Shown here piece by piece: positions 1 to 64,000 of a stretch of 64,000 nucleotides of DNA (the stretch's first letter is position 1; each line of letters starts with the position of its first letter). The translations under genes were made by a program, and so were the position numbers. The stretch is from Carallia brachiata. Taxonomy: Eukaryota > Streptophyta > Magnoliopsida > Malpighiales > Rhizophoraceae. The stretch is taken from contig JADCRB010000028.1 in assembly GCA_021464245.1 (NCBI GenBank), positions 6,885,612 through 6,949,611 on the forward strand, written 5' to 3'. The notes beneath the pieces were generated by a model. The model saw only the letters and a list, made by a program, of their open reading frames with translations. It ran no database searches and was not told where the DNA came from.

Positions 1-15
1 CGTACCACATATAAG

Positions 16-525
16 ATGTTGCTAGGACGACCGTGGATTCATGGAAATGGAGTTGTGCTCTCAAGCCTGCATCAGTGCTTCAAGTACTACAATGGTGGCG
101 TTCAAAAGGTCAATGCTGACTTAAAGCCGTTCGATGATGCTGAATCACATTTGGCGGATGCAGTCTTCTACACCGACACAGACAATCCGGAGATCATTCC
201 ATCAAAAGCTACTTGGACTGGGGGCATCCACAAAAAGGGAAAAGCTGTCGAAGAACCTGCCAATGCCCAACCCCAGGCTCCAACAAATGAAAAGCTGCCA
301 CAGCTGAACTCGTCGAAGGATGTTGCATCTTCAAGCTCCACTCCAGTCCTACGCTATGTGCCGAAGTCACGACGCTCAGAAGGTCAACCCCCTTTCTCTT
401 ATTGTATTGATCCTAAACAGGAGCAAGGACATAGCCAACCCAAAACAAAGGAGCTGCACAACCTGAAGGAGACTTACACTCTGCCGATACCAAAGATTGA
501 GCCGGTTTTGCTTCAAAACCATTAA
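16..525 (+). pseudogene. retropepsin C-terminus and PR-RT linker of the Tat element
   Basis: The frame opens with LLGRPWIH, the conserved motif near the end of plant Ty3/gypsy aspartic proteases, followed by SSLHQ and a K-rich stretch. The catalytic DTG triad would lie upstream, outside the window. The remainder is a low-complexity Pro/Ser/Lys-rich linker with the motif LRYVPKSRR, as is common between PR and RT in Tat elements. The frame stops at 525 and continues in other frames (about 535-1015), so this is one piece of a broken polyprotein rather than a complete gene. Confidence 0.8.
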
Positions 526-658
526 AAGGCTTCGTCAAACCACACACGGGGGCAGTCGAAGGCGGCTCACTTCCAGAAAGAAGAACACATGAAGGATTTG
601 ATCCTAATGCATACAAGCTTTTGGCAAAGGCGGGCTATGACTTTCAAACCCGAGCACA

Positions 659-2040
659 ATGGGTACGCTGCCGTCCACACATGGCGCCGCTTCTCAAACA
701 TCACAGTCCCGACCTGGCTTAGGCTATCAGGAGAAGTCACCTGTGCGGATCACGCTAAAGAGCCGAAGCCGAGCAGCTGATGCACGTGCCATCACCACCA
801 CCACCAAACAAGACAGGCTTATCCAGTCAAACAAAGAAGGTGAAGTCAGAGGTTCTGCATTTCATGTCACAATTAGCGAGGAGGCTGATTCCGACTCATC
901 AGATGGTGAAGTGAAGGAGGCTCCCCCGGAACTTGAAGATGGTGGCCAAGCAACTGTTGATGAACTCAAGGAGGTCAATCTTGGCTCTCCGGAAGATCCT
1001 CGACCTACATTTGTAAGTGCTTTACTTACTAGAAGAAGAGCAAGAATATGTTCAGGTATTAAGTCAATACAGGGACGTGTTCGCATGGAGTTACAAAGAA
1101 ATGCCTGGACTTGACCCAAAAATTGCGGTGCATCGTCTAGCAGTAAAGAAGGGTTCGTTCTGTCAAGCAGCCACAACGACGGTTCCGCCCGGAACTCATT
1201 CCACAAATCGAGGAGGAGGTGAACAAGCTGATCAATGCCGGCTTCATCCGAGAGGTCACCTACCCAACGTGGATTGCCAACATTGTCCCGTAAGAAAGAA
1301 GAATGGACAGTTGAGGGTATGTGTTGATTTTCGAGATCTTAACAAGGCCTGCCCGAAAGATGACTTTCCATTGCCCATAACGGAGATCACAGTCGATGCA
1401 ACAACGGGTCACGAAGCATTGTCTTTCATGGATGGTTCTTCAGGCTATAACCAAATCAGAATGGCACCAGAAGACGAGGAGTTGACAGCATTCCGCACCC
1501 CAAAAGGTATATACTGCTACAAAGTTATGCCGTTTGGATTGAAAAATGCTGGCGCCACTTATCAACGTGCTATGCAAAAAATTTTTGATGACATGCTGCA
1601 CAAGATTGTAGAATGTTATGTTGATGACTTAGTTGTAAAGACTAAGAAGCGCAAAGACCACCTCGAGGATCTCAAGACAGTGTTCGAAAGACTTCGGAGG
1701 CATCAGCTCAAAATGAACCCTCTCAAGTGCGCATTCGGTTTTTTTTGTGGAAAGTTTCTTGGGTTCGTGGTGCGCCATCGTGGAATCGAAGTTGATCAGT
1801 CAAAGGTTGAGGCAATTCAAAAGATGCCTGAACCTAAAAACCTGCACGAGCTGCGAAGTCTACAAGGAAAGCTGGCCTACATTCGCCGTTTCATCTCCAA
1901 TTTAGCTGGGAGATGTCAACCTTTCCATCGGTTGATGAAGAAGGATGTCAACTTCGAGTGGGACGAAGCTTGCAGCAAAGCCTTTGAGAGCATAAAGAAG
2001 TACCTTTCCAATCCACCGTCCTGCTCCAATTCAAGGAAAG
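659..2040 (+). pseudogene. reverse transcriptase domain of the Tat element (frameshifted)
   Basis: An acidic linker (659-1015) leads into a frame starting about 1017 with DVFAWSYKEMPGLD, the usual entry to the Tat reverse transcriptase. Conserved blocks follow: VDFRDLNKACPKDDFPLP, the SFMDGSSGYNQI block, the FRTPKGIYCYKVMPFGLKN block, then the catalytic YVDD at 1617-1628, and finally the thumb/connection region. Between about 1150 and 1290 the frame slips out and back, so some 40 residues are scrambled before RKKNGQLR. Another shift at about 2035 moves into the RNase H frame. RNA-to-cDNA synthesis was the original role; this copy is broken. Confidence 0.9.
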
Positions 2041-2043
2041 TCG

Positions 2044-2914
2044 TTGATTCTCTACATTGCAGCGCAGGAAAGATCTTTGGGAGCCTTGCTTGCACAGGAA
2101 AACGAGCAGGGAAAGGAAGTTGCCCTGTACTACTTGAGCAGAACACTAAACGGTCCGGAGCTGAGTTATTCGCCCATTGAAAAGACATGTCTAGCACTGT
2201 TCTTTGCCATTGACAAGCTGAGGCACTACATGCAAGCTCACACGGTACGTCTCATTGCCAGAGCTGATCCTGTCAAATATATCTTATCTAGACCAATCTT
2301 GTCAGGACGACTTGCCAAGTGGGCAGTAATCCTACAAAGCTACGACATTGTCTACGTGCCTCAAAAAGCAGTCAAAGGACAAGCTCTAGCAGACTTCCTT
2401 GCAGATCACCCTGTTCCGTCAGATTGGGAGTTCACAGATGATCTTCCAGATGAAGAGGTCTTTTACATTGAGACACTACCACCATGGACGATGTTCTTTG
2501 ATGGTGCAGCAAGGCGTGATGGTGCTGGTGCCGGCATAGTGTTTGTCACTCCTCAACGACAAATACTACCATATGCTATCATTCTCGGTGAGTTATGTTC
2601 AAATAATGTTGCTGAATACCAGGCTTTGATCATTGGTCTTCAAATGGCTGTCGATATGAAGATTCCAACTATAGAAGTCCATGGAGATTCCCAGCTCGTC
2701 ATCAACCAACTTACAGGATTGTATGATGAAGAAAGAGGACCTTGCGCCTTACCATCAACGTGCTCGACAGCTAATGGATGAATTTGAAAGCATCACCTTG
2801 GAGCATGTGCCTCGACGAGAAAACACTCAGGCAGACGCGTTGGCTAACCTGGCCACTCTCTTGCAAAGTCAGAAATCCAGGCTACAGTTGTTGCCGTATG
2901 CCAGAAATGGATAG
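2044..2914 (+). pseudogene. dual RNase H region (RT-RNase H plus additional RNase H) of the Tat element
   Basis: The first domain (2044-2420) shows YYLSRTLNGPE, YSPIEKTCLALFFAIDKLRHY and ADFLADHP, the RNase H fused to RT in Ty3/gypsy elements. A second RNase H-like domain begins about 2485 with WTMFFDGAARRDGAGAG and continues through NNVAEYQALIIGL and HGDSQLVINQL. It then shifts frame at about 2730 and ends with ENTQADALANLA. This second domain is the feature that places the element in the Tat group. Catalytic Asp/Glu positions (DGA, AEYQAL, GDSQL, QADALA) are recognisable. The frame break and stop at 2914 make this a relic. Confidence 0.88.
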
Positions 2915-4219
2915 TGCCACAGAAGGATGATGAAGAAACTACAGCAGCCAACGCTGTATCTGTACGTCTCGCGGAGGACGAGATTGGCGCCAACCAATCA
3001 TTGACTACTACAGCACGGGAAGCTGCCCGAAGATCGTCGTCATAAGACAGAAATTCAACGACGAGCTCCCCGCTTCATATATCTCAAGGATGCTCTGTAT
3101 CGAAGGTCTTTTGATGGAGTTTTCTTCGCTGCCTAGCAATGAAGAGGCAAAACAGCTCTCACTGAAGCACATTCTGGTGTTTGTGGCGGACATCAATCGG
3201 GCCTAAGTTGCACTTCCAACTCAGAAGGATGGGATACTACTGGCCAACCATGGTACGTGATTCAATTGAGTTTGCTAAAACTGTCAAGCTTGTCAATTTC
3301 ATGCGAATTACATACATCAACCACCGGAGCCACTGCATCCAACTGTCTCATCCTGGCCCTTTGAAGCTTGGGGTCTCGACTTAGTGGGGCCCTTGCCAAA
3401 GTCATCCCTGGTCACCTGTACATCCTCGCAGCAACACTACTTCTCAAAATGGGCTGAAGCCATTCCACTTAGAGAGGTAAAGAAGGAGCATGTTGCCAAT
3501 TTCATCCGGACTCAGCTGATCTATCGCTATGGAGTCCCTCGATTCATCATCACTGATAATGGTAAGCAGTTCTACAACAGCTTAATCGACAAGCTCTGCG
3601 AGAAGTTCAAGTTCAAGCAGTACAAGTCATCCATGTACAATGCCCCAGCAAATGGCTTGGCCGAAGCATTCAACAAGACCTTATGCAACCTGTTGCGGAA
3701 GGTAGTCTCTAAATCCAAAAGAGATTGGCATGACAGAATTCCGGAGGCATTATGGGCGTATCGTACAACTTACCGGACTCCAACACAGGCGACGCCATAC
3801 TCACTTGTCTACGGTGTCGAAGCAATACTGCCGTTGGAAACACAGATTCCATCCTGCGCATGGCTGTTCTGGAAGGACTCACACAGGAGGAGAATGCTCG
3901 CCTACGTCTGGATGAGTTAGAAGCTCTCGATGAAAGGAGGCTCGAAGCACAACAGCAACTTGAGTGCTACCAAGCCCGGCTCACCAACACGTTCAACCGC
4001 AGGGTCCGCCCTCGATCTTTTCAAGTTGGAGACCTTGTTCTTGCAGTGCGACGGCCCATCAACATGAAGCATCGGCCTGGTGACAAGCTTACTTCCAAAT
4101 GGGACGGGCCATACTTAGTGCAGGAGGCCTACACTCACAACGCTTACATGCTGTCAGACCAAGAAGGCGTCCGAATCGGCCCAATCAATGGTAAATTTCT
4201 GAAACAGTATTATGTGTAA
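2915..4219 (+). pseudogene. integrase of the Tat element (frameshifted)
   Basis: The zinc-binding N-terminal part is recognisable only in pieces spread over different frames (3100-3380), including RRMGYYWPTM. The catalytic core is clearer at 3384-3850: KWAEAIPLREV, then ITDNGKQF with the second acidic residue, NGLAEAFNKTL with the glutamate, and RIPEALWAYRTTYRTPT. A frame change near 3850 leads into the C-terminal part (3752-frame), with SFQVGDLVLAV, DKLTSKWDGPY and a natural-looking end KQYYV at 4219. No chromodomain is visible, as expected for Tat. The original role was insertion of cDNA into the genome. Confidence 0.88.
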
Positions 4220-4223
4220 ATAT

Positions 4224-4626
4224 GTTTAAAAAAAAAAAATCAAAAAAAAAAAAAAAAAAAAAAAAAAATCAAAAAAAAAAAAAAAAAATCAAAAAAAAAA
4301 AAAAAAAAGTTCGGAAGTCCCGATCTGAAAGTCCAAGCGAAAATCCAAACCCAAACACTCAACCCAAATCAAGTCCAAACCCAAACCAACCCAAATCCAA
4401 AAGTCCAAGTCCAAAACCCAAACACTCGACCCAAATCCAAAAGTCCAGACTCAAAACCCAAACACTTAACCCAAATCCAAAAAAATCCAAGTCCAAAACC
4501 CAAACACTCGACCCAAATCCAAAAATCCAAGTCTAAAACCCAAACACTCGACCCAAATCCAATCCAAAACCCAAAACCCAAAAATTCCAAGTTCCAGACA
4601 CAGTCCAGAACCCAAGTTCAAAATCC
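4224..4626 (+). repeat. A-rich tract followed by a CCAAATCC/AAACCCAAACAC minisatellite
   Basis: Immediately after the integrase stop comes an A-rich run with TC interruptions (about 4228-4308). It is followed by roughly 300 bp of tandem repetition of a unit of about 40-45 bp built from AAAACCCAAACACTCGACC, then CAAATCC and an AAGTCC block. The reading frames across this stretch are pure repeat translation and are not a gene. It separates pol from the homeobox ORF. Confidence 0.85.
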
Positions 4627-4674
4627 AATCCAACTCCTGGCCCGCATGAGTATAAACTGTGAACGGCCCAAAAA

Positions 4675-4682
4675 TATAAAAG
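4675..4682 (+). promoter_or_regulatory. possible TATA box upstream of the homeobox ORF
   Basis: TATAAAAG lies 88 bases before the ATG at 4770, in a short non-repetitive segment (4627-4769) after the minisatellite. A start site about 30 bases downstream would give a leader of about 60 bases ending in the C/A-rich context ACAAGAAAG before ATG. Position and sequence fit a plant core promoter. Whether it is used is unknown. Confidence 0.4.
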
Positions 4683-4769
4683 CGACGGAGGGTTTGAGTC
4701 TGAAACTCAGCATCAGTCTCAACCGATCTTCACCACACACCAGACCTTTGCTCCTCTGCCACAAGAAAG

Positions 4770-5393
4770 ATGGAACCAGTTGCAGAACCTCAAGACAAGG
4801 GAGAAGAAAAGTCACCCCGCACAAGGTGGCAACCAACCGTGGCGCAACTGCAAATTTTGGAAGAAGTCTTCCACAACAATGGAGGTATTACTCCTAATGC
4901 ATCTCAAATTTACCAACTTGTCTCACGATTGCGCCCGCTCGGGGCAATCGAAGGCAAAAATGTGTTTTATTGGTTCCAGAATCGGAGAAGCAGGAAGAAA
5001 CCAGCACTGAGAGCTGATTTTTCCAAAGAACAGTCTGCCGTTCCAATGGTAGATCCCACCGGTACAGCCTCGCCCTCAAATGAAGCAGGTCCGAGTTCTT
5101 CCACTGAAATGGTCTCTCCACGGTATGTTCATCAAAGCCGTAGCCCATGGGAGCAGGCATGCCGGTCCTGGTGGTCTTACGGAGTCAGCCAAGGGTTCAT
5201 CCCTCCTAGGTACTTAAGTCTAGGAGGACTTTTTCTAGCAGAAAGGAGTCATTCCGGCGAAACTTTGTCTCTCTTTCCAGAATATTCCGGTAGCATCAAC
5301 CAGCCGGAAAGCGACGTCGACGTTGACGTCAACATCATCGGCCCACCAGACGAGGTCGAGCTTGACTTGGAGTTGCACCTCGGGCCCCTCTAG
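4770..5393 (+). CDS. WUSCHEL-related homeobox (WOX) protein carried by the retrotransposon
   Basis: The 207-residue frame is uninterrupted and has no intron. Residues about 17-79 form a WUS-type homeodomain: RWQPTVAQLQILEE in helix 1, the extended NNGG loop typical of WOX, then RLRPLGAIEGKNVFYWFQN. The third helix ends NRRSRKK, where WUS-clade proteins usually have NHKARER. Residues 165-172 read TLSLFPEY, a WUS-box (TLxLFP). An acidic run DVDVDVN follows at 182-188, then LDLELHL at 198-204, an EAR-like repression motif. WOX proteins with WUS-box and EAR are nuclear transcription factors, mostly repressors working with TOPLESS-type corepressors in stem-cell control. The ORF lies between the integrase and the 3' LTR, on the element's strand. 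Capture of a host WOX cDNA by the element is inferred. Expression is unknown. Confidence 0.85.
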   Translation: MEPVAEPQDKGEEKSPRTRWQPTVAQLQILEEVFHNNGGITPNASQIYQLVSRLRPLGAIEGKNVFYWFQNRRSRKKPALRADFSKEQSAVPMVDPTGTASPSNEAGPSSSTEMVSPRYVHQSRSPWEQACRSWWSYGVSQGFIPPRYLSLGGLFLAERSHSGETLSLFPEYSGSINQPESDVDVDVNIIGPPDEVELDLELHLGPL

Positions 5394-5407
5394 GACGGCC
5401 GACAAGA

Positions 5408-5654
5408 TAAGGTGCAACGACTTCGGCAACGACTTCTGCAGTACGCGGCAACGACTTCCGCAGCACACGGCAACGACTTCTGCAACACACGGTAACGACT
5501 TTCGTGACACGCGTCAGCCGCTGCCTCTTTTGTCTCTTATGCAGGAAAGGGACATGGCGACTTCTGCCACACACGGTAACGACTTTCGTGACACGCGTCA
5601 GCCGCTGCCTCTTTTATCTCTTATGCAGGAAAGGGACGTGGATGGCCCTACTCG
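5408..5654 (+). repeat. short tandem repeats and an 84-bp duplication 3' of the homeobox ORF
   Basis: Just after the WOX stop, GCAACGACTTC plus a CGCAGCACACG-like half is repeated several times with a period of about 22-24 bp (5408-5500). A longer segment then occurs twice with an offset of 84 bp, at about 5487-5570 and 5571-5654. It contains GTAACGACTTTCGTGACACG and CTCTTATGCAGGAAAGGGAC. The copies differ at few positions. No protein is implied. Confidence 0.8.
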
Positions 5655-5676
5655 ATTCTGCGTACCTTCTTTTTGA

Positions 5677-5712
<36 letters not shown>

Positions 5713-6410
5713 TTTATTTTATGTATATATATCCTGCATGTCCGAGCCATCATACTCACCCCTCAGCTCTTCTTTCTCAAAAGAAAATGGCTAGTCTCTG
5801 TACTTGTCCCAGGAAGTTCTTTGATCAAGAAGTTGGAGGCGCACGAGCTAAGAAAAGAAGGAGTAGTCTTCCTCGAGGGATCCCTAACGCCATCGGTGTC
5901 ATGGAGCTCCAACTACTCTCCTTAGTTCACATCTAGCAGCGAGCCGAGAAGTTTGATCGTCCTCCTGGATCTACAAATGCAGCGACGTGCAGGGAAGTTC
6001 CAACTACTCTCCTTACGTCAAAGCAGATTCAGGAATCATCAACCATACACCCGTCTCTCTGTGCACAGGTCTTAAAGTTCTGTATTGTTCTGGGCCTTCC
6101 TCTGGGGAGGTTCAAGTTCTTTGCCTACCGGATCACCTCACCAGAGCTCTGGAACTTTAAGAGATATAAAAAATCCTTTGCGGGCTGGAAGCTCGAATGC
6201 ACCTGGAGCCAAGGCTTCAATTTCTATATTGGCTGGGTGCTAACTTTCTCAAGATCGTATCGGATTCCTATTGCGATCCAACAACAGCAGGCATAGTCAA
6301 AGATAGAAGACTCCAAGATTCAATGTTCGTCAAGACGTTTCCAAATTTCAAACTGGACTTCAAGACTCGGTTCGAATCATCTCTGTAAATTTTTTTTCTT
6401 ACCGACCCTT
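5655..6410 (+). other. 3' internal region of the retrotransposon, no recognised gene
   Basis: The segment starts with an A-rich run (5681-5708), then holds a short frame with ATG at 5787 that gives about 49 residues with a basic AKKRRSSLPRG patch and stops at 5936. A 16-base string CCAACTACTCTCCTTA occurs twice (about 5907 and 6000), suggesting local duplication. A TA-rich GAGATATAAAAAATCC lies near 6161. I do not recognise any domain. It may be further captured sequence or ordinary 3' untranslated DNA of the element. Confidence 0.4.
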
Positions 6411-6420
6411 GAAGTGGGGG
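6411..6420 (+). other. polypurine tract of the retrotransposon
   Basis: GAAGTGGGGG directly precedes the LTR start at 6425. A purine run ending in G's just before the 3' LTR is the plus-strand DNA synthesis primer in LTR retrotransposons. This fixes the upstream LTR as 3'. Confidence 0.75.
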
Positions 6421-6424
6421 CATT

Positions 6425-7211
6425 TGTAAACATCCTTTTCAAATTAAAAAAAAAAAAAAAAAACAAAAAAAAAAAAAAAGATTGGCAGCCACATAATCTT
6501 GAATTTCAAGATTGGTGGCTAAGGTCCTCTCTGGAGGGCCTATAAAAAGGCCCTCCAGCCTCAGTTCAAAGGAACATTCAGCAAATCTGAAAACAGAAAA
6601 ATTCAGAGAATTTGAGAGAAAAAGAAAATTTTGAAAATCTCTCAAGAAAATTTCTATTTTTCCTACGTGTTTTACTCTGCAGTATTCTCTCCTAATTCAT
6701 TTTTGAGAAATATTTCAGGGGTAAACCCCAAAAAAATTTGCTGTTTCCATTCTAAAAATTATTTTAGGTTTATTTCTCGGATCGCTCTAGATCTGAATGT
6801 TATGAGAATATAGATCTAAAAATAACAAATTACTACAAATCCGGCTGGGATTAAGCCTCATACGGCCCTCAGCAAATCCGGCAAACTCATCCGAGAACAA
6901 GTCCATTCGACCCTCGGTGAAATTAAGTCAGATCGGCTCATATCAGGTCTCTGCGGTTCTTAACCGTAGTCAAAACGTCCAAATCAGATCCAGTTCAGTC
7001 TACCCAGTTCAAGAAAAAGTTGTGGAATTTATTTCTGTCAAGATCAAGCTCGTGCAGCCCTTGACGGAGTCAAAAAAATGAACACTAATCGGAGGATCTA
7101 CGAAGATCGACCCCACGTAAATTTTCTTTTATTTTTACAATATTTTTTATTGTAATTTGTTTCTGTATTTTTGAGTCTAATTGTTTTAGGTTCGAAATTT
7201 ACGCCGTTACA
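6425..7211 (+). repeat. 3' LTR of the Tat retrotransposon
   Basis: The proposed LTR opens TGTAAAC and closes CGTTACA, a short TG...CA inverted terminus (TGTAA/TTACA), about 787 bp long. Inside is a TATAAAAAGG box at 6541, followed by a likely transcript start about 25-30 bases on, as in a U3-R arrangement. The 5' limit is well supported by the adjoining polypurine tract. The 3' limit is uncertain, because no second LTR is in the window to compare and the sequence at 7198-7220 resembles a primer-binding site. Confidence 0.7.
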
Positions 7212-8600
7212 AGGAGAACAGCAGCAGCAATCGTTAAAATTCCAACCCGCTGTTGTTTGAATATCACTCCGGACATAGCAGTAGAAACAACAGGCAGAGA
7301 GGAATACATGTTTCCGGGAATCTGGACGTGTGTTTTTTTTTTTCAGAGAAAATTGCTAAATAGAAGTTGCCAGATTAGATTCGATTGTCACTTATTGGCC
7401 ACTCCTGTTGACTGGGATGCTTGATTGACGGGAAAATGAAGGAAACTAGAAAGAGAAAAAAAAACCAACATTTTAAGGAATAAATAAAATGGAGAGGATT
7501 TATAATTTAACTTATATTTTTTATTAAGTATGATTTACTCATAATCTTACACCACATAATTAGTAGAGTTTATTTGAAATAAAAAAATAAGTTATGTGGT
7601 ATTAGATTATGAATAAATTTTAAATAAGTTGTGTAGTATTAAATTATGAATAAATTTACTTATTTAAAAAGATAATAAACTTAACAAGTACTATAAATAG
7701 ATTGATAACTAGGAAAACTGATTTAAGCCCTTATCTCTCATCCTTAATATGGATAATGGATACAACTTGAATACATTCTCATCTTAATGAATCACAACCA
7801 TTATTGTTGGGCAAATAACACAAAAAGACATGCAAAAACAAAAATTTATATTCATTATTGTATATTTATGAATTCCTGTTTGAAATTTATTCATTTGTTA
7901 TCTCTATTTTCTCTTTTCTATCCTCTGTATCAAATATGTGTGTATGTGTGTATGCGCGTGCGTGTTGAAGAACTTTAAATTATTAATTTTGAAGAAAAGT
8001 ATTTTAAGGAGACTTGAAAATTTTAGAACTGGGATGGGAGAAACGGATTCGTAAAAAGAAACGGATTCGTAAAAACGTATAAGTGAAGAGATGAGTTCAC
8101 TTTTATTATCAAAAATAGATATAAACATTATGAAAATTTTTCACGAAGTTTTACGAAAATTTTTAAATTTTAATATAACACTAAATCTACTTGAAATTTA
8201 AAATAAAAATTAAATTATAAAAAATTTCTTACTACATCAATAAAAAAAATTAATTCATGAAAAATGGTGATAAAATTCTTCGTGCTGTATACCACTGTTT
8301 TATTGTCAATCACGCTCCTCCTCTTCCTTACAATCTATTCAAATCCAGTACGTTGAGCTTTGCCACTCAAACCACTGAAAAAGGAATCTCCTAACAACCA
8401 AAGCAAACCACGTTGAATATATGTACCCGAATGGTCTTACCAATTTCCTTAACTGTGTCCGAGACGGATAGGTTAGAATATCGTAGCTAAATTGTTGACA
8501 GCGATAAATAATTCAAGCCCATATATTTCTGTTCAACGAAGGCGGCCATGGAAATACTCAAAGCAAAGATTTAATCTCAACATTTTTAAAAAACTAATAA
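7212..8600. other. AT-rich non-coding DNA
   Basis: I see no supported gene here. An imperfect inverted repeat sits at about 7525-7620. A short direct duplication ACGGATTCGTAAAA occurs at about 8043-8076. Confidence 0.6.
7525..7620. repeat. small imperfect hairpin, possible MITE remnant
   Basis: TTACTCATAATC followed by TTACACCACATAA on the left is mirrored on the right by TTATGTGGTATTAGATTATG. The arms are about 25 nt around an A/T-rich loop. A near copy of the right arm follows at about 7625-7660. No clear target duplication was found. Confidence 0.45.
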
Positions 8601-8619
8601 TAATAAAAAAGGACTTTGG

Positions 8620-10250
8620 AGGAGTTTATCGTTTGTTTACATAAAAAATTTTTAAAAAAGACTCGTAAAAAGACTTTATTCTTTAAATCTAAAAATCCCA
8701 TAAAAAAAGGATCTGGAAAAAGACAATTGCTTATGCAACTAATCGGTTAAAAAAGACAAGTGGAAAGAAAGAATGAGACCAATGAGAAACAACTAAGAAA
8801 TGAAATCAACATAAAAGAAAAAAGGACAAAATGACTAAGCTTCATTTAATTTTTAAAAAAAAAGACTTGGACCTTCGCTTTCACTGTCCTAAGGTCTTTT
8901 TCTCTTATAATGACCATATGAACTAAGAAAAAGAAACAAATGGAAAATAACGAAGGGAAGGGGAGAGAAAGGGGGAGAAACAAAACCAAATTTTGTCCAA
9001 TAGGCGGAGGAATGGAAGCTCAAATGGGCTGCAAAAGAAACTTTTGTGTCCAAGTTATCTTCGGCACCATAACAATTTTGTTCTCTTGAGAATTCACTTT
9101 CAATATAGTATCATATAGCTAATTAAGATAGGACAGCCATCAACTCTAGTCATCTAAATATATTTACGTACCATTGAGTTATTATTATTATTATTATTAT
9201 TATTAGTTTCTGTCATAACGTACCATTGTGTTAGGTATATGTTTTCGAGTGCAATTTGAATCCTAATGTTGAGAATAATAAAATTTAAAAAAACCTCAAT
9301 TATTCCATAAGGTTTGTTTTTTTTTTTTTCTTGTCTTTAAAATAGTTATAACTCATATATATTATATATTCACACACAAAAGATGAATTAATAGAAAATG
9401 AAGTTTAAATCTCCAACCTCTCACTTTAACGTAATACTTAATAATCAGTTGAATTACAACAATATATTATAAGTCATTCTTATTTACAACTCTATTATAC
9501 CCAACTTATAAAAAAAAAATGTACCATTCATAATTCATTAGGAGCTCACCAACAGTTAGTTGGGCCCAAAGCTGAGGTTTGTACCTGCAAGAAAATGAAC
9601 AACTGGGGACTGGAGAGGTCCCCAATTCCTTCGACTTTTGATCTGGACGTACTACAAAACTCACATGTCTGTGACTTGAAGCCTCCTAGCGATGTCTCTT
9701 ACTCAACTATGACCTCAATGCCGATTACCAAAATGGTCCACTGTAGGACTTGAGGCCGGTTCGAGTTGGATTGCTCTTCCCTCGGGTGGTCAACCACTCT
9801 CCCCTGCTTTTGGCCAACTCTATGTCTGAGCGCTGAGTAAAGATTTGGTGCTCTCTTCGACTGACTTTGCTTCAATCGACCAGCTGGGCCTGTCCATCGT
9901 GTAGCGTCTTGCCTAGCTTGGGTAGGGGCTTCCAGCCCGCATGGCCATCTTAGCATCCTCTCTCCCCCACAAGACAAACACTTATATCTCCAGCTAGAGA
10001 AACAACTTCTAATTCACAAAGCTGGGAAAGCCTTGTAATCATGGACTTGAAATGTCTTACTGTTAACATTCGTAGCTTCATGAAGGCCTCTACCGTAAGT
10101 GACGCATGGCAAATCTTCTCTAGGTTCATCTGTTGTATAGAATTTAAGACTGTAGAATGGGACATGCATTACCATGAACCAATCTTTCTGGGTCAAAGAA
10201 TATCTCATCTAATATCCCCAATACTCTAACCATCCTCATCAATGAATTGT
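8620..10250. repeat. duplicated flanking block, copy 1 (matches 51890-53425)
   Basis: Long stretches match 51.9-53.4 kb in the same order and orientation. Examples are GGAATGGAAGCTCAA at about 9010 and 52310, CCCCAATTCCTTCGACTTTTGATC at about 9620 and 52741, and the AATCATGGACxxxAA..ATGTCTTACTGTTAA region at about 10035 and 53252. The last part (10195-10510) also recurs at 17290-17520, just downstream of an NLR 3' end. It contains small frames but no protein I recognise. It looks like the 3' flank of the NLR unit, copied with it. Confidence 0.75.
9181..9205 (+). repeat. (ATT)n microsatellite
   Basis: About eight uninterrupted ATT units. It is absent from the paralogous block near 52470, so it expanded after the duplication or was lost there. 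Confidence 0.9.
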
Positions 10251-10620
10251 GGGGGCAAGAAAGTTAGGAACGACAGATTTGGGCTACTGGTCCACGAAAT
10301 ATTATCAGTTAGGGGAAAACAAAACAGAAAAGGATTTACTAATTTTTAGTTCCGAGTGGACAAGCTCAATTTTCTCAATTTCTTCTATTTTTCCATTGAT
10401 TTTCAAATTTTTTTTGTTGATTGCAGAAAAAAAAAAAGAAAAAAGAAAAAGAAAGTACGGGATGGAGAATCTAACAATTCAAGAGAGGGAAAAAGAAAAA
10501 AAGAAATTTATGGTCTATTTGTTTTGCAGAAAATATTATTTTAAAAAATATTTTATGAACTTTCCGACGTTTGGGATGATAAAAAAAATTAGTCAAAAGA
10601 AAATGACATTCAGTTTTTTT

Positions 10621-10938
10621 CGGGGGATAACTAACTTTTTAGATCTAAACTTTTGTGATTTTTTCTATTTGAAACCTAAACCTTTTAAGTTTTCTATTTA
10701 AGGTCTAAATCTTTATTTTTTGTTCTATTCAAGTTCTTTTACAGTAAAACCGTTAACTTTTCCGTTAACTTTAATCCTATTTCTGTTAGATCTAACAGAA
10801 AAATTAACGGTAAATCATACAAAAGGACTTGAATAGAAAAAAAAATAAAGGTTTAGACTCTAAATAAAAAACTTAAAAGGTTTAGATCTCAAATAGAAAA
10901 AATTACAAAAGTTTAAATCTAAAAAATTGGTTACCCCG
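10621..10938. mobile_element. MITE with long terminal inverted repeats, nested
   Basis: The left arm from CGGGGGATAACTAAC and the right arm ending GGTTACCCCG are inverted copies over about 140 bp each. Shared blocks include AGATCTAAACTTTTGTGATTT and CCTTTTAAGTTTTCTATTTA. A short centre reads GTTAGATCTAAC. Runs of seven T flank both ends (10614-10620 and 10939-10945) and may be the target duplication. It would fold into a near-complete hairpin. It has no coding capacity. Confidence 0.85.
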
Positions 10939-11054
10939 TTTTTTTCAGTGAAGAATCTAATTATTTTTGAAAGAAAATAACATCCTATTTTTTTAATTGG
11001 GATGTTATTTTCCTAATTGGCGCTCCATCATAATCTAATTTAATATTTGACAGT

Positions 11055-11480
11055 CCGTGCATTTTGTTCTGCTGCAGCTCGCCGGAAATTCGTCGCCTCT
11101 GTCGCCGTCGCCAGCCACAGCTGCTGTTGCACTCAGATCCATCTTTTCCGGACTGTCGTTTCCCGATCTATCCATCCCCCGAACCACGCGCCGGAATCAA
11201 GCGAGTATCACGCAGGAGAAGTCTTCAAAATCCATCGCTCTACCTTGCGCCGCCGCTCCCCACTGCACTGTCCTTCGTCGCCGTCTGGCGCGCTTGGTGG
11301 AATTGCAACGGAGACGTTGTGGAAGTCAGCCTTGTTGTTGACCGGTTTCAACCCCCTGGACGGGTGGCCTTTGTGCTGGGCGACGCCATTTGATACAAGT
11401 AATAAACATTCTGAGCTCAGCAGTTCCTTGGATTCGTTGACGCCGTGTTCTCCAGGTGGCCATTACGGCAGCTCAGGAGT
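11055..11480 (+). other. GC-rich insert of unknown origin inside the TIR element
   Basis: This stretch is strikingly GC-rich against AT-rich surroundings, rich in CGCCG and CCGTCGCC, and open in three overlapping plus frames; the longest, 11047-11538, is 163 codons. The composition resembles the 5' coding end of a host gene. The predicted proteins are Ser/Arg/Cys-rich and I recognise no domain. A captured host exon fragment in a Pack-type element is possible. No function is claimed. Confidence 0.35.
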
Positions 11481-11927
11481 ATATAGATTTAAATGTCTTT
11501 TTTTTTTTTTTTTGTATTTACTTTTTTTAAATTTATAATTTTCATTTTCATGCAACAAACACAGAAAAAAATAAAATTATTTGTTTTTATATCAAAAACA
11601 AACACAAAGAAAATGCTTTTTCTGAAAAGGATAATTTTCAAAAAATATATTCCACAGAATGTTGTTTTTCCTTGCAAAATAAACGGACCGTCATCGTTTT
11701 ATAGATTCAATCACTAACTCTGTTTCATCAATTTTGTTCCGTTACAGACTCAGGGGGTAATGTTATAAAAAAAAAAAAACTACTTACAGGGGTAATAAAG
11801 ACTCGCGCAGAAATACAATTCTCCTCAAAAATCCATTCCAACCTAATCGACAGACTGCAACCTTAAAACAAGAAAATGACATCAAACACTATTTAGTAGC
11901 CAAATATAGGATTCACTATTTTGAGAC

Positions 11928-12450
11928 TAACCAGTTCCACGGAGCAACTGTCCTATAGTGGTGTTTCAAACGTTGCAAATTGTCCCAGGTAAATATTGTC
12001 TTCCTGGTCATCTTCCTCTCTTGCCACTATTTCCTTCACAGTATTGCATTTCGCTTATGCTCAACTTGGTGAGATGGCCCAGACATTGGGTTGTTGAAGA
12101 AGTTACCAGATTCAACAAACCTTCACATTTCCATATACATGCAGATGGGACAGATTTTCAAATGATCCAATGGAAGGCGCCAAACTAATCAAGCTAGGAC
12201 ACCAACGTACTTGTAGAGTCTCAAGATCTTCGGTAATCTGTTCCAATTGGCAAAATACCCTTCAGATTGAAAAGAGATACTAGCCTCAGGTGTCGAATCC
12301 CGGTAACTGTTCTCATTTCTTCATTCTCCTCTCTGGCCTGGCAGCTTCTTCACACGTGAACAACTCCTGGAGCAAATTATTTATTACTTCGAGTGTTTCC
12401 AAATTGTGTAGTCTTCCGAGGAGAACGAATAGAGATGAGCCGACTTCTTA
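11928..12450 (-). pseudogene. relic of NLR terminal LRR exon
   Basis: This minus-strand sequence matches the LRR exon at 17715-18561: both share GACTAACCAGTTCC, CTGTCCTATAGTGGTGTT, CTCTTGCCACTATTTCCT and the AAGGCGCCAAACTAATCAA block. It has lost about 190 bp after the first shared block, carries several small indels, and fades after about 12450. No frame stays open. It is the most decayed member of the NLR series and lies furthest downstream. Confidence 0.8.
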
Positions 12451-12479
12451 TCAAGGCAAACCTCACTTTGTGGAATAGA

Positions 12480-14580
12480 TGCGATGGAAATTGGGATATG
12501 AATTTTTTATTTTTATATTTTTATATTTTTTTAATTTATAAAATTTAAATGTTTTTGAGATTTCATTTAATTTATAAATTTTTTGATTTTTTATCAAATC
12601 AGTCTATTTATTGAGGGAAAGTAGTTAATTTGTTAAAAAATAATTTTGACCTTACAAAAATATTTGAAAAAAAGTTAAATACAATAATTAAATATTTTTT
12701 TCATAAAAAATATACACATTGCGTACTTAATTTGTGTATTTGCTAATTAAAAAAATATTAAATGTTCATATTTGTTGATAGAAAAAATATTCAATTCATT
12801 TATTTGACTTTTTTTAATAATTTCTATTAAATTAAACTCATTTATTAACGGATTGACCACTTTTCGTAAACGAAAGGACTGATTTGGTATGAAATCGAAC
12901 GATTTATAACTCAAATGAAATGTCAAAAACGTTTAGGACTCATATGTAAAAAAAATTAAAAATTTAGGACAAAAAATTGCATATCCTCGTGAAAATTAGA
13001 TGTCCAGCATCATTTGCGCTTCCTTACCAATATTATGGTAAATTTGACTTAAAAAAAAAGAAACAAAGAAAAATTTGCCTATATTATAGGCTTTAAAAAA
13101 AAAGTAAAACTGATATTTTCATAATTTGATTGATCAAAATAATCAAAAAGAGTAGGATAAAGAGTCGAAAAAATTCAATCAAAATTAATTAAACTTTGAC
13201 TATTGTGTTTGATTACATGTGGTTGAATGAAATTCTATAGTAGTGATATATAACATGAAGTTTTTTCACGATTTTTCATGATTTATTTTTTATTTTTGCT
13301 AATGTTGCAAGGAGATTTTAATAATTTTGCTGGTATTTTAAAATTAAATTTTAAATGGACTTAATGTTACTTTAAAATTTAAGAACTTTTCGTGAAATTT
13401 TGTAAAAAAAATTTCGTAATATTTATTTTTATTCATTCATTTATAATTGTATGTACCATTCTCAACCTTTTGGAATTAAAATTTTGTTTTAAAATAATAT
13501 TATTATTTTATTTAATGACCATCAAGTATGATAGACCTAAATAAAATTGCTAATGATTTTATTATTTTAGTGAGACTAAATGATCCTAAATGAGATATTT
13601 CTAATTAATTAATTGTTTAAAACTATTCTTAAGAAAAGAAGAAAAAATGAAGTTTGTCAATTTATGATCCTATGCCATTTAATCTGATTTTGCTATTCTA
13701 TGCTTAACCAACCTAAACTGAACCCACCAAACATAATTTTTTTGTGTGATTTGAATCATTTGAAGGGCTTTGAGTCATATTATTGGATAATTCTGAGATT
13801 CAAGTCACGATTTTAATAAGTTTGTCACCAAACACTCTATTATTCTTGTGCATTAACACATTAGGTGTTAAAAAACCGAAAAATTAGTTATCTAAACTAA
13901 ATTTTGTAATTAGTTAATATGTAAACTATTTTTTTTAATAAATCTCATTAGAGTATTAATAAGTTTTAAATATGCACTTAATTAGTTTACATTATGATAG
14001 ATTTATTTTTAAAAAAAATATGTAAATTTTTTTTATATTCAAATAAAATTTTCAAAATTGTTTATGGAAATTAATATTTGACCTATTAACTCATTTAAAA
14101 ACAAAAACAAAGAGAAAATACCATTTCAGTTTGGGTTTTCAAATAGTCGCACTGAATTAATAAACGTTGAGAATTTATTGTTATTTAAATTAAGAACTTA
14201 TTATTATTTAAACCCGCTTCGACTTAATTTATGACACGGTGATGCGGGTAATATTATTTTCAAAAAAAATACTCAATAAAAAATGCTGATTTATATCTTA
14301 CTCTAACACTTATTTCTGTATTAAAGTATTCGGGTGTTCCTCTTTTAAAGTGACTTTACAGGTAGGTGAGTTGGTATAATAATGATTAAATTTTGTATTT
14401 ATTTATAAATTATATTCATTAAAATAATGAATAAAATTAGCAATCGCTTCATTGTTACATAAACATTTGTGCGATTCTCGGAACTCCACCTAATTTTTGT
14501 AACTTTAATTTTTTGTTTTCCTGTCACGAGTCCACTGCCCAGCCTCTCTCTCCCCCATCGTCGTCTCGTCGTCGGCATCA
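12480..14580. other. AT-rich intergenic DNA
   Basis: I see no gene, RNA or convincing element here. Low-complexity A/T runs dominate. The right edge may include the promoter of the following L18 gene. Confidence 0.5.
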
Positions 14581-14969
14581 TCATCATCAACTTCACAAAT
14601 AATCATGGGGTTCGATCATGATGTGCTTCTCTTCTTCATGAAATAAATAAAGGCTTCCAACAACGTTTACTTACTGCGAAGAAGGTCGGTTAATCTTTGA
14701 TTTGAGCGTTAATGTTTTGCGGTTCAATGAACGTTTCTTGTTCGATAAAATGCTCCAGTCAAGCTCTTCTACTCTTTTTTTTTTTGCTTTATATTTATAT
14801 TTTTCAAATTTTCCTCTTTAATTATCTCCGTTTTGGTTTTTAAAAATTCCTAAATTAACAGTTTTTTTAATGCCCTTGAAATTGTTTTAATTTAACGTTT
14901 TCTTTGTCCCTTTTTGTCCCCTTTCTTTTGGGTATAATACGAGCAGGTGCGTGTTTCTGTGTGTGAATC

Positions 14970-16383
14970 ATGTTGAAACTAGTGCTTTGCAAGGTTTCCA
15001 ACAATGGGGTTCCTCTAAATGGAGGAAACAAGCTTAGGCCTTTCTTGCTTGTGCCCTTCACCGGCATCCACAGTGGACTGGTGCGTTCCCTGTAACTGTA
15101 TTTGATGGCTGTCAGTTTGCTTCATTTTTCTTTTGTCTTCACTACATCAGCCCATGTGTATGCCAATAATTCGGTTGATTGGTTGGTTGTGTCAATGCAA
15201 AGCAAAAGGTTCTATTTTTCCCTTTTGTTTTCTCCTCATCACGGAATGCATGCATGTTCTGTAATCTGAACAAGCGATGTTGTGTTGTCAATCAGTTGGG
15301 ATTGATTTGGGGTGTTGGCAGGCTTGGGGCTATTTTCCCGATTCAGTGATCCATTTCGAGTTTGATTTCTACTTTGAAGACCTTTGATTAATAGTCCTTG
15401 AATTTTATCTTTGAATTAGTGGGTGAAGGAACCAAAGAGTGAGCTTGCCCCCAAGAAGAAAATTGGTTTTGGGGCTGCTTCTACTTGTTAGCTTGCCGTG
15501 CCTTAATATTTAAAAATAATAGCAGAGGCATAATATGAATAATCTCTCCATGCATTGCTTTTAGCCTATGAGTTTGGTGGAAGGGATGTGTGTTCTAAGC
15601 AGGTTTACGCTGTGAAAGATATTTTGATGTTAGGTTTATCTAGGTTAGGGTTGTGCATTTTTCTGTTTCTTCCACTTTTTCTTTGTTTGTGTGGGGACGA
15701 TCAACATTCAGCATGTTTGGTTCTTTTCATAGCTTTTCGGAGATAATTGCACAGCTTTCTATTTTCTACCTTGCTTGTAATAGACCGACTGTTGTTCTTT
15801 TCTGCGTTGAAAATTTTGCAAATCTGCTGTAACAACTCTTGAAAAGGCCAATTTCTATGGCTCCAATAGGAAGAGATTCATCATATGCTGGAACCTTTCA
15901 TCCTAATGTGACTTTATAACAGGCTAATTGTGCACCAAGAAGCTTTTTAGGTATGGAAAATTTTCTGGACGATGACAATAGCAGGCCTTAGTGCCTTACA
16001 CTTTTAAGAAGGAGAAACAGTCGAAGAACCCCAAAAAACACACATCATTTAAACAAAGGACAATTGTGTATATGGAGCCATTTACACTTGATGTTTTCAT
16101 CTTGAAGCGCTTTGTTTCTGCATCCCTCACTCATAGGGTGACCAGTAAACAGGTTGCAGTTGCCGGTACTAACTCTAAAGACTTAAAAGCTGTATTGAAA
16201 TCCCGATCGGACATACCTGCTTATTTGGCCATTGGCTGCATATTAGTAGAGAGGGCAAGAGAAGCTGATGTCTACACTGCTTCGTATACCCCAAGGGAGA
16301 GGGACAATTTTGAAGGGAAGATCAGAGCTGTAGTCCAGTCACTCATTGATAATGGGATTGATATCAAAGTTTATCTTGACTAA
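14970..16383 (+). CDS. L18p/L5e-family ribosomal protein (probably organellar), two-exon model
   Basis: The strong part is exon 2, 15985-16383, which gives about 132 residues: a Lys-rich start (YTFKKEKQSKNPKKHTSF), then YMEPFTLDVFILKRFVSASLTHRVTSK, VAVAGTNSKDLKAVL, IPAYLAIGCILVERAREADV, and an end DNGIDIKVYLD. This is the uL18 fold as found in plant L18p/L5e-family proteins, which bind 5S rRNA in the large subunit. Exon 1 is inferred as 14970-15080: 37 codons starting MLKLVLCK with KLRPFLLVPFTG, then a GTGCGT donor. The intron ends CAG at 15984, phase 0, giving 169 residues. Exon 1 looks like a basic, amphipathic organelle presequence, so mitochondria are my guess. An open 60-codon alternative splice to 15421-15492 also exists. 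A 5'-UTR intron before 14945 is possible. Confidence 0.7.
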
Positions 16384-17289
16384 ATTAAGTTTCCTCTATA
16401 CTTGAAGTTAGCATTGGGGTGACCAGGAATGGTGTTTGTAACTTTTATTTTCTAATATTAAGGCATGGCTGCTATACTTTTGGGAACATAATTTTTCAAT
16501 TGCAGTACCTTTTCTCTTTTGGATTTAAGACACATAAAAGTTCCCTGTTTCATAGTCTTTCTAATTTCAAAGTCATCAACCATATCTTCTTAGTCCAAAG
16601 ATAAATGGCAAAAAAAAAAAAAAAAAGTGAAGTCCAGCATATTTGAAGTTAAATAACCTTTCTGTCCATCTCCACGCCATGAACTTTGAAGAGAATTTTC
16701 ATATTGAGCATCGACACAAAATTGCCTCTTCCAGAGTGGGGAAATTGAATTGGTTTATCAAACAAAATGCCTGTGAGGCGGTAAACAATAAAGTCCTAGG
16801 TGATGCAGTCAGGCCGTCTGAAATCAATCTCATCTTCTCCCATTTGCTTCAATTGTTGATATTTTACTCTGTTACTGCACACCACAGTTTCATTGTTTTC
16901 TGGTTGTTTAAATTTTCAATTCTAATCTCAAGCAGCAATCAATATCTATGTAAGTTAACCAGTGGATTGTGTCATGACTACTCTGATTCTGCAGTTGATC
17001 AAGACACCATATATTTTTTTTTTCGAGTCTCATTATGAAGACATAGAAAATATCTATAAATTAATCATAAGAATGAATTTAGTTTTTAATAAATAATTAA
17101 AAAATTTTTCAGTTAAATCTTAAACGTATGTAGTGTTATTTTAAATATATTTAGTATGATTTTAAAATTTATTTTGCTGAAAATTTTTTTTTATTGCTTA
17201 TAATTACTCTATAACTATTTTGTATATCGTTCTAGCTTATTATCTTTTTTTTTTCCCCTCCTTTTCAGGACTTCAGTTTACTCTAACAA
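16384..17289. other. 3' flank of the L18 gene and AT-rich DNA
   Basis: It contains an A17-type run at about 16611-16626 and a plus-strand frame at 16643-17038 with no recognisable domain, probably chance or transcribed UTR. Nothing else is supported. Confidence 0.4.
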
Positions 17290-17520
17290 AGTGCATCTCA
17301 TCTAAGAACTCCATAATCTAGCCATCCTCATCAATGAATTTCGGGAGTAAAAAATTTAGGAACGATAGATTCGGAGCCACTGATCGACGAAATATTATCA
17401 GTTGCAGTTAGGGGGATGCAAAACAGAAAAAATAAAAGTAAAAAGAGGAAAAGAGAGTACAGGGGTGGAGAATCTAACTATCCAAGAGAGGAAAAGGGAA
17501 CTTATGGTTTTATAGATTCA
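17290..17520. repeat. NLR 3' flank repeat, second copy (matches 10195-10510)
   Basis: CCATCCTCATCAATGAATT, AGGAACGA.AGATT and ACGAAATATTATCAGTT, plus a purine-rich stretch ending GGAGAATCTAACTATCCAAGAG, match copy 1 at 10.2-10.5 kb. This copy lies about 190 bp downstream of the NLR exon at 17715. It gives the empty-site sequence for the TIR insertion at 10512. Confidence 0.75.
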
Positions 17521-17714
17521 ATTACTGGCAAAGCGGTAACAGTGATTCATCAATTCCGTACGATAACAATGGGTGATGACTCTCGCGGAATTACCATGCT
17601 CCTCAACATCAATTTCTGCTTAATTGACAAACTGCCAGCTCCAAAAGGAAAAGAAAAATTACACCAAACACTATTTAGCAGCAAAAAATAGGTTTCAATA
17701 ATCTTGAGACTAAC

Positions 17715-18561
17715 CAGTTCCGCAGTGCAACTGTCCTATAGTGGTGTTGAGATCGCCCTCCCAACACCCTTTGTCATCGCCTTCTTCTTCTGTCAATTTT
17801 ACTAACTTGAGCATTGGTGTGATTGGGGCTAATCTTGAGAAAGTCTTCATCTTTGGACATTGGGTCACAATTACATCCTTCAATGATGGAAATTGGAAGG
17901 TGTGATATGCAGAGGAGAAGCAAGCGAGACTTGCCAAACAATCGAGTTTCAAAGTTTCCAAATTGGCCCAGGTAATCATCATCTGGTCTTCCTCCTCTCT
18001 TGCCACTATTTCCTCCACCATATCGCATTCACTTATGGTCAATGTTGTAAGACGCCTCAGATATTGAGCTGTTGAGGAAGTGACCAGATTTAATAAAGCA
18101 TCACATTTCCGTACATCTAGATTGGACACATTTCCAAAAGATGCAACAGAAGGCGCCAAACTAATCAAACTGCCACACCACCATACTTCTAGTGACTCAA
18201 GATTTTTAAACAAGATGTGTTCCTGTAGGCAACCCTGTTTCCAAATAGTCTTCAGATTGCGAAGACCTGCTAGCTTCATCTCTCGAATCGTGGAAACTGT
18301 CCTCCCTTGATGCTCTTCCTCACTGACAGTGGCAGGTCCTTCGCACCAAAACAACTCCTGAAGCACATTATGCATTACTTCTAGCAATTCCAAATTTTGG
18401 AATCGTGGGAGGAGAGCAGGGAGAAATGATGCTGACTTCTCATCAAGGTTTTCCAAACGGAGATGCCTCAATTCATCCAATAGGAGGGCTTGAAATCGGG
18501 CATCCCTTATCAATTGTGCGTCCCAACCGCTCAAAGTCAACATCTCTAAGTTGGGAATGAC
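17715..18561 (-). pseudogene. terminal LRR exon of headless NLR unit B
   Basis: After a CTGCAG acceptor the exon begins VIPNLEMLTLSGWDAQL and encodes irregular leucine-rich repeats such as LRNLKTIWKQGC, LESLEVWWCGSLISLAPS, LTTLTISECDMVEEIVAR and FPSLKDVIVTQCPKMKTF. It ends LHCGTG then TAG at 17710-17712, or at a possible donor GTTAGT after 17715. The exon itself is open. It closely parallels the exon at 23737-24585 but is part of a unit lacking the CC-NBS exon, so no complete product is expected unless it is spliced to the upstream gene. Confidence 0.8.
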
Positions 18562-19762
18562 CTGCAGCCCAATCAAGCAGACGGACTTGAGAGTAGCACG
18601 ATATTGAATTTTGATATTTTTTTCCAAGGGGCTAAAATAAAACATCTTGCTAATTATTACATACAATCTTATCATAATTACAGAACATGAATAGACTCCT
18701 AAACAACAAATATTATTCTTTTCTGAGATCAATCAAATATATATAAAATTTTGAGCATCTACCTAATTGATTAATGATGTATTGACATTTAGATGTTGTT
18801 TTCTTATCGTAATCTTTTATTATATTTTAAATTTCTTACCATGAGGCATAAATTTTACCTTTTCCTTTTCTATTTTCAAACTATTTTTTGAAGAGAACAT
18901 GACAGATTTCTCAAATCTTTCAATACAACCTTCTTTTTTAGGTGTCATTTTCATCAACTTGGATGTGTTTTTTTTTTTTTGAAAAAAGCCTTTGACAATA
19001 TTATAATCTCTTAAGAAAAAAAAATTCATGTTATGATTACAATGAATGCTAATCCACGATTGGCAATTGAAAATAATTCCTTATTCTATTAACGCAAGTT
19101 GTGCTGGGCAATCTCATTTTTCTAAAAACCCAAAAAATTTGGTTAACCATAAAAATGGAACCTAACCAAACTGAAGAAAATTTTTTTTTTTTTTTTGGTT
19201 CAATTAAAGTTTTTCATTAATTTTAGAACATCACACTAAACTAAATTGTAATGTTATCTTATATATATACTTTCAATTTTCATTTAAATAATACTAGAAT
19301 TATTACTGATAAATATACGTATAATAATAAGTAAATCTCACTAAAGTATTATTATGTCTTATATAATGCCTTCTTTATTTTATACAATAATAATTATAGT
19401 TTTTTTTTCCTAATAAGTATATCAAAATTATAGATATGTTACATTAAAATTAGAAATTTTATTATTATTGTTTGCAAATTAATTTTCAAAAAGTTAACAA
19501 TTTATAAAACCGAACTAGACCAAAACTTTCAATTAACCCAAAATATAGAACAGATTTGATTTTTAAAATGGTCGAAGCAAAATAAAGGTCGGTTCAATTT
19601 TAACCTCAACCGAACCATGAACTTCCCCAAATTGACACAGCTATTAGCTATTGGTACCAAGGGATTTTTAGATATGATGATTTCTAGACTAAAACAGTTC
19701 AACCGTATGGAAAATACGTTGATGATAGACGAACAGAAAGAAGTTGGCGTAAATGTCCGTAC

Positions 19763-20508
19763 CTTCTCAGCTGAAAAAAATGGTCGTTGAAGGGAGTCAT
19801 CGAATTGGCTACTCATGTTGTTTTCTTGAAAGCTTCCACCTTCTGAAGTAATATTGTGCCACTCCAAAAACATCTAAAGTTTCTAAGATTGGCCCATTCA
19901 GAAGTATGCATCCCTGTGTAGAGTCTTTTGAGTTGTTGTAAACCACGAAGCCTCAGAGTTGTCAATTTGGGAAATTGAAACCTGGCAATTGCTTCCGTTT
20001 CTTCATCTGTCTCAATAATTTCCTCGATCCCACAAAGTTGAAGTTCAAGCCGTTCAAGCTGCAGAAGACCCCTAGCAATGAAGGCTGGAAAAACTCTTTT
20101 TAGATTTGGGCATCGATAAACATACAATACTTGTAGATCGTTAAAGCAGATGAGTTCTCTTTCTTGGGGATGCTTATTCCATATGTTCTTCAAATTTGGC
20201 AGATTTGTTATCCTCAATGTCCTCAATCGACTAGCCGCGGGTCCTTGTGTTCCAATATTCACCAATGCCTCTAGTTGAAGGCTAAACACCTCTTTTAGCG
20301 ACACACAGTCAATCAACTCTAGGCTCTCTAGATTAAGGAACCTCCTCATCAGCGTCTCGGATGGGAAAATATTCAGCAGCTCCTCTGTATGTTCTACAAT
20401 TATAGATTTTATTTTGGCAAAGGAACACTCGTGAAGTTCAGAATGCCATATCGACTTTAACCTATCCATGTTAACAATCCGCAATTCCTCCAACTTCGGG
20501 ACAACGAC
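19763..20508 (-). pseudogene. LRR exon (KLEELRI type) of unit B, frameshifted
   Basis: It begins VVVPKLEELRIVNMDRLKSIW after a TTATAG acceptor and ends FSAEK before a GTACGG donor. It contains several C-terminal type LRRs, for example LESLELIDCVSLKEVF, LRTLRITNLPNLKNIW and LQVLYVYRCPNLKRVF. Near 19895 GAATGGGCC has one G more than the paralogous GAATGGCC at 25890, and a second length change follows. The exon length of 746 bp is not a multiple of three, so the frame is lost. Confidence 0.85.
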
Positions 20509-20835
20509 CTATAAGAAAAAGTAGAAACCAAGTGTCTTGAGAATTCCAAAAAATTGAATTATACACAAATGCGAAACCAAATTTAGAGTCGTTGAAAGTT
20601 AAAAATCAGTCCTGGTAAAAGTTAATTAAACAAAAAAAAAAGAGAGAGTTATTATGGACCCTTTTCTCTATCACTGTTTTTAGGGGAAGAAGGAGAAATT
20701 TTGTTTTGTTAGATTGGAATTAAAACACACATATTTGAGAATTCAAGGAAACAAGTTAAACGAACCAAAACATTTTCATAAAAGAAATCCCATAAAATAA
20801 TAGAAGTTTAATCAGGAAACGAAAAAACACCAGAC

Positions 20836-21276
20836 CTTCTCATCAAATAGGGCTAAGTTGGATCCTGAGCTAACACCAACAGGATTCGAGATGAATGCCT
20901 TCAACGCAACACAATTCTCTATCCACAGCTCTTTCAAATAGGGAAATTCTATTAAGTCAGTGATGCAGAATGTGTTGAGCATTGGAAGACCTTTGAGCTT
21001 TAGGAATTCTAAATTAGGAAACGGGGCCTTGCTTATGATTTTCCCTCCTGTAGCTATTACATTTTCCATTGAATCGCAGTTAGATATCTCAAGTTTTTGG
21101 AGTTGTGCAAGACTTTTGACCATCGACGATATAAATAGACAATTTAGATTCTGACACGCCTCCACAGTAAAACTTGTCAGCTTATAAAAGGAAGGCTGAT
21201 TTGCAAAGTGGTCATGCCATATCTTATCCACTTCGATTGAGTACAACTTCAGCTCTTTCAAATTTGGGAAAACATT
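20836..21276 (-). pseudogene. LRR exon (VFPNLKELKL type) of unit B
   Basis: It is 147 codons, open, phase 0 at both ends. It begins NVFPNLKELKLYSIEVDKIW after a TTTCAG acceptor and ends LALFDEK before GTCTGG. Repeats include LTSFTVEACQNLNCLF, LQKLEISNCDSMENVI and LKGLPMLNTFCI. The upstream intron (21330-21560) matches the E1-E2 intron of NLR gene 2 (61900-62160), which suggests this exon once directly followed a CC-NBS exon that is now missing. Confidence 0.82.
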
Positions 21277-21677
21277 CTGAAACCACAATTTTAGTTTCAC
21301 CGATTAACAAATTTCGCAAGGTTAAATCTATTGCAATTTACAAATTATAAATGTGAGAATTGCATTCTTTTTGTGTAAAGAGACCAATATCATGCAACCA
21401 AAAAAAAAAGTGACTAACAATCCATGCATTCTAAAACACTGTGCCTTATTTTTTAGCAAATTAAATAACATCAAAATTCCATATTCTTATTTCTCTTCCA
21501 ATAGTCACAAAATTGAACCCTACATATTTACCTTATTATCATAATACTAAGAATTATTAGCAAAAGAATTATCCATATCAAAATTGGCACTAATTTTTTT
21601 TATATCCTTTTTTTGTTTTGTTATGCTGTTTAGTTTTTATATCAATATCAAGCAAAAAAATTAAAGAGTTATATTTA

Positions 21678-22660
21678 ATGCTGCAAACGAGTCAAGTTTT
21701 GCTATGTTCAAATTTAGTTTATTATTTAACAAAGAAGCTTAAAAAAAGCATCGCATCGGTATTGTTTAAAATGACAAAACATCTATTTTAAGGAAATTAA
21801 TCAATTAAAAATAAATATTTAATTTGAATATATTAATATAAACATATATAAAACTTATATAACATATAAATTAAAAAAACGCGCCTAACAATTTCACTCT
21901 AATAACACAATAAATGAAAATTTTTTACTGACTATATAAAGGGGCCGATCTAGAAATTGTTCTCAGTGGGGGTAAAATTTATAATTACTTGCAGATATAT
22001 CTGTGTGTGTATATAGAATCACAACATGAATTTTACATTTTCCCAAAACAGCAAAAATAATTATAAATTTATAATATTTGTATTATAAATATTCATAAAG
22101 AATTATCGTTTTGAGATTTTACATGGTTTTCAAATTTTAAGTATTGCTTGAGATTTTTTTGGGGCAAAATTTTCATATTTAATAATAATTTTTGCAAAAA
22201 AAAAATCTCACTTGTTTAATACAAAATGGATACACCTTGCATCAAAATAAAATTTTCTTTTTTGTGATAATTAACTTTTTTTTTTTGACATTCACAATTA
22301 CTACCTAGCTTGGTTTGAAATAAAGAATTTGAGGAAAAGTTATTAGATTTTAAAAATTTATGGGGGCAAACAAAATTTCTAGTGGGGGCATACCATAAAA
22401 ATCTTAACGATTAATATAATAAATGTTAATATCAATGGGGGCAATTACCACTACAAAGCATGTATATTTGCCCCTGACTATATAAATGAGCTTTTAAACG
22501 AGTTGTTTATAAATTTAAACAAGTCAAACTTGTCCTCTTTTTAGTTTGACTCGTTTATTAAACTAGTTTTGAAATTAGACTTGAATGTTGCTCATTTATA
22601 TAAATGAACGTGATTAAGTTATTTTTTTTATCGAGCTGAGTCATTGAGTCTTTAATGAAG
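21678..22660. repeat. decayed hAT-like repeat in an NLR intron
   Basis: TGCTGCAAACGAGTCAAG at 21678 and a GAGCTGAGTCATTGAGTC-like right part resemble the ends of the intact element at 54940-55507 (TAAGGCTGCAAATGAGTC). A second copy lies at 62400-62900 in the homologous intron of gene 2. The inner part of this copy holds an unrelated stretch with GTGGGGGTAAAATT (21960-22450). Boundaries are approximate. Confidence 0.5.
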
Positions 22661-22915
22661 ATATTACCTCATTCATAGTCCACGTTATATTATATACATT
22701 TTTTTAATTATTCCAATAATACTAAAAATTATTGCTAATAGAGTTATACATAACAAATAACTATTGCTAAATAACTATCATATCTTTCAATATCAGCCAT
22801 GCAATGTGGCCGATATCATTTGATTTTTGCACGAAACAGTGTAAGGCTTGTCATACTAGCAAGAAAGAGGACAGAAACGAAAAAAATAATAATAATAAGA
22901 TAGGAGAAAACTGAC

Positions 22916-23620
22916 CTTTGCCCATGTAGCTCCATTAGCATCGAATGGTGGACATTCATTCAAAAATGTGCATGTGAATGAACTTGAACACTCAATGATA
23001 GTAATGCTTTTCAAGGATGGACATTCCACAGTTGCACCTCCGGAGTAGAAGCCTGTCAAGTTGGGCAAACATTCGAGAGAAACGGAGTTCAATAGCGGAA
23101 GCTTGACGTTATCAACTCCTGATGCTACTCCTTTTGTGATGATTTCCTGAATTATAGGACATCTTTTTACCTCGAGCTCCTGGAGCCGCGCAAGGCCCAA
23201 GCACGTTTGAGTAAATAGGTATCTCAAAGTGCTACAGTTGTGAATTTTGAGCACTTTAAGGTTGCTAAGGGGAAACACCCCTTTAGGCTCCTCCTTCCAT
23301 ACTCGCTTCAGCCTTGGTAGGTCATTCAATTGCAATTTGTTTAGCTTGGTCAGTGTCCGGATTTGGCCATCCGGGGCATTGTGCAGAGTGAGATCAAATA
23401 CTTGTTCTATTGAATCACAATTTTTCACTTCAAGCTCTGCCAAATTGTCCAAGGAACGTAATAAATTGAATGGGATAGCATTGGAGTAATGCACACATTC
23501 ATCCACCACCAGAGACCTCAAATCGGAGAGGAAATTGGCTGGAAAATGTTCCTTATGCCAAGATTCTTTCAACTCTGGAAAATCTGAGAGTTTCAGATGC
23601 TCTATGCCATGAAATCCAAC
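22916..23620 (-). CDS. NLR gene 1 exon 5 (LRR)
   Basis: 235 codons, open, phase 0. It begins VGFHGIEHLKLSDFPELKESW after a TCCAG acceptor and ends GATWAK before GTCAGT. LRRs include LAELEVKNCDSIEQVF, LNKLQLNDLPRLKRVW, LKVLKIHNCSTLRYLF and LQELEVKRCPIIQEII. It has no close copy elsewhere in the window. It ends at a canonical donor, so another exon is expected downstream. That could be exon 20836-21276, but this is unproven. Confidence 0.78.
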
Positions 23621-23736
23621 CTGGAGAAACAAAATATTAAGGCTCATTCGTCAAATTAAATATGATGAAAGAAAAAAGAAACATGCCAGTAAGCACTATT
23701 TAGTAGCCCAAATAGGATTCAGTGACAGATACCAAC

Positions 23737-24585
23737 CGATTCTGCACACAGCTGTTGTATGGTGGTGTTGAGATCGCCCTCCCAACTCCCTCTAGCATCT
23801 TCTTGGGCCAGTTTTACTCTCTTGAGCTTTGGTGTGACTGAGAGTCCTCCTGAGAAAGACTTCATCTTGGGACATTGCGTCACAATTACTTCCTCCAAAG
23901 ATGGAAATTTGAAGGTGTGATAGGCAGATGAGAAGCAAGTGAGAATTTCCAAGTTTCCAAGTTTCAAAGTTTTCAAATTGCCCCAGCTAATCACCTGGCC
24001 TTCTCCGTCATGGTCTTCCTCTCTTGCCACTATTTCCTCTACCATATTGCATTCACTTATGCTCAGTTTTGTGAGATGCCTCAGATATTGGGCTGTTGAG
24101 GAAGTCACCAGATTCAACAAACCTTGACATTTCCATACATTCAGATGGGACAGATTTCCAAAGTATGCAACAGAAGGCGCCAAACTAATCAAACTGTCAC
24201 ACCACCATACTTCTAGTGACTCAAGATTTTTAAACAAGATCTGTTCCTGTAGGCAACCCTGTTTCCAAATAGTCTTCAGATTGCGAAGACCTGCTAGCTT
24301 CATCACTTGAATAGTGGAAACTGTCCTCCCTTGATGCTCTTCCTCACTGACAGTGACAGGTCCTTCAAACCAGAACAACTCCTGTAGCTCATTATGCATT
24401 ACTTCTAGGAATTCCAAATTTTGGAATCGTGAGAGGAGAGCAGGGAGAAATGATGCTGACTTCTCATCAAGGTTTTCCAAACGGAGATGCCTCAATTCAT
24501 CCGATAGGAGGGGCTGAAATCGAGCATCCCTTATCAATTGTGCGTCCCTACCGGTCAAAGTCAAACTTTCTAAGTTGGGAATGAC
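23737..24585 (-). CDS. NLR gene 1 exon 4 (LRR)
   Basis: 283 codons, open, phase 0 at both ends. It starts VIPNLESLTLTGRDAQL after a TACAG acceptor. Repeats include LRNLKTIWKQGC, LESLEVWWCDSLISLAPS, LTKLSISECNMVEEIV and FPSLEEVIVTQCPKMKSF. A GTTGGT donor after 23737 would join in frame to exon 5. Without splicing, the frame stops at 23719 after ESVGICH. Very similar to 17715-18561 and more distantly to 58925-59754. Confidence 0.8.
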
Positions 24586-25760
24586 CTGTACAACCCAATC
24601 AAGCAGATAGACTTGAGAGTGGTACGATTTTGGATTTTGATATTTCTCCATAGGGGCTAAAATAAAACATCTTACTAATTATTACATACTATATTATCAT
24701 AATTACAGAACATAAATAGACTCTTAAACAATAAATATTATTTTTCATAAGATCAATCAAACACATAAAAAATTTTGAGCATCTACACAGCTGATTATGA
24801 CATATTAATATTTAAATATTGTTTTCCTATCCTAATCTTTTATTATATTTTAAATTTCTTACCATGAGACATAAATTTTACCTTTTTTTTTCCATTTTCA
24901 GGCTCACATTTTGAAGAGAAAATGACAAATTCCTTAAATCTTGAATGCAATCTCACTTTCAGGTGCCACTTCTGTCAACTTAGATTTTTTTTTTTTTTTA
25001 TATAAAAAAGGCCTTTGACTATGTTATAACATTTTTTTTCAATGAATGCTAGTCCACGATTGGCAATTCAAAATAATTCATTATTCTATTAATGCAAGTT
25101 GTGCTGAGCAATCTCATTTTTCTTGAAAACCCAAAAAAAATTTGGTTAGTTGTGAAAATTGAAACTTATTAAGTTGAAGTAAATATATATTTTTGATTCA
25201 ATTAAAGTTTTTTTTTTAATTTTAGAAAGTCACACTTAACTAAATTGAAATGTTATCTTATATGTATAATTTTATTTTTCATTTAGATAATACTATAATT
25301 ATTACCGAGAAATATATGTATAATAAGTAAATCTCACTAAAGTATTATTATGTCTTATTGAATGACTTATTTATTTTATACAATGATAATTATAGTTTTT
25401 TCCTAATAAATATATCAAAATTATATATATGTTACATTAAAATTAGAATTTTTATTACTATTTTTTGGAAATTAATTGTCAACCAGTTAAATTAAATGTT
25501 TAAAAAAACCGAACTAAACCAAAACTTTTAATTAACCAAAAATTTTGAGCAACTTTAATTTTTAAAAGGGTCAAAGCAAAACATAGGTCGGTCTGGGTTT
25601 TAACCTCAACTGAACCATAAACTTCCCCAAATTGGCACAGTTATTAGCTATCGGTAATAAGGAGTTTTTAGATGATGATTTCTTGACTAAAACAGTTCAA
25701 CTGTATGGAAAATGCATTGATGATGGACGAACAGAAAGAAGTTGGAGTAAATGTCCGCAC

Positions 25761-26500
25761 CTTCTCAGCTGAAAAAAATGGTCGTTGAAGGGAATTATCG
25801 AATTGGCTTCTCAGGCTATTTTCTTGAAAGCTCCCAAATAATTCTATCCTGCCACAACTAAAAACATCTAAAATTTTTAAGATTGGCCATTCAGATGTAT
25901 GCATCCCCGTGTAGAGTCTCTTGAGTTGTTTTAAACCATAAAGCCTCAGAGTTGTCAATTTGGGAAATTGAAACCTTGCAATTTCTTCCGTTTCTTCATT
26001 GTCTCAATAATTTCCTTAATCCCACAAGTTTGAAGCTCAAGCAGTTCAAGCTGCAGAAGACCCCTGGCAATGAAGGCTGGAAAAACCCTTTTCAGATTTG
26101 GGCATTGATTAGCATCCACTACCTGTAGATCATTAAAGGAAATGACTTCTTTTTGTTGGGGAAGAGTATTCCAGATGTGCTTCAAATTTGGCAAATTTCT
26201 TATCCTCAAAGTCCTCAATCGACTAGCTGCGGTTCCTTGTGTTCGAATATTCACCAATGCCTCAAGTTGAAGGCTAAACACCTCTTTTAGTGACGCACAA
26301 TTAATCAACTCTAGACTTTCTAGATTAAGGAACCTGCTCATCAGCGTCTCGGGTGGGAAAATATTCAGCAGTTCCTTTGCATGTTCTACAATTATAGATT
26401 TTATTTTGGCAAAGGAACACTTGTGAAGTTCAGAATGCCATATCGACTTTAACCCATCCATGTCAACAATCCGCAATTCCTCCAACTTCGGGAAAGCGAC
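25761..26500 (-). pseudogene. NLR gene 1 exon 3 (LRR), frameshifted
   Basis: It begins VAFPKLEELRIVDMDGLKSIW after TTATAG and ends FSAEK before GTGCGG. In the stretch encoding EIIET, the paralogue at about 20008 reads CTTCATCTGTCTC on the plus strand where this copy reads CTTCATTGTCTC, one base fewer. The frame then runs to a stop (KRKKLQGFNFPN), while homology continues in the next frame from TTLRLYGLKQLKRLY. Length is 740 bp against 747 in gene 2. Confidence 0.85.
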
Positions 26501-26826
26501 CTATAAGAAAAAGTAGAAACCAATCGTCTAAGAATACCAAAAAATTGAATTAGACACAAATGTGAAACCAAATTTAGCGTCGTTGAAAGTTAAAAGATCA
26601 GTCCCGGTAAAAGTCAATTAACCAAAAAATAATAATAAAGAGTTATCATAGACCATCTTCTCTATCACTATTTTTAGGGGGAAAAGGACACATTTTGTTT
26701 TGTTAGATTGGAAATACAACACATATTTGAGAATCCAAGGAAACAAATAAAAAGAACCAAAACATTTTCAAAAAAAAAAAAACTCATAAAATAATAGAAG
26801 TTTAATCAAGACAAAGAAAAGCATCA

Positions 26827-26851
26827 AACCTTCTCGTCAAACAGAGCTAAG
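26827..26851 (-). pseudogene. stub of an NLR LRR exon cut off by a poly-A element
   Basis: The 25 bases AACCTTCTCGTCAAACAGAG plus CTAAG correspond to the 3' end of the FPNLKELKL-type exons (encoding LALFDEK and the donor). The match stops exactly at a run of 15 T (26852-26866), beyond which the DNA is unrelated. The intron on its other side (26640-26826) matches 20640-20830. An extra exon of this type was therefore present and has been truncated. Confidence 0.75.
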
Positions 26852-27700
26852 TTTTTTTTTTTTTTTAACCAAAGGGAAATTGTTTCATTAATTATCACAG
26901 AAAACCTTACATAAGACTAATGCAAATGCATACAAAGTTAAACAACCACACGCATGATATCATCACAATATCTATACGAGTTACAACGATAAAAAATAAA
27001 TTAAAAATACATGTAGATTGTTTTCTTAATAGTTAAAGCAATAAAATGAAGAAATAGTATGCGCAACAATATGAATTTTATCTTCATTAAAAAAATAAAA
27101 TCATATAAAGTTAGAATAGTTGACTTCATGTATATTGTGTAACATCACTTACTCTGACACATACTTTGGTTCCACATTGCATTAATCAGCACAAGTAGGT
27201 TCCAAAGGCCTTTATATTTCAAGGATGTTGTGTGAGAAGCACAATCAATATGTGGATCAAAATCACACTTTCTACGTACGCATCACAACGTACAGTTTGG
27301 TGCTATCATAGGATGAGAAGGAGAAACCTAAAAGGGTGTTAGAATAAATATGAGTTGTCTCCTACCCTTCTGGTCTACCATTTGTACATACAAAGACCCT
27401 TATTGCTAAGAAAGATCAAGGAACATCAATTTATTATAGATGCTCGTTACTAAAGAAGGAGAAGAGGCATCATAGAATAAAAAAAGTTATGACTTATTGA
27501 ATGAATTGATGGTTGGTATTTTTATTTTTATGTCCCATGACAATTGCTAGAAGTTGAATAAAATGCTAAAAATAATAGAAAAGCGTTGCACTTTGCACAC
27601 CCTGGTTGGGCATACTATATATAATATATAGATAGATAATAACATTTCAAAAAGGCCCATCTAAGAATAGAGGTTTATCAAAAAGAAAAGAAATAAGAAA
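26852..27700 (-). mobile_element. probable LINE/SINE-type retroposon fragment, minus strand (3' end at 26852)
   Basis: On the minus strand the inserted DNA ends CCCTTTGGTT followed by a poly-A tail of 15, the signature of a target-primed retroposon 3' end. It begins where an LRR exon is cut. No reverse transcriptase frame is visible in this AT-rich segment, so it is either a short 3' LINE piece or a non-coding retroposon. The 5' limit is not determined; 27700 is only approximate. Confidence 0.5.
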
Positions 27701-27926
27701 AAGAGTCTGATACATGTCTCCACAATTTAGCACTACTCCATTTTTACTCCTTTCTTTTAGTTTTTTTTTTAGTTAAATCGTTAATGTATTTAGTGTTATC
27801 TTAAATATAATAAGTATTATCCTAAACTTTAATTTTTCTAAACATTTTTTGCTAGTACAGTGGTGGTGAAATAGTGCTAAAATGTAAAGCCATGGACATT
27901 TTCTCTTTTAACAAAAATGCACACAC

Positions 27927-28367
27927 CTTCTCGTCGAAGAGGGCCAAGCTGGATTTGCTATTGCCGGCAATGTGATTGGAAATAAATGCCTTTAATTGAG
28001 AACAATCCTCTATCCAGAGCTTTTTCAAAGAGGGGAATTCTATTAAGCCACCAATGCAAAATCTGCTGAGAGTTGGAAGACCTTTTAACTTTAGAAATTG
28101 TAGATTAGGAAAGAGAATCTCGTCTATTTTTTCCCCTTCAAGAGCTATTACATCTTCCAATGACTCGCAGTCACTTATCTCTAGTCTTTGGAGTTGGACA
28201 AAACTTGTGACCATTGATGATATAAAAAGATAATTAAGATTCCTACAAGTCTCCACCGTCAAGCTTGTTAATTCGTAGAAAGAACGTTGATCTGCAAATT
28301 GTCTGTGCCATATCTTATCCACCCCAATAGAGGACAACTTCAATTCTTTTAAATTTGGGAAAACAAT
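27927..28367 (-). CDS. NLR gene 1 exon 2 (LRR)
   Basis: 147 codons, open, phase 0. It begins IVFPNLKELKLSSIGVDKIW after TTGCAG and ends SLALFDEK before GTGTGT. Leucine-rich repeats of the irregular C-terminal kind, such as LTSLTVETCRNLNYLF and LQRLEISDCESLEDVI. Homologous to 61406-61849 and 20836-21276. Confidence 0.85.
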
Positions 28368-28728
28368 CTGCAACCACAATTTTCTTTTCACCAGTTAATT
28401 TTCTGGCAAATATTTAAAAAAAAATGTGAGGATTAATCTATGATAACATTCAAGTTATCGTACTTGTTGAGATAAATACATGGCATAAAAAAAAAAAATA
28501 AAGCCTTACTTTTTAAGAAATTATATGGCATCAAGGTTCCATATTCTTCTCTCTTCTAACAGTATTAAATTTGTACACTAAAATGAATTAAACGTTAGAT
28601 AATAGTCCTGGATTCTCAACGGACAACACAAAAAATGTTCATGTTTGTGTCTCTAACGACCCATTCTAGCCCCACACACAAACAAAAACTAGAAAATATA
28701 GAGTTAGAACGTGAGCGTATAAGCGTAC

Positions 28729-31649
28729 CATTTCATTAAATAAGGGCATTGAAGTATCACTTGCTGATTCAATTTCCATGAAAGGTGGAATCATTGCGGA
28801 TTGCTTTTGTCTTGAGCCAGACGCCGTTGCGGATGCAGGATGCACTTTCCCTTTCGAACAAAAGCTTCGGAGCAGTGGCAGTTGCAGCTTCAAGGAGTAT
28901 AATTGAGCGAATTCCACCACTTCATTTTATCATCCTCTTCTTCTTCTACTTCTCCATTTTCATCAGCAAATAACACTTCTATATCACTGCAGTCTATTAT
29001 TTCCATTTCGCCAAGCTGTTGAAGGTTTCTTCGAATCGTGGAAAACAGGAAGAGATTCTTCAATTTGTTGCAGCTTCTGACTTTTAGGATTCTTAGTTTG
29101 CAGAAGTCCCCGTCCAAAAGTTTCCTCGCAGAAATGTTGTCTAGGTTCACCAGATTCTGCAGAATCAACGTCTCCAGGACAGGAAATGCATAACAAGGCC
29201 CCAGCCTTTTTAAGTCAATGATATGTCGAATCTCTGTACTGTTTTGAACACGAAGATGCTTTAGCTGTGGAAATCCTTCACTGTCTAGATAATATAGTAC
29301 ATTGTTGATTCCCTCCAATTCATCCAAATAAAGATCTTCTACGTCCTTCAATAAAGTCTTCAACCCATGCTTCGAGTGAATGCTTGTATCCAGCTTCAAC
29401 TTTAACGTTCTTGAAGTTTGATATTTGTCACCCCAGTCCCACACATCGCCAATGAATATCTTGAATCTTTCCAACTTCTTGGAAGATAGCCTCCTCTGTC
29501 GTAGTTTCTTGGCATCTGGCACATGAATCTCCAAATTTGTTAGAGGCAAGTACTCCAATTCAGATAGACTTGCGTTGCTTTGATTATCGGGACGTTTGAC
29601 CTCCCAATTAACGAAGCTGTCGCCCATCAGCAGTTCTTCTAACTTTGATAACTGTGACAAGACATTTTCTGGAATGAATTTGAGTTTCGAACATTTGCTC
29701 AAATCTAGAAACTTGAGTCGAGCCAAGTGCACCAGATTTCTTGGCAACTCAACTATTTCAGAGCCCCAAAGGCTAAGGATTTCAAGATTCTCTAGTTGCA
29801 TCACGACAGATATGTCGTGCAATGTACACAAGTCCAAACACAACGTATGAAGGCTTGCCAGGGAGCCCAGTGATGAAGGAAGAGATGAGAAACGCGTCTT
29901 TGATAAGTCCAGCACTTGAAGCTTTGTTATCCCTTCGAAAAAAGAATCGGGGATGTTCGAGGAGCGATCTCCCCCATACAAGCGAAAGAACTCTACCGTT
30001 GGGCATTTCGACTTCAGACAGGCCATAGAAACATCACAGATGTCAAGACAAACTTTTGTACAACTTTTAGTATCCATTCCTTGGAATTCCTCCAACGAAG
30101 CACCACCGACCTTGAATCTAAATTGAGATTTGGATGCAATTGAGGCAGCAGCGTCTTGAACAACATCATGCATTCTGACGCAACCATGCGTTTCACTCTC
30201 TGACAACAAGCACGAGCCTTTTAGCTCTTCAATCAACTTATGGACTCTAAGTCGGGCAGCTTCCACCGTGCGTACGCCTTTAAGTAGACCCAGGCCCATA
30301 CTATACTTCAACAAGTCTATGATCCATATATCAAAACTCGTAAATAGACCACAGAGCAAAAAAAACGACTTGACTTCGTCATCAGGCAAATGATCATAAC
30401 TCAACTGTAGACAAGACTTATATTGCTCACCTTTAGACGTAGACAGTCGGTTTAAAGCATCCTTCCATATGTTGATATCCTTGTTCTTTAAGGCACTTGC
30501 CACCGTGACAAGTAAGATAGGCAAACCTCCACACTCCCTGGCCACATTTTCGGCTATAGATTGCGATTCTGGAATTTTGAGGCCACCCAGCGTCCTCTCA
30601 AATAAAGCCCATGACTCCTGTGGGTCTAAAACATCGAGCATGACCTCTTTCTGCACTCCCATGTCATTGGTCAACAGATCCCGACTTCTTGAGGTCATTA
30701 ACAGTTTGCATCCCTTGAGATATTCTTCTTTCCGTTCCAACTGAGAATCGACCGGAAAACCTTCGCGCAAGAAGTCAGCTCCTCCACCCTTGAACAATTT
30801 CTCATTGGTTAATAGAATTCCCAAATCTTTCAGTTCAATTTTTTTCCAGAGATCGTCCAAAATTATAAGGACCTTATTTTCTTTCTTCAATCTCTGAAGA
30901 AGTTCAATTGATCTTCCATGTACGGTCTCCTTCTCGAATTTCAAGTCTAGCACGTCTGCAATACTCCTTTGAATCTCTTTGAGATCTGGATTTTGAGATA
31001 CAGTTGCCATAGCCACGACATCGAACAACTTCCCTTCAAGAGCTTGCCTGTGGACCTCCTCTGCCAAAGTGGTCTTACCCGTTCCGCCTGTGCCGGAGAC
31101 ACCTATCATATTGACATTTGGATTGGGATCTGTCAATGCAACCATAACTTCTTTGAATTTGGAAGCTCTCGAAGGCAAGTCCTCGAAACCATGAAGGGAT
31201 GAAGAAACTATCTGCTGTGAAGCGGGCCGGTAGGATATTTGATTCCGATCAAATTTGCCCTCATTCTTCAGACCTTCAATGGCCAAAGCTTTTTTGGCTG
31301 AATTTTTCCCAAGCTGATAGCGGGTATTTATGTTGGGACACCACCCAGCAAAACACTTCTTCTTTGCCTCTTCTTCTTCGCTTTGAGTAAGCTCCCCAGC
31401 CTCTTCAATGGCCTTCTGGGCATCAGTCAGCCACTTTACAACGTCAGGCTGGATCTCGTACCCGTTCCTCCGATATTCTTCAGCAGAGTTCTGCAAGCTC
31501 CCTCTTGTAGCGGCCAGGTTCTCAACCTGATTCTTGAGCTCTGCAACCTTCCTTGCGTAGCAAAAAGCATATCCGGCATGTCGTATCACGGGGCCGATGG
31601 TGTACTCAAAAACAGTGGGAGCTATGGAAACAATGAATTCGAAAGCCAT
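28729..31649 (-). CDS. NLR gene 1 exon 1: CC-NBS-ARC-LRR protein, truncated at 919 aa by frameshift
   Basis: A helical CC-type N-terminus (1-150) includes VAELKNQVENLAATRGSLQ. The NB-ARC follows: P-loop GVSGTGGTGKTT (183-194; the usual form is GMGGVGKTT), kinase-2 KVLIILDDLW (259-268), RNBS-B CKLLMTSRSRD (314-324), GLPL as CGGLPILLVTVASAL (373-387), RNBS-D FFLLCGLF (429-436) and MHD as RMHDVV (492-497). LRRs run from about 520 to 900. The segment between kinase-2 and RNBS-B (about 275-312) is longer than usual. Start: ATG at 31647-31649, with CC homology beginning at once. After an acidic run (about 895-909) the frame shifts and ends WWNSLNYTP. In the next frame, homology continues (VEFAQLYSLKLQLPLLRSFC) to the donor GTACGC after 28729. 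Predicted cytosolic ATPase switch and immune receptor. Confidence 0.9.
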
Positions 31650-31699
31650 TTTTTGCTTCCGACTTCTTAGACTTTTGTTGTTATGCTTTTTGTTCCTTC

Positions 31700-33160
31700 T
31701 TTTTGTTTATTTTCCTGGAAAACTGATATGAATACTTTTAACAGAAAATTTGTCAACAAGACAGAATATGCGAATTGGAATGGTTGGACAAATACACGGA
31801 CTTAGGCGGGAAGACAAAGATAGCAGCAAAGAAAAGCAGGCAAAAGGAAAAGCAAATAGAAGAAGAAATACGAATGAAAGCTAGGCGATGAATAAGTAGC
31901 AAAAAATGGAAGGAAGTTAATGGACAGAGAATCACAGAGACAGGGTGAAATCTACTGGTAGGTGTAGATGGCGTATACAGTAGTGCAGAAAACAGGGTGT
32001 GATTTACGGTAAGCGGTGGAAGGACAGCCCAAATCAGAGACAGAGAGCAGGGAAAGCAAAAGCAAGCGCAGCCGCTTATACTCTGGAATTTGTATGGCCA
32101 AAAATGGGACAGATAGAACAATTTGTTCAGCACCAGCAGGAATCTGAAGGAAGATTGCACAGTGTAACAGAATGATGATGATGATGATGATGATGAGTAG
32201 TAGTGGGAACTGGGAAGTGAAGTCCGTGTAAATGAATGAATCTATGAGAAAAGATTCAGTGTGACAGGAAAGGGACAGAGGTGGTGGTATTTGATGCCGT
32301 CCATATTGCTATCTGTAAAATAAAAAATAATAAAAAAAAGTTCAGAATAAATTCATAAAATTGATTTAAAGACTTTATTGTTTAAATTAAAAAAATTAAA
32401 AAAAAAACTTACAAGTCTTTATTTTCTTTTTAAAGCATAAATCAATTTTTTAGCCCCTCCATTAGACTTATTTTTATGATGGACACTTTTTTGTTTTTTG
32501 TTTTTTTTTTTTTGTTAAAACTAGTCTCTAGACATTAGTCTACTATTAGTCATTAATACGCAATATTAGAAGGCTAGCAATAACTTAAATATCACAAAAA
32601 AAGAATAAAAAACCTTAAAAGTCTTTATTTTTTTAAAAAAATAGAGATATAAAAAATAATCATATAGTAGTTATAAATAGTAAAAATTTTCTTTTTAGCA
32701 AAAAAAATGACAAAAAATTAAAATCAAAACTTACGAAAATACTAAGTAAATTTAGAGTAATATTAAGTATGTTCAAAATTTAGTTTTCAAAAAAAAAATT
32801 TATTATTTTTTATAAGTTAAACTCATTCATATATCTATTTTATGGTTATTTTCTATATCCTTTTAATAACACTCTTATTTTTTTAGGGACAAATAAATTT
32901 ATGGTTTCCAACATTGGACACTTTTGTTAATTGTAAACATTTTTTAAAAATATATATATATATTAGTCACTTATCGTTAATCTACTATTAGTCATTGACT
33001 TATGACGCCACTTCAGATGTCACTTTAGAAGTCCAAGAACACTTTAAATATCACATTAGCAATTTAAGGCCAGCGTGATTTATTAAAACTTTTATCATTA
33101 ATTTTTAAAATAAATAAACAAAAAAAATAATAATTTTTTTAAAAAAGAAAAGTCATGTTC
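31700..33160. other. NLR gene 1 upstream region and AT-rich DNA
   Basis: Directly upstream of the NLR start this holds its promoter, but I cannot point to a clear TATA box. A minus-strand frame at 31753-32160 is hydrophobic and shows no known domain. From 32320 on it is A/T-rich, with the phrase GACTTTATTGTTTAAATT, which recurs elsewhere in the window (about 8670, 34600, 51960). Confidence 0.4.
32172..32195 (+). repeat. (ATG)n microsatellite
   Basis: Eight consecutive ATG units about 520 bp upstream of the NLR gene 1 start. Confidence 0.9.
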
Positions 33161-33255
33161 TATTCCTTAAAAAATAATAAACTTAATAACAAAATTGAAT
33201 AATTTAAAAGATGCAAGAGACAAATTAACTTGCTTAAGAGCAAGCTTTCGATACC

Positions 33256-34143
33256 TGGTGTTAATTTCCTGATGAATAGAATCCCTAAACGCGCTTAAAT
33301 GCCTCGTACGGGTCTTGCCGAATTGCCAGAGCAATAGAAACCGCCGACGTACTTCCCACTTCATTAGAGGTGTCAAAATATGACCCGATCCGATGGGTTG
33401 ATCCGAACCGTCCGAAAAAATACGACTCGAACTCAACTCGAAGGATGGTCTAATCTGAAATGACCCGAAAATATTTGCGTCAAACCCGACCCGACCCTAA
33501 CCCGACCCGTTTGACCCGAACTTTTTTTTCTTAAAGAAAAAAAAAATAAAATAAAAAAATTTAGCATATTTTATATTATAAAAAGTATATATTATACTAT
33601 TTTCAATATAAATCTTAATTATAAATTTTTTTAGAATATTTTGAGATTTTTTATACAGTTATAAATTTTATTTTAATTTTTTAGAATGTTTTAAAAGAAA
33701 TTTTTTCAATTATTTTTCAATCATATGATTTTCTTTAATTTTTAAGAAATTTTAGTAAAATTTTTAAAATTTTTAAATTTTTAAAATTTTTAATAAAAAA
33801 TGTCACGTCATCATTTTTTATGATGTGACCAACCCGTGGGTTGACCCGAACCCGAAGTGACACAACCCAAAGTGACCCGAAGATAACTTGACCTATAAGT
33901 AACCCAACCCAAAATGACCCAAACCCGAAGTGACCCAACCCAATTCCGACCCGATGACCCGTTTTGACACTTATACACTTCATCGATCTCATCCCGGTCC
34001 GAGTTCTCAAGCAAATAGTTTTCCATATTCGGTCCACGTGTTCCAGAGTGACAAACGGAGCTCCAGCGAACCTGATCTCTGAGTTGGTTCGTTCCGCTCC
34101 TCTGAAGAAAGGCCGTATTGCTGTTAAACCAATAGTTATCATG
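33256..34143 (-). pseudogene. unidentified coding-like segment interrupted by a hAT element
   Basis: Leaving out the hAT insertion (33365-33975) and one target copy, the minus strand reads about 70 codons without a stop. It includes NMENYLLENSDRDEIDEVG and then ALAIRQDPYEAFKRV across the insertion point. GC content is above the surroundings. I do not recognise the protein. It may be a fragment of a host exon, or chance. Confidence 0.3.
33365..33975. mobile_element. hAT-type non-autonomous element, 8-bp target duplication
   Basis: The 611-bp element is flanked by CACTTCAT on both sides (33357-33364 and 33976-33983). Ends are TAGAGGTGTCAAAA and, inverted, TATAAGTGTCAAAA. Subterminal regions are full of GACCCGACCCG-like short repeats. 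An 8-bp duplication with this end sequence is typical of hAT transposons. No transposase is encoded. Confidence 0.9.
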
Positions 34144-34792
34144 CGACGAAATTTATATTAACTAGCTCTTATCACAGCTTGTTGCGCCAAATACATTGTT
34201 TGTCTGGCTCTATTTTGTCATATTTTAATATTAAGTTTATTATTTTTTCAAACATAAAAAAATGATTTTTCTTTTTAGAAAAATTATTATTTTTCTGTTT
34301 ATTTATATAAAAAGTAATTATAAAATTTTAAAAAATGTCAAATCTACCTTAAATTGCTGACTTGATATTTGAGATGTTGATGGTCTTTTGATGTGGCATC
34401 GGAAGTGGTGTCACGTGTCAATTAGTAGCATTAGATTAGCATTAAAGAGCCAAAAGATGCAATGCAATAAACAAAAGGACCAATTTGAACAAAAAAAACA
34501 AGGAGTGTTTATAATTAACAAAAGAACCAAATGTTGTAGGAGACCAAAATCTTATTTATGACTTTTATTTTAAATCTAAAATTTCAAAAAAAGACTCAGA
34601 AAAGATTTCATTGCTTAATGCCTAGGACATAATGAGAGATAAAAATGAAAAAAAAGAAAAAGAGAGAGAGAAGCATGAAATGCATGACAAATTACCAAAA
34701 AAAATTTATTGTATTTTATATAATATTAAAATAATTGCACAATCAATCTAATGATCAATTTTTTTTCAAATTTAACGATATGATGGTTTGCA

Positions 34793-35530
34793 TCATAGTT
34801 ATGAGACCGACCCGACCCAGTTGGTTGGACCAAAAATCCAGTGACTCGAACATTAGACCGGGTTGAGTCACACAGTTAGATTGGAAAGCATATAACTCGA
34901 TTAGAATCTGGTCAAACTCAACAAAACCCGGTTAAACTCGGTGACCCGGTAAAACTAAAACTCAGTCAGATTTTTACCAATTCAAAACATCAAATTTTTT
35001 TCTAATTAAAAAATATTAATTTTTTTATCAACTTTTTAGCACTTATCCCATAATAGTTGAATGTTCATTTCAATTATTAATGAATTAATATTTACTTATT
35101 ATCACAAATTTCTTTATTTGAGTTTTTCTTTTTATACTCTTTAATCATGAGAATTTAGAGATTGATTTTAAATTCTCATAAAATATATGTTGTTTGAACA
35201 AAAATGAGTATATTCAATTAATACTAGTTAAATAGAAAATGCAGACTAAGATTTATTTTATAGACGAGTATTTTAAATATTATTTAATGAATAAAAATAA
35301 ATATATTAAATGATAAGAATAGTGTATTGTTCTAATTTTTTATATTTTAGAATTAAATATTTTTATTTATTATAATTTATATGATATAAATATTTCATTA
35401 AATTAATTATTATTATTATATTTTTAATTATTTATATAGTTCAACTAGTAATCCGACAATTAAATCAATGGCCAAATAACCTTACTTCTCAACCGAATTA
35501 TCAACTGAGTCGGATTTGATAACTATAATT
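34793..35530. mobile_element. hAT-like degraded element
   Basis: Ends CATAGTTATGAGACCGAC and, inverted, ATAGTTATCAAATCCGAC flank an AT-rich interior with GACCCGGTAAAACT-type subterminal repeats. No convincing target duplication. It resembles the elements at 33365, 37214 and 46338 in design. Confidence 0.55.
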
Positions 35531-36369
35531 TTCATAACTTTAATCTAATCTCACTTAAAAAATTTTATTATGTACTTTTTAGTGCCCTAACGACCGAACT
35601 GCTTTTCAAAATTTTTAGGAAAATTTATAAAGAAAGGCTCGCTGCTCGACTTTGCTGTCACTATCCTTATTGTATTTTATTAATATATCCAACCAATATT
35701 AGCAGTACTTTATCAGGTCGGGTGAAAAAAAGCAGAGACAATATCTCTCGTCTCAGATCTTTCGTGCTCTTTTCCAAAAGTATTAAAGAGATCAACATAA
35801 TTTTGTCGTTGAAATAAAGTCTATCCGCCATGATTAACTGCCAAAAAGCCATAGACTCACCGGCTTCTTATTTCTTCTTTGCGCCGAGAGCCAGATATTT
35901 ACGGTTTTTTTTTTTTCAAATAATGCTTTTGAGAAATACGTTATTTGAAAATTAGATTTTTTTAAAAATTATTAACAAAAATACTTTAATTTTTACCATA
36001 ATCTTATATGTAATGTTTTCTTTTTTGAGTTAAAATCGGTTTGTCACATTATTTTCGTTAAAATAAATCAATTCAATCGTCGATTCTCATGTTAAGTATG
36101 TTGACATGACAACAATTAGGATGTCAATATCACACCATACTTGTCAAATCAACAAAACACATTAATGCTGTGCCATTTTTAATTTTAAAAAAAAAAGTAG
36201 ACGGCTTCGACCAAAAAAAAAAAAAAAATAGAGGGCAACTTTGGTCATTCAGCATTAAGACAAAAAAAAATTAAAAATTAAGATTTAATGACAATACTAA
36301 TTATATTTAAAATAATATTAAATATATTTAATTTTTTTTTATGAAAAAAGTCTGGCTAAATTTTTTGTC

Positions 36370-37095
36370 AGATAATAATATTCTTTAATTTTAATTAAAA
36401 TAAATTTCGATTACTTTTTAAAAAATTAATATCTCTCTCCACCGTCACCTCCCTCCGCTCTGCTGACTGCTCTCCAACAACAACAACAACAAAGGCTAAG
36501 GCCCAAAGCGATCAACTTTCTTTCTTTTTTGATTTTCTTTCTCAGTTATAACTGTAATTTAATTAGTGAATGGAATATGTTAGCAATATGCTGCACAAGA
36601 AGTACGATTTGTGAGAATCCCTTGTGATATTTTTCTTTTTGTTGTCCTCAACTTGCTATCTGTTTGTTCTGTAATAGAAGAGTTATCGGTTCCCTTTAGG
36701 CCCAAATTGGATTTCGTGTTCTCTCTGATTTTATTAGAGCTGGAAATTTCGTTCTGGGTGCTCCATGCTCGCAGGTCTTGCAAGATAGTCATCTGTTTGC
36801 CTGTCGAACGCTTTCCTTTCCTTCTTTCTGTGGGGAATAGGAAAATGAGAGTGGACAAGAGTTTGGAAACTTGTTATCTCATCAATATTCCCGTTTGCGA
36901 TTAGTTCATAACATAATTTAATAATAACTCGGCGAGCAGGCCATGACCTTTGTTGTTGTTGTTGGGGAGCAATCGGTGGAGAGAGAAGGGAGGAGGGAGG
37001 AGAGAGGGCTAAGTGAGGAGAGAGAGAGTAATTTTTTAAAAGTAATTAAAATTTATTTTAATTAAAATTAAAAATATCACGTTGTTATTATTTAA
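36370..37095. mobile_element. element with long inverted arms and CAA/TTG repeats
   Basis: Left arm (about 36370-36500) and right arm (about 36945-37095) are inverted relatives: TTTTAATTAAAATAAATTT, then CTCTCTCCACC, then CCAACAACAACAACAACAAAGG. Between them lie about 440 bp of unique DNA with no recognised protein. Related arm sequence recurs at about 38450-38620. Probably a foldback or MITE-type transposon; the family is unknown. Confidence 0.6.
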
Positions 37096-37213
37096 TGATG
37101 TAATATGTTGAAGTAGCAAATATTATATGACATGGCATTATATGACATGGCATCTCAGTTTTTGTTATATCAACGAATTTAATTGAGGAATAGATAATTG
37201 GATTAGTTTAGCC

Positions 37214-37881
37214 CATTATTGTCAAACTTGGATCGGATCGATCGGTTCAATCGGTCGAACCGGTGACCGGTCAGAGGTCCGGTCCGGGTTGTAGCTTAAA
37301 TTTGCTGCGGATCGGACAGGTCAACGAACCGGTTCAACCAGTCGGACCGGTGGACCGGTCCTGAGTTGATCGAGTTGGTCACTTTTAATAATTAAGAAAA
37401 AATTTCACACAATTTTGTAAAATTTAGTTTTCGAACCCTTGACCTCCAACATAAAAGGTAAGTCTCATACCACTAGACCAACTTATACCTTATTGTGATT
37501 TTTTTTTTTTTACTTATTATTTCTTAAATGTCTCATATAATACACATACTATCTTATGTATCTAATAAATTAACATCTACTATTTTCTTTTTTTGTTAAG
37601 ATAATTATTAAATTTTTTAAATTGTTAATTCTATCTTATAATAAATTCTAAATCATATATTTTAAATTTATAGATATAAATATTCTAATACATACATATG
37701 TATTATAATATTACATTTTACATATAAATTTTGATGTATAATATATATAAATATTTTTTTATATATTTAATATTAAATGCTGATTTTACTGGTTCAATTT
37801 TCAGTTAAATGAGTTGAACTGATTGGACCTTGAACCACTAAACTTTTCAATTTAATATTCGGTCCAATTCTTACAACATTG
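37214..37881. mobile_element. hAT-type non-autonomous element, 8-bp target duplication
   Basis: GTTTAGCC occurs immediately on both sides (37206-37213 and 37882-37889). The 668-bp element starts CATTATTGTCAAACTTGG and its inverted end reads CAATGTTGTAAGAATTGG. Subterminal GGTTCAACCGG-like repeats are dense. Within it (37430-37495, minus strand) is a tRNA-like stretch with TTGGTCTAGTGG and GGTCAAGGGTTCGA that may be a nested SINE head. Confidence 0.88.
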
Positions 37882-37969
37882 GTTTAGCCTAACAAAAATA
37901 ACATAACGAATTGATATTAACAAAAAAAAAAAAGGAGCAAACACACATCAACAAAAAAATCAACGTTTC

Positions 37970-38098
37970 GGTGGGTAAGCTGTAGCTCAAGTGGTGGGGG
38001 TGGTAACTCCCACCACGCCAAGCAGGGGTTCGACCCCCGCCTGATCCACATGCCCCCTCCCCCTATATAATACTCATAATTAAGCTCCAAGATGACAA
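37970..38098 (+). mobile_element. tRNA-derived SINE with 17-bp target duplication
   Basis: The insert begins GGTGGGTAAGCTGTAGCTCAAGTGG, with a pol III A box (TAGCTCAAGTGG), and has a B box GGGGTTCGACCCC about 38 bases on. It is bounded by AAAAAAATCAACGTTTC at 37953-37969 and again at 38099-38115. The body is only about 50 bp with a CCCCCTCCCCC stretch. It is not a functional tRNA gene, since no acceptor-stem pairing is seen. The clean duplication suggests recent insertion. Confidence 0.88.
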
Positions 38099-38115
38099 AA
38101 AAAAATCAACGTTTC

Positions 38116-40130
38116 AGACAAAATAGGGCTTTTTTGTTATTTTTTTTTGCTCATAAAATAAAGCATGAAATCAAGCGAGAAAGAACCGGGAAATGAGATC
38201 AGTGTCAAAAAAGTCAAATGGCTAAAGTGCATTAAACAAATAAAATAAAGAAAGACTTGGTCCGTCACTTGTGTCAATTTTTTTTTTCTTTGTAACCTTA
38301 TATTCTTCGCTTATTTATAATAAGCATATTAACTATGGTCGAACATTCTTTCTAGTTACTGAAATTGTTCGAATTTTCTTTATTTACTTATAATAAACAT
38401 ATGGACTGCGTTCAAAAAAATAAATAAATAAACATATGGACAATGGCCAAAAGGAAAGAAGGAGGAAGGTGGAGAGAAAAAGGAACGAGAGAAGAGTGAG
38501 GAGAGAGCAAGTAGGAGGGAGTGGAGAGAAAGGAGTTTTTTAATTTTTTGTATAATTTTTTAAAAGTAACTAACATTTATTTTAATTAAAAGTAGTATCA
38601 TTATTATTTAATGATGTAGTAAGATACAAGTGATATGGTGTGGTACTCTGTTAGTCGCAACATCAATATATACTTAACAGAAGGATTGGTGGTTGGCCAA
38701 AGTTTTAGTCTAATAAAAGCAATATGGTCAACAGTTTTAAAATAAAAAACCGTTTGCACGGGAATTGATAAATCCGAAAACATTTGGGTACAATTGACCG
38801 TTTAAGTCAAAAAATTATTTTCTAAGTCCTAGGGGTCAACCATGCAATGATCCACCCACTCATCCAATTAAAAAGAATGAAACTGAGAAACAAATTGAGA
38901 AAAGGAACTTAAATTTACCTGTCCCCGTTAGCCATTTCGGCCATCATCATCTACAGAATAAATGAGTTGAAGGGAAAAATGAAAAAAGAAGCAAATAATT
39001 ATTTATCCCCCCGTAATTAAACCTCCTAAGCCACAATAACAGTTTTTCTTAAAATAAAAAAAAAAAAGAAAGAAATTACCCTTACAGTTACAGGTTGAAA
39101 GGTGTAAGAGAGCAGCAGCAGTAAGTGCTGTAACCAAAGTAGGATGAATCATCAGTCAATCCATGGCTTTGCATAGTAATCGTTAGAAGCGCGAGATAGA
39201 AGTTGCTAAATCTACCCGTATAAAATTGACTGTATCTATATTGTCATTTTCTTAACGGAAAAATCTTATATGGACACATTGTCGGGTGAATACTGTAGTT
39301 ATTGCAAATATATAGTCTTTGTTTTACATAGATAGTTTTAGTACCAGATAGCCCTTTTTTCGTTTTTGACAAAAAAAAAATTATATAATAAATACGTCAG
39401 TCATCTTATTTATAAACTGAAATCGAAATCAATTATTACTGTCTTTATTTAACCATCCCTTATAAGATTAACCCATTGTCCAAATACTTTTAAGTCAAAG
39501 TGAATCTTTTTTAAACTGATCATCATATTAATAAATTTAAAACCAATACCACAAACGCACATGGTACCATCGTACCACATAGCTTAGTTGTGTAGAGATG
39601 GGAAAATTTCATGTGAAACTTATGTGGTATTAGTAGGTAAAAATACTTAGTTCAAAAAAAGAAATAAGTAGGTAAAAATACAGGTTTAGCCTATTATTTT
39701 TTGTTCTTTTAAAAATTTTAGTCATAATATTTTTTATTAGAATCAACCTTTTATGTTTTTGCCATCAAACATTTTTTATTTTTTTTCATTAATAAACTAT
39801 TAAGTCTAATACACGACAATTTATGCAGCATCATGTCAACATAAACGGATGACATAACATATAAAAATTGTTTTCACATTTTTATCAGACAAGTTAAAAT
39901 TTCTTTTTCTTTTTCACAAAAGTTTTCTCTTTAATAATTTAATTGTTATACTATTTATTAAATAAATAAAAAAAACTTTTAATTTAACTCTTTTTTAAAT
40001 ATAACTTATTCCTTATTTTACACAATATAATAATTAACTTCTACTTAAAGTAAAATATAAAAATAATATAAAATAATTTGTTAATTATACTAAAAAAAAT
40101 AGTAAATTTAAGAAGCAAACTTTTGAAAAA
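38116..40130. other. AT-rich intergenic DNA with repeat remnants
   Basis: A GA-rich stretch at 38455-38535 and the following 38560-38720 segment resemble the right arm and flank of the element at 36370-37190. Otherwise I see no gene. Confidence 0.45.
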
Positions 40131-40495
40131 AAATTTTGATGCTTAGCAAGAGCACCTTCTCTCCCTCCCTCTCTGCCTCTCTAACTCTATGACTCTGTAT
40201 CTGGGTGGAGTTCACTCGGCGTCTTTTCCACTGGAAAATAGAATATAAATGAAACATTAATATCTCACAGTCCAATCCAACCACACCAACCACCATATCT
40301 GTCTTTCTTTCAATCCATCTGCTCTCTTTTCTTTCTCTTTCTCTTTCGCAGCAAACCCAACAAACATTGGTTTTTGGACAAAAGAAAAAGTAACAGAAAC
40401 AAAGAAACAATGAAGAAATTATCATTGGCCGACGCATATTGTATTATAATAACTAGATAGAAAGAAAGACCAGTAGTAGTTGTCGGGGTCGAGGG

Positions 40496-40735
40496 GTGGT
40501 GGGCTTCAAAAAATTCAAAGTGGATCATGGCCAGGCGACCCGGTTGATCGGAGACTACGTACTGGGCCCGAGGATCGGGTCGGGTTCTTTCGCCGTGGTT
40601 TGGCGGTCCAAGCGGCAGCAATTCGGCATGGAAGTTGCCGTCGAAGAGATCGACAAGAAACTGCTTACCCACAAGGTCTATAAGAATTTGCTCAAGGAGA
40701 TTTCATTCTCGCTACTCCCAATCATCCCAACGTTA
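40496..40735 (+). pseudogene. ATG1-like protein kinase, N-terminal fragment
   Basis: A GC-rich island encodes RLIGDYVLGPRIGSGSFAVVW, a kinase glycine-rich loop in the context typical of plant ATG1 (the autophagy-initiating Ser/Thr kinase), then FGMEVAVEEIDKKLL and LLKEIS. The VAIK lysine is replaced by glutamate (VAVEEI). At about 40700 one base is missing; beyond it the neighbouring frame reads ILATPNHPNVI, the expected next kinase motif. Homology then ends and AT-rich DNA follows. Only the first 70 or so residues of the family are present, so this is a dead partial copy with genomic, not cDNA, character. Confidence 0.8.
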
Positions 40736-40759
40736 TACCAACGATTAAATTAATTATTA

Positions 40760-42650
40760 AAGGGTAATTTTAGAGAAAAAAATAAAATTTAAAAGCAACA
40801 TTTAATATGTAAAAAAAAATTTTATATGTATATTAACGCCGCATCCGACTTACATATTAAATTTAATGGTTAACTAATAGAAAATTACGAAAAATCTCAT
40901 GAAGAAAACGTATATAATGGACTCTTGAAAGAAAAAAAAAAAGGTTATGAACAAAATTTCAAAAAAAAACCCAAAGACGGTAGGTGAAATATATATTGTT
41001 GCCTATTTTATAATATTCCATTGTGAATTAAACGACGAAAATGCTTTCGTAAATTTATTTTAAAAATTTTAAGATTGTTATAAAATAATATGTATTATTA
41101 GATAAGTAAATTAATAAAAAATAGAAAAAAAAATATCACATGCCGTTGTAACTTAGATGAAATTACGTAAATATTTATTATTACTTATGCAAAACCACCT
41201 GTTATTACTTTTAAATTACCTTATATTTACATAGATCTACCAAACAACAAATACGTTATAATAAGGCCTTTTTTTCTAATTAATAAATAGATATTCTTAA
41301 AATTGAAAATTTTATTAGAAAAAGATCCGTTTCGGGAGAAAAAAAGTGTTCGAATTGCAATTGGTTAGATTTAATATGTAATAGTTAGATTCAGTATACA
41401 CAAAAATAATAATAATTTTTTCTTCTTTATTTTAGTTACATCTATAATAAAGAGTTACAAACTGAACGTAATCAATTACATTCTAGACTTTTTTCTAAAC
41501 ACTTTTTCTCCGACAGTATAATAGGGTCTAATTTTATTAGGGGCCGTAGCAATAGCTAATTGGCAATGGCCGGCAGCTTAGAATAAACTAAAAAAAGGTA
41601 AAAGAGTTGAAATAATTATTTTTTCGATAGTAGTGAGAGTCATCCGGTCCTGTTCAGTGATGCACCAAATTAAAAAAGAATTATAAATGGACAAAAAGGA
41701 TAATAAAATGGTTAAAACAAAAAAAAAAAAGAGAATGCGAACTTAAAATAAGTTTGCTACCTATCTCAAATCGCGATTCCAGCCATCGCCGTCGACAAAT
41801 GTGTCGAACAAAATATGTTTAGGAGCTGACACATTTGAGCCTTCTGATCTACGGAATATATACGCATATAAATTTAAACCCTAATTCTGGTTTTTGTCAA
41901 AAATGCGAAAAAGAAATTACACTGACTAATGGGTTGAAGGAAGTAAACTAAATTACACTTACAGTAATTTATAATTGCAAATGACATTAATTGCATCTTA
42001 ACTCTGACAAGCGTCTCAGTCCACAAACTTTTTTGTTTTATTAATCTGTGATTCCCTTTTTACCGGTTGAATAAGAGTACATAAATATGTTTAATGAGAT
42101 AAATAAAAAAATAAATAATTAATTTAATGATATTTAATAATTTATTTAATTTTTTTAAATTTAATATATATTTAAAATATAATAATATAAATTATTACGT
42201 ACTTATACACGTCTGCAGTTTGTTTTTTCGGCTCCTTCTTTCCTTCTGGTTTTAACACTTCTGTTTTAGGGTCAATGTGCTTTTCATACCTGCATTAACT
42301 CAGTGGCAGCCCACTTGCTCATTTGGCTTTATCAACTAATAAACCTTTTTTTCTAGATTATCTCCTCTAAAGAACTTTCCCCAAAGCTGAAGAATATACC
42401 TTGTTGATTAGTGGGAGAATAGCCTTTGATTTTTCTTTAAAAAATAATTTAGGCGCTAGTGCTTTGCTTGAATCATTGTTCAGCAAAAGCAATGAATTTT
42501 TTGCCTTTATGTTACTGTCACCCAAATTATTTAATAAGTTATCATAAAGCTTTAAATTAAACAAATATATACTTCGATTGCATTTCCAGTGCGCACCCAC
42601 TTTCCTGCATGTGACAAAAGCACTCATTCGTTTAAAATATGAGCACTGTT
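40760..42650. other. AT-rich intergenic DNA
   Basis: No gene supported. A stretch near 41345-41480 (TGCAATTGGTTAGATTTAATATG) resembles part of the repeat at 42655. Confidence 0.45.
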
Positions 42651-42654
42651 AAGT

Positions 42655-42845
42655 TTCCAAAAAAAATATATCTGAATTGCTGTCTGAATGTAATCAATTA
42701 TATTTCATGTACAATCAATCGAATTTTATGTGTAATTAAATATAAGAAGTAATTTTCTTCTTATAATTAATTGCACATACAATTCAGTCGGTTGCACATT
42801 AAATCCACCTAATTATATTTAAGTAGTAATTCAGATATTTTTTCT
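42655..42845. mobile_element. small MITE-like palindromic repeat, copy 1
   Basis: Ends AAAAAATATATCTGAATTGCT and, inverted, AAAAAATATCTGAATTACT flank an interior made of repeated AATTGCACATACAATTCAGT and TCAATTATATTT-type phrases. A related copy lies at about 62960-63180 in the NLR gene 2 intron. No coding capacity. Confidence 0.55.
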
Positions 42846-42859
42846 TCAAGAAATGTAGT

Positions 42860-43870
42860 TTTTTCTTTAAAATATATAGACGAGAAACTTTGGGGGTCCA
42901 ATTCAACGAATAGATAAATATTCCACTAAAACAGAGAAGCCCATGCTTTGGCAGCAGTAGCAGCTTATCTTTTTTTATAATTATTTTATGGGTTGTAGTT
43001 ATCCAACCAAAAAAAAGAATAAGATAAATAAATAAAATGAGAAGCATGGCCGGGAGTTTTAAAATAACAAGCAAATAACATCTTATTATCTGTGTTGGGT
43101 ATAAGGAAACCTTAATATTTGAAGATTTTAAAGGCAAAAAGATCATTTGAATAAAGCATTATTGTGATATATAAAAACTTTCACATTCTACAAGATTTTT
43201 CTTTTAAGTTTATGTGTGTTAAATCTTAGCCAGTTAGCCACATTTATCTGATTTGGTTTTTAAGTTGAATTTAAATTTTGGTATTGAATTGTGAAAGTGT
43301 CCAGAAACACAAGTTCAAGCAATATTTTTTTTGTTTGTATTATTATGATTTTGGTATAGATTCTAATTATTTTATTTAATATAAAATTAAATTCTAGGCA
43401 ATCCCAACCCCACATATTTTAGTGAAAGTTACTGATCGTAACATATTATTCTATTTGTAAAACATCTTAATTTCAATGGAAACCTTTTCAATATATAAAT
43501 CAATTAAAAAAAACATCGATAACTTTGAATTTAATTTTACAAAATATACATATTATAAATAAGTTGTATAAGATCATCTTAATAAGATGAGATTATACAC
43601 ACGGTTGGAGCATAAGTTTTCAATTTTCTTTTTTTTTTTTTAATTATTTAGGCACCAGTGTAGTTGCTTAAATACACACATTAATTAGTTTATGCATGCA
43701 TGTAAGTAGAATGTCCATAACAATATTTTTAATGATTGTATACACGTACTTAGCATCCTCTTTAATATTTATCTTAACTATATTTATATCATAAAACCTT
43801 TTGAAAAAACGAAAAAACATAAAATCCGCAAGGAACCTATACCTACAGTTCCTCCTGTTATTTTTTTTTT
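42860..43870. other. AT-rich intergenic DNA
   Basis: Nothing beyond low-complexity A/T and T runs is seen. Confidence 0.45.
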
Positions 43871-43886
43871 GGTACATACCTCCTGT

Positions 43887-44751
43887 TAGGGCTGTTCAAA
43901 AATTAACCAACCCGACTCAATCCGATCAATCCAATCTAAATCAATCCGAACTTGCTAAAACCGTCGAAATTAGGATTGGTTGCGGTATCAAAATTTTAGA
44001 ATTCGCCAAGGGCGGATTGGATGCAGATTGGGGGGTTCAATCCCCCAATCCGACCCAATCCGCCCATATATATATATAACATATATTGTGAATTAAATTT
44101 ATCGATATTAATCAGATTAAGACCAAACAATCACATTTTATATAATCTTACAAATCAATAAAATTAAACGTAAAAGACTATTTTATTACTCCCGTATTAT
44201 CATCATGTTCTCTAATTGTTATCACGTAATTTTATTTTAAAAAATAAGAAAAAATTGGAATATCTCTATCTCCCTATTTTTTGGTAGCATAAGTGAGACA
44301 TTGGTCACTATAAAAAAAAGAGAGAGAGAGAGAGAGATGATACCTTATTTGCCAAGCGGAAGTATAAATAACGAACTTTTCTGTTTGATAATTTATATTT
44401 TTACCAAGTAAAATTGATCTAATATAGTCTTTTAGTGAATTTTGATCAATTCTCATAAATATTTAAAATTGTAAATGAATATGATATATACATTATAATA
44501 ATAAAGTTAGTAAGAATAAATAAAAATATTGATGATTGATGATATGTATAAATTGAAAAAAATTATAATTTTTTTTTATTATATCAATCCGCCCAAATCG
44601 ATCCAATCCAACCCGTCGTTGGCGGATTAGATTGGATGGATTGAGTTGTATGGCAGATTGGGTGCAGATGAAAAATTATCCAACCCGCCGACAATGAATT
44701 AAATACGAATATACCCCTAAATCAACTTAATCCAACCCGTGAACACCGCTA
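43887..44751. mobile_element. hAT-type non-autonomous element, 8-bp target duplication
   Basis: CCTCCTGT lies on both sides (43879-43886 and 44752-44759). Ends are TAGGGCTGTTCA and, inverted, TAGCGGTGTTCA; length is 865 bp. Subterminal DNA repeats CCAATCCGACCCAATCCGCC on one side and its complement-like form on the other. A (GA)n run sits at about 44319-44338. No transposase. A 5' fragment of a related element (TTAAGGGTGTTCAAAAAC) is at about 56422. Confidence 0.88.
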
Positions 44752-44818
44752 CCTCCTGTTATCCTCCCTTGGCTTCCATCCTCAGCTCTCCAACATTTTC
44801 GAGAAGATTATTATCTGA

Positions 44819-45258
44819 TGTGCGAAAGAGGTCCTTCATGCATTAGTACAAAACCTACCCCAGTAGCACCATCATCATCAGTTGTAGTTTTTTAAAAGGT
44901 CAAAAAACAAAAAAAAACCAGTGAGAGAGAGACAGAGGGAGAGGGAGAAGTGCCTGTATTTCATGTGTTATGTGAGGATTCACATACATAACCAATTTTT
45001 TTATAGATTACCGTGACAAAGAAATTGATTGTAGCCAATGTGCGAAAGAGGTCCTTCATGCATTAGTACAAAACCTACCCCAGGAGCACCATCATCATCA
45101 GTTGTAGTTTTTTAAAAGGTCAAAAAACAAAAAAAAACCAGTGAGAGAGAGACAGAGGAAGAGGGAGAAGTGCCTGTATTTCATGTGTTATGTGAGGATT
45201 CACATACATAACCAATTTTTTTATAGATTACCGTGACAAAGAAATTGATTGTAGCCAA
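44819..45258. repeat. 220-bp tandem duplication, near-identical
   Basis: TGCGAAAGAGGTCCTTCATG starts at 44821 and again at 45041, and the following 220 bases are repeated end to end up to GTAGCCAAT. I see two substitutions between copies (CAGTAGC/CAGGAGC and GAGGGAG/GAGGAAG). The unit contains a GAGAGAGAGACAGAG run and no ORF of note. Confidence 0.95.
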
Positions 45259-45259
45259 T

Positions 45260-46240
45260 ATTTATCTTTCATTACCTTATTACATTTCATACTTGTGATC
45301 ATATACCTTATATATATATATTATATATATATGTCGAATAATTAATTTTAAAGGTAATGTATTGCAGAGTCTAATTTTACCACAAAAAAAAAAAAGAGAC
45401 CAACAAACCATTTTTATTTTTGAGCAAACTCTGGTTAATTTTTGAACCATATATTTGTGTTCAAAGAAGGGCACACACGAGTAGAGGTACCCAAGGGTGG
45501 CTCGAGCCGATTCAGATCGAATCGCTGGACTGTTTTTAACCAGTGGTTCCGCTAGTATAACCTTTTTTTTCTTACTAAAAACTAAATTTTTTTAAACAAA
45601 TATATCTATATTAGAAGTGAAATAACAACAAATTCATTTGATTTTGTACAAAAATTGAAGTTGCAGTACAAATTATAAAAATACAAGTATACAACTAAGG
45701 ATGTATCAAAATAAGTCCGTTGAGAATTCGCAGCCACGTCCCCAATGAAAGACATATCAAAATAAATTAAAGATTACTTCCGTATCTTCGATCTATTCTA
45801 ATCGCCGAGCATGCTTGCTTTTCAAGATTTTTGGGAAGTAACCGTGGCCTCTTTTGTATTTAGAATCAAATCTCTACTGTTGAAAATTTGCTTTGCTGCA
45901 GCAGTTGAAACTGGAATTACTAGAAGTGTCAGGCCATGAGAGCAACGATCGAGAACATACGTTGATGACAACTGTACCAGTCAAGAATGTCAAATTGCTC
46001 GTAATTTTTTCCTTTTTGAGCTGTCTCATCACTAAAAAAAATTAAATAATTATCAAACTCTTCCTATGATCTTAATGTCCTCACACATTTTTACTTTGAA
46101 TTTCACATAAAAGTTGCTTAGCACAACTTAGCACGATTCAACTTACCATGATTCAACTTATCACCGGATGCTATTCTCGTACTCAAACTACTCAAATCAT
46201 CATTGGATTTGGACTATCTAATGGTCCAGAGACCTGGATC
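45260..46240. other. intergenic DNA without a recognised gene
   Basis: A TATATATATATTATATATATAT palindrome at about 45308-45333. Some moderately GC segments (45480-45560, 45830-46000) show no protein I recognise. Confidence 0.4.
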
Positions 46241-46243
46241 CTT

Positions 46244-46244
<1 letters not shown>

Positions 46245-46287
<43 letters not shown>
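46245..46287. repeat. (TA)n microsatellite
   Basis: About 21 uninterrupted TA units. Confidence 0.95.
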
Positions 46288-46290
<3 letters not shown>

Positions 46291-46337
46291 AATAATAGTT
46301 GGCCAATAGTCTAGATCATCAACGGTCCTTTAACCAA

Positions 46338-46982
46338 TGAAGTTAGAACTGGATCGGACTGACCGGTTCAACCAGTTAAACCGATGATCGGTCTTAGGTC
46401 CGGTCCAGTTTTGGCCTAAAAATAGGATGCGGACCGGATCGAAAAAAACCGGTTAAAAATCGAAAAAATTGGTCAAAAATTGGGAAAATCGGCAAAAAAT
46501 CGGATCGGTTGAACCAGTTTAATTTAAATCAAAAAATTTTAAATTATAATTTGACCCAAAATTTTATCTAAATTATAATTAAAATTCTAATTTTAACTAA
46601 AAATTTCAATTGAGTCCTCAATTGATTAAAATTTTCAATTTAATCTTTAAAACTAAAAAAATTAATATTTAACCATTATTTATAAATATTATTTTTTCAA
46701 TTAATTTTTATAAATTATATTTTGTTAATATACTAATTGTAATATCCTTAATATATGTAAATATAATATAATTCTAAAATACACTTATTTTAAATATTTA
46801 TTATCATTCTTATATAATATAACATTTTATATAATTATATAAGCTATATAAAAATTTAATTTTTATATATTTAATATTAAATACCGATTTTACGGTTCAA
46901 CCACGGTTATACCGGTCGAACCGGTTGAACCTTGAACCACTAATTTTTTCGGTTCACTGACCGGTTTGGTTCTTAAAACCTT
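46338..46982. mobile_element. hAT-like degraded element (GGTTCAACCGG family)
   Basis: Related inverted ends: GTTAGAACTGGATCGG on the left and, inverted, TTTAAGAACCAAACCGG on the right. Dense GACCGGTTCAACC-type subterminal repeats resemble the element at 37214-37881. No target duplication was found, so the copy is older. Confidence 0.6.
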
Positions 46983-47242
46983 GTCGACCATTTCGTGTTT
47001 TTTTTTCTTAAATCTAGTGGTTGAACTGCCAGTTCTGGTTCTTTCCAAAACCAGTGTTTCTAAGCTCAAAATAGGAGACATAGCCCGACCCTCTGCTTGG
47101 AACCAGCCAACCATATTTAGGGTTGGTTTCGGACCTCTCCAGGTCGGCCTGAGTCTATGGATATGTCTGTATGCTAGTCATCCCAATAACCAAAAGTCTC
47201 CACTCAGAACAAAAAGGTCAAAAAAAAAAAAAAAAACCTAAG

Positions 47243-48489
47243 GCCTCGTTTGGTATGGATTAAATTTTATGTTTTCTATTTATTTTTCACAAAAAAAACA
47301 GAAAACATATTTGATATTATTTTTATTTTTTGTTGAAAAATTAAAAGTGTTTTTCAAAGAAAAAAAATTAGGAAACCAATAAAAGATACTTTCCTATTTT
47401 GTTTTTCACTTTCCTTTTTATACTTTCTCTCACAACCTTTTCTCTCTATATCCACCATCTTTACCATATTCTCTTTACTCATCCTCTCGCTATCCCTCTA
47501 TATTTTTTCTCTCTCTACCCTCTCTCTCCTTTTTCTATCTATACCATTCTCTCTCTATCCTCTCTCTCCTTTTTCTCTCTCTATTATTCTCTCTACTCAG
47601 TCTCTCTCTACCCTCTCTCTCTTTTGTCTCTCTCTACCATTCTCTCAACTCATTCTCCCTCTACCCACTGTCTCTCTCTCATTTTTATCCCTTAACCAAT
47701 CTCTCTACTCATTCTCTCTCTACCATCTCTCTCTCTCCTTTATCTCTCTCTACTCACTCTCTCTCCTTTTTCTCGCTCTACCATTCTCTCCACTCATTCT
47801 CTCTGTACCCTCTCTCTCTCTGTGTTCTCTCTACCATTCTCTGTCTACCTACACTTTTTCTCCTTTTTCTCGCTCTACCATTCTCTCTCTGCCCTCTCTC
47901 TCCCCTTTTTATTTCTCTACTATTTTCTCTACTCATTCTCTGTCTACCCAGACTCTCTCTCCTTTTTCTTGCTTTACCAGTCTCTCTACTCATTCTCTCT
48001 CTACCCGCTCTCTCTCATTTTTCTCTCTTTATCATTCTCTTTACTCATTCTTCCTTTACCTCCTCTCTCTCTTTTCTCTCTATGCCATTCTCTCTACTCA
48101 TTCTCTGTCTACCCTCTATCTCTCTCATTTTTCTCTCTCTACTATTCTGTTTACTCATTCTTTCTCTACCCTTTCTCTCTCTTTTCTCTCTCCGCTATTC
48201 TCTCTACTCATTCTCTTTCTACCCTCTTTCTCTCTCCTTTTTCGCTCTCTACCATTCTTTCTATTCATTCTCTCTCTATCCTCTCTCGCTCTCTCTCCCA
48301 TTTTTCTCTCTCTATTCATACTCTTTTTACTATTTCTCTCACTATCCTTTTTCTATCCACTTTTTTATTCTTATAAAAAAACAAAAATTGACAGTAATAA
48401 ACACAAAAATTCAGTAAATAATAAAAACAAGAAAACAAAAAAATAAGAAATAGTAATAAAAAATTGATAACGTCTCCAAACGGATCCTA
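47243..48489. mobile_element. putative TIR element containing a CT-rich minisatellite
   Basis: AGGCCTCGTTTGGTATGGA at the left and, inverted, AGGATCCGTTTGGAGACG at the right delimit the segment, with CCTA just outside or at each end. Such GGCCnCGTTTGG ends are common in plant TIR elements. Most of the interior (47430-48365) is a minisatellite. Superfamily not assigned. Confidence 0.5.
47430..48365. repeat. CTCTCTCTACC-type minisatellite, about 0.9 kb
   Basis: Pyrimidine-rich DNA built from CTCTCTACCATTCTCTCTA, CTCATTCTCTCTCTACCC and CTCTCTCTCCTTTTTCTCG phrases in higher-order repetition of roughly 60-75 bp. The long open frames here (for example 47822-48376) are repeat translations in Leu/Ser/Tyr and are not genes. 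Confidence 0.9.
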
Positions 48490-48499
48490 GAGTTGTGGT

Positions 48500-49360
48500 A
48501 AACGTGCCCCAAAATCACGGGAAAAAAAAGGGTGGGCAGCAAAGTTAGTGATCGGATGTGGAAAGTGTACAGAGAATTGTTGGATTTGTCTCTTCCCCAC
48601 CGCTATCGTTTCTTTCTTTTTTTTTGTTTGTCGAAAAAAATACCCACCGCCATCCGTTTTAGCATTGAAGTCGTGCGCAGTATTTTTATTAAGAAACAAA
48701 TTTATTGTGAATACATTAACCATCAAATTTATTAATTAAAGTTAGAGTAATTTTATTCATACGCCTCATTCAATTTAATTCATAAGAAATGACTTACCAT
48801 CAAAGTATTATTAGACTGAAAGAGCCTTCTTAAGCCGACTATAACGATTATCGAGTTTAAAATCAGTGATATACAGTTAACGGTTAAATTGCATAAATTC
48901 AAAAGTGAAAACATTCGAATACTGTTACTGAAACTTGAACTGGAGTTATGAATGAAAAAAATACATTTAATTATCATTAAATTATCATTTCAAGTAGTGA
49001 TTATTTATCCCTTGCATCTTAGTCAATTTTTTTTTATAGAGAATATTTATTGCTAAGAACGAATCTTTGTTATAAATAATCATAATCGATTATTAAATTT
49101 AAAACTTATAGCGCACTAGAGTTATTGATTATTCACTTTTCCGTTTCTTTTGACAAAGAAACAAAAGCATCACGTAAACCATTGAGTATGTGTGAATTAT
49201 TGCACCTTGTTTCAGCCCCACCGCCATCACCTTTTCAATTTGTCATTGATCATTTTAAGTTTAATCTTTCTTTTGACAAAGTACAACGCAAAAAAAAAAA
49301 AGAAAAAGCATCGGTGTAAATTATTAGACTTGGACTACATGCACGCAGCGAACACAAATA
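48500..49360. other. intergenic DNA without a recognised gene
   Basis: No supported gene. Short overlapping frames near 48532-48739 have no domain. Confidence 0.4.
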
Positions 49361-49362
49361 CA

Positions 49363-49365
<3 letters not shown>

Positions 49366-49405
<40 letters not shown>
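49366..49405. repeat. (AT)n microsatellite
   Basis: About 20 AT units within GCATATAT...ATAGTTT. Confidence 0.9.
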
Positions 49406-49408
<3 letters not shown>

Positions 49409-49409
49409 T

Positions 49410-50220
49410 AAAATATAATATAGATTATATTTTAAATTTTAGATTAAATTAATTTTTATTATTAAAATAAATCTCATAATATATTTTTGTTGAATATATC
49501 TAAAATTTCATAATTTATACTAAAAACTAACACAATAGAACATACAACTTAAAGAAAAAAAAATATAAACCCTCTCTCTCCCCTTCCTGTATCCCATTTG
49601 CAATTTAATAAAGAAAAGGATGACATGTTAGTCATGGAAAGATGGCCGACAGGTCATCATTATTTTCTTTTTTTTAATTTTTAAAATTCTTTTTCCAAAT
49701 TATCTACAATGTATTGGGAAAGTGTCTGTTTTTTCTTAAATTTTTTATTAGACACACTTTTTATGTGTCAGACACGCATTCGTGCCTACATCCGGCACAA
49801 ACACTCCAACAAAACTATGTCCATGCAGCATAGCTCGGTATCATGTGTGCCCTAGGGCCTGTTTGAGAGGGAGAAAGGGTGCGGGAGAGATTTAGGTGAC
49901 CCCAAAACAAATGAATATGGGCACTGTAGTAGCTGGGGGAGGTAGTATATGGATGCAAAGGCTGCTGATGCCTTCCGGTCATACAATGACCTTTTTGCCC
50001 TTGTTCTTTCTTAAAAAAAATTACATGTATATTAATATTGATTATTTTGACTGAAAAGAAAAAAATTATTATAGTATATATTATTTTCTTTTTTTTCACT
50101 TTATTTTTTTCTAATCAAAGAATTTATAAATTTTTTTAGTCACATTCCCTTCTCCAAACATAGAGAATATGAAAAAATTTATATTCTTCTACCTTTAATT
50201 CTTCTCACTTTCTTCTCTAT
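49410..50220. other. intergenic DNA, possible TIR remnants
   Basis: GGGCCTGTTTGAGAGGGAG at about 49855 resembles a plant TIR element end, but I could not pair it with a partner. No gene. Confidence 0.3.
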
Positions 50221-50224
50221 TTTC

Positions 50225-50372
50225 TTCTCCTCAATTTTTATCCCGGCAAGATGTTTATGTGGAAAATCGTCAAAATTAAATGTGGATTGGAAGGTTGGAA
50301 CCTCGGCTTGTGCCACCCCCAGTGCTTAAGGCGCCCTAACCAACTAGGCCAAGTTAGCTCTGTACTTGGCTT
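50225..50372 (-). mobile_element. tRNA-derived SINE, minus strand
   Basis: On the minus strand TGGCCTAGTTGG (A box, 50340-50351) is followed about 37 bases later by GAGGTTCCAACC (B box, 50293-50304), the spacing of a pol III promoter in a tRNA-like head. The body that follows is AT-rich, and no clean acceptor stem is formed. Target duplication not identified. Different family from the SINE at 37970. Confidence 0.65.
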
Positions 50373-50379
50373 TCCAAAA

Positions 50380-51889
50380 GTAATGGCCTGTTTGGTTAAC
50401 TAGAGAAAGGGAAGGAAAGAAAATTTTTTTTATTTTTTATAATTTTTTTATTTATCTAAATAATTTATTTTTCTTACAATTTTATTCATTTATTCAAATA
50501 ATTTATTTTTTTATAATTTTTTCTCACAAATTACTATTTATTTTTCTTTTTCATTACTTTTTTTATAATTTTTTTTATTTATCTAAATAATTTTATTTTC
50601 TTACAATTTTTTTATTTCTTTTTTTCTACTCTTTTTCTTTCAATTTAAAGATACTATAAAGCTCTAGGGTACAACAATTTCATATAGTAGTTATACTTTT
50701 TCTGCCACCTGGATCAAGTGTTTGATTTGTCATTCGGAAAAGTAACAATGTACGAAGTCCAAAACGGAGCCAGTTATGCAGACACAGAAAAAAATAAAAA
50801 GATATAAGAATCGACCAATTGTAACAGATAATTTTATTATTACAATAAGTATTTTAATTTTTACAAAATAAATAAATAAATAATATTTTTATATTTTATT
50901 ATAAAATTTAAATTATTTATTATAAAAATAAAATCATCGATTATAATATATTATTGTCGCATTTATTTTTTGTGCGTCTCCCTTCCTTTTTTTTCCTTCC
51001 AAAACCAAACTCTACGGCACAACAATTTCGCCAGTCTGACACAGACTCGACAACTATATACAAATTATTGTACTTTTTTCCGCCCCACCACTATCAAATT
51101 GCCAAAACCTCAATTTGCTAATTTATCATTCAGGGAAGTAACATTTTTTGGACCTGATTAGGTGGCTTCCATCTTTAGGTAATTTTTGTAATTATTTTAT
51201 ACAATATAATAAAAAAATTACGTGACATAATAAAAAATTTTAAAAAAAATTATATGACGTATTACAAAAAATTATACAATATACAATTAGTTATTAAAAA
51301 TTAAAAAATTTTTAAATAATTTATTACGAAGTACTAAAAAAAAATACGACGTCTGAAGTCGTATATACAACTACGGAGTCACCTAAAAAACAGCTTCCAA
51401 AATTTTTCCCTTTTTTTTTAAGCAACAAAAATAGGAAGTTCTCATGGATATGTTAGTAATACTACTTATAAAGCGACTGGCTTATCGTACTGTTAACGTC
51501 ATTGTTTAACTGTTTCCTAGGACAGACGCTCACACAAACACGCACGTTGACAGGCGCTTGTTCATTTGCCTTTATCAACAGGCAAATTTTTTTCTGGCTT
51601 AGCTCCTCATAACATACTTTTTTTATAGCGTAAGAATATAGTTAGAGAATGCAATCCAAACGAGATATACATAGATAGGCACACAAAAATATGGTTTTGG
51701 ATAAAAGAAAACGGAGGCAACCCTTTTCTCAATGAAAAATAAGAGAAAGATAAATACTATAAATTATTGTGTCACTTCATTTTTGTGATTTAATTTATCT
51801 TTTTTTTTATTGAAATGATCATTCAAGTTTGAATCAAATTGGTTAAATTATTCAAAATGTATTGGCGTCATCTTAGCATATTTTTAAGA
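50380..51889. other. AT-rich intergenic DNA
   Basis: GGCCTGTTTGGTTAACTAG at 50384 is like a TIR start, and repeated TTTATTTATCTAAATAATTT phrases follow (50450-50600). No gene. CACTTGTTCATTTGCCTTTATC near 51556 resembles 42316. Confidence 0.4.
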
Positions 51890-53425
51890 ACAAGTCTTAA
51901 AAAGACTCGTAAATAGAATTCATTATCTAATCTCAATATTTTTTATATAAAAAAACTTTATTGTTGAAAAATAAAAATTTTAAAAATTTGGAAAAATACT
52001 TTATTGTTTAAATTGAAAAATAATAAAGAAAGGCTTGGACGAATTCATTGTTTGTTTAAATCAAAATTTCAAAGAAAGACCTGGGAAAAGACTTCGTTAT
52101 TTAAATTTAAATATCCCATAAGAAAGGACTTGGAAAAAGATTTCGTTGCTTACAGCATTAAGCATGAAACCAATGAGAAACAACTGGAAAATGAAATCCA
52201 CATAGATAAGACAGAATGACTAAAATGGAATTGAAAATTTTACAAAGAAAAGTTAGAAGAGGAGAGGAGGGCGAGAACGTACCAAATTGTTGTCCAATAA
52301 GCCGTGGAATGGAAGCTCAATTTGGCTGAAAAGAACATTTGTGTCCAAATCATCTTGGGCGCCATAACAATTTTGATTTCTTGAAAATCCACTTTCAATA
52401 TAGTATCACATACCCGATTAATATAGGACAAGCCAACGATAGTCATCTAAATATATTTACAAATCATTGTTATTTACGTGTATGTTTGGAGCGCAATTTA
52501 AATCTTAATGTTGAGAATGATACAATTCAAAAGCCCTAAATTGTTTCATTCCTTTTTATTTCGTAAGTCATTCTTATTTACAACTCCATCCAATTTTCTT
52601 TATTTTGTACAACCAACTTATTGAAAAAAAAAAAAAAAAAGGAATCATTCATAATTGATGAGGAGCTCACCACAAGTAAGTTGGGCTTAGAGTTGGGCTT
52701 TGGACCAGCTAGAGAATGAATGGCCAAGGGCTGGAGGGGTCCCCAATTCCTTCGACTTTTGATCAGGGGGTATCAGGCCTCCGCGTGACGTCGCTTACTC
52801 ACCTAATACACAGACGCAGGCTCATGACAGGCCTCTCTCGCCAATGAGATGCATGCTCAAGAGTCAAGTCCTTGGCCTCACTGCAAATTAGTCTCTCCTA
52901 TTACTTCAAGGTCGATTCCAGAATGGTCTGCTTCTGCTGTAGGACTTCAGGTTGGGTCAGGTTGGATTGCTCTTCCCTCGGGCAGTCAACCGCCCTCCCC
53001 TGCTTTTGGCCTACCCACTGTCTGCGCACCGAGTGCAGATTTGGTGGTCTCTCGTGCTGAATTTTCTCCAAAAGACCAGCTTGGATTCTCCATCATGTCA
53101 AGCGAAATCCAGATTTAGGCCGTATCGTCTTGCCCTGCTTGGGCTGGGGCTTCCAGCCTGCATGGCCCTCTCATGGTCCGCTCCCCAGAACACTTAATTT
53201 CATCAGTCAAAGAAACAACTTCCACCAATTCACAAAGCTGTGAAAGCCTCGTAATCATGGACAATAAGAATCCAATGAAATGCCTTACTGTTAATATTCA
53301 TAGCTTGCTGAAGGCTTTTGCGGCAAGTTGTCCATGGCAAATCTTCTCAAAGGATTTCTGTAGAATTTAGGACTCTAGAATGGAACATGCATTACCAAGA
53401 ACCAATCTTTCTGAGTCAAAGATGT
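51890..53425. repeat. duplicated flanking block, copy 2 (matches 8620-10250)
   Basis: Same order of matching segments as copy 1, ending about GGxACATGCATTACCA.GAACCAATCTTTCTG.GTCAAAGA (53380-53425). It lies downstream of NLR gene 2, as copy 1 lies downstream of the headless NLR unit. The GC-richer stretch 52740-53180 has only short non-conserved frames. It carries no (ATT)n array. Confidence 0.75.
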
Positions 53426-53745
53426 AGTAAAAAATCCAGACCATTTTGGATTTGGAGATTCTTCAATTGCAAACTGCAGAATAAAGAAGGTTAGTTACTG
53501 GTTTGCGATTTAGAAATATATACCTGATTCATTCCGGCCGTTGAATCATATAGCACTTCCCTAAAAAAGGAAAGCTAAGAAGTATCATGTATTTCTCTCC
53601 CTTGTATAAATATTCAGCGATAATGAACAGCTTTAGGCAGAAAAACCAAAAAAAATATTTATAACTGCTAGAAAAGCACCACAAACAACAACTAAATGTC
53701 ACTGCAAGAATCTTTAAAATAAATTGGTAGGAATATAATACAGAC

Positions 53746-54209
53746 CATCTAGCCACAATGATGGTCATACCCGGTCACACAGCGGTCATATACGCTGCAG
53801 TGCTTGGACTTCTCGGGTCTGCAAAAAGGAAATGCTACATTTTAATAGAAGGAAATGAAAAGCTCGCAGAGGATCTTCACTTCAGTAACGAAATCAAAGA
53901 ACTCACTTTGGAATTTTACAAGTAGGCCATTCCTTCTCTTTATGTATGATATTGCCACTGGACTAGGCAGAGAGATATGGCAAAACAATCTCAACCTTCA
54001 CAGTTCCTAGATCAGAAACGCTAGTCAATAGAAACAGTATAACACTTGATCATATCAAGTTTAAAATGCAGAAAATAAACAAATTTGCAGCTAAAGAGAA
54101 ATGTCTGTTACTAGGTACATGCCCGTGAACTCCACTTAGATAACACCCACTAGGAATATAGCTAAACGAAAGTTTTGCAATGGAGTAAGTTGCTCCAATT
54201 ATAGCCAAT
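53746..54209 (-). pseudogene. DHHC-type protein S-acyltransferase, partial, with stop codons
   Basis: Minus-strand exons can be read. 54209 to about 54125 gives LAIIGATYSIAKLSFSYIP and GCYLSGVH, a transmembrane-loop segment. About 54060-53907 gives LFLLTSVSDLGTVKVE, an internal stop, then NIIHKEKEWPTCKIP. 53818-53746, after a TTGCAG acceptor, gives KPEKSKHCSVYDRCV, then GYDHHCG, a stop where tryptophan is normal, then M. The exon joint AA/A CCC keeps phase. This is the cysteine-rich DHHC domain of plant palmitoyltransferases (PAT15-17 type by the CKIPKPxxSKHCS signature). Two zinc-ligand cysteines are lost (CPTC to WPTC, CDRC to YDRC). With two stops it cannot be active. Introns are kept, so it is a DNA-level copy. 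Confidence 0.82.
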
Positions 54210-54939
54210 CTGCAATTGAACAGAAAAGAGTATAATGTAAGATAGCTCTATTGCCACAAAAGGACCTGACGAACTTTTTTATAAATTGGACTAGTGGGAT
54301 AAAACACAGTACCGGAAGCTATGAAGGAAAGACGCAAAATTCTTTTTCTCTCTGCCTTTGACAAAGAGCCAATCACTCAAAATCAACTTTTTATAATTAC
54401 TCTTACCCAACTTATTCAAACCATAAATTTAGAGCTTTCATGCAAGATTAATTTAAAGAATCTCAAATGAATGCAACTTTGTTACCATACATATTCACCA
54501 AGAAACATCTCCACTCTCCAATTAATAACAAACCGAACACGCATTCAAATCACCGAACACTTCAAATCTCTTCAATATGCCAAGAAAATTGATAATATAA
54601 TCTTCACGTTCCAGTACCAAAACATGCATGACCCAACAGTGCACAAACATTTTCTCTGGAAATGCTCAATAGAGAATATGAAATTAACGCCAACACAGCC
54701 TCAACACGCCCCCTTCAATCACAACAAGAGCACCAAATGAATGCCAAAAAAAAAAACTTCAAAGGCGAGGAAACAATGGGCGGCTCAATGGCGGTGTCGC
54801 GGAAGATGGGCCGTTGATCACATAAAATTTGGACCCTCACTAGTAAGGTGGCCAGCGTGGCATATCAGAACCAACCCACCGTGCGGCCATTCTAGAGAGA
54901 GAGGAGTTTTTCTTCTTTTTTGTTGAACAAGACAGAGAG

Positions 54940-55507
54940 TAAGGCTGCAAATGAGTCAAGTCGATCCGAACTTATGTGTGTTCAGGCTCGGCTTGACTCA
55001 GAATTCATAGGGCTCGAGCTCGAGACGAACCTAAAAAATAAGGCTCGAACTCGGCTCAGCTCGGTTCGGAAGTATTTTTATTTTTATTTTTTGAGAAATA
55101 AGTAATAAATATAAAATATTTTTTTATTAACCTAAATAAATATAAAATATTTAAAAGTGATATTTTTTCTTCACATCAAAACGGTATGTTAGATCTTATA
55201 ATTTATAAATGAGTACAAAAAAATTTCTAAATAATTATAAAAATATTTATTAATGATATTATAAATAAGCTCACGAATGATTTTTTCATCAAGCCTGTTA
55301 TCGAGTTTTATTGAGTTCATTAAACGAGCTGTTCACGAGCTTTAACGAGTCGAGCCTGGTCTTACTCAAGCTCGGTTCGTTTATGACACGAGCTTTCAAA
55401 TTAAGTTCGGAAATTGCTCGTTTACTTAAATAAACGAGTTCGAATGAACTCTTATCAATTCAAGCCTCCGAACTCTTAACGAGTGACTCGGTTTATTTAC
55501 AGCCCTA
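54940..55507. mobile_element. hAT-type non-autonomous element, 8-bp target duplication
   Basis: ACAGAGAG flanks both sides (54932-54939 and 55508-55515). Ends are TAAGGCTGCAAATGAG and, inverted, TAGGGCTGTAAATAAA; length is 568 bp. Interior has GCTCGAACTCGGCTC-type repeats at both subterminal regions. No coding capacity. Older relatives lie at 21678 and 62400. Confidence 0.88.
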
Positions 55508-55515
55508 ACAGAGAG

Positions 55516-57050
55516 AGAGAGTTTTTAGTTTTAGATTCCATAGAGATTTTGATGGGGAGTTCGGGAATTCCAGGGTGTGATTCCAGTTAAATTTAGAAAG
55601 AATAATGACATTTAACCGCACGAAAACCACGAAAGGAAACGGAGATGTGATTTTTGTTTTTTTTTTTAAATTCAAAACTAAGGAGCGTTTTTAATTTTTT
55701 AAATTTTTTTTAATTATATTAAATACCTTTAAAATAACACTAAATATAATTTAAAATTTTTTAATTATAAAAATAATATTTAAAGTAATACTAAAGATTA
55801 TTTAAGATAATATTAAAAATTACTTATAATTTTTTTATAAAAATTTACTTTTTATAAAAAAAATATGACCTAAATCAAAATATAACAAATTTTGTGCATT
55901 TCTTGATATTTTTTGCCGTACCATATAGCATTACCTGTTTAGAGAAAGTTACTCCCAAACAGGTGTAGACTAAAAAGGCGCGAGTGTAACCTATCAAAGG
56001 TCTTTTTTTTTTTTTTTTTTGGTTAATTTTTTGAAATTTAATTAAAAATTAATTTAATTATACTTAACATATTTCACTTAGTATTTCTCTTTGAAAAAAT
56101 TCTACCAGGTGACTTTTTTCAAGATCTTATATTATTTCTTGCTCCTAACTTTTGTCTTTGTCGATTTATCTTTCTTCAATTTTGTGAGATTTTTCAATCG
56201 GATTGAGAATACTTGAGGGAACTACATTTGTCGCCATAGATTAGGATTTTTTTCGTGCCTTCTTCCTCTTCGGTTGTTGTCAATTTGCTTCTGCCTTTGC
56301 TCTTCATTTCTTTTCTAAATGCAGCAACACAGATTTGGATTAGCATTGCAATTAACATCCCAACAAAATTTTCAGAAATCCAATGGAGGATAGATATCTC
56401 CCCTCTTGAACACCTGGGATTAAGGGTGTTCAAAAACTACCAAAATCTGCCCAAATTAATCTGCCTAGACCCGCACCCCCCAAACCAAAAGAAGAAAAAA
56501 ACAAAAACACAGAGAGATGAATGAATAGAGGAAGTTATCTCCCATTCATTTTGACAAATTCATGACACTTCTCTCCATTGGCAACAGCGCCCGGCCTAAT
56601 GCAGAAAATCCAACAACGGAAATCACAAGAATCAACATTGAATATCCGGGAACCAGCCATGGCCCAGTTTATAGCAATATATCTACACTACAGTTCTGTA
56701 AAAATCATTCGTTCAAGAATTTAACGATACTTGCTAAAGTGTTACTAGTTCTACTATAGAGATTATAATTTTAAGCTCACAAATCTACCACAAATTATTG
56801 ACACCTCAAACCCGGAAGGATTTTATCTTACTATCTTGTTACTCATAGGTTTCAAATCAAAAGAAGAACAGGCGAACATTCCATTAAATTCACTCACAAT
56901 GTTACAATCGCAAAACATGGAACAAGCAATTGAAAAGCTTGGATTAATTAATCCAAAAAAGCTGTTTTATTGAAAAGGATGGCATAATTCCTCAAGTTCA
57001 AGAATAAAAAGGATATGATACAACTGCAGATTAGATTCCCTAAAAGTACT
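55516..57050. other. intergenic DNA, no supported gene
   Basis: A short GTGTTCAAAAAC element end at 56422 is a hAT-like fragment. At about 56560-56680 on the minus strand, 37 hydrophobic codons (WLVPGYSMLILVISVVGF) end in a stop and might be the tail of a broken membrane-protein exon. I cannot identify it. Confidence 0.35.
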
Positions 57051-57057
57051 AACAACT

Positions 57058-57282
57058 TCAAGAAAACACATAAGAAGCAGAACCAATATCTACTTTACCC
57101 TTCCCCATTTTCTTAGGAAGGAGAGTTTGGTGAATGTTGGGCAATACACCTCCATTAGCAATGGTAACAGACCCAAAAGGCTTGCTTAACTCCTCATCAT
57201 TCCTCAAAGCAAGCTGGATGTGCATTGGCACTATACCATTTTTCTTGTTGTCTCTTGCTGCATTTCTAGCAAGTTCCAAGAC
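57058..57282 (-). pseudogene. histone H2A, isolated second exon
   Basis: After a CTAG acceptor at 57283 the minus strand reads [19 protein letters not shown], then [14 protein letters not shown] and [20 protein letters not shown], the C-terminal half of histone H2A, and stops at 57058 after SASYVFS. The start VLELA at an acceptor agrees with the known intron position of plant H2A genes. I find no first exon (the basic N-tail and RIARFLKAGKYAE-type helix) within about 1 kb upstream. Changes such as RH to MH and KLLG to KPFG, and an altered tail, point to a relic duplicated from genomic DNA. Confidence 0.82.
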
Positions 57283-57289
57283 CTAGAGT

Positions 57290-58900
57290 CAAAAGTCACG
57301 TCTATCAGCAGAACCAAAGAACATTTTTATTCAAACAAAAGCAAATAAAAAATAATTTCTTTACGGAAGAAAGAAATTTTTTTTTAATTAAAAAAATCAC
57401 ATCAACAATTAATGACGTGACATGTTGTGTTATGATACTACTAATGACTTACAACTATTCTAAGTAACATGACAATAGATTTAACGGTCAAATTGTCGGA
57501 TAGGCTAACTTAGTCTAATAGACTTAGTATTGTGTATTGATTTTAAAAAAAAAAAAAAAAAAAAAAGAAAGATTATGGACAGAGATTAATATAGTCAAAA
57601 ATATTGTGAGTGAAATTAAAATTTAAATAAAAAATAATAATAAACTAGGTTTGGACCTGTGCTCGTGCAGGCGCGCAAGTGTGTGCTAATGTGAATCTAC
57701 ATTTGGATAATCTGTTGTCTCAGCAATAGAGATGGCATTTAAGCACTTAAAAAGGAAAAAACCCTTTAACTCAAAAAAACATTATATGTTAGACTAAAAA
57801 AAAAGACCATTATCTGACCCAATTCTTTGTGACACAAATGTGTGTTGGACCATTATCTGACCCAATTCTTGTGACACAAATGCGTGTTGGAGTATGGAAA
57901 CAGAAGCAAAAACAACCAAAATGGGCAGAAGATAACAAAAGCAAAAGAATTGTCAAAACTTAATTGAGCAATTCATAAATACATATCAGGTAAACTCAAA
58001 ATTAGATAAAAAATGAAACTAAACCGACTGTAGTAAGATGACAATATGTAGTATTCTCACAAAATTTAACTTGAAGAGAAATTTTTTCATCCAGACCCCC
58101 TCCCCAAAAATAGAAAGAGAACATTTTTATATGGAGTATTCTCACAAAATTACCTCTTCCAAGGATGAGACGGTGAAGTTTTGACTCCTGAAACAATACA
58201 CTAGTGAGATGGTACACAATCCCCGTCGCTGCAACACTCAATTACGCTCATTCTTGTAAGTTGCACAGAATATTAGCTGTCAAGGAAGTCAAATACATAA
58301 ACATTTGAACATAAATTACAAAATGATTGTGTACAAATGAGACATAAGTTAAAAATCTAGACATGACAAAAGGTCACAAAAATTAGCATATAATAAACCT
58401 CAAATAAGTTTGAAATATTAATTTTATAAAATGGCCACATTTTCTTATTATAACCTAACAGTTTTAGTAAAACAATATATTGCAACAGTCAACAAAATGT
58501 GGATTGATTTTCTGTACTCGAAAATATCGAAGAAAAGAAATTTTTTTTTTATCATTTCTATCAATTGCTTTACTAAATACCATTTGTAAATATAAATGAA
58601 ACATGAGAATTCTATAAAATTTCAGAAGACTTTCCCTGAGGTAGTATTTTATGTCTCTTCTCTAATAACATGCCAATTGAAGAAGTACAATTATTCTAAA
58701 TTAATAAATGAAAAATATGTTGAAAAAAATTTTTTTTTTGAACCAAGAGCATGTCAGTATTAATAAAAGCTATATCTCTTTTAGTGAGATGAAATTTTTT
58801 CACATATGTTGACTTCTACATATAATATACAATATGGATATTATGAATTATGAATAATAAATTCTCTTACTCTAGCCTAATATTTATTGATTACCAAAGG
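57290..58900. other. NLR gene 2 downstream region, no recognised gene
   Basis: A minus-strand segment 58251-58153 (acceptor TTACAAG, donor GAGGTAATT) could be an exon of NLR gene 2's 3' part. It encodes GIVYHLTSVLFQESKLH with no homology I know. The rest is AT-rich. Confidence 0.3.
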
Positions 58901-58924
58901 CAGAGCATTTCTCTATTTACATAC

Positions 58925-61900
58925 CTTTCAGTAAACAACTGTTGTATGGTGGCATTAAGATTCCTATGCCAGCGGCCTTTGTAATCATCTTGCTTTTGTT
59001 GTACTCTCACTAGCTTCGGCGTGCTCAAGGCACCATTTGAGAAAAACTCCATTTTTGGGCATTGGCTCACAATAACTTTTGACAAAGACGGGAATTTGAA
59101 GCTGTGATTCGCTGAGCTGAAGCTAATGAGGCTTGGTAAACAAGTGAGTTCCAAAGTGACTAATCTTCTGAACATGACATCCTCTTCAGTTTCACAGCCC
59201 TCCCTGGCTACTATTTCTGTCAACGCATGGCATTGTATTATCCTCATTGTTTGCAGCTGCACCAGAGATTTGGCAGTTGAGGAAGCCACTATGTTTACTA
59301 ATCCATGGCAATCTTTCATTACCAAAGTTGTTAGGCTTTGGAAAGAAGCAGAGGATGGTGCTAGATTTCTTAAATTGTCACAAGATAATACTAGTAGAAT
59401 TTCAAGGCTTGGAAGAACATGGTCCGGCTGAGACTCTTGATTCCATATATGTTCTAGAACAGGCATATTGAGTAATATTAAACGCCGAATTTGGGCCAGC
59501 GCCCTTTTATGTTCCTCATTGTCAAAAAGTTCTTTAGACACAAATAGCCCTTTGAATTGACTATATGCAACAGCAAGTTTCTCCACATTATGGAATCTGT
59601 GAAGGAATTCAAATGGAAAAGCTGTAGATTCATCATGAAAGCATTGCAGCGCAAGAAATTTGAGTTTGTCAAAGAAGTTTGTTCGAAATTGGCATTTCGA
59701 TATCAATGTGGCATCTTCATTGTTCAGTGATAGTTCCTCCAAGCCAGGGGCGACCTGCATACCAAACAATTAAAGGCAACTTACAGTTGATGTTCCCCTA
59801 TCAACTTCAGAAATATATTTTAATAACATTTTTCTGACACGCTTTCATAAAAACAAATAAGAAAGAAGATGAAAATTTACAAAGAAAACCGAAGGTAACT
59901 AAGTTTTGGCTGCTTAATAAAAGTCGACAGAAAATTATTCAATTGGATTGAAATAATTGTACCAAAAGCACTTAGAATATTGGTCATAGGGCAATGACAT
60001 ATTCCCACATATAACAGAGCAACACAGTAAGTTCGGCACTTGGAAAGTCTAGAATAATTACTTGTTTAGATATTGCTCCGAAAAAAATAAAGATATCTGT
60101 CTAGATATCACTCAATGAGATTGTTTACACTTTGTTGGACGTGATAGATGTGTATGATTGTTTACAAGGGAATCATAATAGTTATGTCAATATCGAACAT
60201 ATTGGTTTTTGTTACGTTATGAATCTAAAGTACCTAATTAATTACCACTGCCCTTTTAAATTATTTGATAATATGCCTGAGATGAAAAACACCTTCAGTA
60301 GCCAACCCAGCAGAGACAACTTTGAATATAAGAAGTTTATTATCATTCGGTCTAGGATAGGGGCAAAAATGGGTAGAGAACCATACCTCTTGAAATGAGA
60401 AAAGTGGCTGCATAACTTGGATATCAGGTTGCTCTTCCTCACTTGTTCCCTGCAAACTCTGAGATTCAAAAGAAAATATCTTCATTTTGTCACAATTATA
60501 AACATATAATGTTTTCAATGCTGGCCATTCTGTAGTATGTACTCCCAGGTAGAATTTGTCCAGGTTTGACAATTCCCATAGCTTCAAAGCTTTTAGTTTG
60601 GGAAACATAAACCTAGTAATTGGAGCTTCTTTTCCTCCTTCGCCCATCGCAACAATTTCCTCCACACCACAAGACGTGATGTTGAGGCGTTCAAGCTGCA
60701 GAAGACATTCAGCCACAGAGGCTGGAAAGATACTTTTAAGAAGTGGACAGTCCCAAACAAGCACCGAACGAAGGCTTTGAAAGGGAATATTTCTTTGAGG
60801 ATTTTCCTTCCATATATGCTTTAGATTTGGTAGATTTCGTAAATACAGAGTTCTCAATTGAGTGACTCTTTCTGAACGTGTCTCCTTTATATCCATTAGA
60901 ACTTGAAGATCGAACACCTCTTCTAGTGAGTCACAGTCTTGTACATCCAATTGCTCTAGATCCTGGAATCTTGTCAGCATAATGGACGGGAAAATTTTGG
61001 ATAGTTCTCTACAATGCATTATCTTCAAGTTTTTCAGTTTACAGAAAGACTCTTTGTGGAGTTCATTGTGCCATATCATATTCAGCCTATCCAGGTTGAG
61101 GACTTGCAGTGTATTCAACATAGGTAATGCAACCTGCACATGTTTATTCTAACGTCAACGACCTTCTAAATGCCACAGCAAATAGTAATATAGGTGCCAG
61201 AGAGGGGTAGAGGGAAGAGGCATTCTAATTGCCTATATGATAGAGACGTAACAGTATCAAAGTTAACTTAGGTTATTTTTTTCACAAGCAAATTTTAAAA
61301 GAAAAGCACGTATTTGAGAATTTAAGGAAACAAATTAAAAGAACCAAAACACTTTCATAAAATTTTATAGAATAATAATAATTCACGACGATAAAAGTAC
61401 TACACCTTTTCATCAAATAGGCATAAGTTGGATTCTATATTAAGAGCAACAAGAGTGGAGATAAATGCCTTCAACTCAAGACAATCCTCTATCCACAACT
61501 CTTCCAAGTACGGGAATTCTATCAAGTCACCGATGCAGAATATGCTGAGTTTTGGAAGACCTTTAAGCTTTAAAACTTTTAGATTAGGAAATGGGGCCTT
61601 GCCTATTATCTCCCCTTCTGTAGTTATCACCACATCTTCCATTAACTTGCAGTCACATATTTCAAGTTTTTGGAGTTGTGCAAGTCTTTTGACCATCGAT
61701 GATGTAAATAGGTAATTAAGATTCTGACAAGTCTCCACAGTCAGACTTGTTAACTTATAGAAGGAAGGCTGATCTGCAAAGTGGTCAGGCCATATCTTAT
61801 CCACTCCAATTGAGGACAGCTTCAACTCTTTCAAATTTGGGAAAACAATCTGCAACCACAATTTAGTTACACCAATTATATATATATATATAAGGTCAAA

Positions 61901-64000
61901 TCTATGGCAATTTACAAATTATCGAATGTGGTAAATTGCATTCTTTTTGTGTAAAGAGACTAATATTGGGTAACGAAACAAAAATGTGAATAGCGATCCA
62001 TGCATTCGAAAACACTATACCCTACTTTTATAAAACTAAATGATTATCAAAATTCCATATTCTTATTTCTCTTCCAATAGCCTTAAAAGTGTACTCCCAC
62101 ATGTTGTCCTTATTCTCATAAGTCATAATACTACAATTATTACTAATAAAATTATCTATATCAAATAATTGTCAATAAATTTTTATTATAGGGTTCAAGC
62201 TTTAAGTACGCAGAAAATGAGCGCTGAAAAAGTTTTACCTCCCTTGCTTGATTCCGAATTAATTGGTTCCAACACGACTTCTAAATAATTGGAGTGTCTT
62301 AGATAAAAAAATAAATTTTTATTATATCCTTTATCAATTTGCTTATTGTATCTACTTTTAAAAAACTTATGATTAACAGAACCAAATTGAAAAATTATAT
62401 TTAAAGTTGCAAATAAGTCAAGTTTTATTATGTTCAAATTTAGTTTGTTTAACAAACAAGCTTAAAAAAGAGGCTTTGTGTCATTATCGTTTGATTATAA
62501 GCTGATTGTAAGCTCAGTTTGTTATTATCAACCAAGCTTGCGAGCTTTTTATGAACAACTCATTTAATTTTTTATATTAACAAAAATAATTAAAATTAAA
62601 AAAATTAATTGTTATAAATAGAAGTAAAATGACAAAAATGCCTACTTCCAAAAAAATTTATCAATTAAAAAATATTTAATTCAAAAATATAAATATAAAC
62701 AAATAAAATGAGTCAAATTAAAAATCTCTCTAAAATATAACATATAAGTTTTAATATGAATCTAACAAACTTACTCTAATAACATAATAAATGAATTATT
62801 TTTAATGACTATATAAAGGAGCTTTTTATTGAGTTTTTCAAACTTAAACGAGTCAAACTTTTCATTTTCAGGCTTGGCTCTTTTAATCGTACTTGGTGAG
62901 ATAACTCCATAGCACCAAATACGTCAAGCCTTACTTTTTAACAAGAACACTGTTACATTTCTATAGAAAAAAGTGCGTAAAATGTTAAAATGTTATTAAA
63001 TACAACTGACTGAATTTGATGTGTAATTAGCTGGATTCAAATGCAATTAAAAAGAAGAAAAAAAAAATTACTGTCATTTCTTTACACATAAAATTCAGTT
63101 GGTTGCACATCAAATTCAATCAGTTGCATTCGAGTAACGTTCTGGACATTTTTTTTTTTAAATGTAACTTTTTTCTTTTAACAAATTATATGATATCCAA
63201 ATTCCATATGTTTTTCTTTCTCTTCTAACAGTCTAAGTTGTACGCTACAATAAATAATTAAGTGGGCAACGGTTATTTGGTCAGATGATTTGATGGTTAA
63301 ATTGTGATTATATTATAAACAGGTGTATATTTTATATAACTACATTCAAAAAATATATATTAAAAAATAATTATATTTTTTATTATATATTTTATTACTA
63401 CAATTATACAAAATATAATATTTATTACAATATTGAGACAATTTAACTCCCAATCATTTGCCCACTAATTAAAAGTTAGATAATAGTCTTGAATTCTGAA
63501 CCGACAGCACAGAAATATTCAGGTTTGTGTCTCTAAACGACCCATCCTTGCCCCACACACAAACAAAAATAAGGAAGTATAGAATTAGAATTAGAATGTG
63601 AGCGCATGAGCGTACCATTTCATTAAATAAAGGCATTGAAGTATCACTTGCTGATTCAATTTCCATGACAGGTGGATCCATTGCGGAATGCTTTTGTCTT
63701 GAACGAGACGTGGTTGTGGATGTGGAAGACACTCTCCCTTTGGAACAAAAGCTTCGGAGCCGTGGCAGTTGTAATTTCAAGGAGCATAATTGAGTGAACT
63801 CCACCACTTCATTTTTATCATGATCTTCTTCTTCTTCAAGGAGTATAATTGAGTAAAACGGGAAGAGATTCTTTAATCTATTGCAGCTTCTGACTTTTAA
63901 GATTCTTAGTCTGCATAAGTCCCCATTCAAAAGTTTCCTCCGGGAAATCTTCTCCAGATTCATCAGATTGTGCAAAATCAACGACTCTAGGGCAGGAAAT
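58925..64000 (-). CDS. NLR gene 2: 3' part of a CC-NBS-LRR gene (LRR exons)
   Basis: Visible exons on the minus strand: E1 64000-63616 (3' part), E2 61849-61406, E3 61133-60387, E4 59754-58925. All are open. E2 (444 bp) and E3 (747 bp) are multiples of three with phase-0 borders, so they splice in frame. E1 corresponds to the end of NLR gene 1's first exon, with five A's where gene 1 has four, so its frame is kept through VEFTQLCSLKLQLPRLRSFC to PLFNEM at the GTACGC donor. E2 begins IVFPNLKELKL, E3 VALPMLNTLQVLNLDRLNMIW, E4 VAPGLEELSL. All carry irregular LRRs. The CC-NBS part lies beyond base 64000. E4 ends at a GTATGT donor in phase 2; the last exon is not identified. Probably an active immune receptor gene. 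Confidence 0.85.
62400..62900. repeat. decayed hAT-like repeat in NLR gene 2 intron 1
   Basis: AAGTTGCAAATAAGTCAAG at the left and CAGGCTTGGCTCTTTTAATCG at the right, with AAGCTTGCGAGCTTTTTATGAAC inside, match the design of 54940-55507 and the copy at 21678. It sits in the homologous intron position to 21678, so it predates the duplication. Confidence 0.5.
62960..63180. repeat. small MITE-like repeat, copy 2
   Basis: CAACTGACTGAATTTGATGTG at the left and ACATCAAATTCAATCAGTTGCA at the right form inverted arms with a GAAGAAAAAAAAAATTACTG centre. Similar to 42655-42845. Confidence 0.5.

What the first reader, a model, noticed from the sequence alone, without database searches (positions are those of the whole stretch)
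4770..5393. A WUSCHEL-type homeobox gene carried as cargo inside a Tat Ty3/gypsy retrotransposon
Seen: on the element's own strand, between the integrase end (4219) and the polypurine tract/LTR (6411/6425), there is a 207-codon intronless ORF. It has a WOX homeodomain, a WUS-box (TLSLFPEY) and an EAR-like LDLELHL end. Known: these three parts make WUS-clade transcription factors, master regulators of plant stem cells. Inference: the element captured a WOX transcript and may spread or express it. A developmental regulator moved by an LTR retrotransposon would be a way to scatter dominant meristem regulators. I do not know of a description of this, but I could not search.
Basis: partly seen in the sequence, partly recalled or inferred. 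Interest (0 to 1): 0.88.

Follow-up and report, generated by a model that had tools for sequence, protein, structure and literature searches.

The report
Retrotransposon carrying a stem-cell regulator gene
In this plant genome a family of jumping genes, with at least 150 matching places, carries its own version of WUSCHEL, the master gene of plant stem cells; the DNA-binding part is kept under selection, so the gene probably serves the element and is not just accidental cargo.

Summary
Observation confirmed. Window 4770-5393 is an intronless 207-codon WUS-type homeobox gene inside a complete 10.45-kb Tat-type Ty3/gypsy element (LTRs 786/787 bp, 5-bp target duplication). It is no host gene: two intron-split host WUS genes lie elsewhere, and WOX is a family feature: 150 of 150 scored places match (capped), 30 of 30 loci read share the setting, 8 of 8 loci picked by integrase carry it. 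It is no fresh capture: 32 of 63 homeodomain residues shared with host WUS, own long branch. The homeodomain is under purifying selection (dN/dS-type ratio 0.10-0.21 in copies not chosen for WOX; rest 0.65-0.77). A conserved 138-bp TATA-bearing module before the ORF is probably its promoter. 18 copies with identical WOX show recent spread. Against: the frame is broken or altered in 7 of 7 other integrase-picked copies read. LTR-borne WOX genes are reported for two Vigna species; this host is a rosid, not Vigna. Verdict: probably a resident accessory gene; a new variant of a known kind; expression and function untested.

The parts
1..4219 (+). 3' part of gag-pol of the element: RT, RNase H, second (aRH-type) RNase H, integrase; broken by several frame changes in this copy. 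gag and protease match upstream, outside the window (L039)
   Evidence: Pfam RVT_1, RT_RNaseH, RVT_3, rve in order (rve below its curated cut-off); Retrotrans_gag and a weak Asp_protease_2 match in L039
4220..4631 (.). poorly conserved A-rich spacer with CCAAATCC-type repeats
   Evidence: 0.76 identical to L038 over 285 aligned bases (4330-4631); repeats D1
4632..4769 (+). 138-bp promoter-like / 5'-UTR module directly before the WOX ATG
   Evidence: 0.978 identical to L038, against 0.895 for the 3' non-coding part, Fisher p 0.0008; identical in 18 of 18 burst copies; 91-99% in four diverged loci; also in the pol-less copy L040
4675..4682 (+). TATA box TATAAAAG, 88 bases before the ATG
   Evidence: exact in 28 of 30 loci, 8 of 8 integrase-picked loci, 2 of 4 diverged loci
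4770..5393 (+). WOX ORF, 207 codons, WUS-type transcription factor
4818..5009 (+). homeodomain (residues 17-80), with the WUS-type extra residue
   Evidence: lowest dN/dS-type ratio
5262..5279 (+). WUS-box TLSLFP (residues 165-170)
   Evidence: TLxLFP in 45 of 50 chosen ORFs, ILPLFP in the other 5
5361..5381 (+). EAR-like LDLELHL (residues 198-204)
   Evidence: LxLxL at the C-terminus in 50 of 50 chosen ORFs
5394..6424 (.). non-coding 3' region with an 84-bp direct duplication (5474-5641); no common second open frame
6411..6420 (+). polypurine tract GAAGTGGGGG
   Evidence: sequence
6425..7211 (+). 3' LTR, 787 bp, TG...CA, own TATA-like stretch at 6541
   Evidence: pairs with L039:6759-7544
7212..7216 (+). 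target site duplication AGGAG (other copy L039:6754-6758)

Best explanation
The ORF is a resident accessory gene of an amplifying Tat-type LTR retrotransposon family. SHOWN: it sits between integrase and 3' LTR in many copies, is intronless, keeps in the window all base-reading residues of the WUS homeodomain plus WUS-box and EAR motif, is under purifying selection in the homeodomain, and is preceded by a conserved TATA-bearing module that was kept in the one pol-less copy read. INFERRED: it is transcribed from that module, separately from the genomic RNA; the protein enters the nucleus, binds WUS-type sites and recruits TOPLESS-type co-repressors through WUS-box and EAR. LEAST CERTAIN: it thereby shifts cells of the shoot meristem, the lineage that gives rise to gametes, towards a state that favours the element (more stem-like or less defended), much as retroviral regulators do.
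For: Whole element with LTR pair and TSD. WOX search: 150 of 150 scored places match (2306 first-look candidates). 30 of 30 WOX loci, the window's own included, carry the same 3' region, 29 of 30 integrase sequence; 8 of 8 integrase-picked loci, the window's own included, carry the module and WOX sequence. Ratio of nonsynonymous to synonymous change in the 7 other integrase-picked copies: homeodomain 0.21 (to window) and 0.10 (to L038), rest 0.77 and 0.65; window-L038 homeodomain 0.11, Fisher p 0.0019. Module conservation. Base-reading residues R38, Q89, N90, R94 named in PMC7203112 (passages) are kept in the window; the motif test holds in 49 of 50 chosen ORFs. A pol-less copy with LTRs, TSD and gag keeps WOX. 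18 copies with identical WOX; 2 substitutions in 17 of them over 657 columns of 3' DNA.
Against: The WOX frame is broken or altered in 7 of 7 other integrase-picked copies read (ORFs of 12-103 codons in six, a changed end in L088), and 39 of the 150 WOX places hold stops (my count), although that list favours intact frames. Outside the homeodomain constraint is weak. On internal tree branches the whole-ORF ratio is only 0.67 (50 of 1000 simulations as low). Older loci show more homeodomain change. The residue F101 that WUS needs to dimerise is A here, so binding may be weak. No excess of WUS-type motifs in LTRs, spacer or 3' region, so no sign of self-regulation. No expression data. Some listed places may be haplotype duplicates (L079 and L080 give identical counts).
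Confidence: 0.6

Rival explanations
1. Passenger cargo: the element picked up a WOX transcript and simply copies it; it does nothing for the element.
For: Weak constraint outside the homeodomain (0.65-0.77); broken or altered WOX frames in 7 of 7 other integrase-picked copies read; the burst may be explained by gag-pol and LTR alone.
Against: Homeodomain ratio 0.10-0.21 in copies not chosen for WOX; module before the ORF better conserved than other non-coding DNA; no close host parent gene found; retained in a pol-less copy.
Confidence: 0.22
2. Host WUS/WOX gene with an element inserted beside or around it.
For: Only the raw anatomy of one copy.
Against: LTR pair and TSD enclose it; the same gene in the same place in many other copies; host WUS genes at C65 and C90, intron-split.
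Confidence: 0.01
3. The host has put the amplified WOX copies to use (many dominant regulators or decoys), and selection acts for the host.
For: Intact frames with WUS-box-like and EAR-like motifs in 50 of 50 ORFs chosen free of stops. Amplified WOX in coastal Vigna species, where a part in coastal adaptation is called unknown (PMC10714607, passages), raises the same idea.
Against: Selection is seen across diverged copies of a mobile element and beside near-identical recent copies; many dominant stem-cell regulators should harm the plant (inference); no evidence of fixed, expressed single copies (not tested).
Confidence: 0.07
4. The gene is the element's own old regulator that acts on the element (LTR activation, integration or silencing) rather than on the cell state.
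For: Retand elements usually carry an antisense TRP28 gene predicted to bind DNA and proposed to regulate transposition (PMC11963269); here WOX holds that place and no TRP28 was found in six antisense frames of the 4369-5613 stretch.
Against: No excess of TGAA, TAAT, TGAATGAA, TTAATGG, TTAATGA, CACGTG or TGACA in two LTRs, the spacer or the 3' region.
Confidence: 0.25

Closest known systems
LTR-flanked amplified WOX genes of Vigna marina and V. riukiuensis (Mob DNA 2023 meeting report PMC10714607, passages; its source, a 2022 bioRxiv preprint by Naito and others, not seen)
   Same: Many WOX copies (over 1000 in V. riukiuensis), mostly between identical LTRs with target duplications
   Different: Host here is a rosid that is not Vigna; the passages name no lineage, gag-pol, internal promoter or selection test. 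Whether the two WOX genes share descent is unknown.
Retand elements surveyed in 617 assemblies (PMC11963269; abstract, part of Results, Discussion)
   Same: Non-chromovirus Ty3/gypsy with extra ORFs between pol and 3' LTR; some clusters lack gag or pol domains
   Different: Their extra gene is antisense TRP28 in 97% of clusters and none of their sense ORFs there encodes a known domain; here it is a sense homeobox gene in a 2.2-kb region
Phalaenopsis Ty3/gypsy elements with an m6A demethylase (2-ODD) ORF (PMC9289625, passages)
   Same: Tat-family element that took in a working host-type domain
   Different: An RNA-modifying enzyme, not a transcription factor
Host WUS (L091, L092) and Arabidopsis WUS
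   Same: Homeodomain with extra residue, WUS-box, EAR-like end, base-reading residues
   Different: Element gene is intronless, 32 of 63 homeodomain residues shared with host WUS, lacks F101, outside the WUS branch in the tree
Retroviral oncogene or transactivator genes (recalled)
   Same: A mobile element with a host-like regulator of cell state
   Different: Effect on host cells not shown here

Membership tests
Tat lineage of Ty3/gypsy (Ogre/Retand type) | Second RNase H (aRH) between RH and INT | tested here: met
   RT_RNaseH then RVT_3 at about 2497-2728, integrase reading frame from 3279; definition from PMC6317226 (passages). That RVT_3 stands for aRH is my reading.
Tat lineage of Ty3/gypsy (Ogre/Retand type) | Place in an RT tree with reference elements | not tested
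   no reference set at hand
Retand | Antisense TRP28 ORF and long pol-3'LTR region (2.9-6.6 kb) | tested here: not met
   no Pfam match in six antisense frames between 4369 and 5613; region is 2.2 kb in the window
LTR retrotransposon copy | Paired LTRs TG..CA, PPT, 5-bp TSD | tested here: met
WUS-clade WOX protein | WOX homeodomain, WUS-box, EAR-like motif | tested here: met
WUS-clade WOX protein | Falls within the WUS clade in a tree | tested here: inconclusive
   own branch of length 1.6-1.7 beside the clade; 69 columns, long-branch warning
Recent transduction of a host gene | Closely similar parent gene in the host | tested here: not met
   among host genes read: WUS 32 of 63 homeodomain residues, WOX3 35 identical in 70 alignment columns; best hit in 5.8 billion proteins 58% over 35% of the length
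Vigna LTR-WOX family | Homologous element and WOX sequence | not testable with these tools
   no sequence of it held; host is not Vigna (V. unguiculata WOX9 only 50% identical)

The most novel reading that the evidence does not exclude
A plant retrotransposon lineage has domesticated a WUS-type stem-cell regulator as its own gene with its own promoter, and uses it to bias host meristem cells towards stem-like or weakly defended states in which new copies are passed to the gametes: a plant counterpart of retroviral regulator and oncogene capture, which may have arisen more than once (here and in Vigna).
Probability: 0.28. Interest if true: 0.92.

Novelty: new variant of a known kind. Interest (0 to 1): 0.68.

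Why it matters
Extra genes of plant LTR elements mostly have no known function. Here the extra gene belongs to one of the best understood families of plant regulators, so its DNA targets, partners and effect can be tested at once. If it changes cell fate, it shows how a plant element can act on the cells that make the germ line, and each new insertion scatters a possible dominant regulator. It also warns that counts of WOX genes in plant genomes can be inflated by elements.

Tried and rejected
Host gene at this locus: rejected. Fresh capture of a host transcript: rejected by distance. A second accessory ORF after WOX (frame 5592-6296 looked split by one stop): rejected, no common open frame in the 30 loci. 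WUS-site clusters as a sign of self-regulation: none. First impression that 18 identical WOX ORFs beside 1.6% flank divergence meant special conservation: rejected; the variable columns lie mostly in the A-rich spacer and other low-complexity stretches and look like misalignment, and the WOX list favours intact frames. First dN/dS sample was chosen by protein similarity and could be biased; repeated on copies chosen by integrase. My plan to fetch 30 copies whole for LTR dating could not be carried out. Host identity by matK did not complete. The long frames at 47.3-48.4 kb look like low-complexity repeats; not followed.

Full report
OBSERVATION. On the + strand 4770-5393 is a 207-codon ORF without introns. 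It matches the Pfam homeodomain at E 1.2e-12 and, among solved structures, first WUSCHEL (E 1.3e-18), then STENOFOLIA. A predicted model (mean pLDDT 63; about 95 in the homeodomain) finds six WUS-HD chains first. TLSLFP and LDLELHL follow. RT, RNase H, a second RNase H and integrase lie upstream, gag and a weak protease match further upstream.

THE ELEMENT. The window begins inside it. The 5' LTR is L039:6759-7544 (786 bp), the 3' LTR 6425-7211 (787 bp): 773 matches, 9 mismatches, 9 gap columns; the 5-bp duplication AGGAG flanks both ends. The whole is 10,453 bp. With a rice LTR rate of 1.3e-8 per site and year (recalled) the mismatches mean roughly 0.4 million years. The second RNase H between RNase H and integrase is the mark of Ogre/Retand-type Tat elements (PMC6317226, passages). 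Retand's usual antisense TRP28 gene was not found in six antisense frames, so I do not call it Retand.

COPIES. A homeodomain search of the own genome (337.5 Mb, 164 contigs) scored 150 of 1348 candidates, and a large block of them is this gene. The WOX ORF itself gave 150 matches of 150 scored, out of 2306 first-look candidates, 85-100% identical; by my count 39 of these hold stops. Of 30 loci fetched with it (the window's own copy included), 30 have the 3' region, 29 integrase sequence (L010 has none, L032 only 188 bases) and 29 a stretch like this LTR, in L032 on the other side; L010 has its own LTRs. Picking loci by integrase (150 scored of 2360; the first 8 read, the window's own among them), 8 of 8 carry module and WOX sequence. 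From lists only, 40 of the 150 integrase places have a listed WOX match within 3.5 kb downstream; this undercounts, since the WOX lists are capped: of the first eight places the lists show one, direct reading shows eight. Whether WOX-less copies exist further down was not tested.

RECENT SPREAD. 18 of the 50 WOX ORFs compared are identical over 624 bases. In these 18 copies the 138-bp module is identical too. Over 657 gap-free columns (5781-6424) 17 copies show two substitutions in all, the 18th (L037) twelve differing columns in clusters. I left out of this count the A-rich spacer (59 variable of 348 columns) and 5394-5780 (11 of 266), whose patterns look like misalignment; that is a judgement. 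A copy on C110 has LTRs of 886 bp (17 mismatches), duplication GTTGG, a gag ORF of 473 codons and WOX, but no pol: WOX was kept where pol was lost.

SELECTION. 49 other ORFs, all chosen free of stops, begin with ATG and differ from the window by gaps that sum to whole codons. Tree-based counts against simulations that keep the mutation spectrum give 0.67 on internal and 0.72 on terminal branches (50 and 2 of 1000 simulations as low); in the homeodomain, internal branches show 3 nonsynonymous and 7 synonymous changes, terminal ones 37 and 29 plus a stop. Window against L038: whole ORF 0.36 (Fisher p 0.003), homeodomain 0.11 (p 0.002), rest 0.51 (p 0.16). Since that sample was picked by protein similarity, I repeated it on the 7 other integrase-picked copies: pooled 0.54 and 0.45 against window and L038; homeodomain 0.21 and 0.10; rest 0.77 and 0.65 (pooled comparisons share their reference and are not independent). 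Four older loci, of which L079 and L080 give identical counts and may be one insertion, give 0.37-0.62 overall, with more homeodomain change (5-11.5 nonsynonymous, 5-7.5 synonymous against the window). So the DNA-binding part is constrained, the rest weakly. The integrase end shows 0.00-0.11 in the 26 of 27 comparisons where a ratio exists; a 28th alignment was too gapped. RESULT AGAINST: in the 7 integrase-picked copies the WOX frame is broken or altered (7 of 7: six ORFs of 12-103 codons, and L088 with a changed end). Of 21 indels seen with stricter gap costs 17 lie outside base runs of three or more; L085 showed none there but three larger deletions. These copies match this copy's integrase reading even where its frame has shifted, so they may be one decaying sublineage, though two more of the first 21 integrase rows (ranks 10 and 17) have a listed stop-free WOX; assembly errors cannot be excluded. 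In all, 16 integrase places of 150, the window's own included, have a full-length or nearly full-length stop-free WOX in the capped list (my cross-reading).

A PROMOTER-LIKE MODULE. Bases 4632-4769 end at the ATG. They are 97.8% identical between window and L038, against 89.5% for 930 bases downstream and 76% for 285 bases of the spacer upstream (Fisher p 0.0008). TATAAAAG is exact in 28 of 30 loci and 8 of 8 integrase-picked ones. In four diverged loci the module is 91-99% identical, WOX 88-91%, the upstream part 68-86%, downstream 77-87%; TATAAAAG is exact in 2 of 4. In 20 further loci, which hold too little upstream DNA in many cases, it is visible in 9; none with 96 or more bases upstream lacked it. 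In the pol-less copy strong homology to the window resumes at 4632. I infer an own transcription start near 4705; not shown.

THE PROTEIN. Its homeodomain aligns to WUS without a gap, extra residue included. Of the residues that read bases in WUS (R38, Q89, N90, R94; PMC7203112, passages) all are kept in the window; the pattern holds in 49 of 50 chosen ORFs. S36 is R, a change which in WUS was made to favour TAAT, and F101, important for dimers, is A (my alignment). WUS-box TLxLFP in 45 of 50, ILPLFP in 5; EAR-like LxLxL in 50 of 50. That WUS-box and EAR recruit TOPLESS is recalled knowledge.

ORIGIN. Host WOX genes read: WUS twice (L091, L092), WOX13 twice, WOX1 twice, WOX4 twice, WOX2, WOX3, a WOX5/7-like and a WOX8/9-like one (names by my reading). 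Host WUS has its WUS-box in a separate open frame downstream of the homeodomain exon. The element gene shares 32 of 63 homeodomain residues with host WUS and stands on its own branch (length 1.6-1.7; support 98/94, and 100/100 without WOX13 and WOX9 rows), with 69 columns and a long-branch warning. Architecture says WUS-type. In 5.8 billion proteins the best hit is 58% over 35% of the length (235 hits among 396 candidates, 120 listed): no full-length relative was found outside this genome, though element genes are often left out of annotation (recalled).

HOST. A neighbouring NLR protein is nearest to Hevea (50%; 120 of 729 hits listed); WOX9 to Erythroxylum (57%), with Vigna unguiculata at 50% in row 42 (120 of 1006 listed); WOX3, among the 120 proteins, to Turnera and Durio. 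So a rosid, probably Malpighiales, and not Vigna.

LITERATURE. Ten searches. The one precedent found: V. marina and V. riukiuensis have many WOX copies, over 1000 in the latter, mostly between identical LTRs with target duplications (PMC10714607, passages); its preprint source was not seen. In PMC7264820 (part 1 of 3 read, word search) and PMC11963269 (abstract, part of Results, Discussion, word search) the words homeobox, homeodomain and WUSCHEL do not occur in the main text; in PMC6317226 (passages, word search) homeobox and homeodomain do not, WUSCHEL was not searched there. PMC6317226 counted only extra ORFs of 250 codons or more, so a 207-codon WOX would be missed. PMC11963269 states that none of the sense ORFs between pol and 3' LTR encodes known domains. 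PMC6482515 (passages) concerns elements near host WOX genes. PMC9289625 (passages) is the nearest case of a captured domain. Supplements were not read.

JUDGEMENT. Real, widespread in this genome, partly known in kind, new in this setting as far as these searches go: a Tat-type element with an own, selected WUS-type gene and a likely own promoter. Residence as a selected accessory gene I hold at about 0.75; the step to changed cell fate at about 0.3.

Noticed in passing
window 17710-61918, minus strand: Cluster of NB-ARC LRR (RPS2-like, At4g27190-like) resistance genes and LRR frames; one ORF of about 919 codons matches NB-ARC at 5e-32. The element lies at its edge.
   Followed up: partly
L040:6354 to L041:2323 (C110): Element with LTRs, TSD GTTGG, gag and WOX but no pol: a gag-WOX derivative, presumably moved in trans.
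   Followed up: partly
window 1-7211: The window element looks mosaic: integrase about 98% like the burst copies, while the 3' part (best seen 5720-6139) is nearer to the pol-less L010.
   Followed up: partly
G000, first 14 rows: 13 other integrase places are 100% identical to the window reading, including the part read in a shifted frame: a lineage with a shared frame change in integrase that still multiplied, or a systematic assembly error.
   Followed up: partly
window 5474-5641: 84-bp direct duplication, 96% identical; the 29 other loci aligned have a gap at 5480-5539.
   Followed up: no
L006/L070, L073/L074, L075/L076, L091/L092: Host WOX13, WOX1, WOX4 and WUS are each present in two copies, as after a whole-genome duplication.
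   Followed up: no
L032 (C132:1210272-1213889): WOX-bearing copy with integrase cut to 188 bases and an LTR-like stretch directly upstream of it: nested insertion or deletion.
   Followed up: no
L079 and L080 (C117, C161): Two loci with the same WOX differences from the window: one insertion seen twice in the assembly, or a recent duplication.
   Followed up: no
window 10624-10937: Inverted repeat, arms 117 nt, 89% complementary, 80 nt apart.
   Followed up: no
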